Shown here: positions 1-64,000 of the stretch, in pieces
Position numbering within the stretch: position 1 is the first letter of the stretch
Layout: each line of letters begins with the position of its first letter
From: Caulobacter flavus
GTDB lineage: Bacteria; Pseudomonadota; Alphaproteobacteria; Caulobacterales; Caulobacteraceae
DNA length: 64,000 bases
Direction: 5' to 3'
Assembly (NCBI RefSeq): GCF_003722335.1
Contig: NZ_CP026100.1
Span: 3,074,001-3,138,000 of the forward strand
The notes under the pieces: generated by a model
The model's input: the letters and a program-made list of their open reading frames with translations, nothing else
What the model was told of the DNA's origin: nothing
The model's database searches: none
Translations under genes and position numbers: made by a program

Positions 1-1
1 G

Positions 2-952
2 GGGGCCATCACGCTGGCGCCGGCCGACGCGAACGGGAAGATCCTGGCCGCGCCGATCACCGTGACCGTCGGCGGCAAGGCCGAGTTCACGATCCCGCCG
101 GGCGCGCCGGTGCTGAGCGACCCCGTGGCGCTGCCGGTCAAGGCGATGGACTACGTGTCGGCGTCGATCTTCTACGTCGGGACCCAGGCTCCGGCCGGCC
201 ACCGCGTGCGCCTGTTCGTGGCCCCGCCCGGCAACCACGTGGCCAAGGCGCAGATCCCCGGCGAGGAAGCGCTGAAAGGTCCGGGCCTGGTCAGCGGCGT
301 CGAGGTGCGCGGGCAGGGCGAGGCCTCGGTGCTGGTGGCGATCGGCGACTCGATCACCGAGGGCGCGGGCTCGACGGCGAACGCCGACAAAGGCTGGCCC
401 GAGCAGCTGGCGGCCCGCCTGGCCGCGCGCGGCCAGGGCTGGAGCGTGGTCAACATGGGCGTCGGCGGCGGGCGGCTGCTGCGCGAGGTCTCGGGTCCCA
501 GCGCGCTGTCGCGCTTCGACCGCGACGTGCTGAGCGTGGCGGGGGTCAAGGCGGTGGTGGTGCTGGAAGGCATCAACGACATCGGCCGCGCCGTGCAGCC
601 GGGCTTCACCGCCGACGTGGTGGGCCCCGATGACCTGATCGCCGGCTATCGTCAGCTGATCGCCCGGGCCCACGCGCGCGGCGTGAAGATCTATGGCGGC
701 GTCATCCCGCCGTTCGAGGGCGCGGCCTATTATCACGAGAAGGGCGAGGCCACGCGCCAGGCGGTCAACGCCTGGATCCGCACCGGCGGCGAATTCGACG
801 GGGTCGTCGACTTCGACGGCGCCATCCGCGATGCGGCCAAGCCTGGCCAGATTCGCGAGGGCCTGCACAACGGCGATCATCTGCACCCCAACGACGCCGG
901 CTACGACCTGATGGCCCAGGCGGCGGACAAGGCGCTGTTCCCGGCCAAGTAG
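2..952 (+). CDS. SGNH/GDSL-family hydrolase, 5'-truncated
   Basis: The reading frame is open to the left edge of the window, so the true start is missing and about 316 residues are visible. The SGNH block I motif GDSITEG is encoded near base 345. Later blocks follow: the Gly-rich NMGVGGG, the GIND block (EGINDIG), and the C-terminal DHLHPNDAGY carrying the catalytic Asp/His pair. Members hydrolyse esters of carbohydrates or lipids, usually outside the cytoplasm. The domain ahead of block I (roughly the first 100 visible residues) looks like the beta-sandwich found before SGNH domains in secreted esterases. The substrate cannot be read from the sequence. Confidence 0.85.
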   Translation, partial: GAITLAPADANGKILAAPITVTVGGKAEFTIPPGAPVLSDPVALPVKAMDYVSASIFYVGTQAPAGHRVRLFVAPPGNHVAKAQIPGEEALKGPGLVSGVEVRGQGEASVLVAIGDSITEGAGSTANADKGWPEQLAARLAARGQGWSVVNMGVGGGRLLREVSGPSALSRFDRDVLSVAGVKAVVVLEGINDIGRAVQPGFTADVVGPDDLIAGYRQLIARAHARGVKIYGGVIPPFEGAAYYHEKGEATRQAVNAWIRTGGEFDGVVDFDGAIRDAAKPGQIREGLHNGDHLHPNDAGYDLMAQAADKALFPAK

Positions 953-1026
953 AAGGCGGTCGATGCTTGCCGCGCCGGTGGCGATCGGGCTAGCTCCCCG
1001 CCGTATCCGTGTGAGGGGGCTTTTCC

Positions 1027-1212
1027 ATGAAGACCGTCAAGTCGCTGCTGATCGCCGCCGCCATCCTGGCGACGCCGGCCCTGGCCCATGCCGCCGACAA
1101 GGAATCCAAGCGCTCGGTGGCGATCACCGCCGCGCTGGTGGCGGTGTTCGGCGGGGTCGGCACGATGTTCGTGGCGGTCTACGCCGCCAACGCGAAGAAC
1201 AAGAAGAAGTAG
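1027..1212 (+). CDS. Small secreted or membrane protein, unknown function
   Basis: This 61-residue protein has a clear signal peptide (residues 1-22, cleavage likely after ALAHA). It then has a second hydrophobic segment at about residues 31-53 and a short Lys-rich tail (KNKKK). A purine-rich GAGGGGG lies upstream of the ATG. I recognise no family. The tail and hydrophobic segment suggest a single-pass inner-membrane protein with a cytoplasmic basic end. It follows the esterase by about 75 bases, without a visible terminator. Confidence 0.6.
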   Translation: MKTVKSLLIAAAILATPALAHAADKESKRSVAITAALVAVFGGVGTMFVAVYAANAKNKKK

Positions 1213-1318
1213 GGGCGCTTTACTTCCAGCCACTCGCGATCGCCCTCCTGGGCCCTACGTGATTGCGCCTGTCGCAATCCTGGGTAAGGTCGCTTCAAAC
1301 GGCTGTTTGGGGTGAAGC

Positions 1319-2644
1319 ATGGCGATGCAACGTATGGGGCGGCGTTTCGGGTTGGCGACGGCCCTGGCCCTCTCCGTGGCGTGGAGCGGCGCGCCCGCCC
1401 TGGCCGCGCCTAAGGCCGACCTGACCGCCGCCGCGCCGGCCAGCGTCGGCGTCTCGCCAGAGCGCCTGGCGCGCCTCGACGCCCTGATGAAGGACCTGGT
1501 CGCCACCGGCCACCTGCCGGGCGCCACGACCATGCTGGTGCGCCACGGCAAGGTGGTCAGCTTCGAGACCTATGGCGCCAAGGGCTTCGGCGGCCCGCCG
1601 ATGACCAAGGACACCATCTTCCGCATCTACTCCCAGACCAAGCCGGTCACGGGCGTGGCGATGATGATCCTGTTCGAGGAGGGCAAGTGGCGCCTCGACG
1701 ATCCGGTGACCAAGTACGTGCCGGAGTTCGCCAACCTGCGGGTCTACAAGGGCGTCAACGCCGACGGCTCGTTCGTCACCGAGGCCGCGGACCGCCCGCC
1801 GACCATGCGCGAGATCATGAGCCACACGGCCGGCTTCGCCTACGGCCTCAACCCCGACAACCCGGTCGACAAGGCCTATGTCTCGACCGGCGTCCTGGGC
1901 GCCAAGAGCGGCCAGGAATTCGTCGAGAAGGTCGCCAAGCTGCCGCTGGTGGGGCCGCCGGGCAAGCAGTGGAAGTACAGCGTCGCCGTCGACATCCAGG
2001 GCTTCATCGTCGAGAAGCTGTCGGGCCAGAGCCTGCCGGCCTTCATGCAGAGCCGCATCTTCGACCCGCTGAAGATGAAGGACACCGGCTTCTGGCTGCC
2101 GCCGGAGAAGGCGGGGCGCCTGGCCGACCTCTACATGTGGAACTTCAAGGACAAGAAGATCCAGCCGGCCGAGGGCTTCATGGTGCTGGACGTCACCAAG
2201 CCGCCGGTGGTGGCCTCGGGCGGCGGGGGCCTCGTGTCGACCAACGCCGACTACGCCCGGTTCTGCCAGATGCTGCTGAACGGCGGCGAGCTGGACGGGG
2301 CGCGCATCCTGTCGCCGGCGAGCATCAAGCTGATGGCCTCCGACCATCTGCCCGACGCGATCCTCGACAATCCGAAGGCCGAGTTCTCCAAGGCCAGCGG
2401 CAAGGGCTTCGGCCTCGACTTCATGGTGGTCACCGATCCGGCCCGGGCCGGCACGCTGGCGGGGAAGGGGACCTACAGCTGGGGCGGCGCGGCCGGCACC
2501 TGGTTCTGGATCGACCCGGAGAACGACCTCTTCTTCCTGGGCATGATCCACGTGCTGGCCAAGGACGGCGATCCGGCCCTGCGCGACCTTGGCGATCGTG
2601 CTTCCACCTTGGTCTACCAGGCGCTCACCAATCCCGAAAAATAA
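1319..2644 (+). CDS. Serine hydrolase of the class C beta-lactamase/esterase family
   Basis: A 441-residue protein with a signal peptide (about residues 1-31, ending APALAA). The nucleophile motif SxxK is S105-Q-T-K108 and the second motif is Y220-S-V. The family includes class C beta-lactamases, D-alanyl-D-alanine carboxypeptidases and EstB-type esterases. The length and the tail WGGAAGTWFWIDPENDLFF match the EstB-like secreted esterases better than true cephalosporinases. An alternative start two codons downstream is possible. The SDR at 2676 follows after 31 bases and may be co-transcribed. Confidence 0.88.
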   Translation: MAMQRMGRRFGLATALALSVAWSGAPALAAPKADLTAAAPASVGVSPERLARLDALMKDLVATGHLPGATTMLVRHGKVVSFETYGAKGFGGPPMTKDTIFRIYSQTKPVTGVAMMILFEEGKWRLDDPVTKYVPEFANLRVYKGVNADGSFVTEAADRPPTMREIMSHTAGFAYGLNPDNPVDKAYVSTGVLGAKSGQEFVEKVAKLPLVGPPGKQWKYSVAVDIQGFIVEKLSGQSLPAFMQSRIFDPLKMKDTGFWLPPEKAGRLADLYMWNFKDKKIQPAEGFMVLDVTKPPVVASGGGGLVSTNADYARFCQMLLNGGELDGARILSPASIKLMASDHLPDAILDNPKAEFSKASGKGFGLDFMVVTDPARAGTLAGKGTYSWGGAAGTWFWIDPENDLFFLGMIHVLAKDGDPALRDLGDRASTLVYQALTNPEK

Positions 2645-2675
2645 GGTCCGCCAAAGGGCTGACGGAGGAAATCAC

Positions 2676-3443
2676 ATGCAGGATCTGTTCTCGCTCGAGG
2701 GCCGCGTGGCGCTCGTCACCGGCGGTTCGCGCGGCATCGGCCGGATGATCGTCGAAGGCTTCCTGCGCCACGGCGCGGCGCGGGTCTACATCACCGCCCG
2801 CAAGGCGGCCGCCTGCGACGAGGCCGCGCAAGAGCTGTCGCAGTTCGGCGAGTGCGTCTCGCTGCCCGGCGACATCTCGACGACGGAGGGCGTGCAGGGA
2901 CTGGCCGCGCGGATCCAGGAGCGGGAAAGCAAGCTCGACATCCTCGTGAACAACGCCGGCGCGGCCTGGGGCGCGGGCATCGACGAGTTTCCCGAGGCCG
3001 GCTGGGACAAGACCGTCGACCTCAACATGAAGACGCCGTTCTTCCTCACCCAGGCCCTGCTGGCCCCGTTGCGCGAAGCGGCCAAGGCCAGGGTGGCCAA
3101 GGTGATCAACATCGCCTCGATCGACGGCCTGTCGGTGACCAAGGAGGAGACCTATCCCTACGGCGCCAGCAAGGCCGGCCTGATCCACATGACCAAGCGC
3201 ATGGCCCTGCGCCTGGCGCCGGAGAACATCGCGGTGTCGGCCATCGCGCCGGGCGCCTTCGCCAGCGACATGAACCGCGTGGCCCGCGACCATGCCGACG
3301 CGGTGGCCAAGTTCATTCCCGCCGGCCGGATCGGCGAGGCCGAGGACATGGCGGGCGCGGCGATCTATCTCGCCTCGCGGGCGGGCGACTACGTGGTGGG
3401 CGGCACGCTCGCGGTCGACGGCGGGGTGGCCTGGTCGCGATAG
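2676..3443 (+). CDS. Short-chain dehydrogenase/reductase
   Basis: A 255-residue classical SDR. The N-terminal cofactor motif TGGSRGIG is at about residues 15-22, NNAG marks the central strand, and the active site is Ser in NIASIDG plus YGASK. The start is set at the ATG that follows GGAGG (2664-2668); the frame extends 29 codons further upstream, but that would overlap the hydrolase gene. The end is a typical LAVDGGVAW. The substrate is unknown; the layout resembles 3-oxoacyl reductases and gluconate 5-dehydrogenase-like enzymes. It lies close behind the serine hydrolase on the same strand. Confidence 0.88.
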   Translation: MQDLFSLEGRVALVTGGSRGIGRMIVEGFLRHGAARVYITARKAAACDEAAQELSQFGECVSLPGDISTTEGVQGLAARIQERESKLDILVNNAGAAWGAGIDEFPEAGWDKTVDLNMKTPFFLTQALLAPLREAAKARVAKVINIASIDGLSVTKEETYPYGASKAGLIHMTKRMALRLAPENIAVSAIAPGAFASDMNRVARDHADAVAKFIPAGRIGEAEDMAGAAIYLASRAGDYVVGGTLAVDGGVAWSR

Positions 3444-3459
3444 GGCCGTTGTCGCCCCG

Positions 3460-3499
3460 CGAGACTTCGCCCATGGTGCAGCCATGGGGCGAGGTCTCG
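3460..3499 (+). promoter_or_regulatory. Long hairpin just upstream of a lipoprotein Shine-Dalgarno
   Basis: Arms 3460-3476 and 3482-3499 are complementary over 17 pairs, with one bulged G and one wobble, around a five-base loop. No T-run follows, so it is not a standard terminator. The ribosome binding site GGAGG starts at the edge of the right arm (3499-3504), so the structure could affect translation of the gene at 3509 or protect the mRNA end. Confidence 0.5.
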
Positions 3500-3508
3500 G
3501 GAGGCGAT

Positions 3509-3895
3509 ATGCGCATTGGTCTGTCTCTGGTCCTGGTCGGCGGGCTGTTGGCGGCCTGCTCGCCGTCGCCGTCCGGCGGCGGTTCGACAAGCGGGCGCTA
3601 TGCCGGGATCGGCGTCTTCGACACCGGCCGCCTGTGGGCGCAGATGGTGCGGGAGAACGCGCCGAGCGGGCCTGAGAAGGCCCGCATCGCCGACGACGAA
3701 CACGTCATCGTGGTGGTGGACACGCATACCGGCGAGGTGCGCCAGTGCGGCGACCTCAGCGGCTATTGCATCTCGATGAACCCCTGGAACGGGACGAAGC
3801 CGGCGGCGCCGGTCAAGCTGGCCAAGCACGCCGCGGACCTGGACGCCGAAGCACGGGCTCAGGCGCCGGAGCCGGCGAAGGCGGCGGCGAACTAG
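3509..3895 (+). CDS. Small lipoprotein, unknown function
   Basis: A 128-residue protein with a lipoprotein signal: Met-Arg, hydrophobic stretch, then lipobox LAAC at about residues 14-17. The mature part begins with a Ser/Gly-rich linker. It has a short conserved-looking core containing two Cys (RQCGDLSGYC) that could form a disulfide in the periplasm, and an Ala/Glu-rich tail. The start is the ATG after GGAGGCGAT. No family is recognised. The gene is preceded by the hairpin at 3460-3499 and is convergent with bpt. Confidence 0.65.
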   Translation: MRIGLSLVLVGGLLAACSPSPSGGGSTSGRYAGIGVFDTGRLWAQMVRENAPSGPEKARIADDEHVIVVVDTHTGEVRQCGDLSGYCISMNPWNGTKPAAPVKLAKHAADLDAEARAQAPEPAKAAAN

Positions 3896-3904
3896 GCCGG
3901 TTCG

Positions 3905-3935
3905 CCCCTCTCCCGGAGGGAGAGGGCGGGGCTTT
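3905..3935. terminator. Intrinsic terminator between convergent genes
   Basis: A perfect nine-base-pair stem (3906-3914 with 3918-3926) has a three-base loop and is followed by GGGGCTTT on the plus strand. It lies in the 42-base gap between the lipoprotein gene and bpt. The T-run is short. Confidence 0.55.
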
Positions 3936-3937
3936 CC

Positions 3938-4783
3938 TTACGGCTTTCCCGCGGCCGGCAGTTCAGTCAGCGGGACCGCGTCGGACAGCTCGACCTCACG
4001 GACGGCCGGGGCGGGGGCGGCCTTGGGCGGACGGGCGCCGCGTTCGCGGGCCGACATCAGCGACCAGCCGCCCGGCTTGAGGATCTCGAGCGGCGAGAAG
4101 CGGGCCTTGTAGGCCATCTTCTCCGAGCCCGGCACCCAGTAGCCAAGATAGACGTAGGGCAGGCCGGTCAGGCGGGCCTGGACGATGTGGTCGAGGATGA
4201 TGAAGGAGCCCAGGCTCCGGCGTTCCTCGGTCGGGTCGTAGAAGCTGTAGACCAGCGACAGGCCGTCGGCGAGCACGTCGACCAGCACGCAGGCCACCAG
4301 GTCGCCCGGACCGCGGTCGACGGACGGGCGGCGATATTCGATCAGGTGCGTGCGGACAGCGGTGTCTTCGACCATGGCCACGTAGTCGGGCCAGGTCATC
4401 TCGGCCATGCCGCCGTCGGCGTGGCGGGCGGTGAGGTAGCGACGCAGCAGTTCGAACTGCTCCAGCGTGGCCTCGGCCTCGACCAGATGGCGCACCAGGT
4501 CGTTGTTACGGTTGAGCGCGCGGCGCTCCGAGCGCGAGAACTCGTAGTCGGCGGCCGGCGCGCGGGCCGACTGGCAGGCGCGGCAGGTCTCGCAGGCGGG
4601 GCGGTAGGCGATGTTCTGGGAGCGACGGAAGCCGACCTGCGTGAGGCTGTCGTTGACGCCGGGGCCGTCCGACAGCGGCAGGTGGGTGAACACCTTCCGT
4701 TCCTGGCGGCCGGGCAGGTACGGGCAAGGGGTCGGCGCCGTCAGGAAGAACCGAAGCTGTCGCGTCGGAAAATGCTGCGTCAC
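3938..4783 (-). CDS. bpt: Leucyl/aspartate-glutamate transferase, N-end rule (Bpt)
   Basis: A 281-residue protein that matches the bacterial protein transferases related to eukaryotic arginyltransferase ATE1. The N-terminal Cys-containing region (CPYLPGRQERKVFT, then ACETCRACQS) and the central block ending YVYLGYWVPGSEKMAYK are characteristic. The enzyme moves leucine from Leu-tRNA to proteins with N-terminal Asp or Glu, marking them for ClpAP through ClpS. It stands alone here, convergent with the lipoprotein gene and on the same strand as motB. The C-terminal 30 residues are Ala/Pro-rich and probably disordered. Confidence 0.93.
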   Translation of the reverse strand: MTQHFPTRQLRFFLTAPTPCPYLPGRQERKVFTHLPLSDGPGVNDSLTQVGFRRSQNIAYRPACETCRACQSARAPAADYEFSRSERRALNRNNDLVRHLVEAEATLEQFELLRRYLTARHADGGMAEMTWPDYVAMVEDTAVRTHLIEYRRPSVDRGPGDLVACVLVDVLADGLSLVYSFYDPTEERRSLGSFIILDHIVQARLTGLPYVYLGYWVPGSEKMAYKARFSPLEILKPGGWSLMSARERGARPPKAAPAPAVREVELSDAVPLTELPAAGKP

Positions 4784-4894
4784 GTCTTCCCAGTCCCCTT
4801 ACGCCCGGCCAGGCCCCCGCCCATGCCGTGAAGGCGATTAGGCGGCATGCCGAGCCGTTGTGCAAGCAGGACAAACGCGCGACGCGGCGAACGG

Positions 4895-5794
4895 TCACAG
4901 GTTGTCGGGCAGGACGGGCTTTTCGCGCAACAGGACGATGGAAATCCGGCGGTTGCCGGCCAGGGTGGGATCGTCGGCGTAGAGGGGCTCGGAATTGGCC
5001 TTGCCCGAGACCTGGTAGATGCGGTCGTCGTCGACGCCGGCCCCGCGCAGGATCTGGCGCGAGGTGTCGGCGCGCTGGGCCGACAGGGCCCAGTCGCTGT
5101 CGGCCTTGCGGCCGCGCTGGTCGGCGCTGGTGTGGCCCGAGACGGTGATGCGGTTGGGCAGCTGGTTGATGACCTTGGCCACGGCGCGCAGCAGCAGGCG
5201 GGCGCGGTCGTTGGGCTCGCGCGAGCCCTCCTTGAACATCGAGCGGCCTTCCTGGTCGACCAGCTGGATGCGCAGGCCTTCCGGGGTCTGGTCGATCAGG
5301 ATCTGCTTCGACAGTTCGGCCAGTTCGGGCATGTCCTGCAGCGACTGGCGCAGCGACTGGGCGGCCGAGGCGAAGCTGTCCTGCTCCTTCTTGGCAAGGG
5401 CGTCGCGCAGGGCCTGCTCGCTGGCCGAGTCGAGGCTGGCGGTGGTCGAGGACTGGCCGTCCTGGTTGGTCTGGTCGGGGGCTTCGGGGGCCATCTGCTG
5501 GACGACCGACATCTTGCCGTCGGCCTTGGCGCCGTCGTCGCCGAGCGAGGTGCCGCCGAGGATGCCGCCCGAGCCGCTGGTGCTGGACGAGATCGAGGCC
5601 GGGGCGAAGTAGTCGGCGATGCCCTGCTTCTGTTCGGGGCTGGTGGTGTTGAGCAGCCACATCAGCAGGAAGAAGGCCATCATCGCCGTCACGAAGTCGG
5701 CATAGGCCACCTTCCAGGCGCCGCCATGGTGACCATGGCCGCCGCCCTTCTTGACCTTCTTGATGATGATCGGCGCTTCGCCGGTCGACGCCAT
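4895..5794 (-). CDS. motB: Flagellar stator protein MotB
   Basis: A 299-residue inner-membrane protein. The short cytoplasmic N-terminus is basic and His/Gly-rich (KKVKKGGGHGHHGG). The single transmembrane segment is AWKVAYADFVTAMMAFFLLM, with the proton-carrying Asp in YADF. The periplasmic C-terminus carries an OmpA-like peptidoglycan-binding domain (TVSGHTSADQRG and NRRISIVLL). With MotA it forms the proton-driven stator. motA is not in the window, as in other Caulobacter, where the two are unlinked. Two TTAA tetramers lie directly upstream of the start. Confidence 0.95.
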   Translation of the reverse strand: MASTGEAPIIIKKVKKGGGHGHHGGAWKVAYADFVTAMMAFFLLMWLLNTTSPEQKQGIADYFAPASISSSTSGSGGILGGTSLGDDGAKADGKMSVVQQMAPEAPDQTNQDGQSSTTASLDSASEQALRDALAKKEQDSFASAAQSLRQSLQDMPELAELSKQILIDQTPEGLRIQLVDQEGRSMFKEGSREPNDRARLLLRAVAKVINQLPNRITVSGHTSADQRGRKADSDWALSAQRADTSRQILRGAGVDDDRIYQVSGKANSEPLYADDPTLAGNRRISIVLLREKPVLPDNL

Positions 5795-5799
5795 CGTGC

Positions 5800-5813
5800 T
5801 TAAGCCTGCTTAA
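5800..5813 (-). promoter_or_regulatory. Paired TTAA motif upstream of motB (CtrA-like, six-base spacing)
   Basis: Two TTAA tetramers are separated by six bases, starting six bases before the motB ATG. The CtrA consensus is TTAA-N7-TTAA, so the spacing is one short. TTAA is rare in such GC-rich DNA, which makes the pair notable, but CtrA binding is only an inference. Confidence 0.3.
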
Positions 5814-5921
5814 CCCTGTCGGGGCAACCTGCCCGCAGGACGTTAAAATGGCGTTGCGATGCGGGGGCGAAGGGCTCATTCACGGACCCGAAACGGCAGG
5901 GTGCGGCAAGGAGTCTCGCGC

Positions 5922-6779
5922 ATGAAGACGGCGTTCATCGGCCTAGGCGTCATGGGCTTTCCGATGGCGGGCCACCTGCAGGCCGCCGGCCACGAGGTGA
6001 CTGTCTACAACCGCACCGCCGAAAAGGCCGCCCGCTGGGTCGCCGAGCACGGCGGCAAGAGCGATCCGACCATCGCCGGGGCCAGCAAGGGCGCGCGGCT
6101 GGTGGCGCTGTGCGTCGGCAACGACGACGACGTCCGCGCGGTGGTGGCCGAGATCCTGCCCGCGCTGGAGGCCGGCGCGATCATCGTCGACCACACCACG
6201 ACCTCGGCCGTCGTCGCCCGGGAGATGGCGCAGCTGGCGGCCGCCAGGGGCGTGGGCTTCCTCGACGCCCCGGTCTCCGGCGGCCAGGCGGGCGCGCAGA
6301 ACGGCCAGCTGACCATCATGGTCGGCGGCGACGAGGCAACCTACGCCACGGCCGAGCCGGTGCTGAACGTCTACGCCAAGGCCATGCGCCGCATGGGCCC
6401 GTCGGGCGCTGGCCAGTTGACCAAGATGTGCAACCAGATCGCCATCGCCGGCGTGGTGCAGGGCGTGGCCGAGGCGCTGCACTTCGCCAAGCGCGCGGGC
6501 CTGCCGACCGACGACGTGCTGGCCGCGATCTCCAAGGGCGCGGCCCAGTCCTGGCAGATGGAGAACCGCTGGGGGACGATGTCGCGCGGCGAGTTCGAGT
6601 TCGGCTTCGCGGTCGACTGGATGCGCAAGGACCTGGGCATCGCCCTCGACGAGGCGGCCAGCAACGGCGCGACCCTGGACATGACCCGGATGATCGACGG
6701 CTTCTATGGCGAGGTCCAGGCGATGGGCGGTAGTCGCTGGGACACCTCCAGCCTCGTGGCGCGGCTGGAAAAGCCGTGA
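5922..6779 (+). CDS. NAD(P)-dependent beta-hydroxyacid dehydrogenase family protein
   Basis: A 285-residue member of the 3-hydroxyisobutyrate/6-phosphogluconate dehydrogenase superfamily. The Rossmann motif is GLGVMGFPMAGHL at the N-terminus. The substrate-binding signature DAPVSGGQAGAQNG is central, and the catalytic Lys is in LTKMCNQ. The start is the ATG behind AAGGAG (5908-5913). It opens a run of three overlapping genes: its TGA overlaps the GTG of the next gene. Whether it acts on 3-hydroxyisobutyrate, tartronate semialdehyde or a succinic semialdehyde-type substrate is not decidable. Confidence 0.9.
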   Translation: MKTAFIGLGVMGFPMAGHLQAAGHEVTVYNRTAEKAARWVAEHGGKSDPTIAGASKGARLVALCVGNDDDVRAVVAEILPALEAGAIIVDHTTTSAVVAREMAQLAAARGVGFLDAPVSGGQAGAQNGQLTIMVGGDEATYATAEPVLNVYAKAMRRMGPSGAGQLTKMCNQIAIAGVVQGVAEALHFAKRAGLPTDDVLAAISKGAAQSWQMENRWGTMSRGEFEFGFAVDWMRKDLGIALDEAASNGATLDMTRMIDGFYGEVQAMGGSRWDTSSLVARLEKP

Positions 6780-7177
6780 GCGACGCGACCGCCAACCTGA
6801 CCGGCGTCTGGCAGGGGCTCTACTCCTACCCCGCCGCCGTCGCGCCCGTGCCGTTCACCGCCACCGTGCTGGAGAGCGGTTCATGGGTCAGCGGGGCGGT
6901 GCACGAGGTCGCCTACGACGAGTACGGCGTGGCCGAGGTGTTCTCGACCCTGCTGGGCAGGCGTTCGGGCACGAGCCTGACCTTCACCAAGACCTATGAC
7001 GGCACGGCGGGCTGGGAGCACGAGGTGTTCTACGCCGGCACGCTCAGCGCCGACGGCTCGGAAGTGGAGGGGACCTGGACCCTGCCGGGCGAGTTCTCGG
7101 GCAAGTTCCTGATGATCCGGTCGCAGGGCGCGCGCGCGGCCAGCCTGCGCGAGGCCTTCGAAACCGTCCGCGCATGA
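6776..7177 (+). CDS. Conserved-looking small protein, unknown function
   Basis: A 133-residue cytoplasmic protein starting with GTG inside a GTGA overlap with the dehydrogenase and ending in an ATGA overlap region with the hydrolase. It has no signal peptide. The pattern of alternating short strands (TGVWQGLYSYP, FTATVLESGSWVSG, EVEGTWTL) suggests a small beta-barrel of the lipocalin/META kind. I cannot name a family. Translational coupling on both sides makes it a real gene. Confidence 0.7.
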   Translation: MSDATANLTGVWQGLYSYPAAVAPVPFTATVLESGSWVSGAVHEVAYDEYGVAEVFSTLLGRRSGTSLTFTKTYDGTAGWEHEVFYAGTLSADGSEVEGTWTLPGEFSGKFLMIRSQGARAASLREAFETVRA

Positions 7178-7185
7178 GGAGCGCC

Positions 7186-8253
7186 ATGATCCGTTCGTTC
7201 GTCGCCGGCCTTGCCCTGTGCGTGGGTCTTTCGGGCGCCGCCGTCGCCGCGCCCGCCGTGGCGCCCAAGGAGGGCGAGTTCGTGGTGCGGGACTTCAAGT
7301 TCGGTTCGGGCGAGACCCTGCCGGAGCTGCGGCTGCACTACACGACCCTGGGCGAGCCCAAGCGCGACGCGCAAGGGAAGGTGACCAACGCGGTGATGGT
7401 GCTGCATGGCACCGGCGGCAGCGGAAAGCAGTTCCTGTCGCCGCAGTTCGCCGACGAGCTGCTGGTTCCCGGCGGCCTGCTGGATCCGGCCAAGTGGTAC
7501 GTGATCCTGCCCGACGGCGTCGGCCACGGGAAATCCTCCAAGCCTTCGGACGGCCTGCGGGCCAGATTCCCGCACTACGACTACGACGACATGGTGGCGG
7601 CCCAGCACCGGCTGCTGGTCGAGGGGCTGAAGGTCGACCGCCTGCAGCTCTTGATGGGCACGTCGATGGGCTGCATGCACGCCTTCGTCTGGGGCGAGAC
7701 GTATCCGGGCTTCGCGGAAAAGCTGGCGCCGTTCGCCTGCCAGCCCGTGGCGATCGCCGGGCGCAATCGCATGTGGCGCAAGATGACCATGGACGCCATC
7801 AAGGCCGACCCGGCCTGGAACGGCGGCGACTACGCGCAGCAGCCCCAGCAGGGCCTGCGCACGGCGACCGACTTCCTGATCATCGCCGGCGCCTCTGCCC
7901 TGCCGATGCAACTGGCCCTGCCGACCCGCGAGGCGACCGACAAGGCGCTGGAGGCCGACTTCACCCGCCGGATCGCGGGCCTGGACGCCAACGACCTGCT
8001 CTACCAGGTCGACGCCTCGCGCACCTACGACCCGTCGGCGGGGTTGGAGAAGATCGAGGTCCCGGTGCTGTGGATCAACTCGGCCGACGACTTCATCAAC
8101 CCGCCGGAACTGGGCATCGCCGAGCGCGAGGTGAAGCGCTTGAAGCGCGGAGAGTTCGTGCTGCTGCCGGCCAGCGAGAAGACCAAGGGGCACGGCAGCC
8201 ACACCTGGGCGGTGCTCTGGAAGGATCGGTTGAAGGTGTTTCTGGGGCAATAG
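7186..8253 (+). CDS. Secreted alpha/beta hydrolase, MetX-like fold
   Basis: A 355-residue protein. It resembles homoserine O-acetyltransferase (MetX) in size and layout: HGTGGSGKQF oxyanion loop, nucleophile elbow MGTSMGCM, Asp in NSADDF, and catalytic His in GHGSHTW. It carries a signal peptide (ending AAVAAP), so it is exported and unlikely to make methionine. The start is set at the second ATG because GAGGAG (7176-7181) is correctly spaced from it; the ATG at 7174 overlaps the previous stop and would add four residues. An exported esterase or acyltransferase is most likely. Confidence 0.85.
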   Translation: MIRSFVAGLALCVGLSGAAVAAPAVAPKEGEFVVRDFKFGSGETLPELRLHYTTLGEPKRDAQGKVTNAVMVLHGTGGSGKQFLSPQFADELLVPGGLLDPAKWYVILPDGVGHGKSSKPSDGLRARFPHYDYDDMVAAQHRLLVEGLKVDRLQLLMGTSMGCMHAFVWGETYPGFAEKLAPFACQPVAIAGRNRMWRKMTMDAIKADPAWNGGDYAQQPQQGLRTATDFLIIAGASALPMQLALPTREATDKALEADFTRRIAGLDANDLLYQVDASRTYDPSAGLEKIEVPVLWINSADDFINPPELGIAEREVKRLKRGEFVLLPASEKTKGHGSHTWAVLWKDRLKVFLGQ

Positions 8254-8266
8254 GGCGCGGGAGGTT

Positions 8267-8376
8267 CCCCCTCAGTCGCTTCGCGACAGCTCCCCCAGAG
8301 GGGGAGCATCCATTTGGCGCGACGTTTCCAGATCCTCTCCCTTTGGGGGAGGTGGCCCGGAGGGCCGGAGGGGGCC
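8267..8376. repeat. Intergenic palindromic repeat, family 1, copy A
   Basis: About 110 bases between convergent genes. Internal hairpins include GTCGC/GCGAC, GCTCCCCC/GGGGGAGC (8289-8296 with 8300-8307) and a CTCTCCC/GGGGGAGG stem. The outer ends CCCCCTC and GAGGGGG are also complementary. A closely similar copy lies at 22025-22132. The position at gene ends suggests a role in termination or mRNA stability. Confidence 0.75.
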
Positions 8377-8385
8377 GCGAAGCGG

Positions 8386-12643
<4,258 letters not shown>

Positions 12644-12663
<20 letters not shown>

Positions 12664-13597
12664 ACATCAGGACCATGTTGATCAGCAGCATCAGCACCGC
12701 CGTCGGCGCCTGGGCGCGGATGACGCCGTAGCGGTTCTTCAGCTGCAGGAGCGCGGCGGGGACGAGGTTGAAGTTGGCGGCCAGCGGGGTCAGCAGCGTG
12801 CCGCAGAAGCCCGACAGCATGCCGATGGCGCAGACCACGGCCGGGTCGCCGCCGAAGCGGCCGATCACCAGCGGCAGACCGATGCCGGCCGTCATCACCG
12901 GGAAGGCCGCGAAGGCGTTGCCCATCATCACCGTGAAGATCGCCATGCCCAGGCAATAGGCGATGACGACGGCCAGGCGGCTGTCGACCGGGGTGATCGC
13001 CAGGGTGATGTCGCCGATGGTCTGGCCCACGCCCGCCAGGGCGAAGACCGCGCCCAGCGCCGCCAGCATCTGCGGCAGCAGGGCGGCCCAGCCGACCAGG
13101 TCCATCAGCCGGCGACCCTCCTGCAGCGGCGCGCTGGCCGGCTGGCGGAACAGCCGCTGGGCCAGGATCGCGGCGACCAGGGCGGCGATGGCCAGCGAGA
13201 CCAGGGTGGCCTGCTTGGGATCGACCACGTGCCGGCCGTTCCAGGTCAGGGCCTTGAAGGCGAAGGTGCCGGCCAGGACGATGACCGGGATCAGCAGGGC
13301 GGGCAGAAACAGCTTGAGGCCGAAGCGCTGGGCCATCTCGGCGCGCTCTTCGCCTGTGGTGGTGGCGGGCTGGCCGACGCCCAGGCGTCCGGTTCCCGCC
13401 AGCAGCGCGAGGGCGACCACCAGAAAGCCGTTGCCGAGGTCGCCCAGATGGTCGCCGGCCAGGAAGCTCAGCGCGAACAGGCCCCAGAAGGCGGCGTTGC
13501 CCCAGCGCTTGGGATTGGCCTTGTCGCCAGCGCTCATCACCGCGAAGGCGGCGAACATCAGGCCGGCCAGGAGATAGACGAGGGGCAGACCGATCAT
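12644..13597 (-). CDS. DUF979 family membrane transporter subunit
   Basis: A 317-residue, very hydrophobic protein with about nine membrane segments, starting MIGLPLVYLLAGLMF. The ATG is chosen because it forms an ATGA overlap with the DUF969 stop; the frame runs open further upstream, but through the DUF969 gene. DUF969 and DUF979 proteins occur as a pair, and some annotation systems name them 5-oxoproline transporter subunits. No 5-oxoprolinase or pyroglutamyl peptidase gene is present in this window. Confidence 0.87.
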
Positions 13598-14262
13598 GCC
13601 CTGGCCCCCGTCTTCGAGAGCTTGCGGTCGAAGAGCAGCAGGCGCGCGCCGTGCACCAGGAAGGCGCAGATCGCCGTGGGGATGGCCCAGACCGACAGGT
13701 GCAGCGGCTCGACGATCAGGCCGTTCTGGTCGAGGAAGCCGACGATCAGCAGGATCGAGCCGATGGCCATGAAGATGTCCTCGCCGAAGAAGACGCCGAC
13801 ATTGTCGGTGGCCGCGCTCATCGCCTTGACCTCGTCGCGGGTCGCCTCGTCGAGGTCGCCCTGGTTCTCGGCGGCGGCCTCGGCCATGGGGGCCACCAGC
13901 GGGCGGACGGTCTGGGCGTGGCCGGCGATCGAGATCAGGCCCATGGCCGCGGTCAGCTGGCGCAGCAGCAGGTAGACCACCAGGATCCGTCCGGCGGTGG
14001 CGGCCTTCAGGCTCTTGATCGCCATCCGCGCGCGCTCCTGCAGGCCCGAGCGTTCGAGCACGCCGATGGCCGGCAGGATCAGCCAGGCGATGCTGACATA
14101 GCGGTTCTGGTTGAACGCCTTTCCAAAGGCGGCCAGCACCTCCAGCGGTCCAAGGCCGGCGGCAAGGCCCGAGGCCATGGCCGCGCAGACCACCACCAGC
14201 AGCGGATTGAACCTGAGCGCGAAGCCCAGGACGATCACGCCCACGCCGATCAAGGGCAACAT
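13594..14262 (-). CDS. DUF969 family membrane transporter subunit
   Basis: A 222-residue membrane protein with about six hydrophobic segments, starting MLPLIGVGVIVLGFALRFNP. The cytosolic or re-entrant stretch SAATDNVGVFFGEDIF is typical of the family. It is the first gene of the DUF969-DUF979-DUF2891 operon and is divergent from the class II aldolase gene, with about 150 bases between the starts. Confidence 0.87.
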   Translation of the reverse strand: MLPLIGVGVIVLGFALRFNPLLVVVCAAMASGLAAGLGPLEVLAAFGKAFNQNRYVSIAWLILPAIGVLERSGLQERARMAIKSLKAATAGRILVVYLLLRQLTAAMGLISIAGHAQTVRPLVAPMAEAAAENQGDLDEATRDEVKAMSAATDNVGVFFGEDIFMAIGSILLIVGFLDQNGLIVEPLHLSVWAIPTAICAFLVHGARLLLFDRKLSKTGARA

Positions 14263-14413
14263 GCGGCAGATCCCCCGTCTTCGAATCCGCCAGGACCGTC
14301 CGACGGCGAAAGGGCCCTGGCAAGTACGATCCCGTCTAACGCTGGTCGCTTGACGTCGGCGCCCGTCGGCGCGACGCTCAACTCAACAATGATAACCTAC
14401 GGGAGCAAGCGTC

Positions 14414-15190
14414 ATGGCCGACGGAACCGGCGCGATCACCGCATCGATCAAGGATCAGGTCAGCGAGGCCGAATGGCAGGCCCGCGTCGACCTGGCGGCC
14501 CTCTATCGCCTGGTCGCCCTGCACGGCTGGGACGACATGATCTTCACCCACATCTCGGCGCGTATCCCGGGGCCCGAGCACCACTTCCTGATCAATCCGT
14601 ACGGCATGTTCTTCGGCGAGATGACCGCCTCGTGCCTGGTCAAGGTCGACCTTGACGGAAACGTCATCGACAAGACGCCGTACTTCATCAATCCGGCGGG
14701 CTTCACGATCCACTCGGCCATCCACGCCGCGCGGGAAGACGCCCAGTTCGTCATGCACCTGCATACCGACCAGGGCGTGGCCGTGGCCGCCCACGCCGAG
14801 GGCCTGCTGCCGCTGAGCCAGCAGGCGCTGATCGTCACGCCGCAGCTGGCCTATCACGACTACGAGGGCATCGCCCTGAACCTCGACGAGCGCGAGCGGC
14901 TGGTGGGCGACCTGGGCGACAAGCGGCTGATGCTGCTGCGCAACCACGGCACCCTGGCCGTCGGCCGCACGGCGGCCGAATGCTGGCTCGGCATGTTCTT
15001 CCTGGAGCGCGCCTGCGCCCAGCAGGTGATGGCGTTGAGCGCAGGACGTGATCACGTGCTGCTCGCTCCGGAGGCAGCCCAGGCCGAGGTTTGCAGCCAG
15101 ACCGGCATGGGCCTGGGCATGATCGCCGGCCTAGCCTGGCCCGGCTGCCTGCGCCAACTGGACCGCCAGTCCCCGGGCTACACGGACTAG
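14414..15190 (+). CDS. Class II aldolase/adducin family protein
   Basis: A 258-residue protein with the fold of L-fuculose-1-phosphate aldolase: THISARIPG, the zinc-binding His pair in MHLHTDQG, a third His in LLRNHGTLAVG, and a catalytic Glu region ahead of them. Many members in this size range, with the opening WQARVDLAALYRLVALHGW, are decarboxylase/aldolase-like proteins of unknown substrate and resemble the adducin head domain. The ATG follows GGGAGCAAGCGTC. The gene is monocistronic and followed by the structured 15.2-15.36 kb region. Confidence 0.87.
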   Translation: MADGTGAITASIKDQVSEAEWQARVDLAALYRLVALHGWDDMIFTHISARIPGPEHHFLINPYGMFFGEMTASCLVKVDLDGNVIDKTPYFINPAGFTIHSAIHAAREDAQFVMHLHTDQGVAVAAHAEGLLPLSQQALIVTPQLAYHDYEGIALNLDERERLVGDLGDKRLMLLRNHGTLAVGRTAAECWLGMFFLERACAQQVMALSAGRDHVLLAPEAAQAEVCSQTGMGLGMIAGLAWPGCLRQLDRQSPGYTD

Positions 15191-15271
15191 ACGCTTGCGG
15201 CCAAGCTTGTCGACCGACGTTACGTCAAGCTGAGCGCTCGGAAGTGTTTCAGTGTTGAAATGTCACGTAAT

Positions 15272-15286
15272 TCTAGTGTCACTAGA
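15272..15286. promoter_or_regulatory. Perfect 15-base palindrome, operator-like
   Basis: The seven-base arms TCTAGTG and CACTAGA flank a single central T. The site lies about 80 bases before the RND operon start. Such short symmetric sites are typical of TetR-type or MarR-type repressor operators of efflux genes; no regulator gene is adjacent. Confidence 0.5.
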
Positions 15287-15290
15287 CGCA

Positions 15291-15328
15291 GGTCTAGGGT
15301 GGGGTCATATGTCGCCCCAACCTAGACC
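15291..15328 (+). promoter_or_regulatory. 14-base-pair hairpin in the RND operon leader
   Basis: Arms 15291-15304 and 15315-15328 pair over 14 positions with one mismatch, closing a ten-base loop. It immediately precedes the terminator-like hairpin at 15334. It could be a second operator, or the upper stem of an attenuator. Confidence 0.5.
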
Positions 15329-15333
15329 TTAAG

Positions 15334-15364
15334 GGCGCCGGTTCAACGGCGCCGGAGCGTTTTT
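15334..15364 (+). terminator. Terminator-like hairpin overlapping the ribosome binding site of the RND adaptor gene
   Basis: A perfect GC-rich seven-base-pair stem (15334-15340 with 15347-15353) has a six-base loop. It is followed by GGAGCG and five T residues (15360-15364), which abut the GTG start at 15365. The GGAG is the only Shine-Dalgarno candidate. The structure may stop transcription from upstream or attenuate the efflux operon. Confidence 0.55.
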
Positions 15365-16501
15365 GTGATCCGCAGGCACTTCTTCCTCATCGCGGCCGGG
15401 GTCGCGTTGGTTCTGATGATCCTGGCCGGCGGAGCCAAGCTGCTGCTTGGCGGCAAGGCCGAGGGGCAGGGCGGTCCGGGCGGCCGCGCCACGGCCGTGT
15501 CGCAGGTCAAGGTCGGCCAGCGTCCCTTCACAGATCGCATCGAGGTGCTGGGCGTGGCCAAGGGCCGCCAGTCGGTGACCATCACCTCCAACACCACCGA
15601 ACTGATCACCGCCGTCCACTTCACCGACGGCCAGCTGGTGTCGCGCGGCCAGGTGCTGGTGACGCTGAAGGACGACCAGGAGACCGCCGGCATCGCCCAG
15701 GCCCAGGCCGAGCTGGACCAGGCCAAGCGCAACTACGACCGCTGGAAGACCCTGGCCGACAAGGGCATCGCCCCGCGCGCCACCGCCGAGCAGAACCTGG
15801 CCGCCTACGAGAGCGCCAAGGCCGCCCTGGCCTCGGCCAAGGCCCAGCGCCTGGACCGCGTGATCCGCGCGCCGTTCGCCGGCCGGGTGGGCATCTCCGA
15901 CGTCGCCCCGGGCACGCTGATCGCGCCGGGCGGGGCCATCGTCAGCCTGGACGACGCCTCGGTCGTGCGCGTCGACTTCGCCGTGCCCGACCGCTACCTC
16001 GCCACCCTGCGCGACGGCCTGCCGATCAAGGCCAGCCCCGACGCCCTGCCGGGCGAGACCTTCCAGGGCCAGATCGCCCAGATCGACACCCGCATCGACG
16101 CGGCCACCCGCGCCATCAGGGCCCGCGCCGAGTTCCCCAATCCGGGCGGCCGCCTGAAGCCGGGCATGCTGGTCAAGGTCGCCATCGACCAGGGCGTGCG
16201 CCAGGGCCTGGCCGTGCCGGAAGCGGCCGTGCAGTTCGAAGGGCAGCAGGCCTCGGTGTTCCTGGTCGCCAAGGGCGAGAAGGGCCAGGTCGCCCGCCGC
16301 ACCAACATCACCACCGGCCTGACCGCCGACGGCTTCGTCGAGATCCGCTCGGGCCTGAAGGCCGGCGACGTGGTGGTGGCCGACGGCCTCAACCGCGTGC
16401 AGGACGGCGGCGCGGTGCGCGACGTCAGCAAGCCGGCCGGCGGGCCGGGCGGGCAAGGCGGCCAAGGGGGAAAGCCCGGCCAAGACCGTAAGGCGGGCTG
16501 A
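15365..16501 (+). CDS. RND efflux periplasmic adaptor (membrane fusion protein)
   Basis: A 378-residue MFP. It has an N-terminal membrane anchor (residues 6-27), lipoyl-like halves, an alpha-helical hairpin (about residues 95-165, rich in AQAQAELDQAK-type heptads), a beta-barrel and a Gly/Pro/Gln-rich tail. It links the inner-membrane pump to an outer-membrane channel. The GTG start is supported by GGAG seven bases upstream. The stop TGA overlaps the ATG of the pump gene, so the two are coupled. No TolC-type gene is adjacent. Confidence 0.93.
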   Translation: MIRRHFFLIAAGVALVLMILAGGAKLLLGGKAEGQGGPGGRATAVSQVKVGQRPFTDRIEVLGVAKGRQSVTITSNTTELITAVHFTDGQLVSRGQVLVTLKDDQETAGIAQAQAELDQAKRNYDRWKTLADKGIAPRATAEQNLAAYESAKAALASAKAQRLDRVIRAPFAGRVGISDVAPGTLIAPGGAIVSLDDASVVRVDFAVPDRYLATLRDGLPIKASPDALPGETFQGQIAQIDTRIDAATRAIRARAEFPNPGGRLKPGMLVKVAIDQGVRQGLAVPEAAVQFEGQQASVFLVAKGEKGQVARRTNITTGLTADGFVEIRSGLKAGDVVVADGLNRVQDGGAVRDVSKPAGGPGGQGGQGGKPGQDRKAG

Positions 16502-19500
16502 TGCTTTCCGACATCTCCGTCCGCCGCCCGGTATTCGCCGCCGTCGCGGCGATCATCCTGTGCGTCATCGGCCTGGCGGCCTTCGGCTCGCTGCCGATCC
16601 GCGAGCTGCCCAACGTCGACCCGCCCGTGGTGTCGATCTCGACCGTCTATCGCGGCGCCTCGGCCGAGGTCATCGAAGAGCGCATCACCCAGGTGATCGA
16701 GCGCCAGGTCTCGGGCATCCAGGGCATCGACCGCGTCAACAGCTCCTCGCGCGACGGCCGCTCGCAGATCAGCATCACCTTCCGCCTGGACCGTGACCTG
16801 GACGCGGCCGCCAACGACGTGCGCGACGCCGTCAGCCGCGTCTCGGCCAACCTGCCCGACCAGGCCGACCCGCCGCAGATCGCCAAGGCCAACGCCGACG
16901 CCTCGCCGATCATCATCCTGAACCTGACCTCTACGACGCTGGATCCGCTGGAGCTGGCCGACTACGCCGACCGCTACCTGGTCGAGCGGATGTCGACCAT
17001 CGACGGCGTGGCCCAGGCCAACCTGTTCGGGGCCAAGATCTACGCCATGCGCATCTGGCTGAACGCCGACGCCATGGCCGCCCGGGGCGTGACCGTCAGC
17101 GACGTCGAGGACGCGCTGAACGCCCAGAACCTGGAACTGCCGGCCGGTTCGCTGGAAAGCAGCGCCAAGGACTTCACCATCCGCGTGGCCCGCGCCTACG
17201 CTACGCCGGCCGACTTCGCCCGGCTTCCGATCCGCGCCGCCGACGGCGCCGGCTTCGTGCTGCGCCTGTCGGACGTGGCCCGCATCGAGGAAGGGCCCGA
17301 CGAGCGCCGTCGCCTGTTCCGCGGCAACGGCGTCGACCAGGTCGGCATCGGCCTGACCCGCCAGTCGCAGGCCAACGACGTCGCCATCTCCGAGGCCGTC
17401 CGCAAGGAAGTCGAGGTCATCAACCAGACCCTGCCGCCCGGCACCAAGCTGGTGGTGGCCGTGGACAACTCGGTGTTCACCGCCGAGGCCATCCACGAGG
17501 TCTGGATCACCATGGGCATGTCCGTGGCCCTGGTGGCGCTGGTCAACCTGATCTTCCTGGGCAGCTGGCGTTCGGCGCTGATCCCCTCGATCGTCGCGCC
17601 GATCTGCATCCTGTCGACCTTCATCGTCCTGGCGCCGCTGGGCTTCTCGCTCAATCTGCTGACCCTGCTGGCTCTGGTGCTGGCCGTCGGCCTGGTGGTC
17701 GACGACGCCATCGTCGTGGTCGAGAACATCCAGCGCCGGGTGGACGAGGGCGAGCCGGCCCTGATCGCCGCCCAGCGCGGCTCGCGCCAGGTGTTCTTCG
17801 CCGTCGTCGCCACCACCATCGTGCTGATCTCGGTGTTCGCGCCGCTGATGTTCCTGCCCGGCTATATCGGCCGGCTGTTCGTCGAACTGGCCGTGGCCAT
17901 CGCCGCCGCGGTGGCCTTCTCGGCGCTGCTGGCGCTCTCCCTGTCGCCGATGATGGCCTCCAAGCTGCTCAAGCCCGCGCACGGCGGGGGCTGGTTCAAC
18001 AAGCGCATGGACTGGGCGATGGACCGGCTGAGGGACAGCTACCGCGCCTCGCTCGAAAGCCTGCTGGGCGTGCGGGCCGCCAGCTTCGCCGCCGGCGGGG
18101 CGGTGATCCTGCTGGCCGGCTTCGCGGCCCTGCTGTTCGTCAGCCTGCCCAAGGAACTGGTGCCGGCCGAGGACCGCGGCCGCGTCGACATCCAGATCAG
18201 CGCGCCGGAAGGCGCCGGCTTCGACTACACCTCGGCCATCGGCGCCAAGATCGAGAAGATCATGGCCCGCTACCGCGAGGACGGCATCGCCGAGCGCACC
18301 ATCCTGACCATCCCGCGCTTCGGCCAGAGCCAGTTCAACTCGGGCAACGGCGTCGTGGTGCTCAAGGGCTGGGGCGAGCGCGACAAGACCGCCGACGACG
18401 TGGCGGCCGAGCTGAACAAGGACCTCTCCAAGATCACCGGCGTGCGCGCCGTGGCCAGCGTGCGCGGCGCCTTCCAGCGCGGCGGGGGCGGCGGTGGCGG
18501 CGGCGGCACCAATGTCGACCTGATCGCCGTCGGCAACGACTACGTGCAGCTGTCCAACTGGCTCAAGCCCATCCTGGCGGCGGCCCAGGAGAACCCGGGC
18601 TTCTCGCGCCCGCGCATCGACTACGAGCCGACCGCGCCGCGCCTGTCGGTGCAGATCGACCTCGACAAGGCCGCCAGCCTCGGCGTCTCGGCCCAGGCCG
18701 TGGGCCGGGCGCTGGAGACCATGTTCGGCTCGCGCCAGGCCACGACCTACATCAAGAACGGCCAGGAATACGACGTCATCCTGCAGACCGAGCTCGACCA
18801 GCGCCGCAGCGTGGCCGACCTCGACAAGCTGCAGGTGCGCACCAACGCCGGCGGCCTGGTGCCGCTGTCGACGGTGGTGAAGACCGAGCTGCGGGGCGAC
18901 ACCCCCGACCGCCCGCGCGTCGACCGCCTGCGCTCGGTGACCCTGACCACCCAGCTGTCGCCCGGCTATACCGTCGAGGACGCCGTCAGCTTCTTCCAGG
19001 CCCAGGCCGCGCAGCACCCGACGCCCGGCGTCAGCATCAAGTGGGGCGGCCAGGCCAAGGACTATCTGGAAGGCTCGGGCGGCATCGCCATCGCCTTCGG
19101 CCTGGCCCTGCTGCTGGTCTTCCTGGTGCTGGCCGCGCAGTTCGAAAGCTGGATCCACCCGGCGGTGATCATGCTGACCGTGCCGCTAGCCGTGCTGGGC
19201 GGGCTGTTCGGCCTGGTCATGGCCGGCTCGACCATCAACACCTACAGCCAGATCGGCCTGATCATCCTGATCGGCATCGCCGCCAAGAACGGCATCCTGA
19301 TCGTCGAGTTCGCCAACCAGCTGCGCGACGAGGGCCTGAAGGTGACCGAGGCGGTGATCGAGGCGGCGGCCCTGCGCCTGCGCCCGATCATCATGACCTC
19401 GATCGCCACGGCCATGGGGGCCTTGCCCCTGTTGCTGTGGACTGGGGCCGGGGCGGGAAGCCGCCAGACGATCGGGGCCGTGATCTTCTTCGGCGCGATC

Positions 19501-19647
19501 GTGGCGACCCTGCTAACGCTGTTCATCGTTCCGGTGTTCTACAACCTGCTCGCACGCTTCACGAAATCTCCGGAGTGGACGGCGCGGCAGATCGAGGACT
19601 ATGAAGCGCGCGAAAAGGCGGGCGAGGGGCATACCTCACCCGTATAA
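16501..19647 (+). CDS. RND efflux permease, HAE1 (AcrB-like) family
   Basis: A 1048-residue pump of standard length. It has 12 membrane segments and two large periplasmic loops. It starts LSDISVRRPVFAAV and carries the proton-relay Asp pair in LAVGLVVDDAIVVVENI. The C-terminal half repeats the fold with IGIAAKNGILIVEFANQL. Residues about 660-668 are a run of Gly (GGGGGGGGG) in the periplasmic porter domain, an unusual low-complexity insert. It exports drugs or other hydrophobic compounds using the proton gradient with its adaptor. Confidence 0.95.
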   Translation: MLSDISVRRPVFAAVAAIILCVIGLAAFGSLPIRELPNVDPPVVSISTVYRGASAEVIEERITQVIERQVSGIQGIDRVNSSSRDGRSQISITFRLDRDLDAAANDVRDAVSRVSANLPDQADPPQIAKANADASPIIILNLTSTTLDPLELADYADRYLVERMSTIDGVAQANLFGAKIYAMRIWLNADAMAARGVTVSDVEDALNAQNLELPAGSLESSAKDFTIRVARAYATPADFARLPIRAADGAGFVLRLSDVARIEEGPDERRRLFRGNGVDQVGIGLTRQSQANDVAISEAVRKEVEVINQTLPPGTKLVVAVDNSVFTAEAIHEVWITMGMSVALVALVNLIFLGSWRSALIPSIVAPICILSTFIVLAPLGFSLNLLTLLALVLAVGLVVDDAIVVVENIQRRVDEGEPALIAAQRGSRQVFFAVVATTIVLISVFAPLMFLPGYIGRLFVELAVAIAAAVAFSALLALSLSPMMASKLLKPAHGGGWFNKRMDWAMDRLRDSYRASLESLLGVRAASFAAGGAVILLAGFAALLFVSLPKELVPAEDRGRVDIQISAPEGAGFDYTSAIGAKIEKIMARYREDGIAERTILTIPRFGQSQFNSGNGVVVLKGWGERDKTADDVAAELNKDLSKITGVRAVASVRGAFQRGGGGGGGGGTNVDLIAVGNDYVQLSNWLKPILAAAQENPGFSRPRIDYEPTAPRLSVQIDLDKAASLGVSAQAVGRALETMFGSRQATTYIKNGQEYDVILQTELDQRRSVADLDKLQVRTNAGGLVPLSTVVKTELRGDTPDRPRVDRLRSVTLTTQLSPGYTVEDAVSFFQAQAAQHPTPGVSIKWGGQAKDYLEGSGGIAIAFGLALLLVFLVLAAQFESWIHPAVIMLTVPLAVLGGLFGLVMAGSTINTYSQIGLIILIGIAAKNGILIVEFANQLRDEGLKVTEAVIEAAALRLRPIIMTSIATAMGALPLLLWTGAGAGSRQTIGAVIFFGAIVATLLTLFIVPVFYNLLARFTKSPEWTARQIEDYEAREKAGEGHTSPV

Positions 19648-19661
19648 ACGGGTGAGGAAGC

Positions 19662-22016
19662 ATGGCTGACGGGTCTCTGACGGCCAAGCGGCAGGAAATC
19701 GCGCTGCTGCGGCGTCTCGAGGAACGCATTCTCTGGCTGGCGTCGTGGACGATCCACAACGCCAACCACCTTCGCGAAAGCCGCGACGGGCTGAAGGTGG
19801 GCGGCCACCAGGCCTCGTGCGCCTCGATGACCACCCTGATGACGGCGCTCTACATGAAGGCGCTGCGGCCGCAGGACCGGGTGGCGGTCAAGCCGCACGC
19901 CAGCCCCGTCTTCCACGCCATCCAGCATCTGTTCGGCCGCCAGAGCCTGGACAAGCTGAAGGCCTTCCGCGCCCTGGGCGGCGCGCAGTCCTACCCCTCG
20001 CGCACCAAGGACGTCGACGACGTCGACTTCTCGACCGGCTCGGTGGGCCTGGGCGTGGCGGTGACCGCCTTCGCCTCGCTGGCCCAGGACTACCTGGCCG
20101 CGCGCGGCTCGGTGAAGCCTGAGAACATGGGGCGGATGATTTCGCTGCTGGGCGACGCCGAGCTGGACGAGGGCAACATCTACGAAGCCCTGATCGAGGC
20201 CTGCAAGCACGACCTGCGCAACACCTGGTGGATCGTCGACTACAACCGCCAGAGCCTGGACGCGACGACCAAGGACCGGATGTTCACCCGCTACGGCGAG
20301 ATCTTCGAGGCCGCCGGGTGGACCGTGGAGACCTTGAAGTGGTCCAAGCGCCAGCGCGAGGCCTTCGAGCGGCCGGGCGGGGCGGCGCTGAAGACCTGGA
20401 TCGAGACCGCGCCCAACGACCTCTATTCGGCCCTGACCTACCAGGGCGGCGCGGCCTGGCGCGAGCGGCTGGCGGCGGATCTGGCCGGCGACGCCGACGC
20501 CCTGGCGCTGATCGGCGGCTACAAGGACGTCGACCTCGGCGAACTGATGACCGAGCTGGGCGGCCACTGCCTGGAGACGATCCTGGAGGCCTTCGAGCGG
20601 GCCTCGCGCGACGACGCCCCCCGGTTCTTCATCGCCTACACCGTCAAGGGCCTGCGGCTGCCGTTCCAGGGCCACAAGGACAACCATGCCGGCCTGATGA
20701 ACCCCACCCAGATCGCCGAGCTGCGCGAGCGCCTGGGCGTGGTCGAGGGCGAGGAGTGGGACGCGCTGTCGGGCCTGTCCTCGGCCGAGCGCACGGCCTT
20801 GAAGGGGCTGGTGGCGCGCGCGCCCTTCGCCGTCGCCAACGACCGCAACCACACGGCGGCGACCGTGGCGACGCCGACGCAGGACGAATTGCTGGCGGCC
20901 GTCGGCGGCAGCGGCGAGCAGTCGACCCAGGCCGCCTTCGGCAAGGTCATGTTCGACATCGCCGCCCGCAAGGACGAGTTCGCCGGCCGGGTGGTGACCA
21001 CCTCGCCGGACGTGACGGTGTCGACCAATCTCGGCGGCTTCGTGAACCGGCGCGGCGTGTTCCACCGCCGGGCCCACGAGGACGTCTTCAAGCGCCGCCG
21101 CATCCCGTCGGCCCAGGTGTGGTCGATGGGCGAGACCGGCCAGCACGTCGAGCTGGGCATCGCCGAGAACAACCTGTTCATCGCCCTGGCGGCGCTGGGT
21201 CTGACCGCGCCGCTGTTCGGCGAGCGATTGTTCCCGGTCGGCACGCTCTACGACCCGTTCATCGCCCGGGGCCTCGATGCCCTGAACTACGCCTGCTACC
21301 AGGACGCCCGCTTCCTGCTGGTGGCCACGCCGTCGGGCCTGACCCTGGCCCCGGAAGGCGGCGCGCACCAGTCGATCGGCAGCCCGCTGATCGGCATGAG
21401 CCAGCCGGGGCTGGACAGTTACGAGCCCGCCTTCGCCGACGAGACGGCGGTGCTGATGGCCCACGCCTTCGACCGCATCCAGGCCGCCGACGGCTGCTCG
21501 ACCTATCTGCGCCTGTCCACCCGCGCCATCGCCCAGCCCGATCGCCCGGACGACGTCTGGAAGACCGGCGTGGTCGATGGCGCCTATTGGCTGAAGCCCC
21601 CGGCGCCGGGCGCCCGCCTGGCCGTCGTCTACAGCGGCGCCCTGGCCCCCGAGGCGCTGGAGGCGCACGCGGCCCTGCTGGAGGACGAGCCGGGCGCGGG
21701 CCTGCTGGCCGTCACCTCGGCCGACGTGCTGCACCGCGACTGGACCGCCGCCGGCCGATCGCGCTGGACCGACGGCGCCAAGCGCGTCTCGACGGTGGAG
21801 CGGCTGCTGGCCGGCCTGCCGCGCGAGGCGGGCCTGGTGACCCTGGTCGACGGCGCGCCCGCGACGCTGTCGTGGCTTGGCTCGGTGCATGGCCACCGCC
21901 TGCGGGCGCTGGGCCTGGAGACCTTCGGCCAGTCGGGCGACCTGCCGGACCTGTATTCGAAGTACCGGTTGGACGCCGAGGCCGTGCTGGACGCCTGCGC
22001 GGATCTGCTGGCTTAG
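19662..22016 (+). CDS. AceE/transketolase-like thiamine diphosphate enzyme
   Basis: A 784-residue protein. The opening (LLRRLEERILWLASWTIHNA, GGHQASCAS) and the ThDP motif GDAELDEGNIYEAL resemble homodimeric pyruvate dehydrogenase E1 (AceE) and transketolase. The pyrimidine-binding and transketolase C-terminal domains follow. It is about 100 residues shorter than E. coli AceE, and no E2 or E3 gene is adjacent. It may act on pyruvate, another 2-oxo acid, or as a transketolase; the window cannot decide. It starts 15 bases after the RND pump stop and is perhaps transcribed with it. Confidence 0.8.
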   Translation: MADGSLTAKRQEIALLRRLEERILWLASWTIHNANHLRESRDGLKVGGHQASCASMTTLMTALYMKALRPQDRVAVKPHASPVFHAIQHLFGRQSLDKLKAFRALGGAQSYPSRTKDVDDVDFSTGSVGLGVAVTAFASLAQDYLAARGSVKPENMGRMISLLGDAELDEGNIYEALIEACKHDLRNTWWIVDYNRQSLDATTKDRMFTRYGEIFEAAGWTVETLKWSKRQREAFERPGGAALKTWIETAPNDLYSALTYQGGAAWRERLAADLAGDADALALIGGYKDVDLGELMTELGGHCLETILEAFERASRDDAPRFFIAYTVKGLRLPFQGHKDNHAGLMNPTQIAELRERLGVVEGEEWDALSGLSSAERTALKGLVARAPFAVANDRNHTAATVATPTQDELLAAVGGSGEQSTQAAFGKVMFDIAARKDEFAGRVVTTSPDVTVSTNLGGFVNRRGVFHRRAHEDVFKRRRIPSAQVWSMGETGQHVELGIAENNLFIALAALGLTAPLFGERLFPVGTLYDPFIARGLDALNYACYQDARFLLVATPSGLTLAPEGGAHQSIGSPLIGMSQPGLDSYEPAFADETAVLMAHAFDRIQAADGCSTYLRLSTRAIAQPDRPDDVWKTGVVDGAYWLKPPAPGARLAVVYSGALAPEALEAHAALLEDEPGAGLLAVTSADVLHRDWTAAGRSRWTDGAKRVSTVERLLAGLPREAGLVTLVDGAPATLSWLGSVHGHRLRALGLETFGQSGDLPDLYSKYRLDAEAVLDACADLLA

Positions 22017-22024
22017 GGGAGGAC

Positions 22025-22132
22025 CCCCCTCAGTCGCTCCGCGACAGCTCCCCCAGAGGGGGAGCATCTTTCTGGCGCGGCGCTTCTGGATCCTCCCCCT
22101 CTGGGGGAGGTGGCTCGGAGGGCCGGAGGGGG
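22025..22132. repeat. Intergenic palindromic repeat, family 1, copy B
   Basis: This copy closely matches the 8267-8376 element over its whole length, including the shared core from CAGTCGCT to the GCTCCCCCAGAGGGGGAGC hairpin and the CGGAGGGCCGGAGGGGG end. It fills the gap between the convergent ThDP-enzyme gene and NTF2-like gene, and its last base abuts the stop codon of the latter. Confidence 0.75.
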
Positions 22133-22495
22133 TCAGCGCGACCCAGGATCCGGGAGGGGGTCTATCCCCACGATCAGGTCGTCGCGGATCAGGTAGGCGA
22201 TGACGGCGGTGTTCTGCGACCACAGGCGGCCGTCGGGGCGGCGCAGGGCGATCTCGACGTCGGCGTGGACCCAGCCGTCGGCCTGGCGGCGCACGCGCAT
22301 CAGGCTGATGTCTACGCCGGCCATGGCGAACTGGCGCTCGAAATAGCCGCGCGCGGCCTCCAGGCCCACGACCTCGCCGCCCTCCAGGACATTGGCGAAG
22401 GCGATGTCGGGGTGCAGCTGGGCGACGACGGCCTCGATGTCGCGCCGGCGCGTCGCATCGAAGTGCCGGGTCAGCAACACTTCAGCCTTCGCCAT
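22133..22495 (-). CDS. NTF2-like (SnoaL-type) protein 2
   Basis: A 120-residue cytoplasmic protein with the cone-shaped NTF2-like pattern: an N-terminal helix pair (AEVLLTRHFDATRRRDIEAV), HPDIAFANV, then four strands. It is a tandem paralogue of the gene just upstream at 22498, two bases away, and third in an operon led by the cytochrome c gene. SnoaL-like proteins can be small isomerases/hydrolases or only ligand binders; no function is assigned. Confidence 0.78.
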   Translation of the reverse strand: MAKAEVLLTRHFDATRRRDIEAVVAQLHPDIAFANVLEGGEVVGLEAARGYFERQFAMAGVDISLMRVRRQADGWVHADVEIALRRPDGRLWSQNTAVIAYLIRDDLIVGIDPLPDPGSR

Positions 22496-22497
22496 GC

Positions 22498-22860
22498 CTA
22501 CGCCTCGTCCAAACGCTCGACGATATCCATGCGCGACACGCGCTCGCCTTGGAACGTGTAGATATGTCGCACGCGGCTGTCGGACCAGAGGCGGCCCTCC
22601 AGGTTATGCACCGTCTGGTTCGTGGCGACCGAGACGCGGCCGTCCTCCAGCACCGTGAACTCCATAGGGGCGGCCTCGACCCGCACCATGCCGTCGCGCC
22701 GCGTCCAGAAGGCCCGCATCGCCTCGACCCCCACGACCCGGCCGCCGCCGATCTGGTCGGGCCAGTCGACGGCGGGATCCAGCTCGGCCGCGAAGGCGTC
22801 GAAGTCGCCCTTGTTGTAGGCGTCGTAGAGCCGGGTCAGAAGGGCGATGCGCGGGGTCAT
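22498..22860 (-). CDS. NTF2-like (SnoaL-type) protein 1
   Basis: A 120-residue protein with the SnoaL-like opening LLTRLYDAYNKGDFDAFAAELDPAVDWPDQIGGG and the strand pattern of the NTF2 superfamily. Its ATG overlaps the stop of the cytochrome c gene as ATGA, and its stop lies two bases before the next NTF2-like gene. The equal length and similar layout of the two suggest duplication. They may form a heterodimer, since NTF2 folds usually dimerise; that is an inference. Confidence 0.8.
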   Translation of the reverse strand: MTPRIALLTRLYDAYNKGDFDAFAAELDPAVDWPDQIGGGRVVGVEAMRAFWTRRDGMVRVEAAPMEFTVLEDGRVSVATNQTVHNLEGRLWSDSRVRHIYTFQGERVSRMDIVERLDEA

Positions 22861-23390
22861 TGGGCCGATGGGGCGGGGGCTGGCGAGGGCTCGGGCTTGT
22901 AGCCCGTCTCGACCTTCAGATAGGCGATCAGGTCGATCCGGTCCTTTGGATTGGACAGGCCCGCGAAGGTCATCTTGGTGCCCGGCAGGAAGGTGCGCGG
23001 GTTGTCGAGCCAGTGGTCAAGGTGCTGGGCGTCCCAGGTGAAGCCGGCGTTCTTCATGGCGTCCGAGTAGCTGTACTTGGGATGGGTCCCCGCCTTGCGG
23101 CCGAACACGCCGTAGAGGTTGGGGCCGGTCATGTTGGGGCCGCCGGGCGTGATCGTGTGGCACGAGCGGCAGAGGGCGAACTTGCTCTGGCCGTTCAGCA
23201 GGTCGCCGGTGTTGTACGGGGCGGGGAGGGCGGCCAGGGCCGCGGCCTTCTCGGCGGGGGTCGGAGGCGGCGCGGGCGGCGGCGCGGCGGCGTCCTGGCC
23301 GGAGGTTTCGCCGCCCTTGGAGCAGGCGGCCAGAGACAGGCTCATGGAAAGGCAGAGCGTCGCGGAGGCGACGACAGTGAGGGTACGCAT
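22857..23390 (-). CDS. Lipoprotein class I cytochrome c
   Basis: A 177-residue protein with a lipobox (LAAC, Cys23), a Pro/Ala-rich linker (about residues 31-55), haem-binding CRSCH at 74-78 and axial Met140 in GTKMTF. The block GPNLYGVFGRKAGT is typical of cytochrome c2 and membrane-anchored CycM-type proteins that carry electrons to terminal oxidases. The start is the ATG in front of the lipoprotein signal; the frame runs 20 codons further but gives no better signal. It is the first gene of an operon with two NTF2-like genes. Confidence 0.9.
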   Translation of the reverse strand: MRTLTVVASATLCLSMSLSLAACSKGGETSGQDAAAPPPAPPPTPAEKAAALAALPAPYNTGDLLNGQSKFALCRSCHTITPGGPNMTGPNLYGVFGRKAGTHPKYSYSDAMKNAGFTWDAQHLDHWLDNPRTFLPGTKMTFAGLSNPKDRIDLIAYLKVETGYKPEPSPAPAPSAQ

Positions 23391-23603
23391 CACAATCCCC
23401 GTAGGCGTTATGTCGCAAGGCTTGCGACGCCGCGCCGCATTCAAATCCAAGCCGGTTTCTGACCCGTGAATTCATCGCGGAACGACGTTATTCGGTCAAG
23501 GTCTTGCCGCAGTTCAAAACGCCTCCCTGCGACACTGTCAGCTATCCCGCGAGATTCACTGAGGAAATGTGATTTCGAGAACCGTGGGTCTGCACGGAAG
23601 AAT

Positions 23604-23632
23604 TTGACCGTCGTTAACCATGATTCTACCGA
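23604..23632 (+). promoter_or_regulatory. Putative promoter of the GcrA-family gene, with GANTC
   Basis: TTGACC (23604-23609) resembles a Caulobacter housekeeping -35 element. Seventeen bases later lies TACCGA as a weak -10. A GANTC methylation site (GATTC, 23622-23626) sits directly before the -10, and TTAACCAT, a CtrA half-site variant, lies in the spacer (23615-23622). A second GATTC is at 23553-23557. The arrangement is like CcrM/GcrA-controlled promoters, but activity is inferred. Confidence 0.4.
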
Positions 23633-23678
23633 AGAAGGGCGGGGGCTGATCCCGCACCCCTAAGAAGCGGAAACCGTC

Positions 23679-24170
23679 ATGGACTGGAACGAGGAACGTA
23701 CCGCCACGCTCAGGAAGCTGTGGCTCGAAGGGTTGAGCGCCAGCCAGGTGGCGCGGCAGCTGGGCGGCGTCAGCCGCAGCGCCGTCATCGGCAAGATCCA
23801 CCGCCTGGGCATCACCGTCCGCGAGACGCCGGTGCGCCAGCGCGCCGTCACCGTCCGGGTGTCGCGCCAGGCTCCCCGGGCCCGCGCCAACACCCCCGCC
23901 CAGGCCCGTCCGGCCGCCCGCGTTCAGGCTTCGGTGATGGAAGAGCTGACCCCCACGGCCGGCATCCTCGACCTGTCGATGCACTCGTGCCGCTGGCCGA
24001 TCGGCAATCCGGACGCCGGCGATTTCGGCTTCTGCGGCCGCGAGACCACCAGCAAGCGCGCCTCCTACTGCCCCGACCACACCCAGGGCGCCTTCCGCCG
24101 CTTCCAGAGCTCGGCCGACATCGACGCCTGGACCCGCCAGAGCCTGCCCCAGGAACGCCGCGTCCTCTGA
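23679..24170 (+). CDS. GcrA-family cell-cycle regulator
   Basis: A 163-residue protein. The N-terminal DNA-binding part (EERTATLRKLWLEGLSASQV, GGVSRSAVIGKIHRLG) and the C-terminal sigma70-binding type motif (CRWPIGNPDAGDFGFCG then YCPDH) are diagnostic of GcrA. The middle (about residues 55-90) is Arg/Pro/Ala-rich linker. GcrA binds sigma70 and activates promoters with CcrM-methylated GANTC sites. Caulobacter genomes can hold paralogues, so I do not claim it is the essential gcrA. Nothing else from the cell-cycle core is adjacent. Confidence 0.88.
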   Translation: MDWNEERTATLRKLWLEGLSASQVARQLGGVSRSAVIGKIHRLGITVRETPVRQRAVTVRVSRQAPRARANTPAQARPAARVQASVMEELTPTAGILDLSMHSCRWPIGNPDAGDFGFCGRETTSKRASYCPDHTQGAFRRFQSSADIDAWTRQSLPQERRVL

Positions 24171-24203
24171 CGCGCCTTAAGCCCTCTCAGAGAGAGACTT
24201 CCC

Positions 24204-24404
24204 ATGATCCTCATCGAGAACGCCGCCGGCAGCAGCCAGGTGATCACGATCATCCAGGAATTCGCGGGCCACTCGGTCTCGCGCGACCTGCAGCCGGGCG
24301 ACGCCGCCCGCATCCCGGTCGGCCAGTTCAAGTCGATCGTCGTGCGCGAGACCTATCCGGAAGACTGGATGAGCCGCGTGCGCAGCCGCCAGGCCGCCGC
24401 CTGA
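24204..24404 (+). CDS. Small conserved-looking cytoplasmic protein
   Basis: A 66-residue protein with no signal peptide. The sequence (MILIENAAGSSQVITIIQ, then VRETYPEDWMSR) predicts a few strands and a short basic helix. The ATG follows GAGAGAGA at a fitting distance. It lies 33 bases after the GcrA-family gene and before a strong terminator at 24526, so the pair may form one unit. No family is recognised. Confidence 0.6.
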   Translation: MILIENAAGSSQVITIIQEFAGHSVSRDLQPGDAARIPVGQFKSIVVRETYPEDWMSRVRSRQAAA

Positions 24405-24525
24405 GGCCTGATCCAGGGTCGGATCTTCGCGGAACAGCGCGCTCGCCCGTAGGGAGGCTGGAGCCAAGCGCTGAGGATCGCGAAGTCGGGTCCTTGCAGT
24501 ACGCTTGAGACAGTCCGCGTGAAGA

Positions 24526-24566
24526 ACGACCCCCGCGAACCCGGTTCGCGGGGGTCGTCTTTGTTT
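24526..24566 (+). terminator. Strong intrinsic terminator
   Basis: The arms 24526-24541 and 24543-24558 are perfectly complementary over 16 bases with only one base between, so the real loop opens a few central pairs. They are followed by CTTTGTTT. It ends the GcrA-family/small-protein unit and faces the convergent hydrolase gene. Confidence 0.8.
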
Positions 24567-24578
24567 CGGGCCTGGAGT

Positions 24579-25163
24579 TCAGGCGCCGGCCGGCGCCGTG
24601 GCGCGGATCAGCTCGTTCAGCAGCAGACGGCCGCGCGGCCAGGCGCCGTGGCCGGAGTCGACGTTGATGTGGCCGGCCCGGCCCAGGTCGACGAAGCGCG
24701 AGCCCCAGCCCCGGGCGAAGGCCTCGGCCCGGTCGATGGCCACGTAGGGATCGTCGCGGCTGGCCACCACCAGGGACGGGAAGGGCAGGCGCGGCCGGGG
24801 AATGGGCGAGAACCCGATCAGCAGCCGGCCCGCCGGGCCCTCGCGGTTGACGTCGGCGGGCGCCACCAAGAGGGCGCCGCGCACGCCGCGGCCGCCGGTG
24901 ACCTGGGCGAGGTGGCAGACCAGGGCGCAGCCCAGACTGTGGGCCACCAGGATCGCGCCGGGCCGCCCGCGCACGGCCTCGGCCAGGCTGATGGTCCAGT
25001 CGCCGAGGGCTGGCCGCTCCCAGTCGACCTGGTCGACGCGCTCGGCGTTGGGCAGGGCGCGCTCCCAGTGGCTCTGCCAGTGGTCGGGGCCGGAATTGTA
25101 GAGGCCCGGCACGATCAGGATCGGGGGATCGCTGGCGGAATCGGGCGGCGAGACGAAAGACAT
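24579..25163 (-). CDS. RBBP9/YdeN-type alpha/beta hydrolase
   Basis: A 194-residue hydrolase with the family opening ILIVPGLYNSGPDHWQSHWE. The nucleophile is in VAHSLGC, the acid in ASRDDPYV, and the His in GRAGHINVDSGHG. The acidic residues and size match serine hydrolases of the RBBP9/YdeN group (DUF1234-like), with unknown substrates. The start is the ATG with GAAGAG before it; an upstream extension of 25 codons is possible but lacks a binding site. It is divergent from egtBD. Confidence 0.83.
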   Translation of the reverse strand: MSFVSPPDSASDPPILIVPGLYNSGPDHWQSHWERALPNAERVDQVDWERPALGDWTISLAEAVRGRPGAILVAHSLGCALVCHLAQVTGGRGVRGALLVAPADVNREGPAGRLLIGFSPIPRPRLPFPSLVVASRDDPYVAIDRAEAFARGWGSRFVDLGRAGHINVDSGHGAWPRGRLLLNELIRATAPAGA

Positions 25164-25244
25164 CGCTGAACTCTTCAAGACGGGGCCGCGCGAAGCGGAT
25201 TTGTGCTGCTTGTCGCTCCCGCGAGGCGGGAGGATCAAACCAGA

Positions 25245-25263
25245 TCAATTCAATAGGAATTGA
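25245..25263. promoter_or_regulatory. AT-rich palindrome in the hydrolase/egtBD divergent region
   Basis: The seven-base arms TCAATTC and GAATTGA are separated by AATAG. This is the most AT-rich patch of the 222-base divergent gap. A separate GC-rich hairpin lies at 25216-25232. It is a candidate operator between the two divergent genes. Confidence 0.4.
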
Positions 25264-25385
25264 GAACTGCTGATGACACCATGCTGGCAGCAGACCGTCT
25301 TGCCGGTCCCGCGGGGAACGCCCAAGCTCGCGATCCGTTTTGGACAACGGTCCGCCCGTGCGGCCAGCCAGCGCCAGGAGCGTGC

Positions 25386-27545
25386 ATGAGTCCCGACGAC
25401 ACCCTGGTGCTGACCTCCGTCGCCGAAGCCGCCGACACTCCCCTGGGCCGCTACCGCGCCGTGCGCGAGCGCACCGAGGCCCTGGCCGCGCCGCTGTCGC
25501 CCGAGGACCAGGCGGCCCAGTCGATGCCCGACGCCAGCCCGACCAAATGGCACCGGGGCCATACGACCTGGTTCTTCGAGACCTTCCTGCTGACGCCCTA
25601 CGTCTCGGGTTACAAGCCCTACGACCCGGCGTTCGGCTATGTCTTCAACTCGTACTACGAGGCCCTCGGACCGCGTCAGCCGCGGCCGCAGCGGGGGCTG
25701 CTGACCCGGCCGTCCTGCGTCGAGGTCGGCGCCTATCGTCGCCACGTCGACGCGGCGATGGCCCGGCTGCTGTCGGGCGCGCTGTCGCCCGAGATCCTCG
25801 AGCGGCTGGACCTGGGCCTCGCCCACGAGGAGCAGCATCAGGAACTGCTGCTGATGGACATCCAGCACCTGTTCGCCCAGTCGCCGCTCTATCCGGCCTA
25901 TCGCGAGCGTCCCGATCCGCCCCGGCCGCCGGCGCCCGCGCTGGGCTTCGTCGGCTTCGAAGGCGGCCTGGCGACGATCGGAGCCGAGGAGCGGGCCTTC
26001 GCCTTCGACAACGAACGGCCGCGCCACCGGGTGTTCCTGGAACCCTTCCGCCTGGCCGACCGCCTGACCACCAACGGCGAATGGCTGGGCTTCATGGAGG
26101 ACGGCGGCTACGAGCGGCCGGAATTCTGGCTGTCGGACGGCTGGGCCGCGGTGCAGGAGCAGGGCTGGCGCGCGCCGCTCTACTGGCGGCAGGACGAGGA
26201 CGGCGCCTGGAGCGTGTTCGGACTGGCCGGCGGCCGCCCGCTGGATCCCGCCGCGCCGGTGACTCACGTCAGCTACTACGAAGCGGCCGCCTTCGCGACC
26301 TGGGCGGGCGCGCGCCTGCCCACCGAGGCCGAATGGGAGGTCGCCGCGCGCTCCGACAGGGGGCTGCGGCAGATGTCGGGCGAGGCCTGGCAGTGGACCG
26401 CCAGCGCCTATGCGGCCTATCCGGGCTTCCGGCCGGGAGCGGGAGCGCTGGGCGAGTACAACGGCAAGTTCATGGTCAACCAGATGGTCCTGCGCGGCGG
26501 GGCGGCGGGCACGCCGCCGGGCCATGCGCGGGCCAGCTACCGCAACTTCTTCCACCCCGCCCAACGCTGGATGTTCTCGGGGCTGCGTCTGGCGCGCGAC
26601 GGGGCGGGCGGACGCGAGAAAGCCATGGACGCAGGATTCCGCGACGACGTGCTGACGGGCCTGGGCGCCGACCCCAAGACCTTGCCCAGCAAGTACTTCT
26701 ACGACGCCGAGGGCTCGCGCCTGTTCGAGGAGATCACGGTGCTGCCGGAGTACTATCCGACCCGCACCGAGACGGCGCTGCTGCGCCGCATCGCGCCCGA
26801 GATCGCCGCCCGCATTCCGGACGGCGCGGCGATGATCGAGTTCGGCAGCGGGGCCAGCACCAAGACCCGCATCGTGCTGGACGCGACGCCGCAGCTGGCG
26901 GTCTACGCCCCCATGGACATCAGCGCCTCGGCCCTGGACGCGGCCGCCGCGGCGATCCGTGCGGACTATCCCAAGCTGACCGTGGCGCCGGCCCTGGGCG
27001 ACTTCACCCATCCGCTGGGCCTGCCCCCGGCGGCGCGGGGGCGGCCGACGGTCGGCTTCTTCCCTGGCTCGACGATCGGCAACTTCCCGACGGACGAGGC
27101 GATCGCCTTCCTGACGGCGGCGCGCGAACTCCTGGGACCTGGCGCGCTGTTCGTGGTCGGGGCCGACATCGCCAAGGGCGAGGACGTGCTGATCCCGGCC
27201 TATGACGACGCGGCGGGCGTGACGGCGGCGTTCAACAAAAACCTGCTCGTTCGGATCAATCGGGAGCTGGAGGGAACGTTCGACCTCGACGCCTTCGCGC
27301 ACAAGGCGGTGTGGAACGCCGCCGAGAGCCGGATCGAGATGCACCTGGTCAGCCTGCGCGACCAGACGGTGCAGGTCGCCGGCAAACCGATCGCCTTCGC
27401 CGCCGGCGAGACGATCCACACCGAGAATTCCTGCAAGTACGACCCCGACGCCTTCGCCGCGATGTCGGAGAAGGCCGGGTGGCGCGTCGAGGCGCGCTGG
27501 ATCAGCGAAGCGCCGGCGTTCGGCGTCTTCGCGCTTCGCTCCTGA
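25386..27545 (+). CDS. egtBD: Fused ergothioneine enzyme: EgtB sulfoxide synthase plus EgtD histidine methyltransferase
   Basis: A 719-residue fusion. Residues about 15-410 are EgtB: a DinB-like domain with the iron ligands H56 (WHRGHT), H147 and H151 (HEEQHQE), then an FGE-type domain ending FSGLRLARDG. Residues about 414-719 are EgtD: KTLPSKYFYDAEGSRLFEEI, the SAM-binding EFGSGASTKT, FFPGSTIGNF and a C-terminal ENSCKY. EgtD trimethylates histidine and EgtB joins a thiol to hercynine. No stop or gap separates them in frame. An internal ATG at 26625 could start EgtD alone. The start follows AGGAG with five-base spacing. egtA, egtC and egtE are not adjacent. Confidence 0.92.
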   Translation: MSPDDTLVLTSVAEAADTPLGRYRAVRERTEALAAPLSPEDQAAQSMPDASPTKWHRGHTTWFFETFLLTPYVSGYKPYDPAFGYVFNSYYEALGPRQPRPQRGLLTRPSCVEVGAYRRHVDAAMARLLSGALSPEILERLDLGLAHEEQHQELLLMDIQHLFAQSPLYPAYRERPDPPRPPAPALGFVGFEGGLATIGAEERAFAFDNERPRHRVFLEPFRLADRLTTNGEWLGFMEDGGYERPEFWLSDGWAAVQEQGWRAPLYWRQDEDGAWSVFGLAGGRPLDPAAPVTHVSYYEAAAFATWAGARLPTEAEWEVAARSDRGLRQMSGEAWQWTASAYAAYPGFRPGAGALGEYNGKFMVNQMVLRGGAAGTPPGHARASYRNFFHPAQRWMFSGLRLARDGAGGREKAMDAGFRDDVLTGLGADPKTLPSKYFYDAEGSRLFEEITVLPEYYPTRTETALLRRIAPEIAARIPDGAAMIEFGSGASTKTRIVLDATPQLAVYAPMDISASALDAAAAAIRADYPKLTVAPALGDFTHPLGLPPAARGRPTVGFFPGSTIGNFPTDEAIAFLTAARELLGPGALFVVGADIAKGEDVLIPAYDDAAGVTAAFNKNLLVRINRELEGTFDLDAFAHKAVWNAAESRIEMHLVSLRDQTVQVAGKPIAFAAGETIHTENSCKYDPDAFAAMSEKAGWRVEARWISEAPAFGVFALRS

Positions 27546-27609
27546 GCATCGTCCCCAGGAGCGGAAAGAAGAAGTCGCGGCCGGCCGCTGGATGGCGGAC
27601 AGCCCAAGA

Positions 27610-27636
27610 GCCCGGATCGGCAAGACCGATCCGGGC
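27610..27636. terminator. Hairpin between convergent egtBD and stress-protein gene
   Basis: A perfect 11-base-pair stem (27610-27620 with 27626-27636) has a CAAGA loop. No T-run follows on either strand, so it may act as a weak or Rho-assisted terminator or 3' stabiliser. Confidence 0.5.
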
Positions 27637-27705
27637 CCTAAAATCCTGATACGTGCGCCACCACCGTCGGCTGCGTCGCCCGTCCCCCCCTCGGCCGCGG
27701 CATTC

Positions 27706-27915
27706 CTAGAGGTCGCGAGCGCCGAGGCGGCCGCCGCCGCGTGACGAGGAGCCGCCCTTGCGGCCGGCGTTGGCTGCCAGGTCGCGGTCCTTGGCGAAGC
27801 TGCGCTTCTCGCTGGGGACGCTAGCGCCGCCCTTGCGAGCTATCTCGCGGCGACGTTCCGGATCCATGGCGGCGAAGCCTCGGCGGCCGCGGGGCCGTTC
27901 GCTGTCGAGGTCCAT
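27706..27915 (-). CDS. KGG-repeat general stress protein
   Basis: A 69-residue basic, Gly/Arg-rich protein. It has two short repeats of the stress-induced KGG type: GFAAMDPERRREIARKGG and the later ANAGRKGG. Such con-10-like proteins are hydrophilic, abundant in stress or stationary phase, and of unknown molecular action. It is convergent with egtBD and 9 bases ahead of a tiny Pro-rich gene on the same strand. Confidence 0.82.
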   Translation of the reverse strand: MDLDSERPRGRRGFAAMDPERRREIARKGGASVPSEKRSFAKDRDLAANAGRKGGSSSRGGGRLGARDL

Positions 27916-27924
27916 GTCTTGCTC

Positions 27925-28092
27925 CTAATCGGGACTGGTAACGGGAGGAAACGAGCCTGGGACGGAGCCATAGGGCCGATCGTCGCCCGGCTGCACAGGA
28001 GGCGGCTGCAGCGGGACTTCGTCGGGCGTCGAGCCCGGCGGATCGTCCGGCGTTTGCGGCTCCAGCGGAGGCGGTGCGTCGGGGTCGGTCAT
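27925..28092 (-). CDS. Tiny Pro/Asp-rich protein, doubtful
   Basis: A 55-residue protein that is about one-third Pro (DPDAPPPLEPQTPDDPPG and so on), acidic and disordered. The start used is the internal ATG; the frame allows 18 more codons with no binding site. It precedes the KGG protein gene with nine bases between and could be co-expressed. No family is recognised, and it could be a spurious frame. Confidence 0.4.
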   Translation of the reverse strand: MTDPDAPPPLEPQTPDDPPGSTPDEVPLQPPPVQPGDDRPYGSVPGSFPPVTSPD

Positions 28093-28209
28093 GGCGTCGT
28101 TCCAGTGTTCCGGTGAAGTAACCGGTGAAGCCGAGTTCGGTTTCACGTGTCAGGCGAGACAAATGCAGCGTTAAGGACGATTGTCTGGGGAAAAGGCAGG
28201 CTGAGAGCG

Positions 28210-28884
28210 ATGCGCAAGAGCACCTTCGAGGGTGGTAAATCGTCATTAATTACAAGGCATTGGAGGCTGCTCGCGGGTGTTCTGGCAGGGCTTCTGGGAT
28301 GGGTTTTCGCCCGCCAGATAAATCTGCCCGAAAGCACGCATATTTTGATCGGCTGGGACGTCGGGGCCGCGATCTACGCCCTTTTGCTGTGGCGCCTGTT
28401 CCTCACCACCGACGAGGCGGCGCTGCGGGCGAAGGCCGCCGCCGAGGACGAGGGCCGGTCTCTGATCCTGCTGATCGTGCTTTCGGCCATCGCCGCCAGC
28501 CTGGCCGCGGTGGTGGCGGCGATGATCGGCGCGCGTTCTCAGGCGGGCTTCGTCAAGGACCTGACGGCGGCCTGCGCGGGCGTGACCCTGGTGCTGTCGT
28601 GGATCGTACTGCACTCGGTGTTCGTGCTGCACTACGCCCATCGTCATTTCGGCGCGGGGGCGGGGAAGGGCGGGTTCGGCTTTCCCGGCGAGCCGGCCCG
28701 CACCTACAAGGACTTCGTCTATCTGGCCTTCAGCATCGGGGCGACCTTCCAGGTCTCCGACAACGACGTGCGCACCGGGGCGCTGCGCAACCTGGTCACC
28801 GCCCACGCGGTGACGGCCTACTTCTACAACACCGCCATCCTGGCCCTGGGCATCAACATCATCGCCGGGGTGGTGGCGGGTTAG
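28210..28884 (+). CDS. DUF1345 family membrane protein
   Basis: A 224-residue inner-membrane protein with about five hydrophobic helices. The signature region FVYLAFSIGATFQVSDNDV, with VTAHAVTAYFYNTAILALGINI after it, fits DUF1345. Function unknown. The start is the ATG after GAGAGCG; the frame runs 21 codons upstream. Its stop TAG overlaps the TAA of the convergent EF-hand lipoprotein gene in the shared bases 28881-28884, so no terminator fits between them. Confidence 0.83.
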   Translation: MRKSTFEGGKSSLITRHWRLLAGVLAGLLGWVFARQINLPESTHILIGWDVGAAIYALLLWRLFLTTDEAALRAKAAAEDEGRSLILLIVLSAIAASLAAVVAAMIGARSQAGFVKDLTAACAGVTLVLSWIVLHSVFVLHYAHRHFGAGAGKGGFGFPGEPARTYKDFVYLAFSIGATFQVSDNDVRTGALRNLVTAHAVTAYFYNTAILALGINIIAGVVAG

Positions 28885-29654
28885 CGCGGCGGACGGCGAC
28901 CGCCCTTGCCGCGCCGGCCGCCCTCGCGAGGCTCTTCCTCGCCGCTGATCATGCGCTGGGCGCGGGTCTGGGGCAGTTCGGCCAGGGCCAGGCGGCCGTC
29001 GCCGTCCTTGTCGAGCAGCTTGAAGCGGGCGTTCGCCGCCCGGGTCGCCTCGTCGCGGGTGACGCGGCGGTTGAAGTCGGCGTCGGCGCCCATCACGGGC
29101 TGGGGCTCGGCCAGCAGGGCGTAGGGTGTCGCGCCCAGCAGCATGTTGCCCAGGCCCCCGTCGCGACGCCGGCGCGGGCCCTCGCCGTCACCGCCTTCGG
29201 GACCGCCGCCCGACGGCGGGGCCTGTTGCGGCATGGCCGAGGCCTGGACGATCTCGGGCGCGATGTCGCGCTCGTAGGCCGAGACCTCGAAGCCGTCGAG
29301 GACGCCCGACTTGTCGGTGTCGATCCTGCCGAAGAAGCGCAGGGAGTCGGCGACGAACTCCTCGCGGGTCAGCACGCCGTCGTGGTCGGCGTCGGCGCCG
29401 GCGAACCACAGCGCGACCGGATAAGGCTGGCCGGGGGCGGCGCGGAACGGCTCGCCGGCCGGGCTGATGAACACCTGCCGGCCGCCGCCCATGCGCGGGC
29501 CGCCGGGACCGCCTTCGCCGGGAGGGGGACCGCCGCCGAAGCCGGGGCGACCGCCCGGAGCGCCGGGGCCGCCCGGTCCGTCCGGCGGCGCGTGGCCGCA
29601 GGCGGCGAGGCAGAGGGCGGCGAGGGCCAGGACGGGCAGGGCGCGTGCGGTCAT
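28881..29654 (-). CDS. EF-hand lipoprotein
   Basis: A 257-residue lipoprotein: lipobox LAAC, then a Pro/Gly-rich stretch at about residues 23-58. Calcium-binding-type loops follow: DADHDGVLTREE, DTDKSGVLDGFE, the degenerate DADFNRRVTRDE and DKDGDGRLALAE. The C-terminus is Arg/Gly-rich. It should bind Ca2+ in the periplasm or outer membrane. It lies on the same strand as, and about 90 bases downstream of, the sensor kinase gene, so it may be the third gene of that operon. Confidence 0.82.
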   Translation of the reverse strand: MTARALPVLALAALCLAACGHAPPDGPGGPGAPGGRPGFGGGPPPGEGGPGGPRMGGGRQVFISPAGEPFRAAPGQPYPVALWFAGADADHDGVLTREEFVADSLRFFGRIDTDKSGVLDGFEVSAYERDIAPEIVQASAMPQQAPPSGGGPEGGDGEGPRRRRDGGLGNMLLGATPYALLAEPQPVMGADADFNRRVTRDEATRAANARFKLLDKDGDGRLALAELPQTRAQRMISGEEEPREGGRRGKGGRRPPR

Positions 29655-29745
29655 GGAAAGAAGCTCCTTCCCACCGCTTGAAGCGCCGCGGCGTTGCGCG
29701 GTTATGTCGTCACGGCCGCGCTTGATTGCGCGGCCGCAACAAGCG

Positions 29746-31221
29746 TCAGGCCGGCAGGGTCACCCGGGCGCGCAGGCCGCCTTCCGGGCGATTGAGCAGG
29801 GCCACGTCGCCGCCGTGGGCGCGGGCCAGCGAGCGGACCACGGCCAGGCCCAGCCCGATGCCGCCCGTTTCGCGGTTGCGCGAGGGCTCGCCCCGGAAGA
29901 ACGGCTCGAACACGCGGTCGAGTTCGGCCGAGGGCACGCCCGGGCCGTCGTCGTCGATCTCGAGGATCGCGCTTCCGGCCTGGCGATAGACCCGGCCGCG
30001 CGCGGCGCCGCCGTACTTGAGGGCGTTCTCGACCAGGTTGGTGACCAGGCGCTTGAGGGCGATGGGGTCGCCCTCGATGACGATCTTCTCGCTTTCCTCG
30101 GCCGTGGCGTCGCCGCCGGTCTCGGCCGCCTCGTCCATCACGCTCTCCAGCAGCGAGGCCAGTTCCAGCTTGGTGCGCTCGGCCGGACGGCTGGTGTCGC
30201 GCACGAAGGCCAGGGTGGCCGAGATCATCGCCTCCATCTGGTCGATGTCGCTCTCGAGCTTGCTCCTGACGTCTTCGGGCGTGGTTTCGATGCGGAAGCG
30301 CAGCCTGGTCAGCGGCGTGCGCAGGTCGTGGGCCACCGCGCCGATCATGGCGGTGCGGTCCTCGACGTACCGGCGCAGGCGCTCCTGCATCTCGTTGAAG
30401 GCGTTGGCGGCGGCGGCGACCTCGGCCGAACCCGACAGGCTGAGCGGCGGCGCGCGCGGGTCGCGGCCCAGGCGCTCGGCGGCGGCGGCGAAGGCGGTGA
30501 TCGGACCTGCCAGGCGACGAGCGAACAGCCAGGCCAGCGGCGACACCGCGACGACCGACAGGGCCAGGATCAGCAGGATCCGCACCTGCCAGGTGTCGCG
30601 CAGGACGGTGAACTTCGGCCCGACCACCAGCCAGCGGCCGTCGGCCTGGCGGATGCCCAGCTCGAAGTCGCCGAACAGGAAGGGCTCGTCGCGCATCACC
30701 GCGGCGATGCGGTCGGCCAGGATCTGGGCGCGCGGCGGCAACGGGCCCGCCGCGCCGGGCGGCGGCGGACCGCCGGGGCCGGCGGGACCCTCCGGGCCGC
30801 CGGGACCGGGGCGAGGGCCGTTGGGGCCGGGCGGAGGCGGCGGCGGACCCTTCTGGCGCGCGGTGCGGACGAAGAAGCGCGGGCCGTTCTCGGTGCGGAT
30901 CGAGATGCGGTCGACCGGCACGTTCAGCTCGCGGCCGATGGCGGCCTTGAACTCGGCGCGGCGCTGGGAGTCCTCGCCGTCGGGCTTGATGCTGGCGCGA
31001 TGGCGGACGATCAGCGGCCGGCCGTCGCGCGGATGCACGGTCTGGCCGGTCTTCAGCGCCCGGCTGATCTCGCTGAGCTTGTAGAGCTCGGGCGGGGGCG
31101 GCGGCACGTTGAACACGACCGCCACGCAGATCAGGATCGTTGCGACCAGTGTGACGAGCGCCAGTCCCAGGGCCTGGGCGAACAGGGGCGCGCCGCCGCG
31201 CCCCGGGACTGCGAACTTCAT
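29746..31221 (-). CDS. Sensor histidine kinase
   Basis: A 491-residue membrane kinase. TM1 is at about 15-38. The periplasmic sensor region (39-212) contains a Pro/Gly-rich stretch at 125-163, and TM2 is at 213-233. HAMP follows, with the phospho-acceptor H298 in AHDLRTPLTRL. The HATPase boxes are NLVENALKYG and DDGPGVP, then GIGLGLAVVRSLARAHGG. Its ATG overlaps the response-regulator stop as ATGA. The long Pro/Gly-rich sensor stretch matches the composition of the flanking EF-hand proteins. The signal is unknown; Ca2+ or another divalent cation is a guess from context. Confidence 0.93.
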   Translation of the reverse strand: MKFAVPGRGGAPLFAQALGLALVTLVATILICVAVVFNVPPPPPELYKLSEISRALKTGQTVHPRDGRPLIVRHRASIKPDGEDSQRRAEFKAAIGRELNVPVDRISIRTENGPRFFVRTARQKGPPPPPPGPNGPRPGPGGPEGPAGPGGPPPPGAAGPLPPRAQILADRIAAVMRDEPFLFGDFELGIRQADGRWLVVGPKFTVLRDTWQVRILLILALSVVAVSPLAWLFARRLAGPITAFAAAAERLGRDPRAPPLSLSGSAEVAAAANAFNEMQERLRRYVEDRTAMIGAVAHDLRTPLTRLRFRIETTPEDVRSKLESDIDQMEAMISATLAFVRDTSRPAERTKLELASLLESVMDEAAETGGDATAEESEKIVIEGDPIALKRLVTNLVENALKYGGAARGRVYRQAGSAILEIDDDGPGVPSAELDRVFEPFFRGEPSRNRETGGIGLGLAVVRSLARAHGGDVALLNRPEGGLRARVTLPA

Positions 31222-31985
31222 GGCGTGCGGGTGACCTTGGGCGTGAACATGTAGCCCTCGCTGCGGATCGTGCGGATCAGCTCGCCGCCGCCGCCGTCGT
31301 CGAGCTTGCGGCGCAGGCGGCTGATCTGGACGTCGATGGCGCGGTCGTAGGCGTCGCTGTCGCGGCCGCGGGCCAGGTCGAGCAACTGGTCGCGGGTCAG
31401 CACGCGCTGCGGGCGCTCGACGAAGGCGCGCAGCAGCGAGAACTCGCCGCTGGAGAGGTTGACCACCACCGACTGCGGCGAGCGCAGCTCGCGGCGGACG
31501 AGGTCGAGGCGCCAGCCGGCGAACTCGCAGGCCGCGCCCATGGTGTCGTCGCTCGAGCGCGGCTCGGTGCGGCGGCGCAGGACGGCGCGCACGCGGGCCA
31601 GCAGCTCGCGCGGATTGCACGGCTTGGGCAGGTAGTCGTCGGCGCCGAGTTCGAGGCCGACGATGCGGTCGGTCTCCTCGCCCATGGCGGAAAGCATGAT
31701 GATCGCCGGGCCGTCCTGGGCCGCCAGGCGACGGCAGATGGCCAGGCCGTCTTCGCCCGGCAGCATCACGTCGAGCACCACCAGGTCGACCGGGCCCTTG
31801 GCCAGGGCCTGCTCCATGGTGCGCGCGTCCTGGGCCGTGTCGACGACATAGCCGTGGCGGACGAGGAAATCGGACACGACGTCGCGAATGCCCGGATCGT
31901 CGTCGACGATCAGGATGCGGGCGCCGGCGCCCTTGGCGGTGTCCGCGACGGCGGCGGACGAGGCGGTGGTCGGGGAGGTCTCCAT
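31218..31985 (-). CDS. OmpR-family response regulator
   Basis: A 255-residue regulator. A receiver domain occupies about residues 23-140 (acidic D28/D29, phospho-acceptor D72 in LDVMLPGEDG, Lys in DYLPKPC). A winged-helix DNA-binding domain follows (LLDLARGRDSDAYDRAIDVQ, then SRLRRKLD and TIRSEGYMF). The N-terminal 22 residues are an Ala/Thr-rich tail. It is co-translated with the kinase. It is divergent from the EF-hand gene at 32090, which makes that gene a likely target. Confidence 0.94.
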   Translation of the reverse strand: METSPTTASSAAVADTAKGAGARILIVDDDPGIRDVVSDFLVRHGYVVDTAQDARTMEQALAKGPVDLVVLDVMLPGEDGLAICRRLAAQDGPAIIMLSAMGEETDRIVGLELGADDYLPKPCNPRELLARVRAVLRRRTEPRSSDDTMGAACEFAGWRLDLVRRELRSPQSVVVNLSSGEFSLLRAFVERPQRVLTRDQLLDLARGRDSDAYDRAIDVQISRLRRKLDDGGGGELIRTIRSEGYMFTPKVTRTP

Positions 31986-32089
31986 GCCGATGGTCCTTTC
32001 ATGCCCCTGTCACCGTCAGATTTCACGCTTGCAACAGGCGCGCAACCTGATCGTGGCCCCCTAGCGTCAAATCGCCACGGAGCGCCTTC

Positions 32090-32530
32090 ATGCACCGACT
32101 CGTTTCAGCCGTCCTCGGATTGTCCCTGATCGCCGCCGCCGCGGCCCACGCCCAGCCCGGCCCGGGAGGCCCCGGCGGCCCCCGCATGGACGCCGACGGC
32201 GACGGCGTCATCACCGCGGCCGAGTACGAGGCCTCGGCCCTGCAGCGCTTCGAGCGTCTGGACGCCAATAAGGACGGCGTCGTCGACGCCGCCGAGATCG
32301 AGGCGATCAAGCAGCGCATGGCCCAGCGCGAAGGGCAGGGCGGTCCCGGCGGCGGGTTCGGCGGGCGGATGCTGGCGATGCTGGCCGCCCAGGACGCCGA
32401 CAAGGACGGCAGGATCACCCGGGATGAGGCCCTGGCCGCCAGCCGCGCCCAGTTCTCGGCGGCCGACAAGGACGGCGACGGCAAGCTGGCCGGCGACGAG
32501 TTCCGCATGGGGCCGCCGCCGCAGCGCTGA
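32090..32530 (+). CDS. Secreted EF-hand protein with four calcium loops
   Basis: A 146-residue protein with a signal peptide ending AAAHAQ, then a short Pro/Gly-rich linker. Four canonical EF-hand loops follow: DADGDGVITAAE, DANKDGVVDAAE, DADKDGRITRDE and DKDGDGKLAGDE. All hold Asp/Asn at the calcium-ligating positions. It is calmodulin-like in layout, but periplasmic. It is divergent from the response regulator with about 100 bases between. Its end is close to the convergent MBL hydrolase. Confidence 0.88.
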   Translation: MHRLVSAVLGLSLIAAAAAHAQPGPGGPGGPRMDADGDGVITAAEYEASALQRFERLDANKDGVVDAAEIEAIKQRMAQREGQGGPGGGFGGRMLAMLAAQDADKDGRITRDEALAASRAQFSAADKDGDGKLAGDEFRMGPPPQR

Positions 32531-32540
32531 GTTCGAAGCC

Positions 32541-33251
32541 TTACCCCGGCGAGCGGTTCACCGGAGCGGTGTAGCCGGGGCCCTTCATCGCCGCGACCGC
32601 CCGGTCGCCGACGAAGGGGTTGCTGCGGCGCTCGGCCCCGAAGCTCGACATGGGGCCGTGGCCCGGCACGAAGCGGATGTCGTCGCCCAGCGGCCACAGC
32701 TTGCCGGTGATGGCGTCGATGAGGTCCTGGTGGTTGCCGCGCGGGAAGTCCGTGCGGCCGATCGAGCCCTGGAACAGCACGTCGCCGACCTGGGCGAACT
32801 TGGTCTCGCGGTGGAAGAACACGACGTGGCCCGGCGTGTGGCCGGGGCAGTGCAGCACCTCGAACTGCGTCTCGCCCAGGGTGACGACGTCGCCGTCTTC
32901 CAGCCAGCGGTCCGGCACGAAGATGCGGGCCTCGGGCATGCCGTACATCTCGCCGCTCTCCTGGATGCGGTCGATCCAGAACTGGTCGTCCTTGTGCGGC
33001 CCCTCGATCGGGACGCCGGTCTTGGCCTTCAGCTCGGCCGCGCCGCCGGCATGGTCCATGTGGCCGTGGGTGATCCAGATCTTCTCGAGCGTCAGCCCCT
33101 GGTCCTTCAGGGCGCGCAGCAGGCGGTCGACCTCGCCGCCCGGATCGATGATCGCGGCCTTCCTGGTCTTGGAGCACCAGACGATCGTGCAGTTCTGCTG
33201 CAGCGGCGTGACCGGGGCGATGACGGCGCTGATGGGCGACTGGGTGGTCAA
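32541..33251 (-). CDS. MBL-fold metallohydrolase, glyoxalase II-like
   Basis: A 236-residue protein with the metal motif THGHMDHAGG, further ligands in HCPGHTPGHV, VGDVLF and PGHGP. It resembles hydroxyacylglutathione hydrolase-like enzymes of the YcbL group, which are single-domain and shorter than true GloB. It probably hydrolyses a thioester. It is convergent with the EF-hand gene, and a terminator for the upstream permease lies just before its start. Confidence 0.88.
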   Translation of the reverse strand: MTTQSPISAVIAPVTPLQQNCTIVWCSKTRKAAIIDPGGEVDRLLRALKDQGLTLEKIWITHGHMDHAGGAAELKAKTGVPIEGPHKDDQFWIDRIQESGEMYGMPEARIFVPDRWLEDGDVVTLGETQFEVLHCPGHTPGHVVFFHRETKFAQVGDVLFQGSIGRTDFPRGNHQDLIDAITGKLWPLGDDIRFVPGHGPMSSFGAERRSNPFVGDRAVAAMKGPGYTAPVNRSPG

Positions 33252-33263
33252 GGTGTCGGCTCC

Positions 33264-33299
33264 AAACGAAAACGGGCGGGAACCGAAGTTCCCGCCCGT
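33264..33299 (-). terminator. Intrinsic terminator of the APC permease gene
   Basis: On the minus strand a perfect 12-base-pair stem (33288-33299 with 33272-33283) and four-base loop is followed by a T-rich TTTTCGTTT. It lies between the permease stop (33326) and the MBL gene start (33251). Confidence 0.78.
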
Positions 33300-33325
33300 C
33301 TGAACTAGAGGCTAGAGCCTCAAGA

Positions 33326-34942
33326 TCAAGACCGTTCCTCGGGCGAACCCGGGGCCGGCGCGCCCGGCATCGGCGGCACCGGGCCGGCCGGCGCGTCGGC
33401 CGCCAGTTCCGGAACCTCGACCAGGCCGCGGGCCAGGTGGCTCTTGCGGATGCCGTAGGCCAGGTAGATCACCAGGCCGATGGCGCCCCAGATCGGCAGC
33501 ACCAGCATGGCTTCGGCCGGCAGGTTGAAGTAGAGGGCCGCGCAGCCGACCATGGCCAGCGGGGCGACGACCCACACCAGCGGGGTCTTGAACGGACGCG
33601 GACGGTTCGGATCCTTCACGCGCAGCACCATCACCGCGATCGCCACCATGAAGAAGGCGAACAGGGTGCCCGAGTTTGAGATGTCGGCCAGCTGGCCGAC
33701 CGGGAAGAAGGCGGCGGCGATGGCGACGAAGATGCCCGTGACGATGGTCACGATGTAGGGCGTCTTGAACTTCGGGTGGATGGTGGCGAGCTTTTCCGGC
33801 AGCAGGCCGTCGCGGGCCATGACGAAGAAGATGCGGGTCTGGCCGTAGATCATCATCAGGATGACCGAGGGCAGGGCCAGGTTGGCGGCCAGGCCCAGGG
33901 CGTTGCCGACCACCGGCCAGTTGATCTCGCGCAGGACGTGGGCGAGGGCTTCGTTCGAGCAGACCAGGCGGCCGCTGTTGTCGGCCAGCGAGCAGGCGGC
34001 CTGGAAGGCGGCCGAACCGGGCTGGACGGCCGAGCCGTCGGCGCCGAACACCGGCTGTGCGCCGATGGCGCCGATCGCGCCGGCGGCGACCAGCAGGTAG
34101 AAGATGGTGCAGAGCGCCAGGCTGCCGATCAGGCCGATCGGAACGTTGCGCTGCGGGTTCTTGGTCTCTTCGGCGGCGGTCGACACGGCGTCGAAGCCGA
34201 CATAGGCGAAGAAGATCGAGGCGGCGGCGCCGACGATGCCCATGCCGCTGGTGCCTTCAGGACCGAACCAGCCGTTGGGGGCGAAGGGCGAGAAGTTGCC
34301 GCTCTTGATGACCGGGATGGTCAGCACGATGAAGGCCGTCAGGGCGGTGACCTTGATGGCCACGAGCACGGCGTTGACGCGGGCGCTCTCGGTGGTGCCG
34401 ACGACCAGCAGGGCGGTGACCGACAGGGCCACGATGATGGCCGGAACGTTGACGATGCCGGCGCTGAAGTCGGCGACCGGGATGAAGCCGTTCATCGACC
34501 AGGCCGGACCGGCCTTGAACAGGGCTGGCCACTGGAAGCCCAGGGCGTTCTCGATCAGGCCGAGGAAGTAGCCGGACCAGCCGGCCGACACGGCGCTGGC
34601 GGCCACGGCGTACTCGAGGATCAGGGCCCAGCCGACCATCCAGGCCAGCGGCTCGCCCATCACGGCGTAGGAATAGGTGTAGGCCGAGCCCGAGACGGGG
34701 ACCATCGAGGCCAGTTCGGAGTAACAGAGCGCGGCGATGGCGCAGACGGCGCCGGCGATCACGAAGCTCCACATCATGCCGGGGCCGGCCTTCTGTGCGG
34801 CCGCGGCGGTCAGGACGAAGATCCCGGTGCCGATGATCGCGCCTACCCCCAGCAGCGTCAGCTGGATCGGTCCGAGCGAGCGATGAAGGGATTTTTTCTC
34901 AGCCGTCGCAAGGATCGCATCAAGCGATTTAACGCGCCACAT
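33326..34942 (-). CDS. APC-superfamily amino acid permease
   Basis: A 538-residue transporter with about 12 membrane helices. The N-terminal signature VGAIIGTGIFVLTAAAA and SELASMVPVSGSAYTYSY are typical of the cationic amino acid transporter (CAT) branch. The C-terminal tail after the last helix is Pro/Ala-rich. The ATG has a strong AGGAGG upstream. Two Cys (CSLADNSGRLVC) lie in an external loop near residue 320. The substrate is not known. It is divergent from hrpB. Confidence 0.92.
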   Translation of the reverse strand: MWRVKSLDAILATAEKKSLHRSLGPIQLTLLGVGAIIGTGIFVLTAAAAQKAGPGMMWSFVIAGAVCAIAALCYSELASMVPVSGSAYTYSYAVMGEPLAWMVGWALILEYAVAASAVSAGWSGYFLGLIENALGFQWPALFKAGPAWSMNGFIPVADFSAGIVNVPAIIVALSVTALLVVGTTESARVNAVLVAIKVTALTAFIVLTIPVIKSGNFSPFAPNGWFGPEGTSGMGIVGAAASIFFAYVGFDAVSTAAEETKNPQRNVPIGLIGSLALCTIFYLLVAAGAIGAIGAQPVFGADGSAVQPGSAAFQAACSLADNSGRLVCSNEALAHVLREINWPVVGNALGLAANLALPSVILMMIYGQTRIFFVMARDGLLPEKLATIHPKFKTPYIVTIVTGIFVAIAAAFFPVGQLADISNSGTLFAFFMVAIAVMVLRVKDPNRPRPFKTPLVWVVAPLAMVGCAALYFNLPAEAMLVLPIWGAIGLVIYLAYGIRKSHLARGLVEVPELAADAPAGPVPPMPGAPAPGSPEERS

Positions 34943-35123
34943 AGTTCCTCCTGGATAGGCAAGACTCCCCCCCGGGGGTCGCCTTTGGAAAATTTTGCGG
35001 ACGGTGACCCGTTTATGAGCATGGGGTCAAGGCCGCGCCGCCGGTGCGCGTAAATGTTCTCCCGATCATAGGCTAGTCCAGTCCTGCTTGGCGGCGATGC
35101 CCAGCCCGGCTAAAGGCGGCGCG

Positions 35124-37568
35124 ATGCTGCCCATTTTTCAGGCCATTCCCGCGCTCAAAGGCGCCTTGCGCGACCGCGAGACCGCCGTTCTCGTCGCCCC
35201 GCCCGGCGCGGGCAAGACGACGGCTGTTCCCTTGGCCCTGCTGGAGGAATCGTGGGTCGGCCAGGGCAAGATCGTGATGCTGGAGCCCCGGCGCCTCGCG
35301 GCCCGGGCGGCGGCTTCGCGCATGGCCCAGACCCTGGGCGAAGCCGTGGGCGATACGGTCGGCTTTCGCGTGCGTCTGCAGTCGAAGGTGTCGGCCAGGA
35401 CGCGCGTCGAAGTGGTCACCGAGGGCGTCTTCACACGGATGATTCTCGACGACCCGGGCCTGGACGGCGTGTCGTGCGTGATCTTCGACGAGTTCCACGA
35501 GCGCAGCCTGGACGCCGACCTGGGCCTGGCGCTGGCCCGGGATTCGCAAGGCCTGCTGCGCGACGACCTGAAGATCCTGGTGATGTCGGCCACCCTGGAC
35601 GGCGCCCGCGTCTCGGCCCTGCTGGGCGATGCGCCGGTCGTCGAGAGCGAGGGCCGGATGTTCCCGGTCGAGACCCGCTATCTGGGCCGCGACGACCGCC
35701 AGCGCCTGGAAGAGCGCGTCGGCCGCGCCGTCGAACGGGCCCTGGCCGAGGAGAGCGGCTCGATCCTGGTCTTCCTGCCCGGCCAGGGCGAGATCCGCCG
35801 GGCCGAGAGCTGGCTTTCCGAGCGTCTGCGCCGGCCGGACGTGGATCTGGCGCCCCTGTACGGCGCGCTGGAGCCGGCCGAGCAGGACCGCGCCGTCCAG
35901 CCCGCCCCCGCGGGCCGTCGCAAGGTGGTGCTGGCCACCTCGATCGCCGAGACCAGCCTGACCATCGAGGGCGTACGGGTGGTCATCGACGCAGGGCTCT
36001 CGCGCGTGCCGCGCTTCGATCCGTCCAGCGGCCTGACCCGGCTGGAGACCGTGCGGGTGGCCCGCGCCGCCGCCGACCAGCGCCGAGGCCGCGCCGGCCG
36101 CACTGAGCCCGGCGTCTGCTACCGCCTGTGGGACGAGCCGGAGACCCGCTCGCTGCCCGCCTTCGCCCGACCCGAGATCCTGGAGGCCGACCTCTCGCGC
36201 CTGGCGCTGGACCTGGCCCGCTGGGGCGCCAAGGACGCCGAAGGGCTCGCTTTCCTCGACCCGCCGCCCAAGGCCGCCTTCACCGAGGCCCGGGCGCTGC
36301 TGAACCGGCTGCAGGCGCTGGACGCCAATGGCGGGCTGACCGCGCACGGCAAGGCGTTGTCGAACATGCCCCTGGCGCCCAGGCTGGCGCACATGGTCGC
36401 CCGCGCCGCCGCGTCGGGCCAGGCGCACCGGGCCGCCGAGATCGCCGCCGTGCTCAGCGAGCAGGGCCTGGGCGGCCGGGGCGTGGATCTGCGCGGCCGG
36501 CTGGAGGGTTTAGGCCGCGATCGTACGCCCCGCGCCCGCGACGCCCGGGCCCTGGCCGAGCGCTGGTCGCGCCAGGCCGGCAAGCCCAGCGGCGCCGCCC
36601 CCCTGGACGACGCCTTGCTGCTGGCCGAGGCCTATCCCGAGCGGGTGGCCCGGGCGCGCGGCAAGCCCGGCGAATACCAGCTGGCCAGCGGCCGCGGCGT
36701 CTATCTGGAGCCGACCGACGCCCTGGCCCGCGAGACCTGGCTGGCCGTGGGCGAACTGGGCGGGGGCGACGCCCGCGACCGTATCCTGCTGGCCGCGCCG
36801 CTCGACGAGGAGAGCCTGCGCGCCGCCTTCGCCGACCGCCTGGTCGCCGAGGACCGGCTGGAGACCACCGGTGGCGGCAAGCTGCGGGCCAAGCGCCTGC
36901 TGCGGCTGGGCAAGCTGGTCGTCGACGAGAAGATCATCGAGAAGCCCGACCCGGCCCTGATCTCCGGGGCCCTGGCCGACCAGGTGCGGTCCGAGGGGCT
37001 GGCCGCCCTGAAGCTGGGCGAGCGGGGCAGGGGACTGCTCGACCGCGTGGCCTTCCTGCGGGCGCATGACGGCGAGGCCTGGCCCGACCTGTCGGAAGCG
37101 GCCCTCGTCGCGCGGCTGGACGAATGGCTCGAGCCGCTGCTGGCCGGCCGCTCGTCGCTGGCCAGCCTGGACGAAGGCACGCTGGAGGCGGCGATCAAGA
37201 CCCTGATCCCGTGGGACATGCAGGGACGCATCGAGACCCAGGCCCCGGCGCGCTTTGCGGCTCCCACCGGCTCGACCTTCGCCATCGACTACGGCGCCGA
37301 GGGCGGCCCGCGCGTCGAGGTGCGGGTGGGGGAATTGTACGGCCTGGCCGAACATCCGGCGGTCGCCAACGGCAAGGTCCCTCTGACCCTGGCCTTGCTG
37401 TCGCCCGCCCACCGCCCGATCCAGATCACCAAGGACCTGCCCGGCTTCTGGAAGGGCTCCTGGCGCGAGGTGAAGGTCGAGATGAAGGGCCGCTACCCCC
37501 GCCACGTCTGGCCCGACGACCCGGCCAGCGCCGCGCCGACGACCCGGGCCAAGCCGCGGGGGACGTGA
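35124..37568 (+). CDS. hrpB: ATP-dependent helicase HrpB
   Basis: An 814-residue DEAH-type helicase: Walker A APPGAGKTT at 25-33, DEFHERS, SATLDG, then the helicase C domain (TSIAETSLTIEGV, QRRGRAGRTEPGVCYRLW) and the HrpB-specific C-terminal domain. The start is the ATG before LPIFQAIPAL, which gives the usual HrpB N-terminus; an in-frame ATG 12 codons upstream is possible. HrpB is widespread; its RNA substrate is unclear. It stands alone. Confidence 0.94.
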   Translation: MLPIFQAIPALKGALRDRETAVLVAPPGAGKTTAVPLALLEESWVGQGKIVMLEPRRLAARAAASRMAQTLGEAVGDTVGFRVRLQSKVSARTRVEVVTEGVFTRMILDDPGLDGVSCVIFDEFHERSLDADLGLALARDSQGLLRDDLKILVMSATLDGARVSALLGDAPVVESEGRMFPVETRYLGRDDRQRLEERVGRAVERALAEESGSILVFLPGQGEIRRAESWLSERLRRPDVDLAPLYGALEPAEQDRAVQPAPAGRRKVVLATSIAETSLTIEGVRVVIDAGLSRVPRFDPSSGLTRLETVRVARAAADQRRGRAGRTEPGVCYRLWDEPETRSLPAFARPEILEADLSRLALDLARWGAKDAEGLAFLDPPPKAAFTEARALLNRLQALDANGGLTAHGKALSNMPLAPRLAHMVARAAASGQAHRAAEIAAVLSEQGLGGRGVDLRGRLEGLGRDRTPRARDARALAERWSRQAGKPSGAAPLDDALLLAEAYPERVARARGKPGEYQLASGRGVYLEPTDALARETWLAVGELGGGDARDRILLAAPLDEESLRAAFADRLVAEDRLETTGGGKLRAKRLLRLGKLVVDEKIIEKPDPALISGALADQVRSEGLAALKLGERGRGLLDRVAFLRAHDGEAWPDLSEAALVARLDEWLEPLLAGRSSLASLDEGTLEAAIKTLIPWDMQGRIETQAPARFAAPTGSTFAIDYGAEGGPRVEVRVGELYGLAEHPAVANGKVPLTLALLSPAHRPIQITKDLPGFWKGSWREVKVEMKGRYPRHVWPDDPASAAPTTRAKPRGT

Positions 37569-37623
37569 GGATTCGCGCGGGTCGGCCATTGGCGGCCCGC
37601 CGACCTGTCCTACCTAGAGTGGC

Positions 37624-37911
37624 ATGGCTGTCTGGCTTCAATACCTGCTCGCCTTCACCGCGCTGCTCGTGCTGGCGCCGCTGATCGCGTGTCTGGCCAG
37701 GCGTTTCGGAGCCCAGGCCAGGGGCGGCCTGGCCCTCGCTTCGGTGCTGCTGGGCTTCGGCGCGGTCGTCGATCCGCCGTCCAAGCAGGCGATCGAGGCC
37801 GTCGAACCCGCGAAGGGACCGGCCGAGAACGACGAGCCGCCGCTAGCTAGGGGGCCGGCTGCCGCCCATCCCGACATCGAATGGGCGGAAGCCATCAGCG
37901 GTCAGACCTGA
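37624..37911 (+). CDS. Small two-helix membrane protein, unknown
   Basis: A 95-residue protein with two membrane segments (about residues 4-24 and 33-49) and a Glu/Pro/Ala-rich tail. No family is recognised. Its last ten bases overlap the end of the convergent SDR gene, so the two genes cannot both have a terminator in the gap. The binding site is weak, and it could be a doubtful gene. Confidence 0.5.
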   Translation: MAVWLQYLLAFTALLVLAPLIACLARRFGAQARGGLALASVLLGFGAVVDPPSKQAIEAVEPAKGPAENDEPPLARGPAAAHPDIEWAEAISGQT

Positions 37912-38657
37912 GCCACGCCGCCGTCGACGGCGAAGTCCGCGCCGGCCATGAAGGCGGAGTCGTCGGAAGCCAGGAACAGCACGGCCTTGGCGATCTCTTC
38001 GGGCGCGCCGACACGGCCGATCGGGGTCTGGCTGGCCATGTAGTCGAGCAGACCCTGCTGCTTGGCGGGATCCGAACCGGCCAGTTCGACGAGTCCTGGC
38101 GTCTTGATCGGGCCGGGGCTGACCACGTTGACGCGGATGCCGCGATCCTTGAGGTCCAGGGTCCAGCTGCGGGCGAGATTGCGCACGGCGGCCTTGGAGG
38201 CGCTGTAGACGCTGAAGGCCGCCGTGCCCATGGTGGCGGTGGTCGAGCCCGACAGGATCACGCTGCTCCCGTCGCGCAGCAGCGGCAGAGCCTTCTGCAC
38301 GGTGAAGATCACGCCCTTCACGTTACGGCCGAAGATGTCCTCGTAGTGCTCCTCGGTGATCGCGCCCAGGGGCAGCATGTCGCCGCCGCCGGCGTTGGCG
38401 AACAGGGCGTCGATCTGGGCGTGACGCTGCTGCACGGCGTCGTAGAGGCGATCGATGTCGGCCAGCTTGGACATGTCGGCCTGCACGCCCACCGTCTTGC
38501 CGCCGATCGACTTGACCGCCGCATCCAGCTCGGCTTGGCGGCGGCCGGTGATGAACACGCTGGCGCCTTCGGCCGCGAACGCGCGGGCGGTGGCCAGGCC
38601 GATGCCGCTGGTGCCGCCGGTGACGACCACCACCTTGTTGTCGAACTTGCCGCTCAT
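37902..38657 (-). CDS. Short-chain dehydrogenase/reductase, divergent from a LysR gene
   Basis: A 251-residue classical SDR: TGGTSGIG near residues 12-19, NAGG, the catalytic YSASKAAVRN, and IRVNVVSPGPIKTPG. The ATG is preceded by AAGGAGA. The layout matches SDRs often repressed by a divergent LysR protein and induced by quinones or aldehydes. The substrate is unknown. Confidence 0.9.
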   Translation of the reverse strand: MSGKFDNKVVVVTGGTSGIGLATARAFAAEGASVFITGRRQAELDAAVKSIGGKTVGVQADMSKLADIDRLYDAVQQRHAQIDALFANAGGGDMLPLGAITEEHYEDIFGRNVKGVIFTVQKALPLLRDGSSVILSGSTTATMGTAAFSVYSASKAAVRNLARSWTLDLKDRGIRVNVVSPGPIKTPGLVELAGSDPAKQQGLLDYMASQTPIGRVGAPEEIAKAVLFLASDDSAFMAGADFAVDGGVAQV

Positions 38658-38751
38658 CTTGAAGTCTCCTTGGCTTGTGCGGCGATCCGTTCGCCGTGGA
38701 CAAAGAGATGCATCTGGAACGATCTGGCCGGTAGCCAGGAGATGTGGCACT

Positions 38752-38775
38752 CATTGTTCCGCTAGTGAGACAATG
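38752..38775. promoter_or_regulatory. Inverted repeat CATTGT-N12-ACAATG, candidate LysR operator
   Basis: The two six-base arms (38752-38757 and 38770-38775) are perfect complements 12 bases apart and end just before the LysR start. LysR proteins bind dyads in such divergent gaps, often covering their own promoter. Confidence 0.45.
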
Positions 38776-38777
38776 GC

Positions 38778-39680
38778 ATGCCCGATCTGAACGACTACCT
38801 GCTCTATGCCGAGGTGGTGGCCCATGGCGGCTTCGCTCCGGCCAGCCGCGCCCTGCGCCAGCCCAAGTCGACGCTGAGCCGCCGGATCGCCCAGCTGGAA
38901 GCTCGACTGGGCGTGCGGCTGATCGAGCGAACAACCCGCCGTTTTCGCGTCACCGAGGTCGGCCAAGCCTTCTACGAGCGTTGCAGGATCGTGGCCTTGG
39001 ATGTCGCGCAGGCCAACGCCGTCGCCGCCGAGGCCAAGAGCGAGCCGCAGGGGCAAATCCGTTTCAGCTGCCCCACTGGCCTGGTCGAGACCCTTTCGGC
39101 CAGTCTGCCGCTGTTCCTGGCGCGCTTTCCCAAGGTGCGGCTGCAGGTGATCGCGGTCGACCGGGCGGTGGACCTGATCGAGGAGCGGATCGACGTCGCC
39201 CTGCGGGTGCGCACTGCCCTGACGACCGACGCGGCCCTGACCATGCGCACCCTGGGCCGCTCGCGCCGCATCCTGGTGGCCGGCCCTCAGCTGGCCGCAC
39301 GCTGTTCTGGCCTGGCGATCGGCCAGCTTGGAGAACTGCCGACCCTCAGCCCCACCGACCAGATGGGCGAGCTGACCTGGGACCTGATAGGCCCGGATGG
39401 CGCGACCTGCACGATCCGCCACGAGCCGCGCATGGCCTGCGGCGACTTCCTGGCGTTGCGCGACGCCGCTGCCGCCAACATCGGCGTCGCCTTCCTGCCC
39501 GATCACGTCTGCAGGGCGGATCTGGTCAGCGGTCGTCTGGTTCAGGTCTTTCCCGACTGGCGATCGGAGGACGGCATCGTCCACATCGTCTTCACCACGC
39601 GACGGGGCCTGCCGCCGGCCGTCCGGGCGTTCATCGACCATCTGGCCGCCGTGTTCAGCCATGACCGGCCGACACAGTAG
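38778..39680 (+). CDS. LysR-family transcriptional regulator
   Basis: A 300-residue regulator with the N-terminal winged helix (FAPASRALRQPKSTLSRRIA, LEARLGVRLIERTTRRFRVT) and a periplasmic-binding-like effector domain. It resembles LysR members that control divergent SDR, quinone-reductase or glyoxalase-like genes. It probably regulates the SDR at 37902 and itself. The effector is unknown. Confidence 0.93.
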   Translation: MPDLNDYLLYAEVVAHGGFAPASRALRQPKSTLSRRIAQLEARLGVRLIERTTRRFRVTEVGQAFYERCRIVALDVAQANAVAAEAKSEPQGQIRFSCPTGLVETLSASLPLFLARFPKVRLQVIAVDRAVDLIEERIDVALRVRTALTTDAALTMRTLGRSRRILVAGPQLAARCSGLAIGQLGELPTLSPTDQMGELTWDLIGPDGATCTIRHEPRMACGDFLALRDAAAANIGVAFLPDHVCRADLVSGRLVQVFPDWRSEDGIVHIVFTTRRGLPPAVRAFIDHLAAVFSHDRPTQ

Positions 39681-39858
39681 CGATCCTGCGCCGTCTGAGA
39701 TGTGCGGACCAGCAGCGCAATCAATGCCCCGCTCCCGCAACAAACCACCCCGCCAGCCTTGCGCTCACCAACCCCTGCGGTGCATGAGGAACCCCTGACA
39801 CGGCGAGGCCTGCTTCGCCACTAACCGGCCTTCCGGCGACGGAGGGAGGACAAGAGAC

Positions 39859-41355
39859 ATGACCGAAGCTGCTTCCAAGACCATCAAGGGTCGCACCGGC
39901 GACTGGGAAATCGTGCTGGGCCTCGAGGTCCACGCCCAGGTGGCCAGCAAGTCCAAGCTGTTCTCGGGCGCGGCCGTCGGCTTCGGCGCGGGTCCCAACG
40001 AACAGGTCAGCCTCGTGGACGCGGCCATGCCGGGCATGCTGCCGGTGCTGAACCGCTTCTGCGTCGAGCAGGCGGTGAAGACGGGTCTGGGCCTGAAGGC
40101 GCAGATCAACCTGAAGAGCCGCTTCGACCGGAAGAACTACTTCTATCCGGATCTGCCGCAGGGCTATCAGATCAGCCAGTTCGACCAGCCGATCGTCGGC
40201 GAGGGCGTCGTCACCGTCGAGCGCGACGACGGCACGACCTTCGACGTGCGCATCGAGCGCCTGCACCTGGAACAGGACGCCGGCAAGTCGCTGCACGACC
40301 AGGATCCGAACGCCACCTACGTGGATCTGAACCGCGCGGGCACGGCGCTGATGGAGATCGTCTCCAAGCCCGACATGCGCACCTCCGAAGAGGCCGCCGC
40401 CTACGTCAAGAAGCTGCGGACGATCCTGGTTTACCTGGGCACCTGCGACGGCGACATGGAGAAGGGCAACCTTCGCGCCGACGTCAACGTCTCGGTCTGC
40501 CGTCCGGGCGACTACGAGAAGTTCCGCGAGACCGGCAGCTTCAAGCACCTGGGCACGCGCTGCGAGATCAAGAACGTCAACTCGTACCGCTACATCCAGC
40601 AGGCCATCGAGTACGAAGCCCGTCGCCAGATCGAGATCCTGGAGGACGGCGGCGTGATCGACCAGGAAACCCGCCTGTTCGACCCGACCAAGGGCGAGAC
40701 CCGATCGATGCGTTCGAAGGAAGAGGCGCACGACTACCGCTACTTCCCCGATCCGGACCTGCTGCCCCTGGTGCTGGACCCGGCGTGGGTGAAGGAAATC
40801 GAGACGACCCTGCCGGAACTGCCGGACGCCAAGAAGGCGCGCCTGCAGAGCCAGTACGGCCTGTCGGCCTACGACGCCGGCGTGCTGATCATCGAGAGCG
40901 ACCGCGCCGACTACTTCGAGGCCGCCGCGAAAGGCCGCGACGCCAAGCTGGTGTCGAACTGGGTGACCAACGAACTGCTGTCGAAGCTGTCGTCGGGCGG
41001 CCACGAGATCGCCAACTCTCCGCTGCCGTCGTCGGACATCGCCCAACTGGTCGAACTGATCGAGAACGGCACCATCAGCTCGAAGATCGCCAAGGAGGTC
41101 TTCGAGCACATGTGGGCCGGCGAGGGCCGTCCCGCCGAGATCGTCGAGAAGCGCGGCCTGGTGCAGATCAACGACACCGGCGCCATCGAGGCGGCGATCG
41201 ACGAACTGATCGGCGCCAATCCCGACAAGGCCGCGGCGGTGAAGGAAAAGCCCCAGGCCATCGGCTGGTTCGTCGGCCAGGTCATGAAGGCCACTGGCGG
41301 CAAGGCCAACCCGGGCACGGTCAACGACCTGCTGAAGGCCAAGCTGGGTCTCTGA
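39859..41355 (+). CDS. gatB: Aspartyl/glutamyl-tRNA amidotransferase subunit B (GatB)
   Basis: A 498-residue protein: [46 protein letters not shown] and the tail domain that binds tRNA. It is the kinase/transamidase part of GatCAB, which converts Glu-tRNAGln and Asp-tRNAAsn. gatA and gatC are not adjacent. The ATG follows GGAGGACAAGAGAC. A good terminator lies 20 bases after the stop. Confidence 0.97.
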
Positions 41356-41375
41356 TCCCGGCTTTCCCGGCAAAG

Positions 41376-41416
41376 GAAAAGGGCCCGTCGCGAGAGCGGC
41401 GGGCCCTTCTCTTTTC
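41376..41416 (+). terminator. Intrinsic terminator of gatB
   Basis: A 13-base-pair stem (41379-41391 with 41396-41408, one wobble) with a GAGA tetraloop is followed by CTCTTTTC. Confidence 0.82.
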
Positions 41417-41439
41417 GGGGGACTCGAACGGGGACGCGT

Positions 41440-41832
41440 CTACTGCGGCGTGGTCGGGGCCTGGGCGGACGAGCCGGCGGCGGCCGGGTCGTCTGCGTGC
41501 TTCTTGTGCTTCTTGACCTTCTTGTCGGCCTTGGTCGCGTCCTCGGCGGCCGGCGCCGTGGTGGTCGAGGTCTCGCCCGGAGCCGTGGCCGAGGTCGGCT
41601 CGCCCGCGCCGGTGGCGCTGTCGGCCTGCGGCGCCGTGCTGTCGGTCGTGGACGGGGCGGTGGTGGAGGCCGACGGATCGGTCGTCGTGGTCGACGAGCC
41701 CCAGCTGCTGCTGGACGAAGGCGGGGTCGACTGGGCGGAGGGATCGGCCGGGGCCTGCTGGGCGAGGGCCGAACCGGCGTAGCCGGCGGCGGCGAGGGCG
41801 AGGACGGCGGCGGAGATGCGCAAGCTCTTCAT
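41440..41832 (-). CDS. Secreted Ser/Thr-rich low-complexity protein
   Basis: A 130-residue protein with a signal peptide ending GSALAQ. The mature part is mostly Ser, Thr, Ala and Pro without long hydrophobic segments, and a short basic patch (KKVKKHKKH) lies near residue 105. It is likely disordered in the periplasm. No family is recognised. It is convergent with gatB and on the same strand as the RcnB-like gene, about 190 bases apart. Confidence 0.55.
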   Translation of the reverse strand: MKSLRISAAVLALAAAGYAGSALAQQAPADPSAQSTPPSSSSSWGSSTTTTDPSASTTAPSTTDSTAPQADSATGAGEPTSATAPGETSTTTAPAAEDATKADKKVKKHKKHADDPAAAGSSAQAPTTPQ

Positions 41833-41962
41833 CGGTAAGCGCCTTCGTGTCTGCTGCGTCGGACTGTGACGCGAGGCTCACGCTGGCGGCCGGATGCGGC
41901 CGAATTGACCCGACAATCGGGCTTTGCGGCCCGATGCATGGCGCGCGCGCGGCGAGCATGGC

Positions 41963-41998
41963 GCAAAAACGGCGCCCCAGGTGGTGTTCCCGGGGCGC
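41963..41998 (-). terminator. Intrinsic terminator of the RcnB-like gene
   Basis: On the minus strand a perfect nine-base-pair GC-rich stem (41990-41998 with 41968-41976) is followed by TTTTT. It starts about 25 bases after the stop of the RcnB-like gene. Confidence 0.78.
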
Positions 41999-42023
41999 CG
42001 AAGACTTCTCAGATACCGGTGAT

Positions 42024-42524
42024 CTAGTTGTTGATGATCTCGAAGATCAGGCCGGTGGCGATCGCGGCCAGCACGTAGTCGTTGCCGGCGCGGTACCAAT
42101 AGTAGCCGCGGGGCGGCTGGCGCAGATGGTAGCGGCCGTAGTCGTGCACGACGTAGCCGCCGCCGCGATAGTATGGCGGCAGATAGCCGCCGCGACGCCA
42201 GGCGCTGTAGCCCGGGCGATAGTCGGGACGGCCGTAGTAGTGGGCCGGCGGGGCGCCGTAGTACCAGCGGTCACGATAGTAGTAGCCGTTGTAGCGACGG
42301 TCGTCCCAGCGGCTGTGGCGGTCGCCGCGACGGTCGTCACGACGGTCCCAGCGGTCGCCCCGGCGATCATCGCGACGATCCCAACGGTCGCCGCGGCGGT
42401 CGTCACGGCGATCCCAGCGGTCCTCGTTGTGGCCGCGGCCCTGGGCCGAGGCGTCAGTGGCGACGGCGGCCATCGGACCGGCGACCGAGGCCACGGCGGC
42501 GATGGTGAGCAACAGACGTTTCAT
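42024..42524 (-). CDS. RcnB-family secreted protein with internal tandem repeats
   Basis: A 166-residue protein with a signal peptide ending DASAQ. A charged repeat region (about residues 36-70) consists of DRWDRRDDRRG units, followed by a Tyr/Arg-rich part. The C-terminal RcnB-like domain has YHLRQPPRGYYWYRAGNDYVLA and a hydrophobic end. RcnB proteins affect nickel/cobalt or envelope homeostasis; in alphaproteobacteria many members have no assigned role. The ATG is preceded by AAGGAGAC. Confidence 0.82.
   Translation of the reverse strand: MKRLLLTIAAVASVAGPMAAVATDASAQGRGHNEDRWDRRDDRRGDRWDRRDDRRGDRWDRRDDRRGDRHSRWDDRRYNGYYYRDRWYYGAPPAHYYGRPDYRPGYSAWRRGGYLPPYYRGGGYVVHDYGRYHLRQPPRGYYWYRAGNDYVLAAIATGLIFEIINN
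42319..42417 (-). repeat. Three 33-base tandem repeats within the RcnB-like gene
   Basis: Units 42319-42351, 42352-42384 and 42385-42417 each encode about 11 residues (DRWDRRDDRRG type). They differ at several third positions, so protein sequence is kept more than DNA sequence. The number of copies may vary between strains. Confidence 0.8.
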
Positions 42525-42705
42525 GTGTACGTCTCCTTGTGGTCAGCGGTCGCCTGGAGGCGGCCTAATCCCTCGACCTTGGAAACAAGATTGATCCCCC
42601 GTGGCTGAACCGTCGCTGAACGGTCATGTCAGGATGGATATTGGCGTCTCGCGCGCGCATGGCCATGTTCGGGGCCACCAAGACCGACATCAGGGAGTCG
42701 CGTGC

Positions 42706-43431
42706 ATGACCAAGCCCATCGAGCTGCACTACTGGCCCACGCCCAACGGCTGGAAGATCTCCATCGCGCTGGAGGAGATGGGGCTGCCCTACGAGATGAT
42801 CCCGGTGAACATCGGCACGGGCGAGCAGTTCAAGCCGGAATTCCTGGCCATCAGCCCCAACAACCGCATGCCGGCCATCGTCGATCCGGACGGTCCGGAC
42901 GGCCAGCCGATCTCGGTGTTCGAGTCCGGGGCGATCCTGCAGTACCTGGGGCGCAAGTCGGGCCTGTTCTACGGCGAGAGCGAACGCGACCGCGTGAACA
43001 TCGACCAGTGGGTGATGTGGCAGATGGGCGGCCTTGGCCCGATGGCCGGCCAGACCCACCACTTCCGCCAGTACGCCGGGGCGATCATCGCCGATCAGCG
43101 GCAGCTGGCCTACGGCGCGATCCGCTACACCAACGAGACCCACCGCCTGTACGGCGTGCTGGAGAAGCAACTGGCCGGGAAGGATTTCGTCTGCGGCCAA
43201 TTGTCCATCGCCGACTTCGCGATCTGGCCGTGGGTCGTGCCGTGGAAGAACCAGGGAATCCAGATCGAGGAGTTCCCGAACATCAAGGCCTGGTTCGAGC
43301 GGCTGAATGGGCGCGAGGCCGTGCAAAAGGGCTTCAAGCTTGGGGCCGAGCTGCGTTCCAGCGGCCTGCAAGCGTCCGGAAAAGCTGCCGAAGAGGCCCG
43401 CAAGGTTCTGTTCGGGCAGCGGGCCCGTTAA
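42706..43431 (+). CDS. Glutathione S-transferase, YfcG/YghU (Nu) type
   Basis: A 241-residue GST. The N-terminal thioredoxin fold has TPNGWKISIALEEMGLPYE, then NNRMPAIVD and FESGAILQYLG. The C-terminal helical domain has DQWVMWQMGGLGPM and IADFAIWPWV, which match the disulfide-bond oxidoreductases YfcG/YghU. It reduces disulfides or peroxides with glutathione. The start follows AGGGAG; the frame runs 35 codons upstream. Confidence 0.9.
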   Translation: MTKPIELHYWPTPNGWKISIALEEMGLPYEMIPVNIGTGEQFKPEFLAISPNNRMPAIVDPDGPDGQPISVFESGAILQYLGRKSGLFYGESERDRVNIDQWVMWQMGGLGPMAGQTHHFRQYAGAIIADQRQLAYGAIRYTNETHRLYGVLEKQLAGKDFVCGQLSIADFAIWPWVVPWKNQGIQIEEFPNIKAWFERLNGREAVQKGFKLGAELRSSGLQASGKAAEEARKVLFGQRAR

Positions 43432-43470
43432 CCACCGGTATACCCATGTTTATCGGGTGTTACTTCAGTG

Positions 43471-43496
43471 ATCGAGGCGTGTTGTCGCGCCTCGAT
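43471..43496 (+). terminator. Hairpin after the GST gene
   Basis: A perfect nine-base-pair stem (43471-43479 with 43488-43496) has an eight-base loop about 40 bases past the GST stop. No clear T-run follows, so termination would be weak. Confidence 0.4.
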
Positions 43497-43513
43497 TCAT
43501 GATCTCTGCGCGC

Positions 43514-43528
43514 TTAACTATATGTTCA
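43514..43528. promoter_or_regulatory. CtrA-like motif TTAA-N7-TTCA
   Basis: TTAA and TTCA are separated by seven bases, one mismatch from the CtrA consensus. It lies about 80 bases before the Sel1-protein start. Binding is inferred only. Confidence 0.25.
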
Positions 43529-43605
43529 GCGAGCAAGGTTTTCTCTGTGTTCATGGCCGAGCTGGACCACTGGGGATCAGCCGGAAGGACTGGGGAACTG
43601 AAGCC

Positions 43606-43884
43606 ATGATGATGAGTATCGAACCGCCCGCCGCCGTGATGGGCCTGCCGCTGCCGACCGCCGACTCGAGCGGCGACGAGCTGTTCCGCATGGGCATGCT
43701 GTATTCGACCGGCCAGGGCGGCGCGCCGCTGGACTACGTCTCGGCGCACATGCTGTTCAACCTGGCCGCCATGCGCGGTTCGGTCGAAGCGAAGGTCTAT
43801 CGCAAGGAACTGTCGCAAGAGATGGCCAGCGAAGACGTCGCCGAAGCCCAGCGCCAGGCGCGCCAATGGCTGGCTCACGGCTGA
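43606..43884 (+). CDS. Small Sel1-repeat protein
   Basis: A 92-residue protein holding one Sel1-like repeat: ELFRMGMLYSTGQGGAPLDYVSAHMLFNLAAMRG. Sel1 repeats mediate protein contacts, often in signalling or envelope proteins. It starts MMM, so three ATG starts are possible; GGGGA lies upstream. A frame extension of 46 codons upstream runs into the non-coding gap and is rejected. It is convergent with hfsD. Confidence 0.72.
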   Translation: MMMSIEPPAAVMGLPLPTADSSGDELFRMGMLYSTGQGGAPLDYVSAHMLFNLAAMRGSVEAKVYRKELSQEMASEDVAEAQRQARQWLAHG

Positions 43885-43949
43885 ACCACGGTTCAGCCGT
43901 TTCTAGTCTCGGGCCGGACGCTCTCTGGATCCGGCCGTGACTTTCCAAC

Positions 43950-44690
43950 TCAGTTGCTGAAGCCGTTGATGGCGTAGCTGAAGCTGATCGGCAGCAGATC
44001 GCGGAAGTACTGCTGCATGAACAGACCCGTCTCGGCCGCGCCGCTGCGCGGCACGTAGACGATGTCGAAGCGGCGAAGCGGCACCAGGTCCGCGCCGCGC
44101 GGATCCGTCAGACCCTTCAGAAGATCCGCCGTCCGCATCATGGCCCGCCCGTCGGGGCCGCGCCGGATGATGATCACCTGGCTGCGCTTGGACGAGCTCT
44201 TGAACCCGCCGGCCTGGATCACGGCCCGCAGGGCGTCGCCGTCGCCGGCCATGTCGTAGACGCCGGGATTGCCCACCTCGCCGCCGACGAAAACCTTCAG
44301 CGGGGCCGTGGCCTTGACCGCCACCTGCACCTGCGGGCGCAGCAGCTGCTGGCCGTAGGCCTGGGTCAGCGAGGCTTCCAGTTCCTCGATCGTGCGGTCG
44401 GCGGCCATGACAGGTCCGACCAGCGGCAAAGCGACGCGGCCGTCGGGCTGCACCACCACCGACTTATTAAGCTCCGTGGCCGAAGGTACGGTCACCTCGA
44501 GCTCGTCGCCCGGATAGAACCGGTAGGCCGGCTCGCTCTCGCTCCAGTCGGCGTAGCCGATGTTGGGGAACTGGCCGGTGGGACGCGGGGCGGGCGTCAG
44601 AGGCTCGCCGTCGACATGGCCGCAGGCCGAGAGGCCGGCGGTCGCGAGCGCCAGGGCCAGGGCGGTGGAGAGGGGGATGCGCCGATCCAT
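43950..44690 (-). CDS. hfsD: Polysaccharide export lipoprotein, HfsD-like (Wza family)
   Basis: A 246-residue outer-membrane export protein: lipobox LSAC, a poly-export domain (YRFYPGDELEVTVPSATELN, VQPDGRVALPLVGPVMAA) and a SLBB-type domain (VFVGGEVGNPGVYDMAGDGD). Wza-type proteins form the outer-membrane channel for polysaccharide. In Caulobacter, HfsD does this for holdfast. It is divergent from hfsA. The start used gives a clean signal peptide; an ATG seven codons upstream is possible, and both have weak binding sites. Confidence 0.85.
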   Translation of the reverse strand: MDRRIPLSTALALALATAGLSACGHVDGEPLTPAPRPTGQFPNIGYADWSESEPAYRFYPGDELEVTVPSATELNKSVVVQPDGRVALPLVGPVMAADRTIEELEASLTQAYGQQLLRPQVQVAVKATAPLKVFVGGEVGNPGVYDMAGDGDALRAVIQAGGFKSSSKRSQVIIIRRGPDGRAMMRTADLLKGLTDPRGADLVPLRRFDIVYVPRSGAAETGLFMQQYFRDLLPISFSYAINGFSN

Positions 44691-44713
44691 GCGACGACTC
44701 TTACCAAACATAG

Positions 44714-44728
44714 GTAACCAAACCTTAA
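44714..44728. promoter_or_regulatory. CtrA-like box in the hfsD/hfsA divergent gap
   Basis: GTAA-N7-TTAA (44714-44717 and 44725-44728) is one base from TTAA-N7-TTAA; on the other strand it reads TTAA-N7-TTAC. It lies in the 86-base gap between the two start codons. CtrA-type control of holdfast export genes is plausible, not shown. Confidence 0.35.
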
Positions 44729-44776
44729 GCCCGGAAGCCCCAGGGTCGGGTGGAAGTTTGGACCTATTGGATTCGC

Positions 44777-46279
44777 ATGTCGACGAGCGCCTGGACAAGC
44801 GTGCCGCACGACCCGCCGTCGCGACGCGACTGGGCGGCGCGGGCCCGCTATGCGCCGACCGACTTCGTCACCCTGCTGTGGCGTGAACGCTGGCTGATGC
44901 TGGGCGTGTTCCTGGTGATCCTTTTCCTGGGCGCGGCCTTCGCCTTCACGCTCAAGAAGTCCTACACCGCCAGCTCCAGCCTGTTCGTGCGCCTGGGCCA
45001 GGAATACGTCTACGAGCCGCGCGCCGGCGACGCCGCCCGCGGCGCGGTGCCCGACGTCGACCAGGTGATCCAGTCGGAAAGCGAGATCCTGGGCAGCGGC
45101 GAGCTGCGCGAGCGGGTGATCCGCAAGCTGGGCTTCGCCACCGTGTTCCCGGACGCGGCCGCCAAGTACGCAGCGGCCAATCCCGAGCAGAAGCGCAAGA
45201 TGATCGCCCAGGGGCGCGACAGCGTCGGCCGCAGCCTGAAGATCGAGACCGCGCCCGACAACTCGATCATCCGCATGTCGTACCAGCACCAGGACCCGGA
45301 GACGGCCGAAAAGGTGCTCAACACCCTGCTGGAAGAGTACCTGATCTATCGCCGCAGCCTGCTGATCAACGACGACGACAAGGTGCTGGCGCGCCAGCGC
45401 GACAATTTCGAGCAGCGCCTGGCCGAGACCGACACCGCCTACCAGGCCTTCCTGCAGACCAACGACATCGGCGACTTCACCGCCCAGAAGACGGCCCTGA
45501 CCCAGCTGCAGGCCCAGGTCGAGGCCCAGAAGTACGCGATCGACGCCCAGCTGCAGGATCGCCAGGGGCGCCTGGCCGCCGTGCAGGCCGAGCTTAGCCG
45601 CACGCCGGCCGAGGCCGTGCTCTACCGCGACCAGGACATGTCGGCCTCGACCAAGCTGGCCCAGCTGAAGCTCGACCGCGAGGGCCTGCTGGCCCGCTAT
45701 CTGCCCAACGCCCAGCCGGTGCGCGACATCGACGCCCAGATCGCCCAGCTGGAACAGGGCGTGGCCACCGGCCGCACCAACGGCGAGGGGGCGCGCCGCA
45801 GCGGCCCCAACCCGATCTGGCAGACCCTGCAGTCGACCCGCAACGACCTGTCGGCCGAAGTCGCCGCCCTGCGCGAGTCGCAAGGCGCCTACGCCGTGCA
45901 GGTGCAGGAAGTGAACGAGCGCCTGCTGCGCCTGGCCCAGCTGGAGCCGCAGTTCAACCAGCTGACCCGCGACCGCGACGTGCTGTCGGCCAACGTCCGC
46001 GACTTCACGGTCAAGGAGCAGCAGGACGAGGCCCAGCGCCAGATGTCGGCCGAGAGCAGCGACAACATCCGCATCGTCCAGCGCGCGGTCGCGCCGTCGG
46101 AGGGCAAGAGCCTGAAGAAGCCGGTGCTGGTGCTGGCGTTCCTGTTCGCCGCCTTCACCGCCGCTTGCGCGGGCCTGGTGCGGATGCTGCTGCGTCCGGG
46201 CCTGCAGACCCCGGCGTCCGCCTCGCGCACCCTTGGCCTGCCGGTCCTGGCGACCGCCGGCGTCAAGCGCGCCGCCTGA
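44777..46279 (+). CDS. hfsA: Polysaccharide co-polymerase, HfsA-like (Wzc/GumC family)
   Basis: A 500-residue inner-membrane protein. TM1 is at about 41-62, followed by a Wzz-type periplasmic domain, long coiled-coil helices (about 195-420) rich in Gln/Ala heptads, and TM2 at about 455-480. It sets chain length and links export to the outer-membrane channel. It lacks a kinase domain, which is supplied by the next gene. The start is the first ATG in frame with a hydrophilic N-terminus; the binding site is weak. Confidence 0.87.
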   Translation: MSTSAWTSVPHDPPSRRDWAARARYAPTDFVTLLWRERWLMLGVFLVILFLGAAFAFTLKKSYTASSSLFVRLGQEYVYEPRAGDAARGAVPDVDQVIQSESEILGSGELRERVIRKLGFATVFPDAAAKYAAANPEQKRKMIAQGRDSVGRSLKIETAPDNSIIRMSYQHQDPETAEKVLNTLLEEYLIYRRSLLINDDDKVLARQRDNFEQRLAETDTAYQAFLQTNDIGDFTAQKTALTQLQAQVEAQKYAIDAQLQDRQGRLAAVQAELSRTPAEAVLYRDQDMSASTKLAQLKLDREGLLARYLPNAQPVRDIDAQIAQLEQGVATGRTNGEGARRSGPNPIWQTLQSTRNDLSAEVAALRESQGAYAVQVQEVNERLLRLAQLEPQFNQLTRDRDVLSANVRDFTVKEQQDEAQRQMSAESSDNIRIVQRAVAPSEGKSLKKPVLVLAFLFAAFTAACAGLVRMLLRPGLQTPASASRTLGLPVLATAGVKRAA

Positions 46280-46366
46280 GGTCTCGGTGGGCGATTTGGT
46301 CGCCTTTCGCGCGAACATGGTTAGGCATTAGTTTCAACGGTCTTCAACGCGCGGCGATTCGGGCGA

Positions 46367-47068
46367 ATGGTGGATTTGAACGTGGAAATGGCTGAACTGT
46401 GGGGGTCGCTAGGCGCCCCCGCGGCCGGCCGTGCGCACGTCGTCCAGTTCGTGTCGGCCAGGCGCGGGGAGGGAACCTCGACGGTCGCCCGGGAATTCGC
46501 CCGTTTCGCGTCCAGGCGCGCGGGTCGCCGCACCTGGCTGATCGACCTGGACCTGACCACCTCGCCGCAATACCAGGCCATCGCCGCCCAGCCCGACCGC
46601 TACGGCCAGCTGGGTTCGGGCGCGGCGGCCAGCCCCGACGGCTCGATGTTCTTCACGGTGCAGCCGCCGGCGCCCCGGCCCGACGGCGGGGTGTGGCCGG
46701 ACGCCAAGTACGTCGCCGCCCACAGCGTCGGCGGCCCGCGCCTGTGGGTCACCCGCTTCAAGCGCGAGGCCCTGCGCGGCCGGCAGAAGGCCCACATCCT
46801 GCCAGGCGTCGAATACTGGGCCAGCTTGCGCCGCCACGCCGAGATCATCGTCGTCGACTGCCCGTCGGCCGACAGCTCGCAGGCCGCCCTGACCATCGCC
46901 CAGCACATGGACCAGACCGTCCTGGTGGTCAGCGCCCAGGAGGCCGACGTGCGGCCGCCGGGCCTGTTGCGCGACGCCCTGGCCTCGGCTGGCGGGCGCT
47001 GCGCCGGCGTGTTCTTCAACCAGGCCTCGGTGACGCCGCCGAGCTTCCTGCGGGCCATCCTGCCGTGA
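46367..47068 (+). CDS. hfsB: HfsB-like CpsD-family ATPase with altered Walker A
   Basis: A 233-residue P-loop protein of the bacterial tyrosine-kinase (CpsD/CapB) fold. Walker A reads RRGEGTST, residues 32-39, with Thr37 where the nucleotide-binding Lys usually stands. Walker A' is WLIDLDL, and Walker B is IIVVDCPS. The C-terminus has no Tyr-rich cluster. It likely partners HfsA in regulation rather than as an active kinase. Its stop overlaps the GTG of hfsC. Confidence 0.85.
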   Translation: MVDLNVEMAELWGSLGAPAAGRAHVVQFVSARRGEGTSTVAREFARFASRRAGRRTWLIDLDLTTSPQYQAIAAQPDRYGQLGSGAAASPDGSMFFTVQPPAPRPDGGVWPDAKYVAAHSVGGPRLWVTRFKREALRGRQKAHILPGVEYWASLRRHAEIIVVDCPSADSSQAALTIAQHMDQTVLVVSAQEADVRPPGLLRDALASAGGRCAGVFFNQASVTPPSFLRAILP

Positions 47069-48327
47069 CCTCGTCCTACGGCGGACCGGTCAGCGTCGCG
47101 CCGCCCAGGCTCCTGTTTCCCCAGATCGCCATCTTCTCCGTCGCGGTGTTCCTGCTGCTGCTCTACAGCGGCGGCTGGGAACTGCCGCTGGTGGGCGAGA
47201 ACGCCGACGAGGCCGGCTCCGCCATCCTGCGCGTCGCCTACCTGCCGGCCTATGCGGCGGGCTTTGGCCTGATCGCGCTGGATCCGCGCAACGGCTTCCG
47301 CGCCGCCGTCCGCCAACCCTTCCTGTTCGCCCTGATCGGGATCGTCTGCCTGTCGACCTTCTGGTCGATCGCGCCGGACGTCACCACGCGCCGCGCCTTC
47401 GCCGTGACCTGCACGACGCTGGGCGGCGTGGCCCTGGCCGCGCGGTTCCGCTGGCGCGAGCTGGCCGAGGTGTTCGCCGCCGCCTTCGCGGTGCTGATCG
47501 TGGCTTCGTACGTCGTCTGTCTCGCCGTGCCGCGCATAGGCGTGATGACCGAGCTCTTCCCCGGAGCCTGGCGGGGCCTGTGGCGCGAGAAGAACGGCCT
47601 GGGCGGCATGATGGCCTTCGGCTTCTGCATCGTCTCGGCCGCCGCCCTGCTGAACCCCAAGCGCGCCAAGCTGTGGTGGGGCTTCGCGGTGCTGGCGATC
47701 GGCCTCGTCCTGATGTCGACCTCGAAGACCTCGCTGGTGTCGCTGATGCTGGGCGTGGCGGCCTTGGGCTTCGTGCTGATCGCCCGGCGCAGCCCGGCGG
47801 CGGGGACGGCGGCGACCTGGACGGCGGTGACGGGCGTGGTCCTGCTGGTCGCGTTCATCGTCCTGGCCTCGGACGTGTTCTTCGCCATCCTCGGCAAGGA
47901 CGCCACCTTGACGGGGCGCACCAAGATCTGGAGCGCGGCGCTGGTCGAGATCCAGGAGCGGCCGTGGCTGGGCTTTGGCTATCACGCCATCTGGGGCGAC
48001 AAGAGCGGCTGGGGGCCCTTCGCCTGGATCAGCAAGAACGCCGGCTTCCAAGCCCAGCACGCCCACAATTCCTGGCTGGAGCAGTGGCTGGGCATGGGCC
48101 TGCTGGGCCTGGCCGCCTGGGGTCTGTTCTATATCCAGACCATGACCCTGGCCCTGATCGCCGTGTTCCGCGACCGGGGCGCCTTGCTCGCCTTCCCGTT
48201 CCTGGTGGTCTACAGCCTCGTGGCCCTGACCGAGAGCATCGCGGTGGCCTACAACGACTTCCGCTGGGTGCTGTTCGTGGCCCTAGCGGTGAAGCTGGCG
48301 TTTCCGGATCGGGAGCTGGAGCGGTAG
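47065..48327 (+). CDS. hfsC: Wzy-type polysaccharide polymerase, HfsC-like
   Basis: A 420-residue membrane protein with about ten helices and the O-antigen ligase/polymerase loop (FGYHAIWGDKSG, FQAQHAHNSWLEQWLGMGLLGL). It polymerises undecaprenyl-linked repeat units in the periplasm. The GTG start lies in a GTGA overlap with hfsB. In C. crescentus hfsC has a paralogue (hfsI) that shares its role. No hfs glycosyltransferase genes follow it here. Confidence 0.87.
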   Translation: MTSSYGGPVSVAPPRLLFPQIAIFSVAVFLLLLYSGGWELPLVGENADEAGSAILRVAYLPAYAAGFGLIALDPRNGFRAAVRQPFLFALIGIVCLSTFWSIAPDVTTRRAFAVTCTTLGGVALAARFRWRELAEVFAAAFAVLIVASYVVCLAVPRIGVMTELFPGAWRGLWREKNGLGGMMAFGFCIVSAAALLNPKRAKLWWGFAVLAIGLVLMSTSKTSLVSLMLGVAALGFVLIARRSPAAGTAATWTAVTGVVLLVAFIVLASDVFFAILGKDATLTGRTKIWSAALVEIQERPWLGFGYHAIWGDKSGWGPFAWISKNAGFQAQHAHNSWLEQWLGMGLLGLAAWGLFYIQTMTLALIAVFRDRGALLAFPFLVVYSLVALTESIAVAYNDFRWVLFVALAVKLAFPDRELER

Positions 48328-48355
48328 GGAAGTTCTCCCCGCGCCTTCCCGTTAC

Positions 48356-48493
48356 TCCCGTCATTCCCGCCCTTGTGGCGGGAAACCCTGGTTCCGCTCG
48401 TAGGTGAGGGGCCAGCGGCGTGCTGAGCACGCCGCCCCGACTGCCCTTGCGGCTGCCAGAGGGGTTGCCGCCACAAGGGCGGGAATGACGGGA
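48356..48493. repeat. Composite palindromic element, family 2, between hfsC and crtB
   Basis: The 24-base arms 48356-48379 and 48470-48493 are perfect inverted repeats, about 90 bases apart. Inside is another perfect hairpin (GCGGCGTGC/GCACGCCGC, 48415-48435). It fills the gap between two convergent genes, and so may act as a bidirectional terminator. One arm recurs at 53163. Confidence 0.75.
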
Positions 48494-48503
48494 AGGAGGG
48501 GGG

Positions 48504-49445
48504 TTAGATCCGCGACCACATCGCCGGACGCTCCGGCACTGACCCCAGTCGGTCCAGCGTCGCCGAGCGGAGGGCGACGACGCCGCCTTCCAGCGCGCGC
48601 CAGGCCTTCATCCGTCCACTGACGACAACGCGCTCGTCCCAGGCGGCGGGGCCGGCCGAGACCACGTCCAGGCCGATCTGGCGGTAGACGCCGCGCGCCG
48701 CGGCGATGGCCCAGGCCGAGCGGACGGGCAGGTCGCGCAGGCCCCAGCGGGCCGAGGCGTAATAGGGCTCGGCGGCCTCGACCAGGCGGCGGGCGAGGGC
48801 GGCGACGTCGGCGCGGCGGGCCGGGTCGGTCAGCTGCTCCACCGTCAGGTTCAGCTCGGCTAGCCACGCGCGGGGCACGTAGACCCGGTCGTTGCGGGCG
48901 TCCTCGACGATGTCGCGGGCAATGTTGGTCAGCTGGAAGCCCAGGCCAAGGTCCTGGGCGCGGCGCAGGGTCGGCAGGTCGCTGGCCGGCACGCCCATGA
49001 CGATGGCCATCATCGCGCCGACCACGCCGGCGACGCCCCAGCAATAGGCCAGCAGGTCTTCCAGCGTCTCGTAGGTGCGGCCCTCGACGTCCATGGCGAA
49101 GCCGTCGATCAGATCGAGCGCATAGCGCTCGGGAATGCCGCGGCGCAGGGCCACGGTCTGGAAGGCGGCGAAGACCGGATCGGTGGGCGCCTCGCCGGCC
49201 AGGGCGCTGCGGGTCTGGGCGTAGAGCGCGGCCAGGCGCGCGGGCGCGTCGGCGACCGGGCTCATGCCGTGGCCCAGGGTCTGGCCGTCGATCACGTCGT
49301 CGCAGTGCCGGCACCAGGCGTACAGCATCTCGGCGTCGGCGCGGGTCTGGGCGTCGAACAGGGCGGCGGCGGCCGCGAAGCTCTTGCTGCCCTTCTGGAT
49401 CGCTTCCCGGCTCTGGGCCTCGATGTCGGCTTCCAGCGCGCTCAT
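48504..49445 (-). CDS. crtB: Phytoene synthase CrtB
   Basis: A 313-residue trans-isoprenyl synthase: YAWCRHCDDVIDG carries the first Asp-rich motif, and GFQLTNIARDIVEDARNDRVYVP the second. It condenses two GGPP molecules to phytoene. It is the third gene of crtY-crtI-crtB; its ATG overlaps the crtI stop as ATGA. crtE (GGPP synthase) is not in the window. Confidence 0.94.
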   Translation of the reverse strand: MSALEADIEAQSREAIQKGSKSFAAAAALFDAQTRADAEMLYAWCRHCDDVIDGQTLGHGMSPVADAPARLAALYAQTRSALAGEAPTDPVFAAFQTVALRRGIPERYALDLIDGFAMDVEGRTYETLEDLLAYCWGVAGVVGAMMAIVMGVPASDLPTLRRAQDLGLGFQLTNIARDIVEDARNDRVYVPRAWLAELNLTVEQLTDPARRADVAALARRLVEAAEPYYASARWGLRDLPVRSAWAIAAARGVYRQIGLDVVSAGPAAWDERVVVSGRMKAWRALEGGVVALRSATLDRLGSVPERPAMWSRI

Positions 49446-50965
49446 TCGGCGGCCGTGGCCTGGGTGGCGAAGTCGTCGATCATCAGGCCGGCCGTGGCCT
49501 TGGCGCTGCCGACCACGCCAGGGATGCCCGCGCCCGGATGGGTGCCGGCGCCGACGAAGTAGAGGTTGGGGATCACGTCGTCGCGGTTGTGGGTGCGGAA
49601 GAAGGCGCTCTGGGTCAGGATCGGCTCCAGCGAGAAGGCCGCGCCCTTCCAGGCGTTGAGGTCATTCACGAAGTCGTCCGGGGTGATGAAGCGGCTGGTG
49701 ACCAGGTCCGCCGTCAGGCCCGGAATGTAGTGCTTCTCCAGATAGGCCAGGATCTTGTCGCGATACTTCGGACCCTCGACCGACCAGTCGATGTTCGCCG
49801 TCTGCAGGTTAGGCACCGGCGATAGCGCATAGAAGGTCGAGCAGCCCTCCGGGGCCATGGCCGGATCGCTGGCGGTCGGGTGGTGCAGGTAGAGCGAGAA
49901 GTCGTCGGCCAGGCCGTCCTTGCCGTAGATCTCGCCGATCAGCTCGCGGTACCGATTGCCGAAGCAGATGGTGTGGTGGCGGATCTCGGGGTGCTGGGTC
50001 TTGAGGCCGAAATAGACCACGAACAGCGACGGGCTCCAGCGCTTGCCCTCCAGCGCCTTGCCGACCTTCTGGCCGCGCGGCTCCTCGCGCAGCAGGTGGC
50101 GGTAGGTGTGCATGACGTCGGCGTTGGAGGCGACGGTGTCGAAGGCCTCGAAGCCTTCCTTGGTCACCACGCCGGTGACCCGGCCCTCGCGCACGGCGAT
50201 GCGCTCGACGGGGCGGGACAAGTGCAGCTTGCCGCCCAGGTCGGTGAACAGCTTGGCCAGGGCCCGCACCAGGGCGTGGGTGCCGCCGCGCGGGAACCAG
50301 ACGCCGCCGCGACGCTCGAGCGCATGGATCAGGGCGTAGATCGACGAGGTCGCGAACGGGCTGCCGCCGACCAGCAGGCTGTGGAACGACAGGGCCTGGC
50401 GGACGTGCTCGTCCTTCACGAAGCCGGCGACCTTGTCGTAGACGCTGCGCCAGGCCTGCAGCTTCATCAGCGACGGGGCGGCGGATATCATCGAGCCGAA
50501 GTCGAGGAACGGCACCGCGCCCAGCTCGACATAGCCCTTCTGGTACAGCTCTTCGGAATAGTCGTGGAAGCGGCGGTAGCCCTCGACGTCGGCCGGGTTG
50601 CGGGCGGCGATCTGGCGGTCGAGGCCTTCCTGGTCGTTGACGTAGTCGAAGACGTCGCCGTCTTCCCACAGCAGCCGGTAGAAGGGATCGACGGGCATCA
50701 GGTCGACATAGTCGGCGATGTCGCGGCCCGAGAGCGCGAACAGCTCCTTCAGGCAGTCGGGATCGGTGACGACGGTGGGGCCGGCGTCGAAGGTGAAGCC
50801 GTCCTGCTCCCAGACATAGGCGCGGCCGCCCGGCTTCTCGCGCCCTTCGAACAGGGTGACGTCGAAGCCCTGCGACTGCAGGCGCACCGCCAGCGACAGG
50901 CCGCCGAAGCCGGCGCCGATGACGGCCGCCTTGGGACGGGGCGGGACCGGGGCGTGGGCGTTCAT
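49442..50965 (-). CDS. crtI: Phytoene desaturase CrtI
   Basis: A 507-residue FAD enzyme: N-terminal VIGAGFGGLSLAVRLQSQG, the CrtI signature GGRAYVWEQDGFTFDAGPTVVT, and the C-terminal HPGAGIPGVVGSAKATAGLM. It introduces four double bases-equivalent desaturations to give lycopene. The ATG follows GGAGGA and overlaps the crtY stop. The frame runs far upstream through crtY in another reading frame, which is spurious. Confidence 0.95.
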   Translation of the reverse strand: MNAHAPVPPRPKAAVIGAGFGGLSLAVRLQSQGFDVTLFEGREKPGGRAYVWEQDGFTFDAGPTVVTDPDCLKELFALSGRDIADYVDLMPVDPFYRLLWEDGDVFDYVNDQEGLDRQIAARNPADVEGYRRFHDYSEELYQKGYVELGAVPFLDFGSMISAAPSLMKLQAWRSVYDKVAGFVKDEHVRQALSFHSLLVGGSPFATSSIYALIHALERRGGVWFPRGGTHALVRALAKLFTDLGGKLHLSRPVERIAVREGRVTGVVTKEGFEAFDTVASNADVMHTYRHLLREEPRGQKVGKALEGKRWSPSLFVVYFGLKTQHPEIRHHTICFGNRYRELIGEIYGKDGLADDFSLYLHHPTASDPAMAPEGCSTFYALSPVPNLQTANIDWSVEGPKYRDKILAYLEKHYIPGLTADLVTSRFITPDDFVNDLNAWKGAAFSLEPILTQSAFFRTHNRDDVIPNLYFVGAGTHPGAGIPGVVGSAKATAGLMIDDFATQATAAE

Positions 50966-52149
50966 GCGTCTTGTCCTCCGAACACGGAACTCTCGCTTAT
51001 GCACTTCATGGCCGCCCGGATCGGCACCGGCGGCTTGCCGACCAGCACCCGGGCCTTGTCGCGCCACGTCAGCCGCGCCGCATAGAAGCGCTGAATGAGC
51101 GGGACCGATAGCCGGTAGAACCGCTCCAGCACCCGATAGCGCTCTTCCGGCGCGCAGGCGCGGAACAGCATGCGGTTGAGCAGGCGCAGGAAGCGGCGCT
51201 TGCGCCAGGCGGCCTTGGAATGGGCCTCGACGCAGGCGCGGACGCTGGCGCTGGTGATGCGGGGCAGGGCGGCGATCTTGTCGGCCAGCCGCGCGGCGTC
51301 GGGCAGGGAATAGCCGGTGGTCGGCTGGAACAGGGCCGCGCGCAGCCCCACCTCCGCCACCTGGGGCCTGGCTTCGCGCCAGTAGCCGTCGATGTCGCCG
51401 CCCAGCGCGATGGGCAGCACGCCGTGCTCCTCGCGCTCGACCGCCTCGATGGTCCAGCCCTGGCCCTTGGCGTAGTCGGCGATGGCGGCGCCCAGCGAGG
51501 CGCGGTCGAGGCCCGGGCCGTCGCTGTAGCGGGTGTCCTCGATCAGCAGGCGGCGCTCGTCGAGCGGCAGAACGTAGACGAAGCGGTAGCCGTCGGTCTG
51601 CGGCACCGTGGCGTCCATGATGATCGGTGCGGTAAGGCCGTGGGGGGCGGAAAGGCGCAGATCCTGGCCGACGAACTTCTGCCAGCCCAGCGCCAGGCGC
51701 TTGCTGCGCCGCGGCCCGCGACCGTCGATCACCGCGCCGGCGACGACGCGGCGGCCGTCGGCCAAAGTGACCTGATGAGGATTGACGTCGACCACGGCCA
51801 CGCTGGTCCAGGCGTCGGGGCCCAGGACGCGGCCGACCACCTCGTGCAGGCGGCGCGAGGTGATGGCCAGGTAAGGCGTCGGCAGGCGGCGGGCGTGGGC
51901 GGGGAAGCGCACCTCGTAGCCGGTCCAGCGATGCACGATCAGCGGCCGCAGCCAGCCGCCGATGGCCGCGTCGACGTCGGTCTCGAAGTGGCACCAGGTG
52001 TGCTCGCCGCCGATCGTGGCCTCGCGCTCCAGCAACAGCACCCGCAAGCCCGGCCGCAGCGCTTTCAGGCGCAGGGCGATCAGGCTGTTGGCCAGTCCGC
52101 CGCCCACCAGGACGACGTCGGCGCGAAGCGCGGCGGAAGCGGATTCCAT
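50962..52149 (-). CDS. crtY: Lycopene beta-cyclase CrtY
   Basis: A 395-residue flavoprotein: [30 protein letters not shown] and [17 protein letters not shown] fit CrtY of Pantoea/Erythrobacter type. It cyclises lycopene to beta-carotene. It is the first gene of the carotenoid operon; all three genes are coupled by ATGA overlaps. It is divergent from folD, with about 125 bases between starts. No crtZ, crtW or glycosylation gene is present, so later steps are encoded elsewhere. Confidence 0.94.
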
Positions 52150-52273
52150 CGTCCTGGCTCTAGCACGAAAGAACGACGCTCACGCCAGCGCTATGACGCA
52201 AAGCGCGCGCCCGTTTGGGCGTTGCACCCGGGCGGTCGAGGCGATAGGGGAGCGCGCACAGGAGCGCCCCCAC

Positions 52274-53152
52274 ATGTCAGAAGCCGCCATCATCGACGGG
52301 AAGGCCTTCGCCGCCCGCCTGCGCCAGACCATCGCCGCCGAGGTCGCGGCCCTGAAGGCCGAGCACGGCCTGACGCCGGGCCTGGCCGTCGTGCTGGTGG
52401 GCGAGGATCCGGCCAGCCAGGTCTATGTGCGCAGCAAGGGCGAGCAGACCCTGGAAGCAGGCATGCACTCCGAGACCCACCGCCTGCCGGCCGAGACCTC
52501 GCAGGCCGAGCTCCTGGCGCTGGTCGAGCGGCTGAACTCCGATCCGGCCGTGCACGGCGTGCTGGTGCAGTTCCCGGTGCCCGACCACATCAGCCAGGCC
52601 GCGGTGGTCGCCGCCATCTCACCCGACAAGGACGTCGACGGCCTGACCGTGGCCAACGCCGGTCGCCTGGCCAGCGGCCTGCCGGCCCTGACGCCCTGCA
52701 CCCCGACCGGCTGCATGATGCTGCTGCGCGACCAGTTGGGGGAACTGTCGGGCAAGCGCGCCGTGGTCATCGGCCGCTCGAACCTGATGGGCAAGCCGAT
52801 GGCCCAGCTGCTGCTGGCCGCCGACTGCACCGTCACCATCGCCCATTCGCGCACCAAGGACCTGCCGGCCGTCGTACGCGAAGCCGACATCGTCGTGGCC
52901 GCCGTCGGCCGCCCGCAGATGGTCAAGGCCGACTGGGTCAGGCCCGGCGCGGTGGTCATCGACGTCGGCATCAACCGGATCCCCAAGGACGACGGCAAGA
53001 CCCGCCTCGTGGGCGACGTGGCCTTCGACGAGGTCAAGGCCGTCGCCAGCGCCATCACGCCGGTGCCCGGCGGCGTGGGCCCCATGACCATCGCCTGCCT
53101 GCTGGCCAACACCGTCCTGGCCGCCAAGCGCCTGAACGGCGTGGGCGAATAA
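52274..53152 (+). CDS. folD: Bifunctional methylenetetrahydrofolate dehydrogenase/cyclohydrolase FolD
   Basis: A 292-residue enzyme: [36 protein letters not shown], the Rossmann [17 protein letters not shown] and [18 protein letters not shown]. It interconverts 5,10-methylene-, methenyl- and 10-formyl-THF using NADP. The ATG follows AGGAGCG; the in-frame extension upstream lies within crtY and is rejected. A terminator follows. Confidence 0.96.
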
Positions 53153-53162
53153 TCTTCCTTCC

Positions 53163-53184
53163 TCCCGTCATTCCCGCCCTTGTG
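53163..53184 (+). repeat. Solo arm of repeat family 2
   Basis: Twenty-two bases are identical to the first 22 of the left arm at 48356. It lies ten bases after the folD stop and before the folD terminator, and has only a short partial inverted partner. Confidence 0.65.
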
Positions 53185-53205
53185 ACGGGAGTGGGGTCTG
53201 GAACG

Positions 53206-53242
53206 AAGAAAGCCGGGGCGAGGGCCCCGGCTTTCTTGTTTT
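53206..53242 (+). terminator. Intrinsic terminator of folD
   Basis: A perfect 14-base-pair stem (53206-53219 with 53224-53237), a four-base loop, then GTTTTC. It faces the convergent Hpt gene. Confidence 0.85.
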
Positions 53243-53261
53243 CAGATCTGATTTCGACCGA

Positions 53262-53741
53262 TCAGCCGGCCAGGTACTCGGCCACGCGGCCCTCAAGCTC
53301 CAGCGCCAGGGCGCGGCCCACGGGGTGCTCGTCGGTCTTGATGGCGTCGCGGACGCAGGCCTTGATCGCGTCGATATGCGCGTCGACCAGGAACATCGGC
53401 GCCTGCAGGCGCGTCGCCGGATCGTCGATCAGCTTGCACAGCGAGGCGGCCAGGCGGGTGATCAGCGGAAATTCGTAGGTGGCGCCCAGGCCCTTCAGGT
53501 CGTGGGCGCGCAGGTAGAGGGTCTCGACCGTCTGGGCGTTGAGACCGTCGGCGCGCACGCCCTGGCGGGCGGCTTCCAGCTTGACGATCTCGTCGTCGAG
53601 CCACTGGGCGAAATTGCCCGACAGGCTCTTGAGCGCGGCTTCGGCCTTGGCGATCGCGGCCATGTCGATACCGCCGCGTCCGCCCACCTTGAGCTTGAGC
53701 ATGTTCGGCACCTGGATCACCTCAGCGGTGGGCTTGTTCAT
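53262..53741 (-). CDS. Single-domain histidine phosphotransfer (Hpt) protein
   Basis: A 159-residue cytoplasmic protein that is mainly helical. The Hpt motif is AHDLKGLGATYEF, with H80 as phospho-acceptor. It would relay phosphate between a hybrid kinase and a response regulator. It lacks the dimer/ATPase-like layout of ChpT. No kinase or regulator is adjacent, so its partners are unknown. It lies convergent with folD and on the same strand as nadK, 113 bases away. Confidence 0.88.
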   Translation of the reverse strand: MNKPTAEVIQVPNMLKLKVGGRGGIDMAAIAKAEAALKSLSGNFAQWLDDEIVKLEAARQGVRADGLNAQTVETLYLRAHDLKGLGATYEFPLITRLAASLCKLIDDPATRLQAPMFLVDAHIDAIKACVRDAIKTDEHPVGRALALELEGRVAEYLAG

Positions 53742-53854
53742 CGGGTCGCCTCCCCGTCGGCGTTACTTAGGGAACGGTCACACGACAGGCGTTAACAATG
53801 AGTGAGACGAAGGTTTCACTCCACAGACCTGTGTCGAGTTTCCGACGTCCTCGC

Positions 53855-54634
53855 CTACGCCGAAAACTGTTCTGTCAGTACGCGCTCCTCGAGACTGCGG
53901 CCCGCGTCGAACAACATCGATAGGGTCGAACCCCGGTCCTCGGAGATGTGCACCTCGACGACGTCGCGGACTTCGTAGTTGTCGGCCACGGCGCTGACGG
54001 GTCTCTTATCGCATTCCAGGACCTCGAACGTCACCCTCGCGCTCTGCGGCAAAAGCGCGCCCCGCCACCTACGCGGGCGAAAGGCGCTGATCGGGGTCAG
54101 GGCCAGCACCTGGGCGCCGAGGGGAATGATCGGTCCGTGGGCCGAGAGATTGTAGGCGGTCGAGCCGGCCGGGGTGGCCACCAGCGCGCCGTCGCAGACC
54201 AGTTCGCCCATCCGCACCTTGCCGTCGATCGAGATGCGCAGCTTGGCCGTCTGGCGGGTCTGGCGCAGCATAGAGACCTCGTTGATCGCCAGGGCCCGGT
54301 GCTGGCGACGACGCGAGTCGATGGCGACCATCGCCAGCGGGTGGATGACGGCGCGTTCGGCGGCGTTGATCCGCGCCAGCAGCTCGTCCTCGCTGTACTC
54401 GTTCATCAGGAAGCCGACCGAGCCGCGGTTCATGCCGTAGATCGGCTTCTGGTTCAGGATCGTCTCGTGCAGCATTTCCAGCATGAAGCCGTCGCCGCCG
54501 AGGGCGACGACGATCTGGGCGTCGTCGCCGGCGTCGCCGTAGCGGGCCGCCAGGCGCTCGCGGGCCTCCTGGGCTTCGGGACGGTCGCTGGCCTTGAAGG
54601 TCAGGCGAGTCGAGTACGGCTGGGCTTGGAACAT
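53855..54634 (-). CDS. nadK: NAD kinase
   Basis: A 259-residue kinase: [14 protein letters not shown] carries the GGDG motif, [13 protein letters not shown] the NAD-binding part, and [23 protein letters not shown] the second. It makes NADP from NAD. The protein is short at the N-terminus like other alphaproteobacterial NAD kinases. It stands downstream of the DUF2336 gene on the same strand. Confidence 0.95.
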
Positions 54635-54693
54635 GTCGCCCCAAGTGGCGGGATCACCGGGCGCTTGTCAAACAACGGAAGGCGAAGCCTTCG

Positions 54694-55815
54694 TCAGGCG
54701 GCGCTGACGGCTTGGCGGAAGGCCATGGCGGCGATGTCCGGGCGGAACGGGCCGAAGGCGCCGCTGGCCTTGCGGGCGGCTTCCGCGCCGCCGCCGGGGC
54801 GTCCGCCGTTCAGCTGGCGCACGTGCTCGAGGATGGTCGGGAAGACGCTGCGGTCGATGCCGACGGCCGAGCAGGCCAGGGCCAGGAGCTCGGGGCGATT
54901 GCTGTCGATGGCGCGGCGCACCTGGCGCACGTCGAAGCGGCCAAGGCGGGCCATGGCGAACACGAACAGCGGCAGGCGGCCCTCGCGCAGCACGCGCAGC
55001 AGGTAGCCGGGGCGCAGCTGGCCGGCGGCGTCGAGCTTCTCGACCAGCGCCGCCTCCATCTCCTCGCGGTCGGCCTCGTCCTCGATGGCGAGGGCGGCGG
55101 GAGCGGAAGGCAGAAGGCCCAGATGCGCGGCGTGGGTGGCTTCGTCCACGGCGGCCTGCATCCTGGCGGGGTCGAGGTCGAAGCGAACGGCCAGGGCGTC
55201 GCGCAGGGCGCGGCCGACCCACAGATAGAGCTGCTCGGCCAGCAGGGGCGACAGGCTGGGATGGCGGGCCAGGGGCGAGCGGAGGGCCACGACCTCCTTG
55301 GCCTGGGCGACCAGGCGGCCCATGGCGTCCTGGTTGATCTCGGCGCTCGGATTGCCGGCCAGCGCCGTCAGCACCGCCGGCTCGCTCTGCGAGAGGATGG
55401 CCTCGACCACCGGCGCGCGCAGGCCGGGGCGGCGGGCGACCTCGATCTGATGCTCCAGCGTGGCCTGCACCAAAAGGCGGATCAGGTCGTGGTCCTGCAG
55501 CACCGGGCTGCGGGCGATGATCGGGCGGGCGATCTCGATTTCGTCGAGGGCCAGGATGTTGACCAGCGCCGACGGCGCCCAGTTCGCGTCTGCCAGGCGC
55601 TCGGCCAGGCGCTGGCGGATTTCGCGCTCGGCCTCGACCACCAGGGTCATGAAGATCGAATCGAGCAGGATCTGGATCTCGGGCGCGGCGGGTCTGCCTT
55701 GCGCCTCGCCGGCTTCACAGAGGTCGACGATGCCGGCGAGCAGGCGTTCGCGATCCTCCGGCTCGCGGGAGCGAGCCAGGGCGAGAAGTTCGGCGGTCTG
55801 CGCGGCTTGGCTCAC
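54694..55815 (-). CDS. DUF2336 family protein
   Basis: A 373-residue, almost all-helical protein with HEAT-like repeated Leu/Ala helices (ALVNILALDEIEIARPIIARSP and similar units) and no membrane segment. DUF2336 is common in alphaproteobacteria and has no settled function; helical-repeat proteins usually bind other proteins. The GTG start is supported by GAGGAGG. It is divergent from glpK, 143 bases between starts. Confidence 0.83.
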   Translation of the reverse strand: MSQAAQTAELLALARSREPEDRERLLAGIVDLCEAGEAQGRPAAPEIQILLDSIFMTLVVEAEREIRQRLAERLADANWAPSALVNILALDEIEIARPIIARSPVLQDHDLIRLLVQATLEHQIEVARRPGLRAPVVEAILSQSEPAVLTALAGNPSAEINQDAMGRLVAQAKEVVALRSPLARHPSLSPLLAEQLYLWVGRALRDALAVRFDLDPARMQAAVDEATHAAHLGLLPSAPAALAIEDEADREEMEAALVEKLDAAGQLRPGYLLRVLREGRLPLFVFAMARLGRFDVRQVRRAIDSNRPELLALACSAVGIDRSVFPTILEHVRQLNGGRPGGGAEAARKASGAFGPFRPDIAAMAFRQAVSAA

Positions 55816-55958
55816 GACCCTCCTCGGGCGCCAAACGGAACTGTGGCTACCTTGGTGTTCCCAGATGAAAACATGCTTAAACAGGTCAAGCCACGGAACC
55901 CGGAGACTAGCGGCGCTCTGTCGCAGGTGAATCCGGGGATGTGAAAGAGGAAACGCGT

Positions 55959-57452
55959 ATGGGGCGAGCACTGATCCTGGCTCTGGACCAGGGAACGACC
56001 AGCACCCGGGCCATCCTGTTCGATCACGAGGGCAGGGCGGTGGCCGAGGCCGGGCGTCCGCTGCGTCAGAGCTATCCCCATGACGGCTGGGTCGAGCACG
56101 ACGCCGAGGAGATCGCGGCGGCTTGCGTGGCGGTTATCCGCGAGGCGGTCGAAAAGTCGGGCTGCGAGGTCTCCGACGTGGCCGCCCTGGGCGTGACCAA
56201 CCAGCGCGAAACGGTGGTGATCTGGGACAAGGCCACCGGCCGCCCGATCCATCCGGCCATCGTCTGGCAGGACCGCCGCACCGCCGAGGCCTGCGAAAAG
56301 CTGCGCAAGGACGGCAAGGAGGAGCGGGTCACGGCCGTCACCGGCCTGCTGCTCGATCCGTATTTCTCGGCCACCAAGATCGCCTGGCTGCTCGACAACG
56401 TGCCTGGCGCCCGCGCCCGGGCCGAGGCCGGCCAACTGCTGGCCGGCACGATGGACGCCTGGACGATCTGGAAGCTGACCGGCGGTGCGCGCCACGTTAC
56501 CGACGCCACCAACGCCTCGCGCACCCTGTTGTTCGATATCCAGACCCAGGACTGGTCGGACGAGATGCTGGACCTGTTCGGCGTGCCGCGCGCGCTGCTG
56601 CCGCAGGTGCTGGACTGCGCCGCCGACTTCGGCGAGGTCGGCGCCCAGGTGCTGGGCCGGCCGCTGCCGATCCGCGGCGTGGCCGGTGACCAGCAGGCGG
56701 CGCTGATGGGCCAGGGCTGCATCCGCCCCGGCGAAATGAAGGCAACCTACGGCACCGGCTGCTTCATGCTGATCAACACCGGAACCACGCGGGCGGTTTC
56801 GGCCTCGCGCCTTCTGACGACGGTGGCCGCGCGGGTGGACGGCCAGGCGACCTACGCCCTGGAAGGCTCGATCTTCGTGGCCGGCGCGGCGATCCAGTGG
56901 CTGGGCGAGGGGCTGGGCGTCACCGGCGGTCCGCGCGCGGCCGAGGCCCTGGCCCGCGCCGCCAAGGCCGATCATGGCGTCGTCGTGGTGCCGGCCTTCA
57001 CGGGCCTGGGCGCGCCCTGGTGGGATGCGAAAGCCCGTGGCGCGATCTTCGGCCTGACTCGCGACGCCGGCCTGCCCGAGATCGCCGCGGCCACCTACGA
57101 CGCCAGCGCCCTGCAGAGCCGCGACCTGATCGAGGCGATGCGCGCCGACGCGCCTGACGCCTTCACGGGCGAGGCGGAACTGCGCATCGACGGCGGCATG
57201 TCCAAGAGCGCCTGGTTCAGCCAGCGCCTGGCCGACCTGACCGGCCTGCCGGTGGCCAGGGCCAGCTACCAGGAGACCACGGCCCTGGGCGCGGCCCTGT
57301 TCGCGGGACTGGGGGCGGGGCTTTACGACTCGCTGGAGGCGGCGGCCAAGGCCCGTCCCTCGGCCGAGGATCTGAAGCCGGCCATGCCCGTCCACGCCCG
57401 CGAGGCCGCCTACGCCCGCTGGCTGGACGCCGTGCCGCGCGTCCGTTCCTGA
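55959..57452 (+). CDS. glpK: Glycerol kinase
   Basis: A 497-residue FGGY kinase: ALDQGTTSTRAILFDHEG, GVTNQRETVVIWDK, YFSATKIAWLLDNV and GGMSKSAWFSQRLAD. It phosphorylates glycerol to glycerol 3-phosphate. The ATG follows AGAGGAA; a GTG six codons upstream is in frame but has a worse site. glpF and glpD are not adjacent. The neighbours downstream are sugar-oxidising exported enzymes. Confidence 0.95.
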   Translation: MGRALILALDQGTTSTRAILFDHEGRAVAEAGRPLRQSYPHDGWVEHDAEEIAAACVAVIREAVEKSGCEVSDVAALGVTNQRETVVIWDKATGRPIHPAIVWQDRRTAEACEKLRKDGKEERVTAVTGLLLDPYFSATKIAWLLDNVPGARARAEAGQLLAGTMDAWTIWKLTGGARHVTDATNASRTLLFDIQTQDWSDEMLDLFGVPRALLPQVLDCAADFGEVGAQVLGRPLPIRGVAGDQQAALMGQGCIRPGEMKATYGTGCFMLINTGTTRAVSASRLLTTVAARVDGQATYALEGSIFVAGAAIQWLGEGLGVTGGPRAAEALARAAKADHGVVVVPAFTGLGAPWWDAKARGAIFGLTRDAGLPEIAAATYDASALQSRDLIEAMRADAPDAFTGEAELRIDGGMSKSAWFSQRLADLTGLPVARASYQETTALGAALFAGLGAGLYDSLEAAAKARPSAEDLKPAMPVHAREAAYARWLDAVPRVRS

Positions 57453-57511
57453 AAACGTCAAATCGCGCGGCGCGCTGCGAAAGGCGTCTCGCCAACCTGG
57501 GCGGGCATTGC

Positions 57512-57529
57512 TATGACATCGCTGTCATA
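57512..57529. promoter_or_regulatory. LacI-type palindromic operator candidate
   Basis: TATGACA and TGTCATA are separated by TCGC, giving a near-perfect 18-base palindrome with central CG. LacI-family sugar repressors bind such sites. It sits about 30 bases before the lactonase start, where it could block the promoter or ribosome access. No regulator gene is adjacent. Confidence 0.55.
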
Positions 57530-57558
57530 AGCAAGAACCACAAGGGAGGCCCCGACGT

Positions 57559-58596
57559 ATGACCGCGACGCGCCGCACCGTCACGCTGGCTCTCGGAGCC
57601 GGCGCAGCCATCGCCGCCGGAGGCTTCTCCATGTCTGCTCAAGCCGCCGCCCACGAGACCGTGGGCTCCATACGCCGCCTGTCGCCCGCGCTCGACGCGG
57701 TGATCGCCCCGGATGCGAAGATCGAGAAGCTGGCCGACGGCTTCGTCTGGTCGGAAGGTCCGGTGTGGGTGAAGGATGGCCGCTACCTCGTCTTCTCCGA
57801 CGTGCCGGCCAACATCATGTACCGCTGGAGCCAGAAGGACGGCAAAAGCGTCTTCCTGCAGCCTTCCGGCTACGACGGCCCGCCGACCAAGGTCTTCCGC
57901 GAGCCGGGCTCGAACGGCATGGCTCTGGACGCCAAGGGCGACCTGCTGGTCTGCAATCACGGCCAGCGGGCGATCACGAAGCTCGATCTGAAGACCAAGG
58001 CCCGCTCGGTCGTCGTCGACCGCTATCAGGGCAAGCGCTTCAACAGCCCAAACGACCTGGCCGTGGCCAAGTCGGGCGCGATCTACTTCACCGATCCGCC
58101 CTACGGCCTGGAGGGGCTGGACGCCTCGCCGGTCAAGGAGCTGGCTTTCAACGGCGTCTATCTGCTGCGCGCCGACGGCTCGCTGGCGGTGGTCGACGAC
58201 AGGGTGACCTTCCCCAACGGCGTGGCCCTGAGCCCCGACGAGAAGCGCCTGTACGTCGCCGTCTCCGATCCGAACGGACCGGTGATCATGGCCTACGACC
58301 TGGGCGCCGACGGCCTGCCGACGTCGCGCAAGGTGTTCTTCGACGCGAGCGCCCTGCACAAGGCCGGCGGCCCCGGTCTGCCCGACGGCATGTGCCTGGA
58401 CACCGAAGGCCGGCTCTACGCCACGGGGCCGTGCGGGGTGCTGGTGATCACGCCGGCCGGCGAACTGATCGGCGTCATCGAGACCGGCGGGCCGATCGCC
58501 AACTGCGCCTTCGGCGAGGACGGCAAGACTCTGTTCCTGACCGCCGACAAGACCCTGGCGCGCGTGCATCTGAAGACGACCGGCCTGGTCTGGTAG
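57559..58596 (+). CDS. Exported SMP-30/gluconolactonase-family protein
   Basis: A 345-residue six-bladed propeller lactonase: EGPVWVKDGRYLVFSDVPAN, NSPNDLAVAKSGAIYFTDPP, FPNGVALSPDEKRLYV and LPDGMCLDTEGRLY hold the metal-binding Glu/Asn/Asp. The N-terminus TRRTVTLALGAGAAIAAGG is Tat-like, so the protein is exported. It would hydrolyse sugar lactones to aldonates. It is followed 23 bases later by a GFOR-like oxidoreductase whose products are lactones. GGAGG lies before the ATG. Confidence 0.92.
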   Translation: MTATRRTVTLALGAGAAIAAGGFSMSAQAAAHETVGSIRRLSPALDAVIAPDAKIEKLADGFVWSEGPVWVKDGRYLVFSDVPANIMYRWSQKDGKSVFLQPSGYDGPPTKVFREPGSNGMALDAKGDLLVCNHGQRAITKLDLKTKARSVVVDRYQGKRFNSPNDLAVAKSGAIYFTDPPYGLEGLDASPVKELAFNGVYLLRADGSLAVVDDRVTFPNGVALSPDEKRLYVAVSDPNGPVIMAYDLGADGLPTSRKVFFDASALHKAGGPGLPDGMCLDTEGRLYATGPCGVLVITPAGELIGVIETGGPIANCAFGEDGKTLFLTADKTLARVHLKTTGLVW

Positions 58597-58619
58597 CAAG
58601 GCAGGGAGAGGCGAGGGTG

Positions 58620-59723
58620 ATGAACAAGCGCACGTTCATGCAGGCCGGCCTCGCCGCCGGCGCCATGGCCGCCACGGCTCCGGCGGCCGCGCTGGCCCAG
58701 GCCAAGGCCGAGGGCCGCAAGCTCGGCTACGCCATGCTGGGCCTTGGCTACTATGCCACCCAGATCATCATGCCGCGCTTTGCCGAGTGCGAGCATTCCA
58801 AGCTGACCGCCCTGGTCAGCGGCACGCCAGAGAAGCTGGCCAAGTACGGCGCTCAGCACGGGATCCCGGAAAAGAGTCGCTATTCGTACGAGACCTTCGA
58901 CCGGATCATCGACGATCCGGCGGTCGACATCGTCTACGTGGTCACGCCCAACAGCCTGCACCGCACCTTCACCGAGTGGGCGGCCAGGGCCGGCAAGCAC
59001 GTGATGTGCGAAAAGCCGATGGCGACCTCGGTGGCCGATGGGGAGGCCATGATCGCCGCCTGCAAGGCCGCCGGCCGCAAGCTGATGATCGGCTATCGCA
59101 GCCGCTTCGAGCCGCACAACCTCGACGCCATCGCCCTGGCGCGCGGCGGGGCGCTGGGTCCGGTGACGACCATCGTCGCCGACCACGGCTGGACATCGTC
59201 GGACCCGAACATGTGGCGCGTGAAGAAGGCGCTGTCGGGCGGCGGCAGTCTGATGGACATAGGCATCTACAGCCTCAACGCCGCCCGCTACCTGACCGGC
59301 GAAGAGCCGATCGCGGTCAACGCCATGGAGTCGACCGACCGCACGAACCCGGTGTTCGCCGAGGTCGAGGACACCATCAATTTCCAGCTCTTGTTCCCAT
59401 CGGGCGCGACGGCCAACTGCGTGTCGACCTACAGCGCCAACTGCAATCGCTATCGGGTTTCCGGCCCCAAGGGCTGGGTCGAGATCGATCCGGCCACCAG
59501 CTACGAGGGCCAGACCATGCGGGCCAATCTCGACGGCCAGGCGAAGCTTCGCACTCCGCCGGCGACGAGGAAGAGCCAGTTCGCCGGTCAGTTGGATCAT
59601 CTGTCGGAATGCATCCTCACCGGCCGCGACCCGATCGTGCCGGGCGAGGAGGGCCTGAAGGACCTGCGGATCATCGAGGCCATCTACAGGGCGGCCCGCG
59701 AAGGCCGGACGGTGAAGCTTTAG
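58620..59723 (+). CDS. Exported Gfo/Idh/MocA oxidoreductase, GFOR/aldose-aldose oxidoreductase type
   Basis: A 367-residue protein with a Tat-like N-terminus (NKRTFMQAGLAAG; Lys-Arg in place of Arg-Arg). The core follows Zymomonas glucose-fructose oxidoreductase closely: YAMLGLGYYATQIIMPRF, HVMCEKPMATSVADGEAMI, GGSLMDIGIYSLNAARYL. These enzymes keep NADP bound and oxidise one aldose while reducing another sugar, giving a lactone. A Caulobacter relative acts on aldoses such as xylose. A GTG one codon upstream is also possible. Product lactones would pass to the preceding lactonase. Confidence 0.88.
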   Translation: MNKRTFMQAGLAAGAMAATAPAAALAQAKAEGRKLGYAMLGLGYYATQIIMPRFAECEHSKLTALVSGTPEKLAKYGAQHGIPEKSRYSYETFDRIIDDPAVDIVYVVTPNSLHRTFTEWAARAGKHVMCEKPMATSVADGEAMIAACKAAGRKLMIGYRSRFEPHNLDAIALARGGALGPVTTIVADHGWTSSDPNMWRVKKALSGGGSLMDIGIYSLNAARYLTGEEPIAVNAMESTDRTNPVFAEVEDTINFQLLFPSGATANCVSTYSANCNRYRVSGPKGWVEIDPATSYEGQTMRANLDGQAKLRTPPATRKSQFAGQLDHLSECILTGRDPIVPGEEGLKDLRIIEAIYRAAREGRTVKL

Positions 59724-59728
59724 CGCCC

Positions 59729-59832
59729 TGCGTCCTTCGAGGCCCGCGGCGCGGGCGCCTCAGGATGAGGAAGTCAGTGCAACAGCGTCCTCATCCTGAG
59801 GTGCAAGCCGCAGGCGAGCCTCGAAGGACGCA
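59729..59832. repeat. Nested palindromic repeat, family 3
   Basis: The outer arms 59729-59743 and 59818-59832 are perfect 15-base complements. Inner arms 59758-59770 and 59789-59801 (CCTCAGGATGAGG/CCTCATCCTGAGG) are perfect 13-base complements. It fills the gap before the esterase gene. Elements of this look are common in alphaproteobacterial intergenic DNA. Confidence 0.8.
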
Positions 59833-59859
59833 CGACGACAACGACGGAACGGATACGCC

Positions 59860-60705
59860 ATGACCCGAAGGCTCGCTCTCGCCATCACCGTCGCCCTGGC
59901 TCTGCCCGCCATAGCCCAGGCCCAGCAGCGCGTGGCCCTTTGGCCGAACGGCGCGCCGGGCTTCGAGGCTCGCAAGGCCATTCCCGAGCAGTCGGCCGAG
60001 TACTGGGCCAAGTCGATCAACGACCCGTCGGTGACGGCCTACCTGCCGCCGGCCGACAAGGCCACGGGCGCGGCGGTGATCGTGCTGCCGGGCGGCGGCC
60101 ACAAGATGCTGGTCATCCACCCGGAAGGGACCGACGTCGCCAAGGTGCTGGGGCCCATGGGCGTGGCGGTGTTCGTGCTGAAGTACCGCCTCAGCCAGGA
60201 AGAGGGCTCGCCCTACACAATCGACCATGCCCGCCAGGACGCGGTACGGGCCGTGCGTGTCGTCCGCTCGCGCGCCGCCGAGTTCGGCGTGGACCCCAGG
60301 AAGATCGGCCTGATGGGCTTTTCCGGCGGCGGCGAGATCGTCGACTTGGCCGTTTACGGCTCGGCGGCCAAGGATCCCAAGGTGGACGCGGTCGACGCCG
60401 TCAGCGGCCGACCCGATTTTCAGGTGCTGATCTATCCGGGTCCCACGGGCATTCCCGACAAGATCCCGGCCGACGCGCCGCCGGCCTTCATCCTCGCGGC
60501 CGACGACGACGAGTGCTGCTCGGCCCCGCCGGTGGAACTGCTGACCAAGTTCCGCGCCGCCAAGGTTCCGGTCGAGTTCCACCTGTTCCAGAGCGGCGGC
60601 CACGCCTTCAACATGGGTTTCCGGACGGACAAGGCGGCGATCAAGGTCTGGCCGGAGCGGCTGTGCGACTGGCTGGCGGACAATGGTTGGCTGGGGAAGC
60701 GGTAA
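59860..60705 (+). CDS. Secreted alpha/beta hydrolase, acyl-esterase-like
   Basis: A 281-residue protein with a signal peptide ending AIAQAQ. It has the HGGG-type loop (LPGGGHKML), the nucleophile elbow GFSGGGE, acid in AADDDECC, and the His in SGGHAFNMGF. The layout resembles acetylxylan-esterase and BD-FAE-like enzymes that deacetylate sugars, which fits the sugar-oxidising neighbours. The unusual ECC pair may form a disulfide. Confidence 0.87.
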   Translation: MTRRLALAITVALALPAIAQAQQRVALWPNGAPGFEARKAIPEQSAEYWAKSINDPSVTAYLPPADKATGAAVIVLPGGGHKMLVIHPEGTDVAKVLGPMGVAVFVLKYRLSQEEGSPYTIDHARQDAVRAVRVVRSRAAEFGVDPRKIGLMGFSGGGEIVDLAVYGSAAKDPKVDAVDAVSGRPDFQVLIYPGPTGIPDKIPADAPPAFILAADDDECCSAPPVELLTKFRAAKVPVEFHLFQSGGHAFNMGFRTDKAAIKVWPERLCDWLADNGWLGKR

Positions 60706-60734
60706 AGCTGCCTTTGCTGCTTCCCAATCGCTTT

Positions 60735-60832
60735 CCTGGGCCTTGTGCCCAGGATCCATCGTTCAGCCGCTCAGACCTTTGCGGAATGGTCTGAGCTGTC
60801 GCCGGCATGGGCCCTCGCCACAAGGGCGAGGG
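60735..60832. repeat. Three consecutive hairpins between convergent genes
   Basis: Stems CCTGGGC/GCCCAGG (60735-60741, 60747-60753), GCTCAGACC/GGTCTGAGC (60769-60777, 60788-60796) and CCCTCGCC/GGCGAGGG (60812-60819, 60825-60832) are all perfect. They fill the gap between the esterase and UDG genes. They may be a composite repeat or serve as a terminator. Confidence 0.6.
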
Positions 60833-60863
60833 AAGCGAAATGGTGGGATGGGCCCCGGAAGCC

Positions 60864-61538
60864 TCAGTCTGCCGCGTCCACATAGGCTCGCACCCGCGCG
60901 AACAGCTCCTCGAACATCGGCGTCGTCAGGCGGCCGGTGTTCGTGTTGAGCCGCGAGCAGTGATAGCTGTTGAAGATGCGGTAGGGGCCGGCCTGGAACT
61001 CCGAGCCGTGGCCGGGGATGCCGGCCGAGGCCTTCAGGCCCAGGGTCTTGAGCACGTTGCGGCGCGAGACGTCGCCCAGGGTGACGATGGCCTTGAGGTT
61101 GGGGAACATGTCCAGCCGCGCCTTCAGGAAGGGGCGGCAAGTGTTCTCCTCGACGGTCTCGGGCTTGTTGCCGGGCGGTGCGCAGCGCACGGCGTTGGTC
61201 ACCGCGCTGCCGACCAGCTTCAGCGAGTCGTCGATCCGGGCCTCGAACTTGCCGGTGGCGAAACCGTACTTGATCAGGGTCTCGTAGAGCAGCGTGCCGG
61301 CGTAGTCGCCGGTGAACGGCCGGCCCGTGCGGTTGGCGCCCTTGCGGCCAGGCGCCAGGCCCACGACCAGCAGACGGGCGTCCTTGTCGCCGAACGACGG
61401 GGCCGGGCCGTTGAAATAGTCCGGATAGAGTTCCTGGTTCTCGCGGCGATAGGCCACCAGGCGCGGGCACAGCGGGCAGTCGCGCGGCGGTTCGGCCGGC
61501 GAGGGGACGACCTCGCCGACGATGTTGGAATGCTGCAT
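60864..61538 (-). CDS. Type-5 uracil-DNA glycosylase (UdgB-like)
   Basis: A 224-residue glycosylase. The N-terminal Cys pair (CPLCPRL) plus later Cys (RCAPPGNK, ENTC) form the iron-sulfur site. LLVVGLAPGRKGANRTGRPFTGDYAG carries the family's motif A, which lacks the usual catalytic Asp/Asn. The His motif is in FNSYHCSRLNTNTGRL. Type-5 enzymes remove uracil, hypoxanthine and other deaminated bases. It lies ten bases after the NYN gene on the same strand. Confidence 0.9.
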   Translation of the reverse strand: MQHSNIVGEVVPSPAEPPRDCPLCPRLVAYRRENQELYPDYFNGPAPSFGDKDARLLVVGLAPGRKGANRTGRPFTGDYAGTLLYETLIKYGFATGKFEARIDDSLKLVGSAVTNAVRCAPPGNKPETVEENTCRPFLKARLDMFPNLKAIVTLGDVSRRNVLKTLGLKASAGIPGHGSEFQAGPYRIFNSYHCSRLNTNTGRLTTPMFEELFARVRAYVDAAD

Positions 61539-61549
61539 GAGGTCGGCTC

Positions 61550-62152
61550 TCAGTATTCGTCTTCGGCTTCGCGCTCGGCCGGGCTGCGTTGGTCGGTCGA
61601 GGCGTAGCGCTGTTGCGGCGCGCGTTGCGGGCGACCGATGATGTTGCCCAGGTCGTTGAGGTCGACGAAGTTGTCGGCTTGGCGGCGCAGGTCGTCGCTG
61701 GTCATCGGCGGCTGGCTCTTCATCGTCGATACCACGGTGACCCGGCGGCCCTTCCGCTGGACGGCTTCGACCAGGGCGCGGAAGTCGCCGTCGCCCGAGA
61801 ACAGCACCATGTGGTCGACGGTCTCGGCCATCTGCAGCATGTCGACCGCGATCTCGATGTCCATGTCGCCGCGCCAGCGCTTGCGGCCCTGGCTGTCGGT
61901 GTATTCGCGGGCCGGCTTGGTCACCAGGGTGAAGCCGTTGTAGTCCAGCCAGTCCACCAGCGGCCGGATCGGCGAATAGTCGTCGTTCTCGGCGATGGCG
62001 GTGTAGTAGTAGGCGCGCACGAGCAGGCCGCGCTTCTTGAACTCGTCGAGGAGCTTACGATAGTCGATGTCGAAGCCCAGCGCCTTGGCGGCGGAATAGA
62101 GATTGGCCCCGTCGATGAACAGCGCCAACCGCTCGGTCGGGTAGAAGGTCAC
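61550..62152 (-). CDS. NYN-domain (LabA/DUF88) protein
   Basis: A 200-residue protein with a PIN-like NYN nuclease domain: RLALFIDGANLYSAAK, GDMDIEIAVDML and HMVLFSGDGDFRALVEAVQ hold the acidic metal-binding residues. The tail is Gln/Arg/Glu-rich. NYN proteins are predicted RNases. The GTG start (VTFYPTERLALFIDGAN) is chosen because no ATG is available and the frame further upstream is antisense to folK. Only 12 bases separate it from the folK start used here. Confidence 0.86.
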   Translation of the reverse strand: MTFYPTERLALFIDGANLYSAAKALGFDIDYRKLLDEFKKRGLLVRAYYYTAIAENDDYSPIRPLVDWLDYNGFTLVTKPAREYTDSQGRKRWRGDMDIEIAVDMLQMAETVDHMVLFSGDGDFRALVEAVQRKGRRVTVVSTMKSQPPMTSDDLRRQADNFVDLNDLGNIIGRPQRAPQQRYASTDQRSPAEREAEDEY

Positions 62153-62164
62153 GGGTCTAATTCC

Positions 62165-62692
62165 TTGAAAAATCGGCTTGATCGAAATGGTCTGGACGCG
62201 GCCGTGGTCGTCGCCCTCGGCTGTAATCTGCCGGGAGCCTACACGAGTCGCGAGGCTCTGTTGGAGGCGGCTGTGTCGGCGCTCGCCGGCGAGGGCATGG
62301 CGGTGGTCGTCCGCTCGGGATGGTGGACCTCGGCCGCCTGGCCCGACCCCGCCGGGCCGGCCTATCTGAACGGCGTCGCGCTGGTGGAGACCGGCCTCTC
62401 GCCGGTCGAGACCCTGGCCGGGCTGCATCGCGTCGAGGCCGCGTTCGGCCGCGCCCGATCCGAACGCAACGCCGCCCGCACGCTCGACCTCGATCTGATC
62501 GCCCATGGGCGGACGGTGACGGACGGCAATCTCGTCCTGCCGCACCCGCGCGCCCACGAGCGCCTGTTCGTGATGGGGCCGCTGACGGAGGTGGCGCCGG
62601 GCTGGACTCATCCTGTGCTGGGAGAGAGCGCGAAGGCGCTTGCCACGAGGGCGACGGTAGGAGCCGACGCCAAGCCGTACCCCCACCCGTAA
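62165..62692 (+). CDS. folK: HPPK, folate pyrophosphokinase FolK
   Basis: About 175 residues: VVALGCNLPGAYTSREALLE, WPDPAGPAYLNGVALVET, RNAARTLDLDLIAHG and LPHPRAHERLFVMGPL are FolK motifs. It transfers pyrophosphate to 6-hydroxymethyldihydropterin. No ATG is available; TTG at 62165 or GTG at 62204 are the options. The GTG gives the more usual short N-terminus but no better binding site. folP and folB are not adjacent. Confidence 0.87.
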   Translation: MKNRLDRNGLDAAVVVALGCNLPGAYTSREALLEAAVSALAGEGMAVVVRSGWWTSAAWPDPAGPAYLNGVALVETGLSPVETLAGLHRVEAAFGRARSERNAARTLDLDLIAHGRTVTDGNLVLPHPRAHERLFVMGPLTEVAPGWTHPVLGESAKALATRATVGADAKPYPHP

Positions 62693-62717
62693 GATCCTCG
62701 CTTTCGCGGGGATTTTA
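62691..62717 (+). terminator. Intrinsic terminator of folK
   Basis: An eight- to nine-pair stem (62693-62701 with 62706-62714, including G-T wobbles) with a TTTC loop runs into GATTTTA, directly after the folK stop. Confidence 0.6.
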
Positions 62718-62896
62718 CGGAAGGGGGAGGTGGGTTCATCCGCTCAACCAAGCCTTCATGTTGTTCCGGCTGGACTTTGCCTTCCGGAAAAGGCATAGAC
62801 GCCGCCTCGCGAAAGCTGGGTGACAACCGAAGCGGCGTTGCGTGACGCCGCACGGAGCCCTATTTTGAGAGACCTTACGGTCAGCCCGAGGAATTC

Positions 62897-63256
62897 ATGG
62901 CCCGCGTCACCGTCGAAGATTGCGTCGAGAAGGTTCCCAACCGCTTCGCGCTCGTCCTGCTGTCGGCGCACCGCGCTCGCGGCATCTCGGCCGGCGCGGC
63001 CCTGATGGTCGACCGCGACAACGACAAGAACCCGGTCGTCGCCCTGCGCGAGATCGCTGACGACGTGATCGATCACGAGGGGCTCAAGGAGCACCTGATC
63101 ACCACGCTGCAGCGCGTCGACGAGCACTCGGAAGCCGAGGAAGAGGCCGAAACCCTCGCCCTGCTGGCCGATCCGACCCACATGCAGATGAGCGAACTGG
63201 AACTCGTTCGCGCGCTGCAGAGCGACCGCGACGGCGGTCAGGAGGAGCGGTACTGA
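62897..63256 (+). CDS. rpoZ: RNA polymerase omega subunit
   Basis: A 119-residue protein: [27 protein letters not shown], then [12 protein letters not shown] are the omega signature; the tail is Glu-rich. It stabilises beta-prime and, in many proteobacteria, forms the ppGpp site. GAGGAATTC precedes the ATG. Its TGA overlaps the likely CTG start of the RelA/SpoT gene, and its last codons contain that gene's Shine-Dalgarno. Confidence 0.96.
63241..63247 (+). promoter_or_regulatory. Strong Shine-Dalgarno for a CTG-started RelA/SpoT gene
   Basis: GGAGGAG ends five bases before the CTG at 63253. This is as strong a binding site as any in the window and there is no other coding frame it could serve. 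It decides the proposed start. Confidence 0.7.
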
Positions 63257-64000
63257 GCCCCGACGGCGCAGACCCTCTGATCATCGAAGCGGCGCCCGCC
63301 GCCGCTCCGTCCGAACGCGCGCCCGAATCTGTCTCGTCAGAGACGGAGTCGGGCGCGTCTTCGTCTGAGCTTCCTGTCGCCGCGGCGCTCGCCGCGACCG
63401 CGCTGGAAGCCCCGCCGGCTCCGAAGCCGCGCAAGTTCCTTCGCCAGTACGAGCTGATCGAGCGGGTCCACGCCTACGACCCGACGGCCGACGAGGCCCT
63501 GCTCAACCGCGCCTACGTCTTCGCCATGCGCATGCACGGCAGCCAGACGCGCGCCAGCGGCGACCCCTACTACGCCCACCCGATCGAGGTGGCGGGCATC
63601 CTCACCGAGTATCGGCTCGACACCGCGACCATCGTCACCGCGCTTCTGCACGACGTCATCGAGGACACGCCGGTCACCAAGGAGGAGATCGGCAAGCTGT
63701 TCGGCGAGGAGATCGCCGAGCTGGTCGAGGGCGTCACCAAGCTCTCGAAGCTGGAGCTGCAGGCCGAGCACACGCGCCAGGCCGAGAACCTGCGCAAGTT
63801 CATCCTGGCCATCTCCAAGGACGTCCGCGTCCTACTGGTCAAGCTGGCCGACCGTCTGCACAACATGCGGACGCTGCACTTCATCAAGAACCAAGCCAAG
63901 CGCGAGCGCATCGCCCGCGAGACGCGCGACATCTATGCGCCGCTGGCCCGCAACATCGGCTGCCACCGCATCTGCACCGAGCTGGAGGAGCTGTCCTTCC
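63253..64000 (+). CDS. spoT: RelA/SpoT bifunctional (p)ppGpp synthase/hydrolase, 3'-truncated, CTG start
   Basis: About 249 codons are visible. After an Ala/Glu/Ser-rich N-terminal tail (about 58 residues), [20 protein letters not shown] begins the enzyme. The hydrolase domain shows [36 protein letters not shown] (HD motif), [11 protein letters not shown] and [16 protein letters not shown]. It makes and degrades ppGpp. The frame has no ATG, GTG or TTG between the stop at 63058 and 63526, where an ATG would cut into the domain. The gene continues beyond the window. Confidence 0.9.

Follow-up and report, generated by a model that had tools for sequence, protein, structure and literature searches.

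We infer from sequence comparison, with a probability of roughly 0.86, that translation of the stringent-response gene rel/spoT of Caulobacter flavus starts in the cell at a CTG codon (63253) that shares two bases with the stop codon of rpoZ. This codon is conserved at the same junction across most of the Caulobacteraceae. The window analyzed here is a stretch of 64,000 bases (positions 3074001-3138000) of a single-contig genome of 5,659,202 bases, and the features of the junction are collected in Table 1. The original prediction held that the rel frame is closed upstream by a TGA and contains no ATG, GTG or TTG until an ATG lying inside the hydrolase fold, and that a GGAGGAG ends five bases before a CTG overlapping the rpoZ TGA as CTGA. 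Its description of the frame is correct to the base: a codon-by-codon listing of the rel frame between 63058 and 63526 found no canonical start (ATG, GTG or TTG), and the near-ATG codons (at most one mismatch) from 63058 to about 63560 are CTG 63253, CTG 63277, ATC 63280, ATC 63283, ACG 63343, CTG 63403 and others. The GGAGGAG was likewise located where it had been placed (63241-63247). The two genes form an overlapping pair, the proposed rel start overlapping the rpoZ stop with its Shine-Dalgarno (SD) sequence inside rpoZ, and that start would be non-canonical, the open rel frame holding no ATG, GTG or TTG ahead of the fold. RNA folding around the start is predicted with a z of -1.95, the AGGAGG being partly paired. 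Further upstream, before rpoZ, an inverted repeat (GTAAGATCCTCGC...GCGGGGATTTTAC, 62690-62720) was noticed by eye and could be a terminator or attenuator hairpin.

Table 1. Features of the rpoZ-rel/spoT junction in the window, and the Asticcacaulis loci used for comparison
Feature	Position or loci	Strand	Evidence or remark
rpoZ, RNA polymerase omega subunit, 119 aa, ending GQEERY; stop TGA 63254-63256	62897-63256	+	Pfam RNA_pol_Rpb6, E 8e-17; ORF
TGA closing the rel frame upstream, in frame	63058-63060	+	
AGGAGG Shine-Dalgarno within the last rpoZ codons, spacing 7 to the CTG	63240-63245	+	6/6 in 218/236 CTG-type loci, 5/6 in 18
CTG, proposed rel/spoT start codon, overlapping the rpoZ TGA as CTGA	63253-63255	+	In-frame CTG here in 236/289 distinct loci
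N-terminal extension preceding the fold, 61 codons, opening with SPDGADPL behind the start and continuing as a variable Ala/Pro-rich linker	63253-63435	+	
rel/spoT, by domains a (p)ppGpp synthetase/hydrolase; truncated at the end of the window	63253-64000	+	Pfam domains; solved Rel/RelA structures
First in-frame ATG, within the hydrolase domain, not the start	63526-63528	+	Residue 92 counted from the CTG
Asticcacaulis loci (n = 24)	L058, L071, L130, L133, L137-L143, L345-L347, L349-L358		

Read from the CTG, rel/spoT comprises 788 codons (full copy at L085:754-3117), and it is the only match to the RelA/SpoT homologue (RSH) query in the genome at E <= 1e-60. Its Pfam domains are HD_4 (87-236), RelA_SpoT (297-406), TGS (456-514), RelA_AH_RIS (527-624) and ACT_4 (713-785), which places the HD hydrolase, synthetase, TGS and ACT domains in the order of a long RelA/SpoT homologue. 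The hydrolase HD motif is present as LLHD (D134), and hydrolase activity is predicted accordingly from the sequence. Alignments to solved Rel proteins begin at residue 64 (6yxa), 69 (7oiw) or 70 (1vj7). Since these alignments and the HD_4 match all begin before residue 92, the ATG at 63526 cannot start a whole enzyme and does lie inside the fold, as had been proposed.

For the comparison across the family, loci were drawn from a contig scan, using the best 80 of 564 confirmed relatives, and from part of the genomes matched in whole-genome searches of the family and the order (375/390 and 60/60 genomes). Among the best 80 of 564 relatives, the closest rel sequences lie on Caulobacter contigs. 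Deduplication left 339 loci, 297 of them distinct (249 and 215 in the first round), and an rpoZ end precedes rel in 289 of the 297; the eight in which none was found (L015, L022, L063, L075, L339, L359, L360 and L392) enter no CTG or non-CTG count. At the codon of the 4-base overlap, the 289 loci have CTG in frame in 236 cases, CTA in 10, GTA in 2 and TTA in 2, with 39 not in frame, and none of the 289 has ATG, GTG or TTG there. Translation of rel from a CTG overlapping rpoZ, as originally predicted, is thus well supported by comparison with related Caulobacter genomes and the wider set of loci. By genus labels (g1-g22), the CTG loci span 19 of the 22 sampled genera of Caulobacteraceae, those without one being g4 (identified as Asticcacaulis by a contig common to L071 and L144), g11 and g18. 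The last six bases of rpoZ in the CTG loci are TACTGA in 234 and TTCTGA in 2, and the SD hexamer is AGGAGG in 218, AAGAGG in 11 and AGGAAG in 7. As background, the extensions contain 8,539 in-frame codons, of which 6 have 6/6 of AGGAGG and 425 have 5/6.

The 53 non-CTG loci consist of the 24 from Asticcacaulis, three others from the family (L135, L369 and L145) and 26 from outside it, the last group lacking the overlap but having canonical codons in the rel frame. A canonical codon precedes the fold in all 53 except L369, which is read as an indel. The overlap is absent from every Asticcacaulis locus, where rpoZ ends in TAA (18), TAG (5) or TGA (1) at 237-623 bases before the Rel fold, unlike in the rest of the family, and where the rel frame offers a canonical codon before the fold in 24/24. 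L145, from genus g11, is also without the overlap. In L135, from the sole g18 genome, and in L369, the CTGA is present and the CTG frame opens with family-like residues before a one-base shift further along; in L392 the rpoZ frame itself shifts. All three are single-contig assemblies that seem to contain indels of a single base, two after the CTG and one inside rpoZ, and those of L135 and L369 are tentatively taken for assembly indels. A separate oddity is L015:1-1500, where a rel 96% identical to the query occurs in a MAG labelled Arachidicoccus with unrelated coding sequence, by eye resembling a Rieske-type oxygenase, joined in frame upstream; this is probably a chimeric contig with a wrong label. 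On a protein tree of 212 first-round loci, the 172 CTG loci group together with only L135 intruding, albeit with low support for the group (0.547), and Asticcacaulis adjoins them. A single origin, in the ancestor of Caulobacteraceae except Asticcacaulis and g11, followed by retention, is the simplest account of the arrangement; alternatively, it may have been lost in Asticcacaulis.

The stretch that follows the CTG has the character of a constrained coding sequence. Many Caulobacter and Phenylobacterium share the first residues LSPDGADPL or LSPEGADPL, and many Brevundimonas have LTAEPANGITILPAR there, with TAEPANGITILPAR after the CTG; the remainder is a variable linker. Across 172 loci, position 2 is S or T in 171, position 5 is G in 126 and position 9 is L in 113. 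In 41 Caulobacter-like loci (816 pairs, which are not independent), dN/dS rises from 0.073 in the HD domain to 0.35 over codons 2-14 and 0.51 over the extension as a whole. The pN/pS of codons 2-14 is 0.39 in frame versus 0.58 and 1.69 in the shifted frames, the shifted values being taken over all pairs rather than the 816, so that one shifted frame is not far from the true one. The extension therefore appears constrained, but far less so than the HD domain, and the dN/dS contrast is modest. Its length ranges from 20 to 74 codons among the CTG loci, and the frame is kept nonetheless.

The strongest competitor to a start at the CTG is a start downstream of it, at a canonical or near-cognate codon, in which case the conserved stretch after the CTG would only be a leader. 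A canonical in-frame codon does lie between CTG and fold in 131 of the 236 CTG loci, so that these species could also start there. The residue numbers in use for C. crescentus SpoT, D81 and Y323 (PMC4848567), point the same way: in L011 (C. vibrioides DSM 9893), a strain of the same species, the sole Asp-Tyr pair 242 apart with room for a residue 1 is D116 (EYRLD) and Y358 (YRSLH), and the numbering then counts back to residue 36 from the CTG, a TTG. The published numbering thus seems to start 35 codons downstream of the CTG. Counting against a start at the CTG is the upstream CUG of C. crescentus dnaA, which is described as unused in vivo (PMC8443254). However, the window locus and 104 others (105/236) have no canonical codon between CTG and fold, and a downstream start is rejected as a general rule. 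None of the 190 downstream ATG, GTG or TTG codons ahead of the fold has at least 5/6 of AGGAGG before it, the best reaching 4/6; within the first 16 residues, conservation is among the highest right behind the CTG; and no other near-cognate codon of the first 20 is conserved, codon 11 coming closest with 85/236. A canonical codon is lacking between the upstream stop and the CTG in 219/236 loci, and all the way from that stop to the fold in 98/236. In 38/236 no more than 24 bases separate the upstream stop from the CTG, and for 15 of the 38 a canonical start is missing downstream as well; none of the 236 loci runs off a contig edge. We consider the downstream start improbable.

The 4-base overlap, together with a strong SD within rpoZ, points to a restart by terminating ribosomes at the CTG. 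Ribosomes ending rpoZ at its TGA would stay on, or re-form at, the AGGAGG and then restart one base back at the overlapping codon, by termination-reinitiation. Initiation at the CTG would use initiator tRNA, and Met rather than Leu is accordingly expected as the first residue. From this anatomy, translation of rel would depend on that of rpoZ. The same anatomy could be read as a -1 ribosomal frameshift at the end of rpoZ, yielding an omega-SpoT fusion: the rel frame is indeed -1 to rpoZ, and some frameshift sites likewise have AGGAGG shortly upstream. This is very unlikely, since the conserved GAG GAG CGN TAC TGA has no obvious slippery run, the third base of its Arg codon is G in 121, C in 43, T in 4 and A in 4 of 172 loci, any shift in 38/236 loci would be confined to about the last eight codons, and an NTGA accompanied by an SD has the form of a start overlap. 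That the CTG is a misread ATG or GTG, conceivable with the single assembly available at first, is refuted by the CTG of 236 distinct loci, in which the same base is also the third base of an rpoZ Tyr (234) or Phe (2) codon.

A CTGA overlap is not rare in itself. In a genome sample of 1,666,500 bases (1.6 Mb, the window and the end of rel taken together), with 1,204 heuristic gene calls of which 697 end in TGA, 231 gene pairs have an in-frame codon at a 4-base overlap, and in 61 of them it is CTG. A right-frame CTGA is therefore common, and the idea of its rarity was rejected. Only two of the 61 have no other ATG, GTG or TTG between about -90 and +120, and of these rpoZ-rel alone has 6/6 of AGGAGG, the other having 3/6. 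The unusual part of the rpoZ-rel junction is the missing alternative start together with the perfect SD. The second overlap, near 274820 of the same genome on the + strand (joined loci L253-L272), may be a CTG start or a gene-call error.

Selection on the overlapping rpoZ codons was assessed by comparing conserved twofold C/T codon columns on the tree of the first 172 CTG loci; the TGA itself is present in all 236 by definition of the set. The last rpoZ Tyr codon ends in T in 0/170 and shows no C/T change. Across the remaining 36 columns, T-ending codons number 1 to 129 and changes 1 to 41; for the five further conserved Tyr columns among them, the corresponding ranges are 34-129 and 26-33. 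The synonymous change from TAC to TAT, which would turn the start into TTG, occurs in 0/234 Tyr-ending CTG loci, and also in 0/24 Asticcacaulis. For the Glu codons of the SD, GAA is found in 2/172 at the first and 12/161 at the second, compared with 13-164 in ten other rpoZ Glu columns. Asticcacaulis has GAA at the first of these codons in 23/24, which indicates that the protein does not force the SD. At the terminal Tyr codon, Asticcacaulis keeps TAC in 24/24 although the codon is not a start there, and yet within its rel genes TAT accounts for 231 of 371 Tyr codons. The start codon alone can thus not explain why the C is conserved, and the invariant TAC may reflect another constraint. Selection for CTG over TTG, which had looked strong, is weakened by this observation and becomes ambiguous. 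In the genome sample, TAC makes up 13/14 terminal versus 3,273/4,365 internal Tyr codons, too few to decide on a preference for TAC before the stop.

The original prediction added that a weak start could limit the level of a toxic ppGpp synthase; the best comparative backing for this idea, a codon that is never TTG, loses force through the TAC of Asticcacaulis. A more far-reaching proposal would be that the CTG has been kept because it is weak. IF3 proofreads start codons and ppGpp inhibits IF2, so that SpoT synthesis would fall as ppGpp rises and the start would act as a feedback brake; omega forms a ppGpp site on RNA polymerase, and the overlap would also tie the amount of SpoT to that of omega. 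The lack of TAT in 234 loci, set against the 26-33 changes of the other Tyr columns, would fit such a brake, and the TAC kept by Asticcacaulis weakens it. We regard the proposal as doubtful.

Whatever the reason for its retention, a start at the CTG would have practical consequences. The true beginning of SpoT/Rel has probably been mis-drawn, because no normal start is available and the CTG overlap is kept across most of the family. Should translation indeed begin at the CTG, the SpoT numbering in use would omit about 35 N-terminal residues, judging from the strain of L011, constructs made from the published start lack the conserved N-terminal peptide, and ATG-started constructs may give wrong amounts of SpoT. 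A synonymous rpoZ change that converts CTG to TTG offers a simple test of whether a weak start sets basal ppGpp.

These consequences bear on a studied model of the stringent response, C. crescentus SpoT (PMC4848567). A literature search, with subscription papers, preprints and supplements outside its scope, recognised no report of a CTG/CUG start of spoT/rel. Ribosome profiling of C. crescentus, a member of the same genus, assigns the same codon to 0.7% of mapped starts (PMC4117421). In E. coli complexes assembled with a variant initiator tRNA, pairing at the first position of CUG is described as weak (PMC11497404). The upstream CUG of dnaA, which bound 30S in vitro, resembles the rel start in having a predicted SD and in belonging to the same genus; dnaA, however, has an AUG downstream of its CUG (PMC8443254), whereas rel of C. 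flavus has no canonical codon before the fold. Termination-reinitiation at short overlaps is known with shared stop and start bases (PMC10666635), from which rel differs in using CTG rather than ATG, GTG or TTG. The closest likeness is to Streptomyces sigR, also a stress regulator with a non-canonical start and a very extensive ribosome-binding site (AGGAGGTG), whose start is conserved across Streptomyces and misannotated in genomes (PMC5472188). The sigR start is GTC rather than CTG, and its repression by IF3 is experimental, a canonical start deregulating the response; in Streptomyces it is rsrA, the downstream partner of sigR, that has an ATGA overlap, while in rel the unusual start itself lies in the overlap (PMC5472188). 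CTG starts in C. crescentus and the GTC start of sigR were thus already known, and what the rpoZ-rel junction adds is conservation across a family and a likely mis-annotation.
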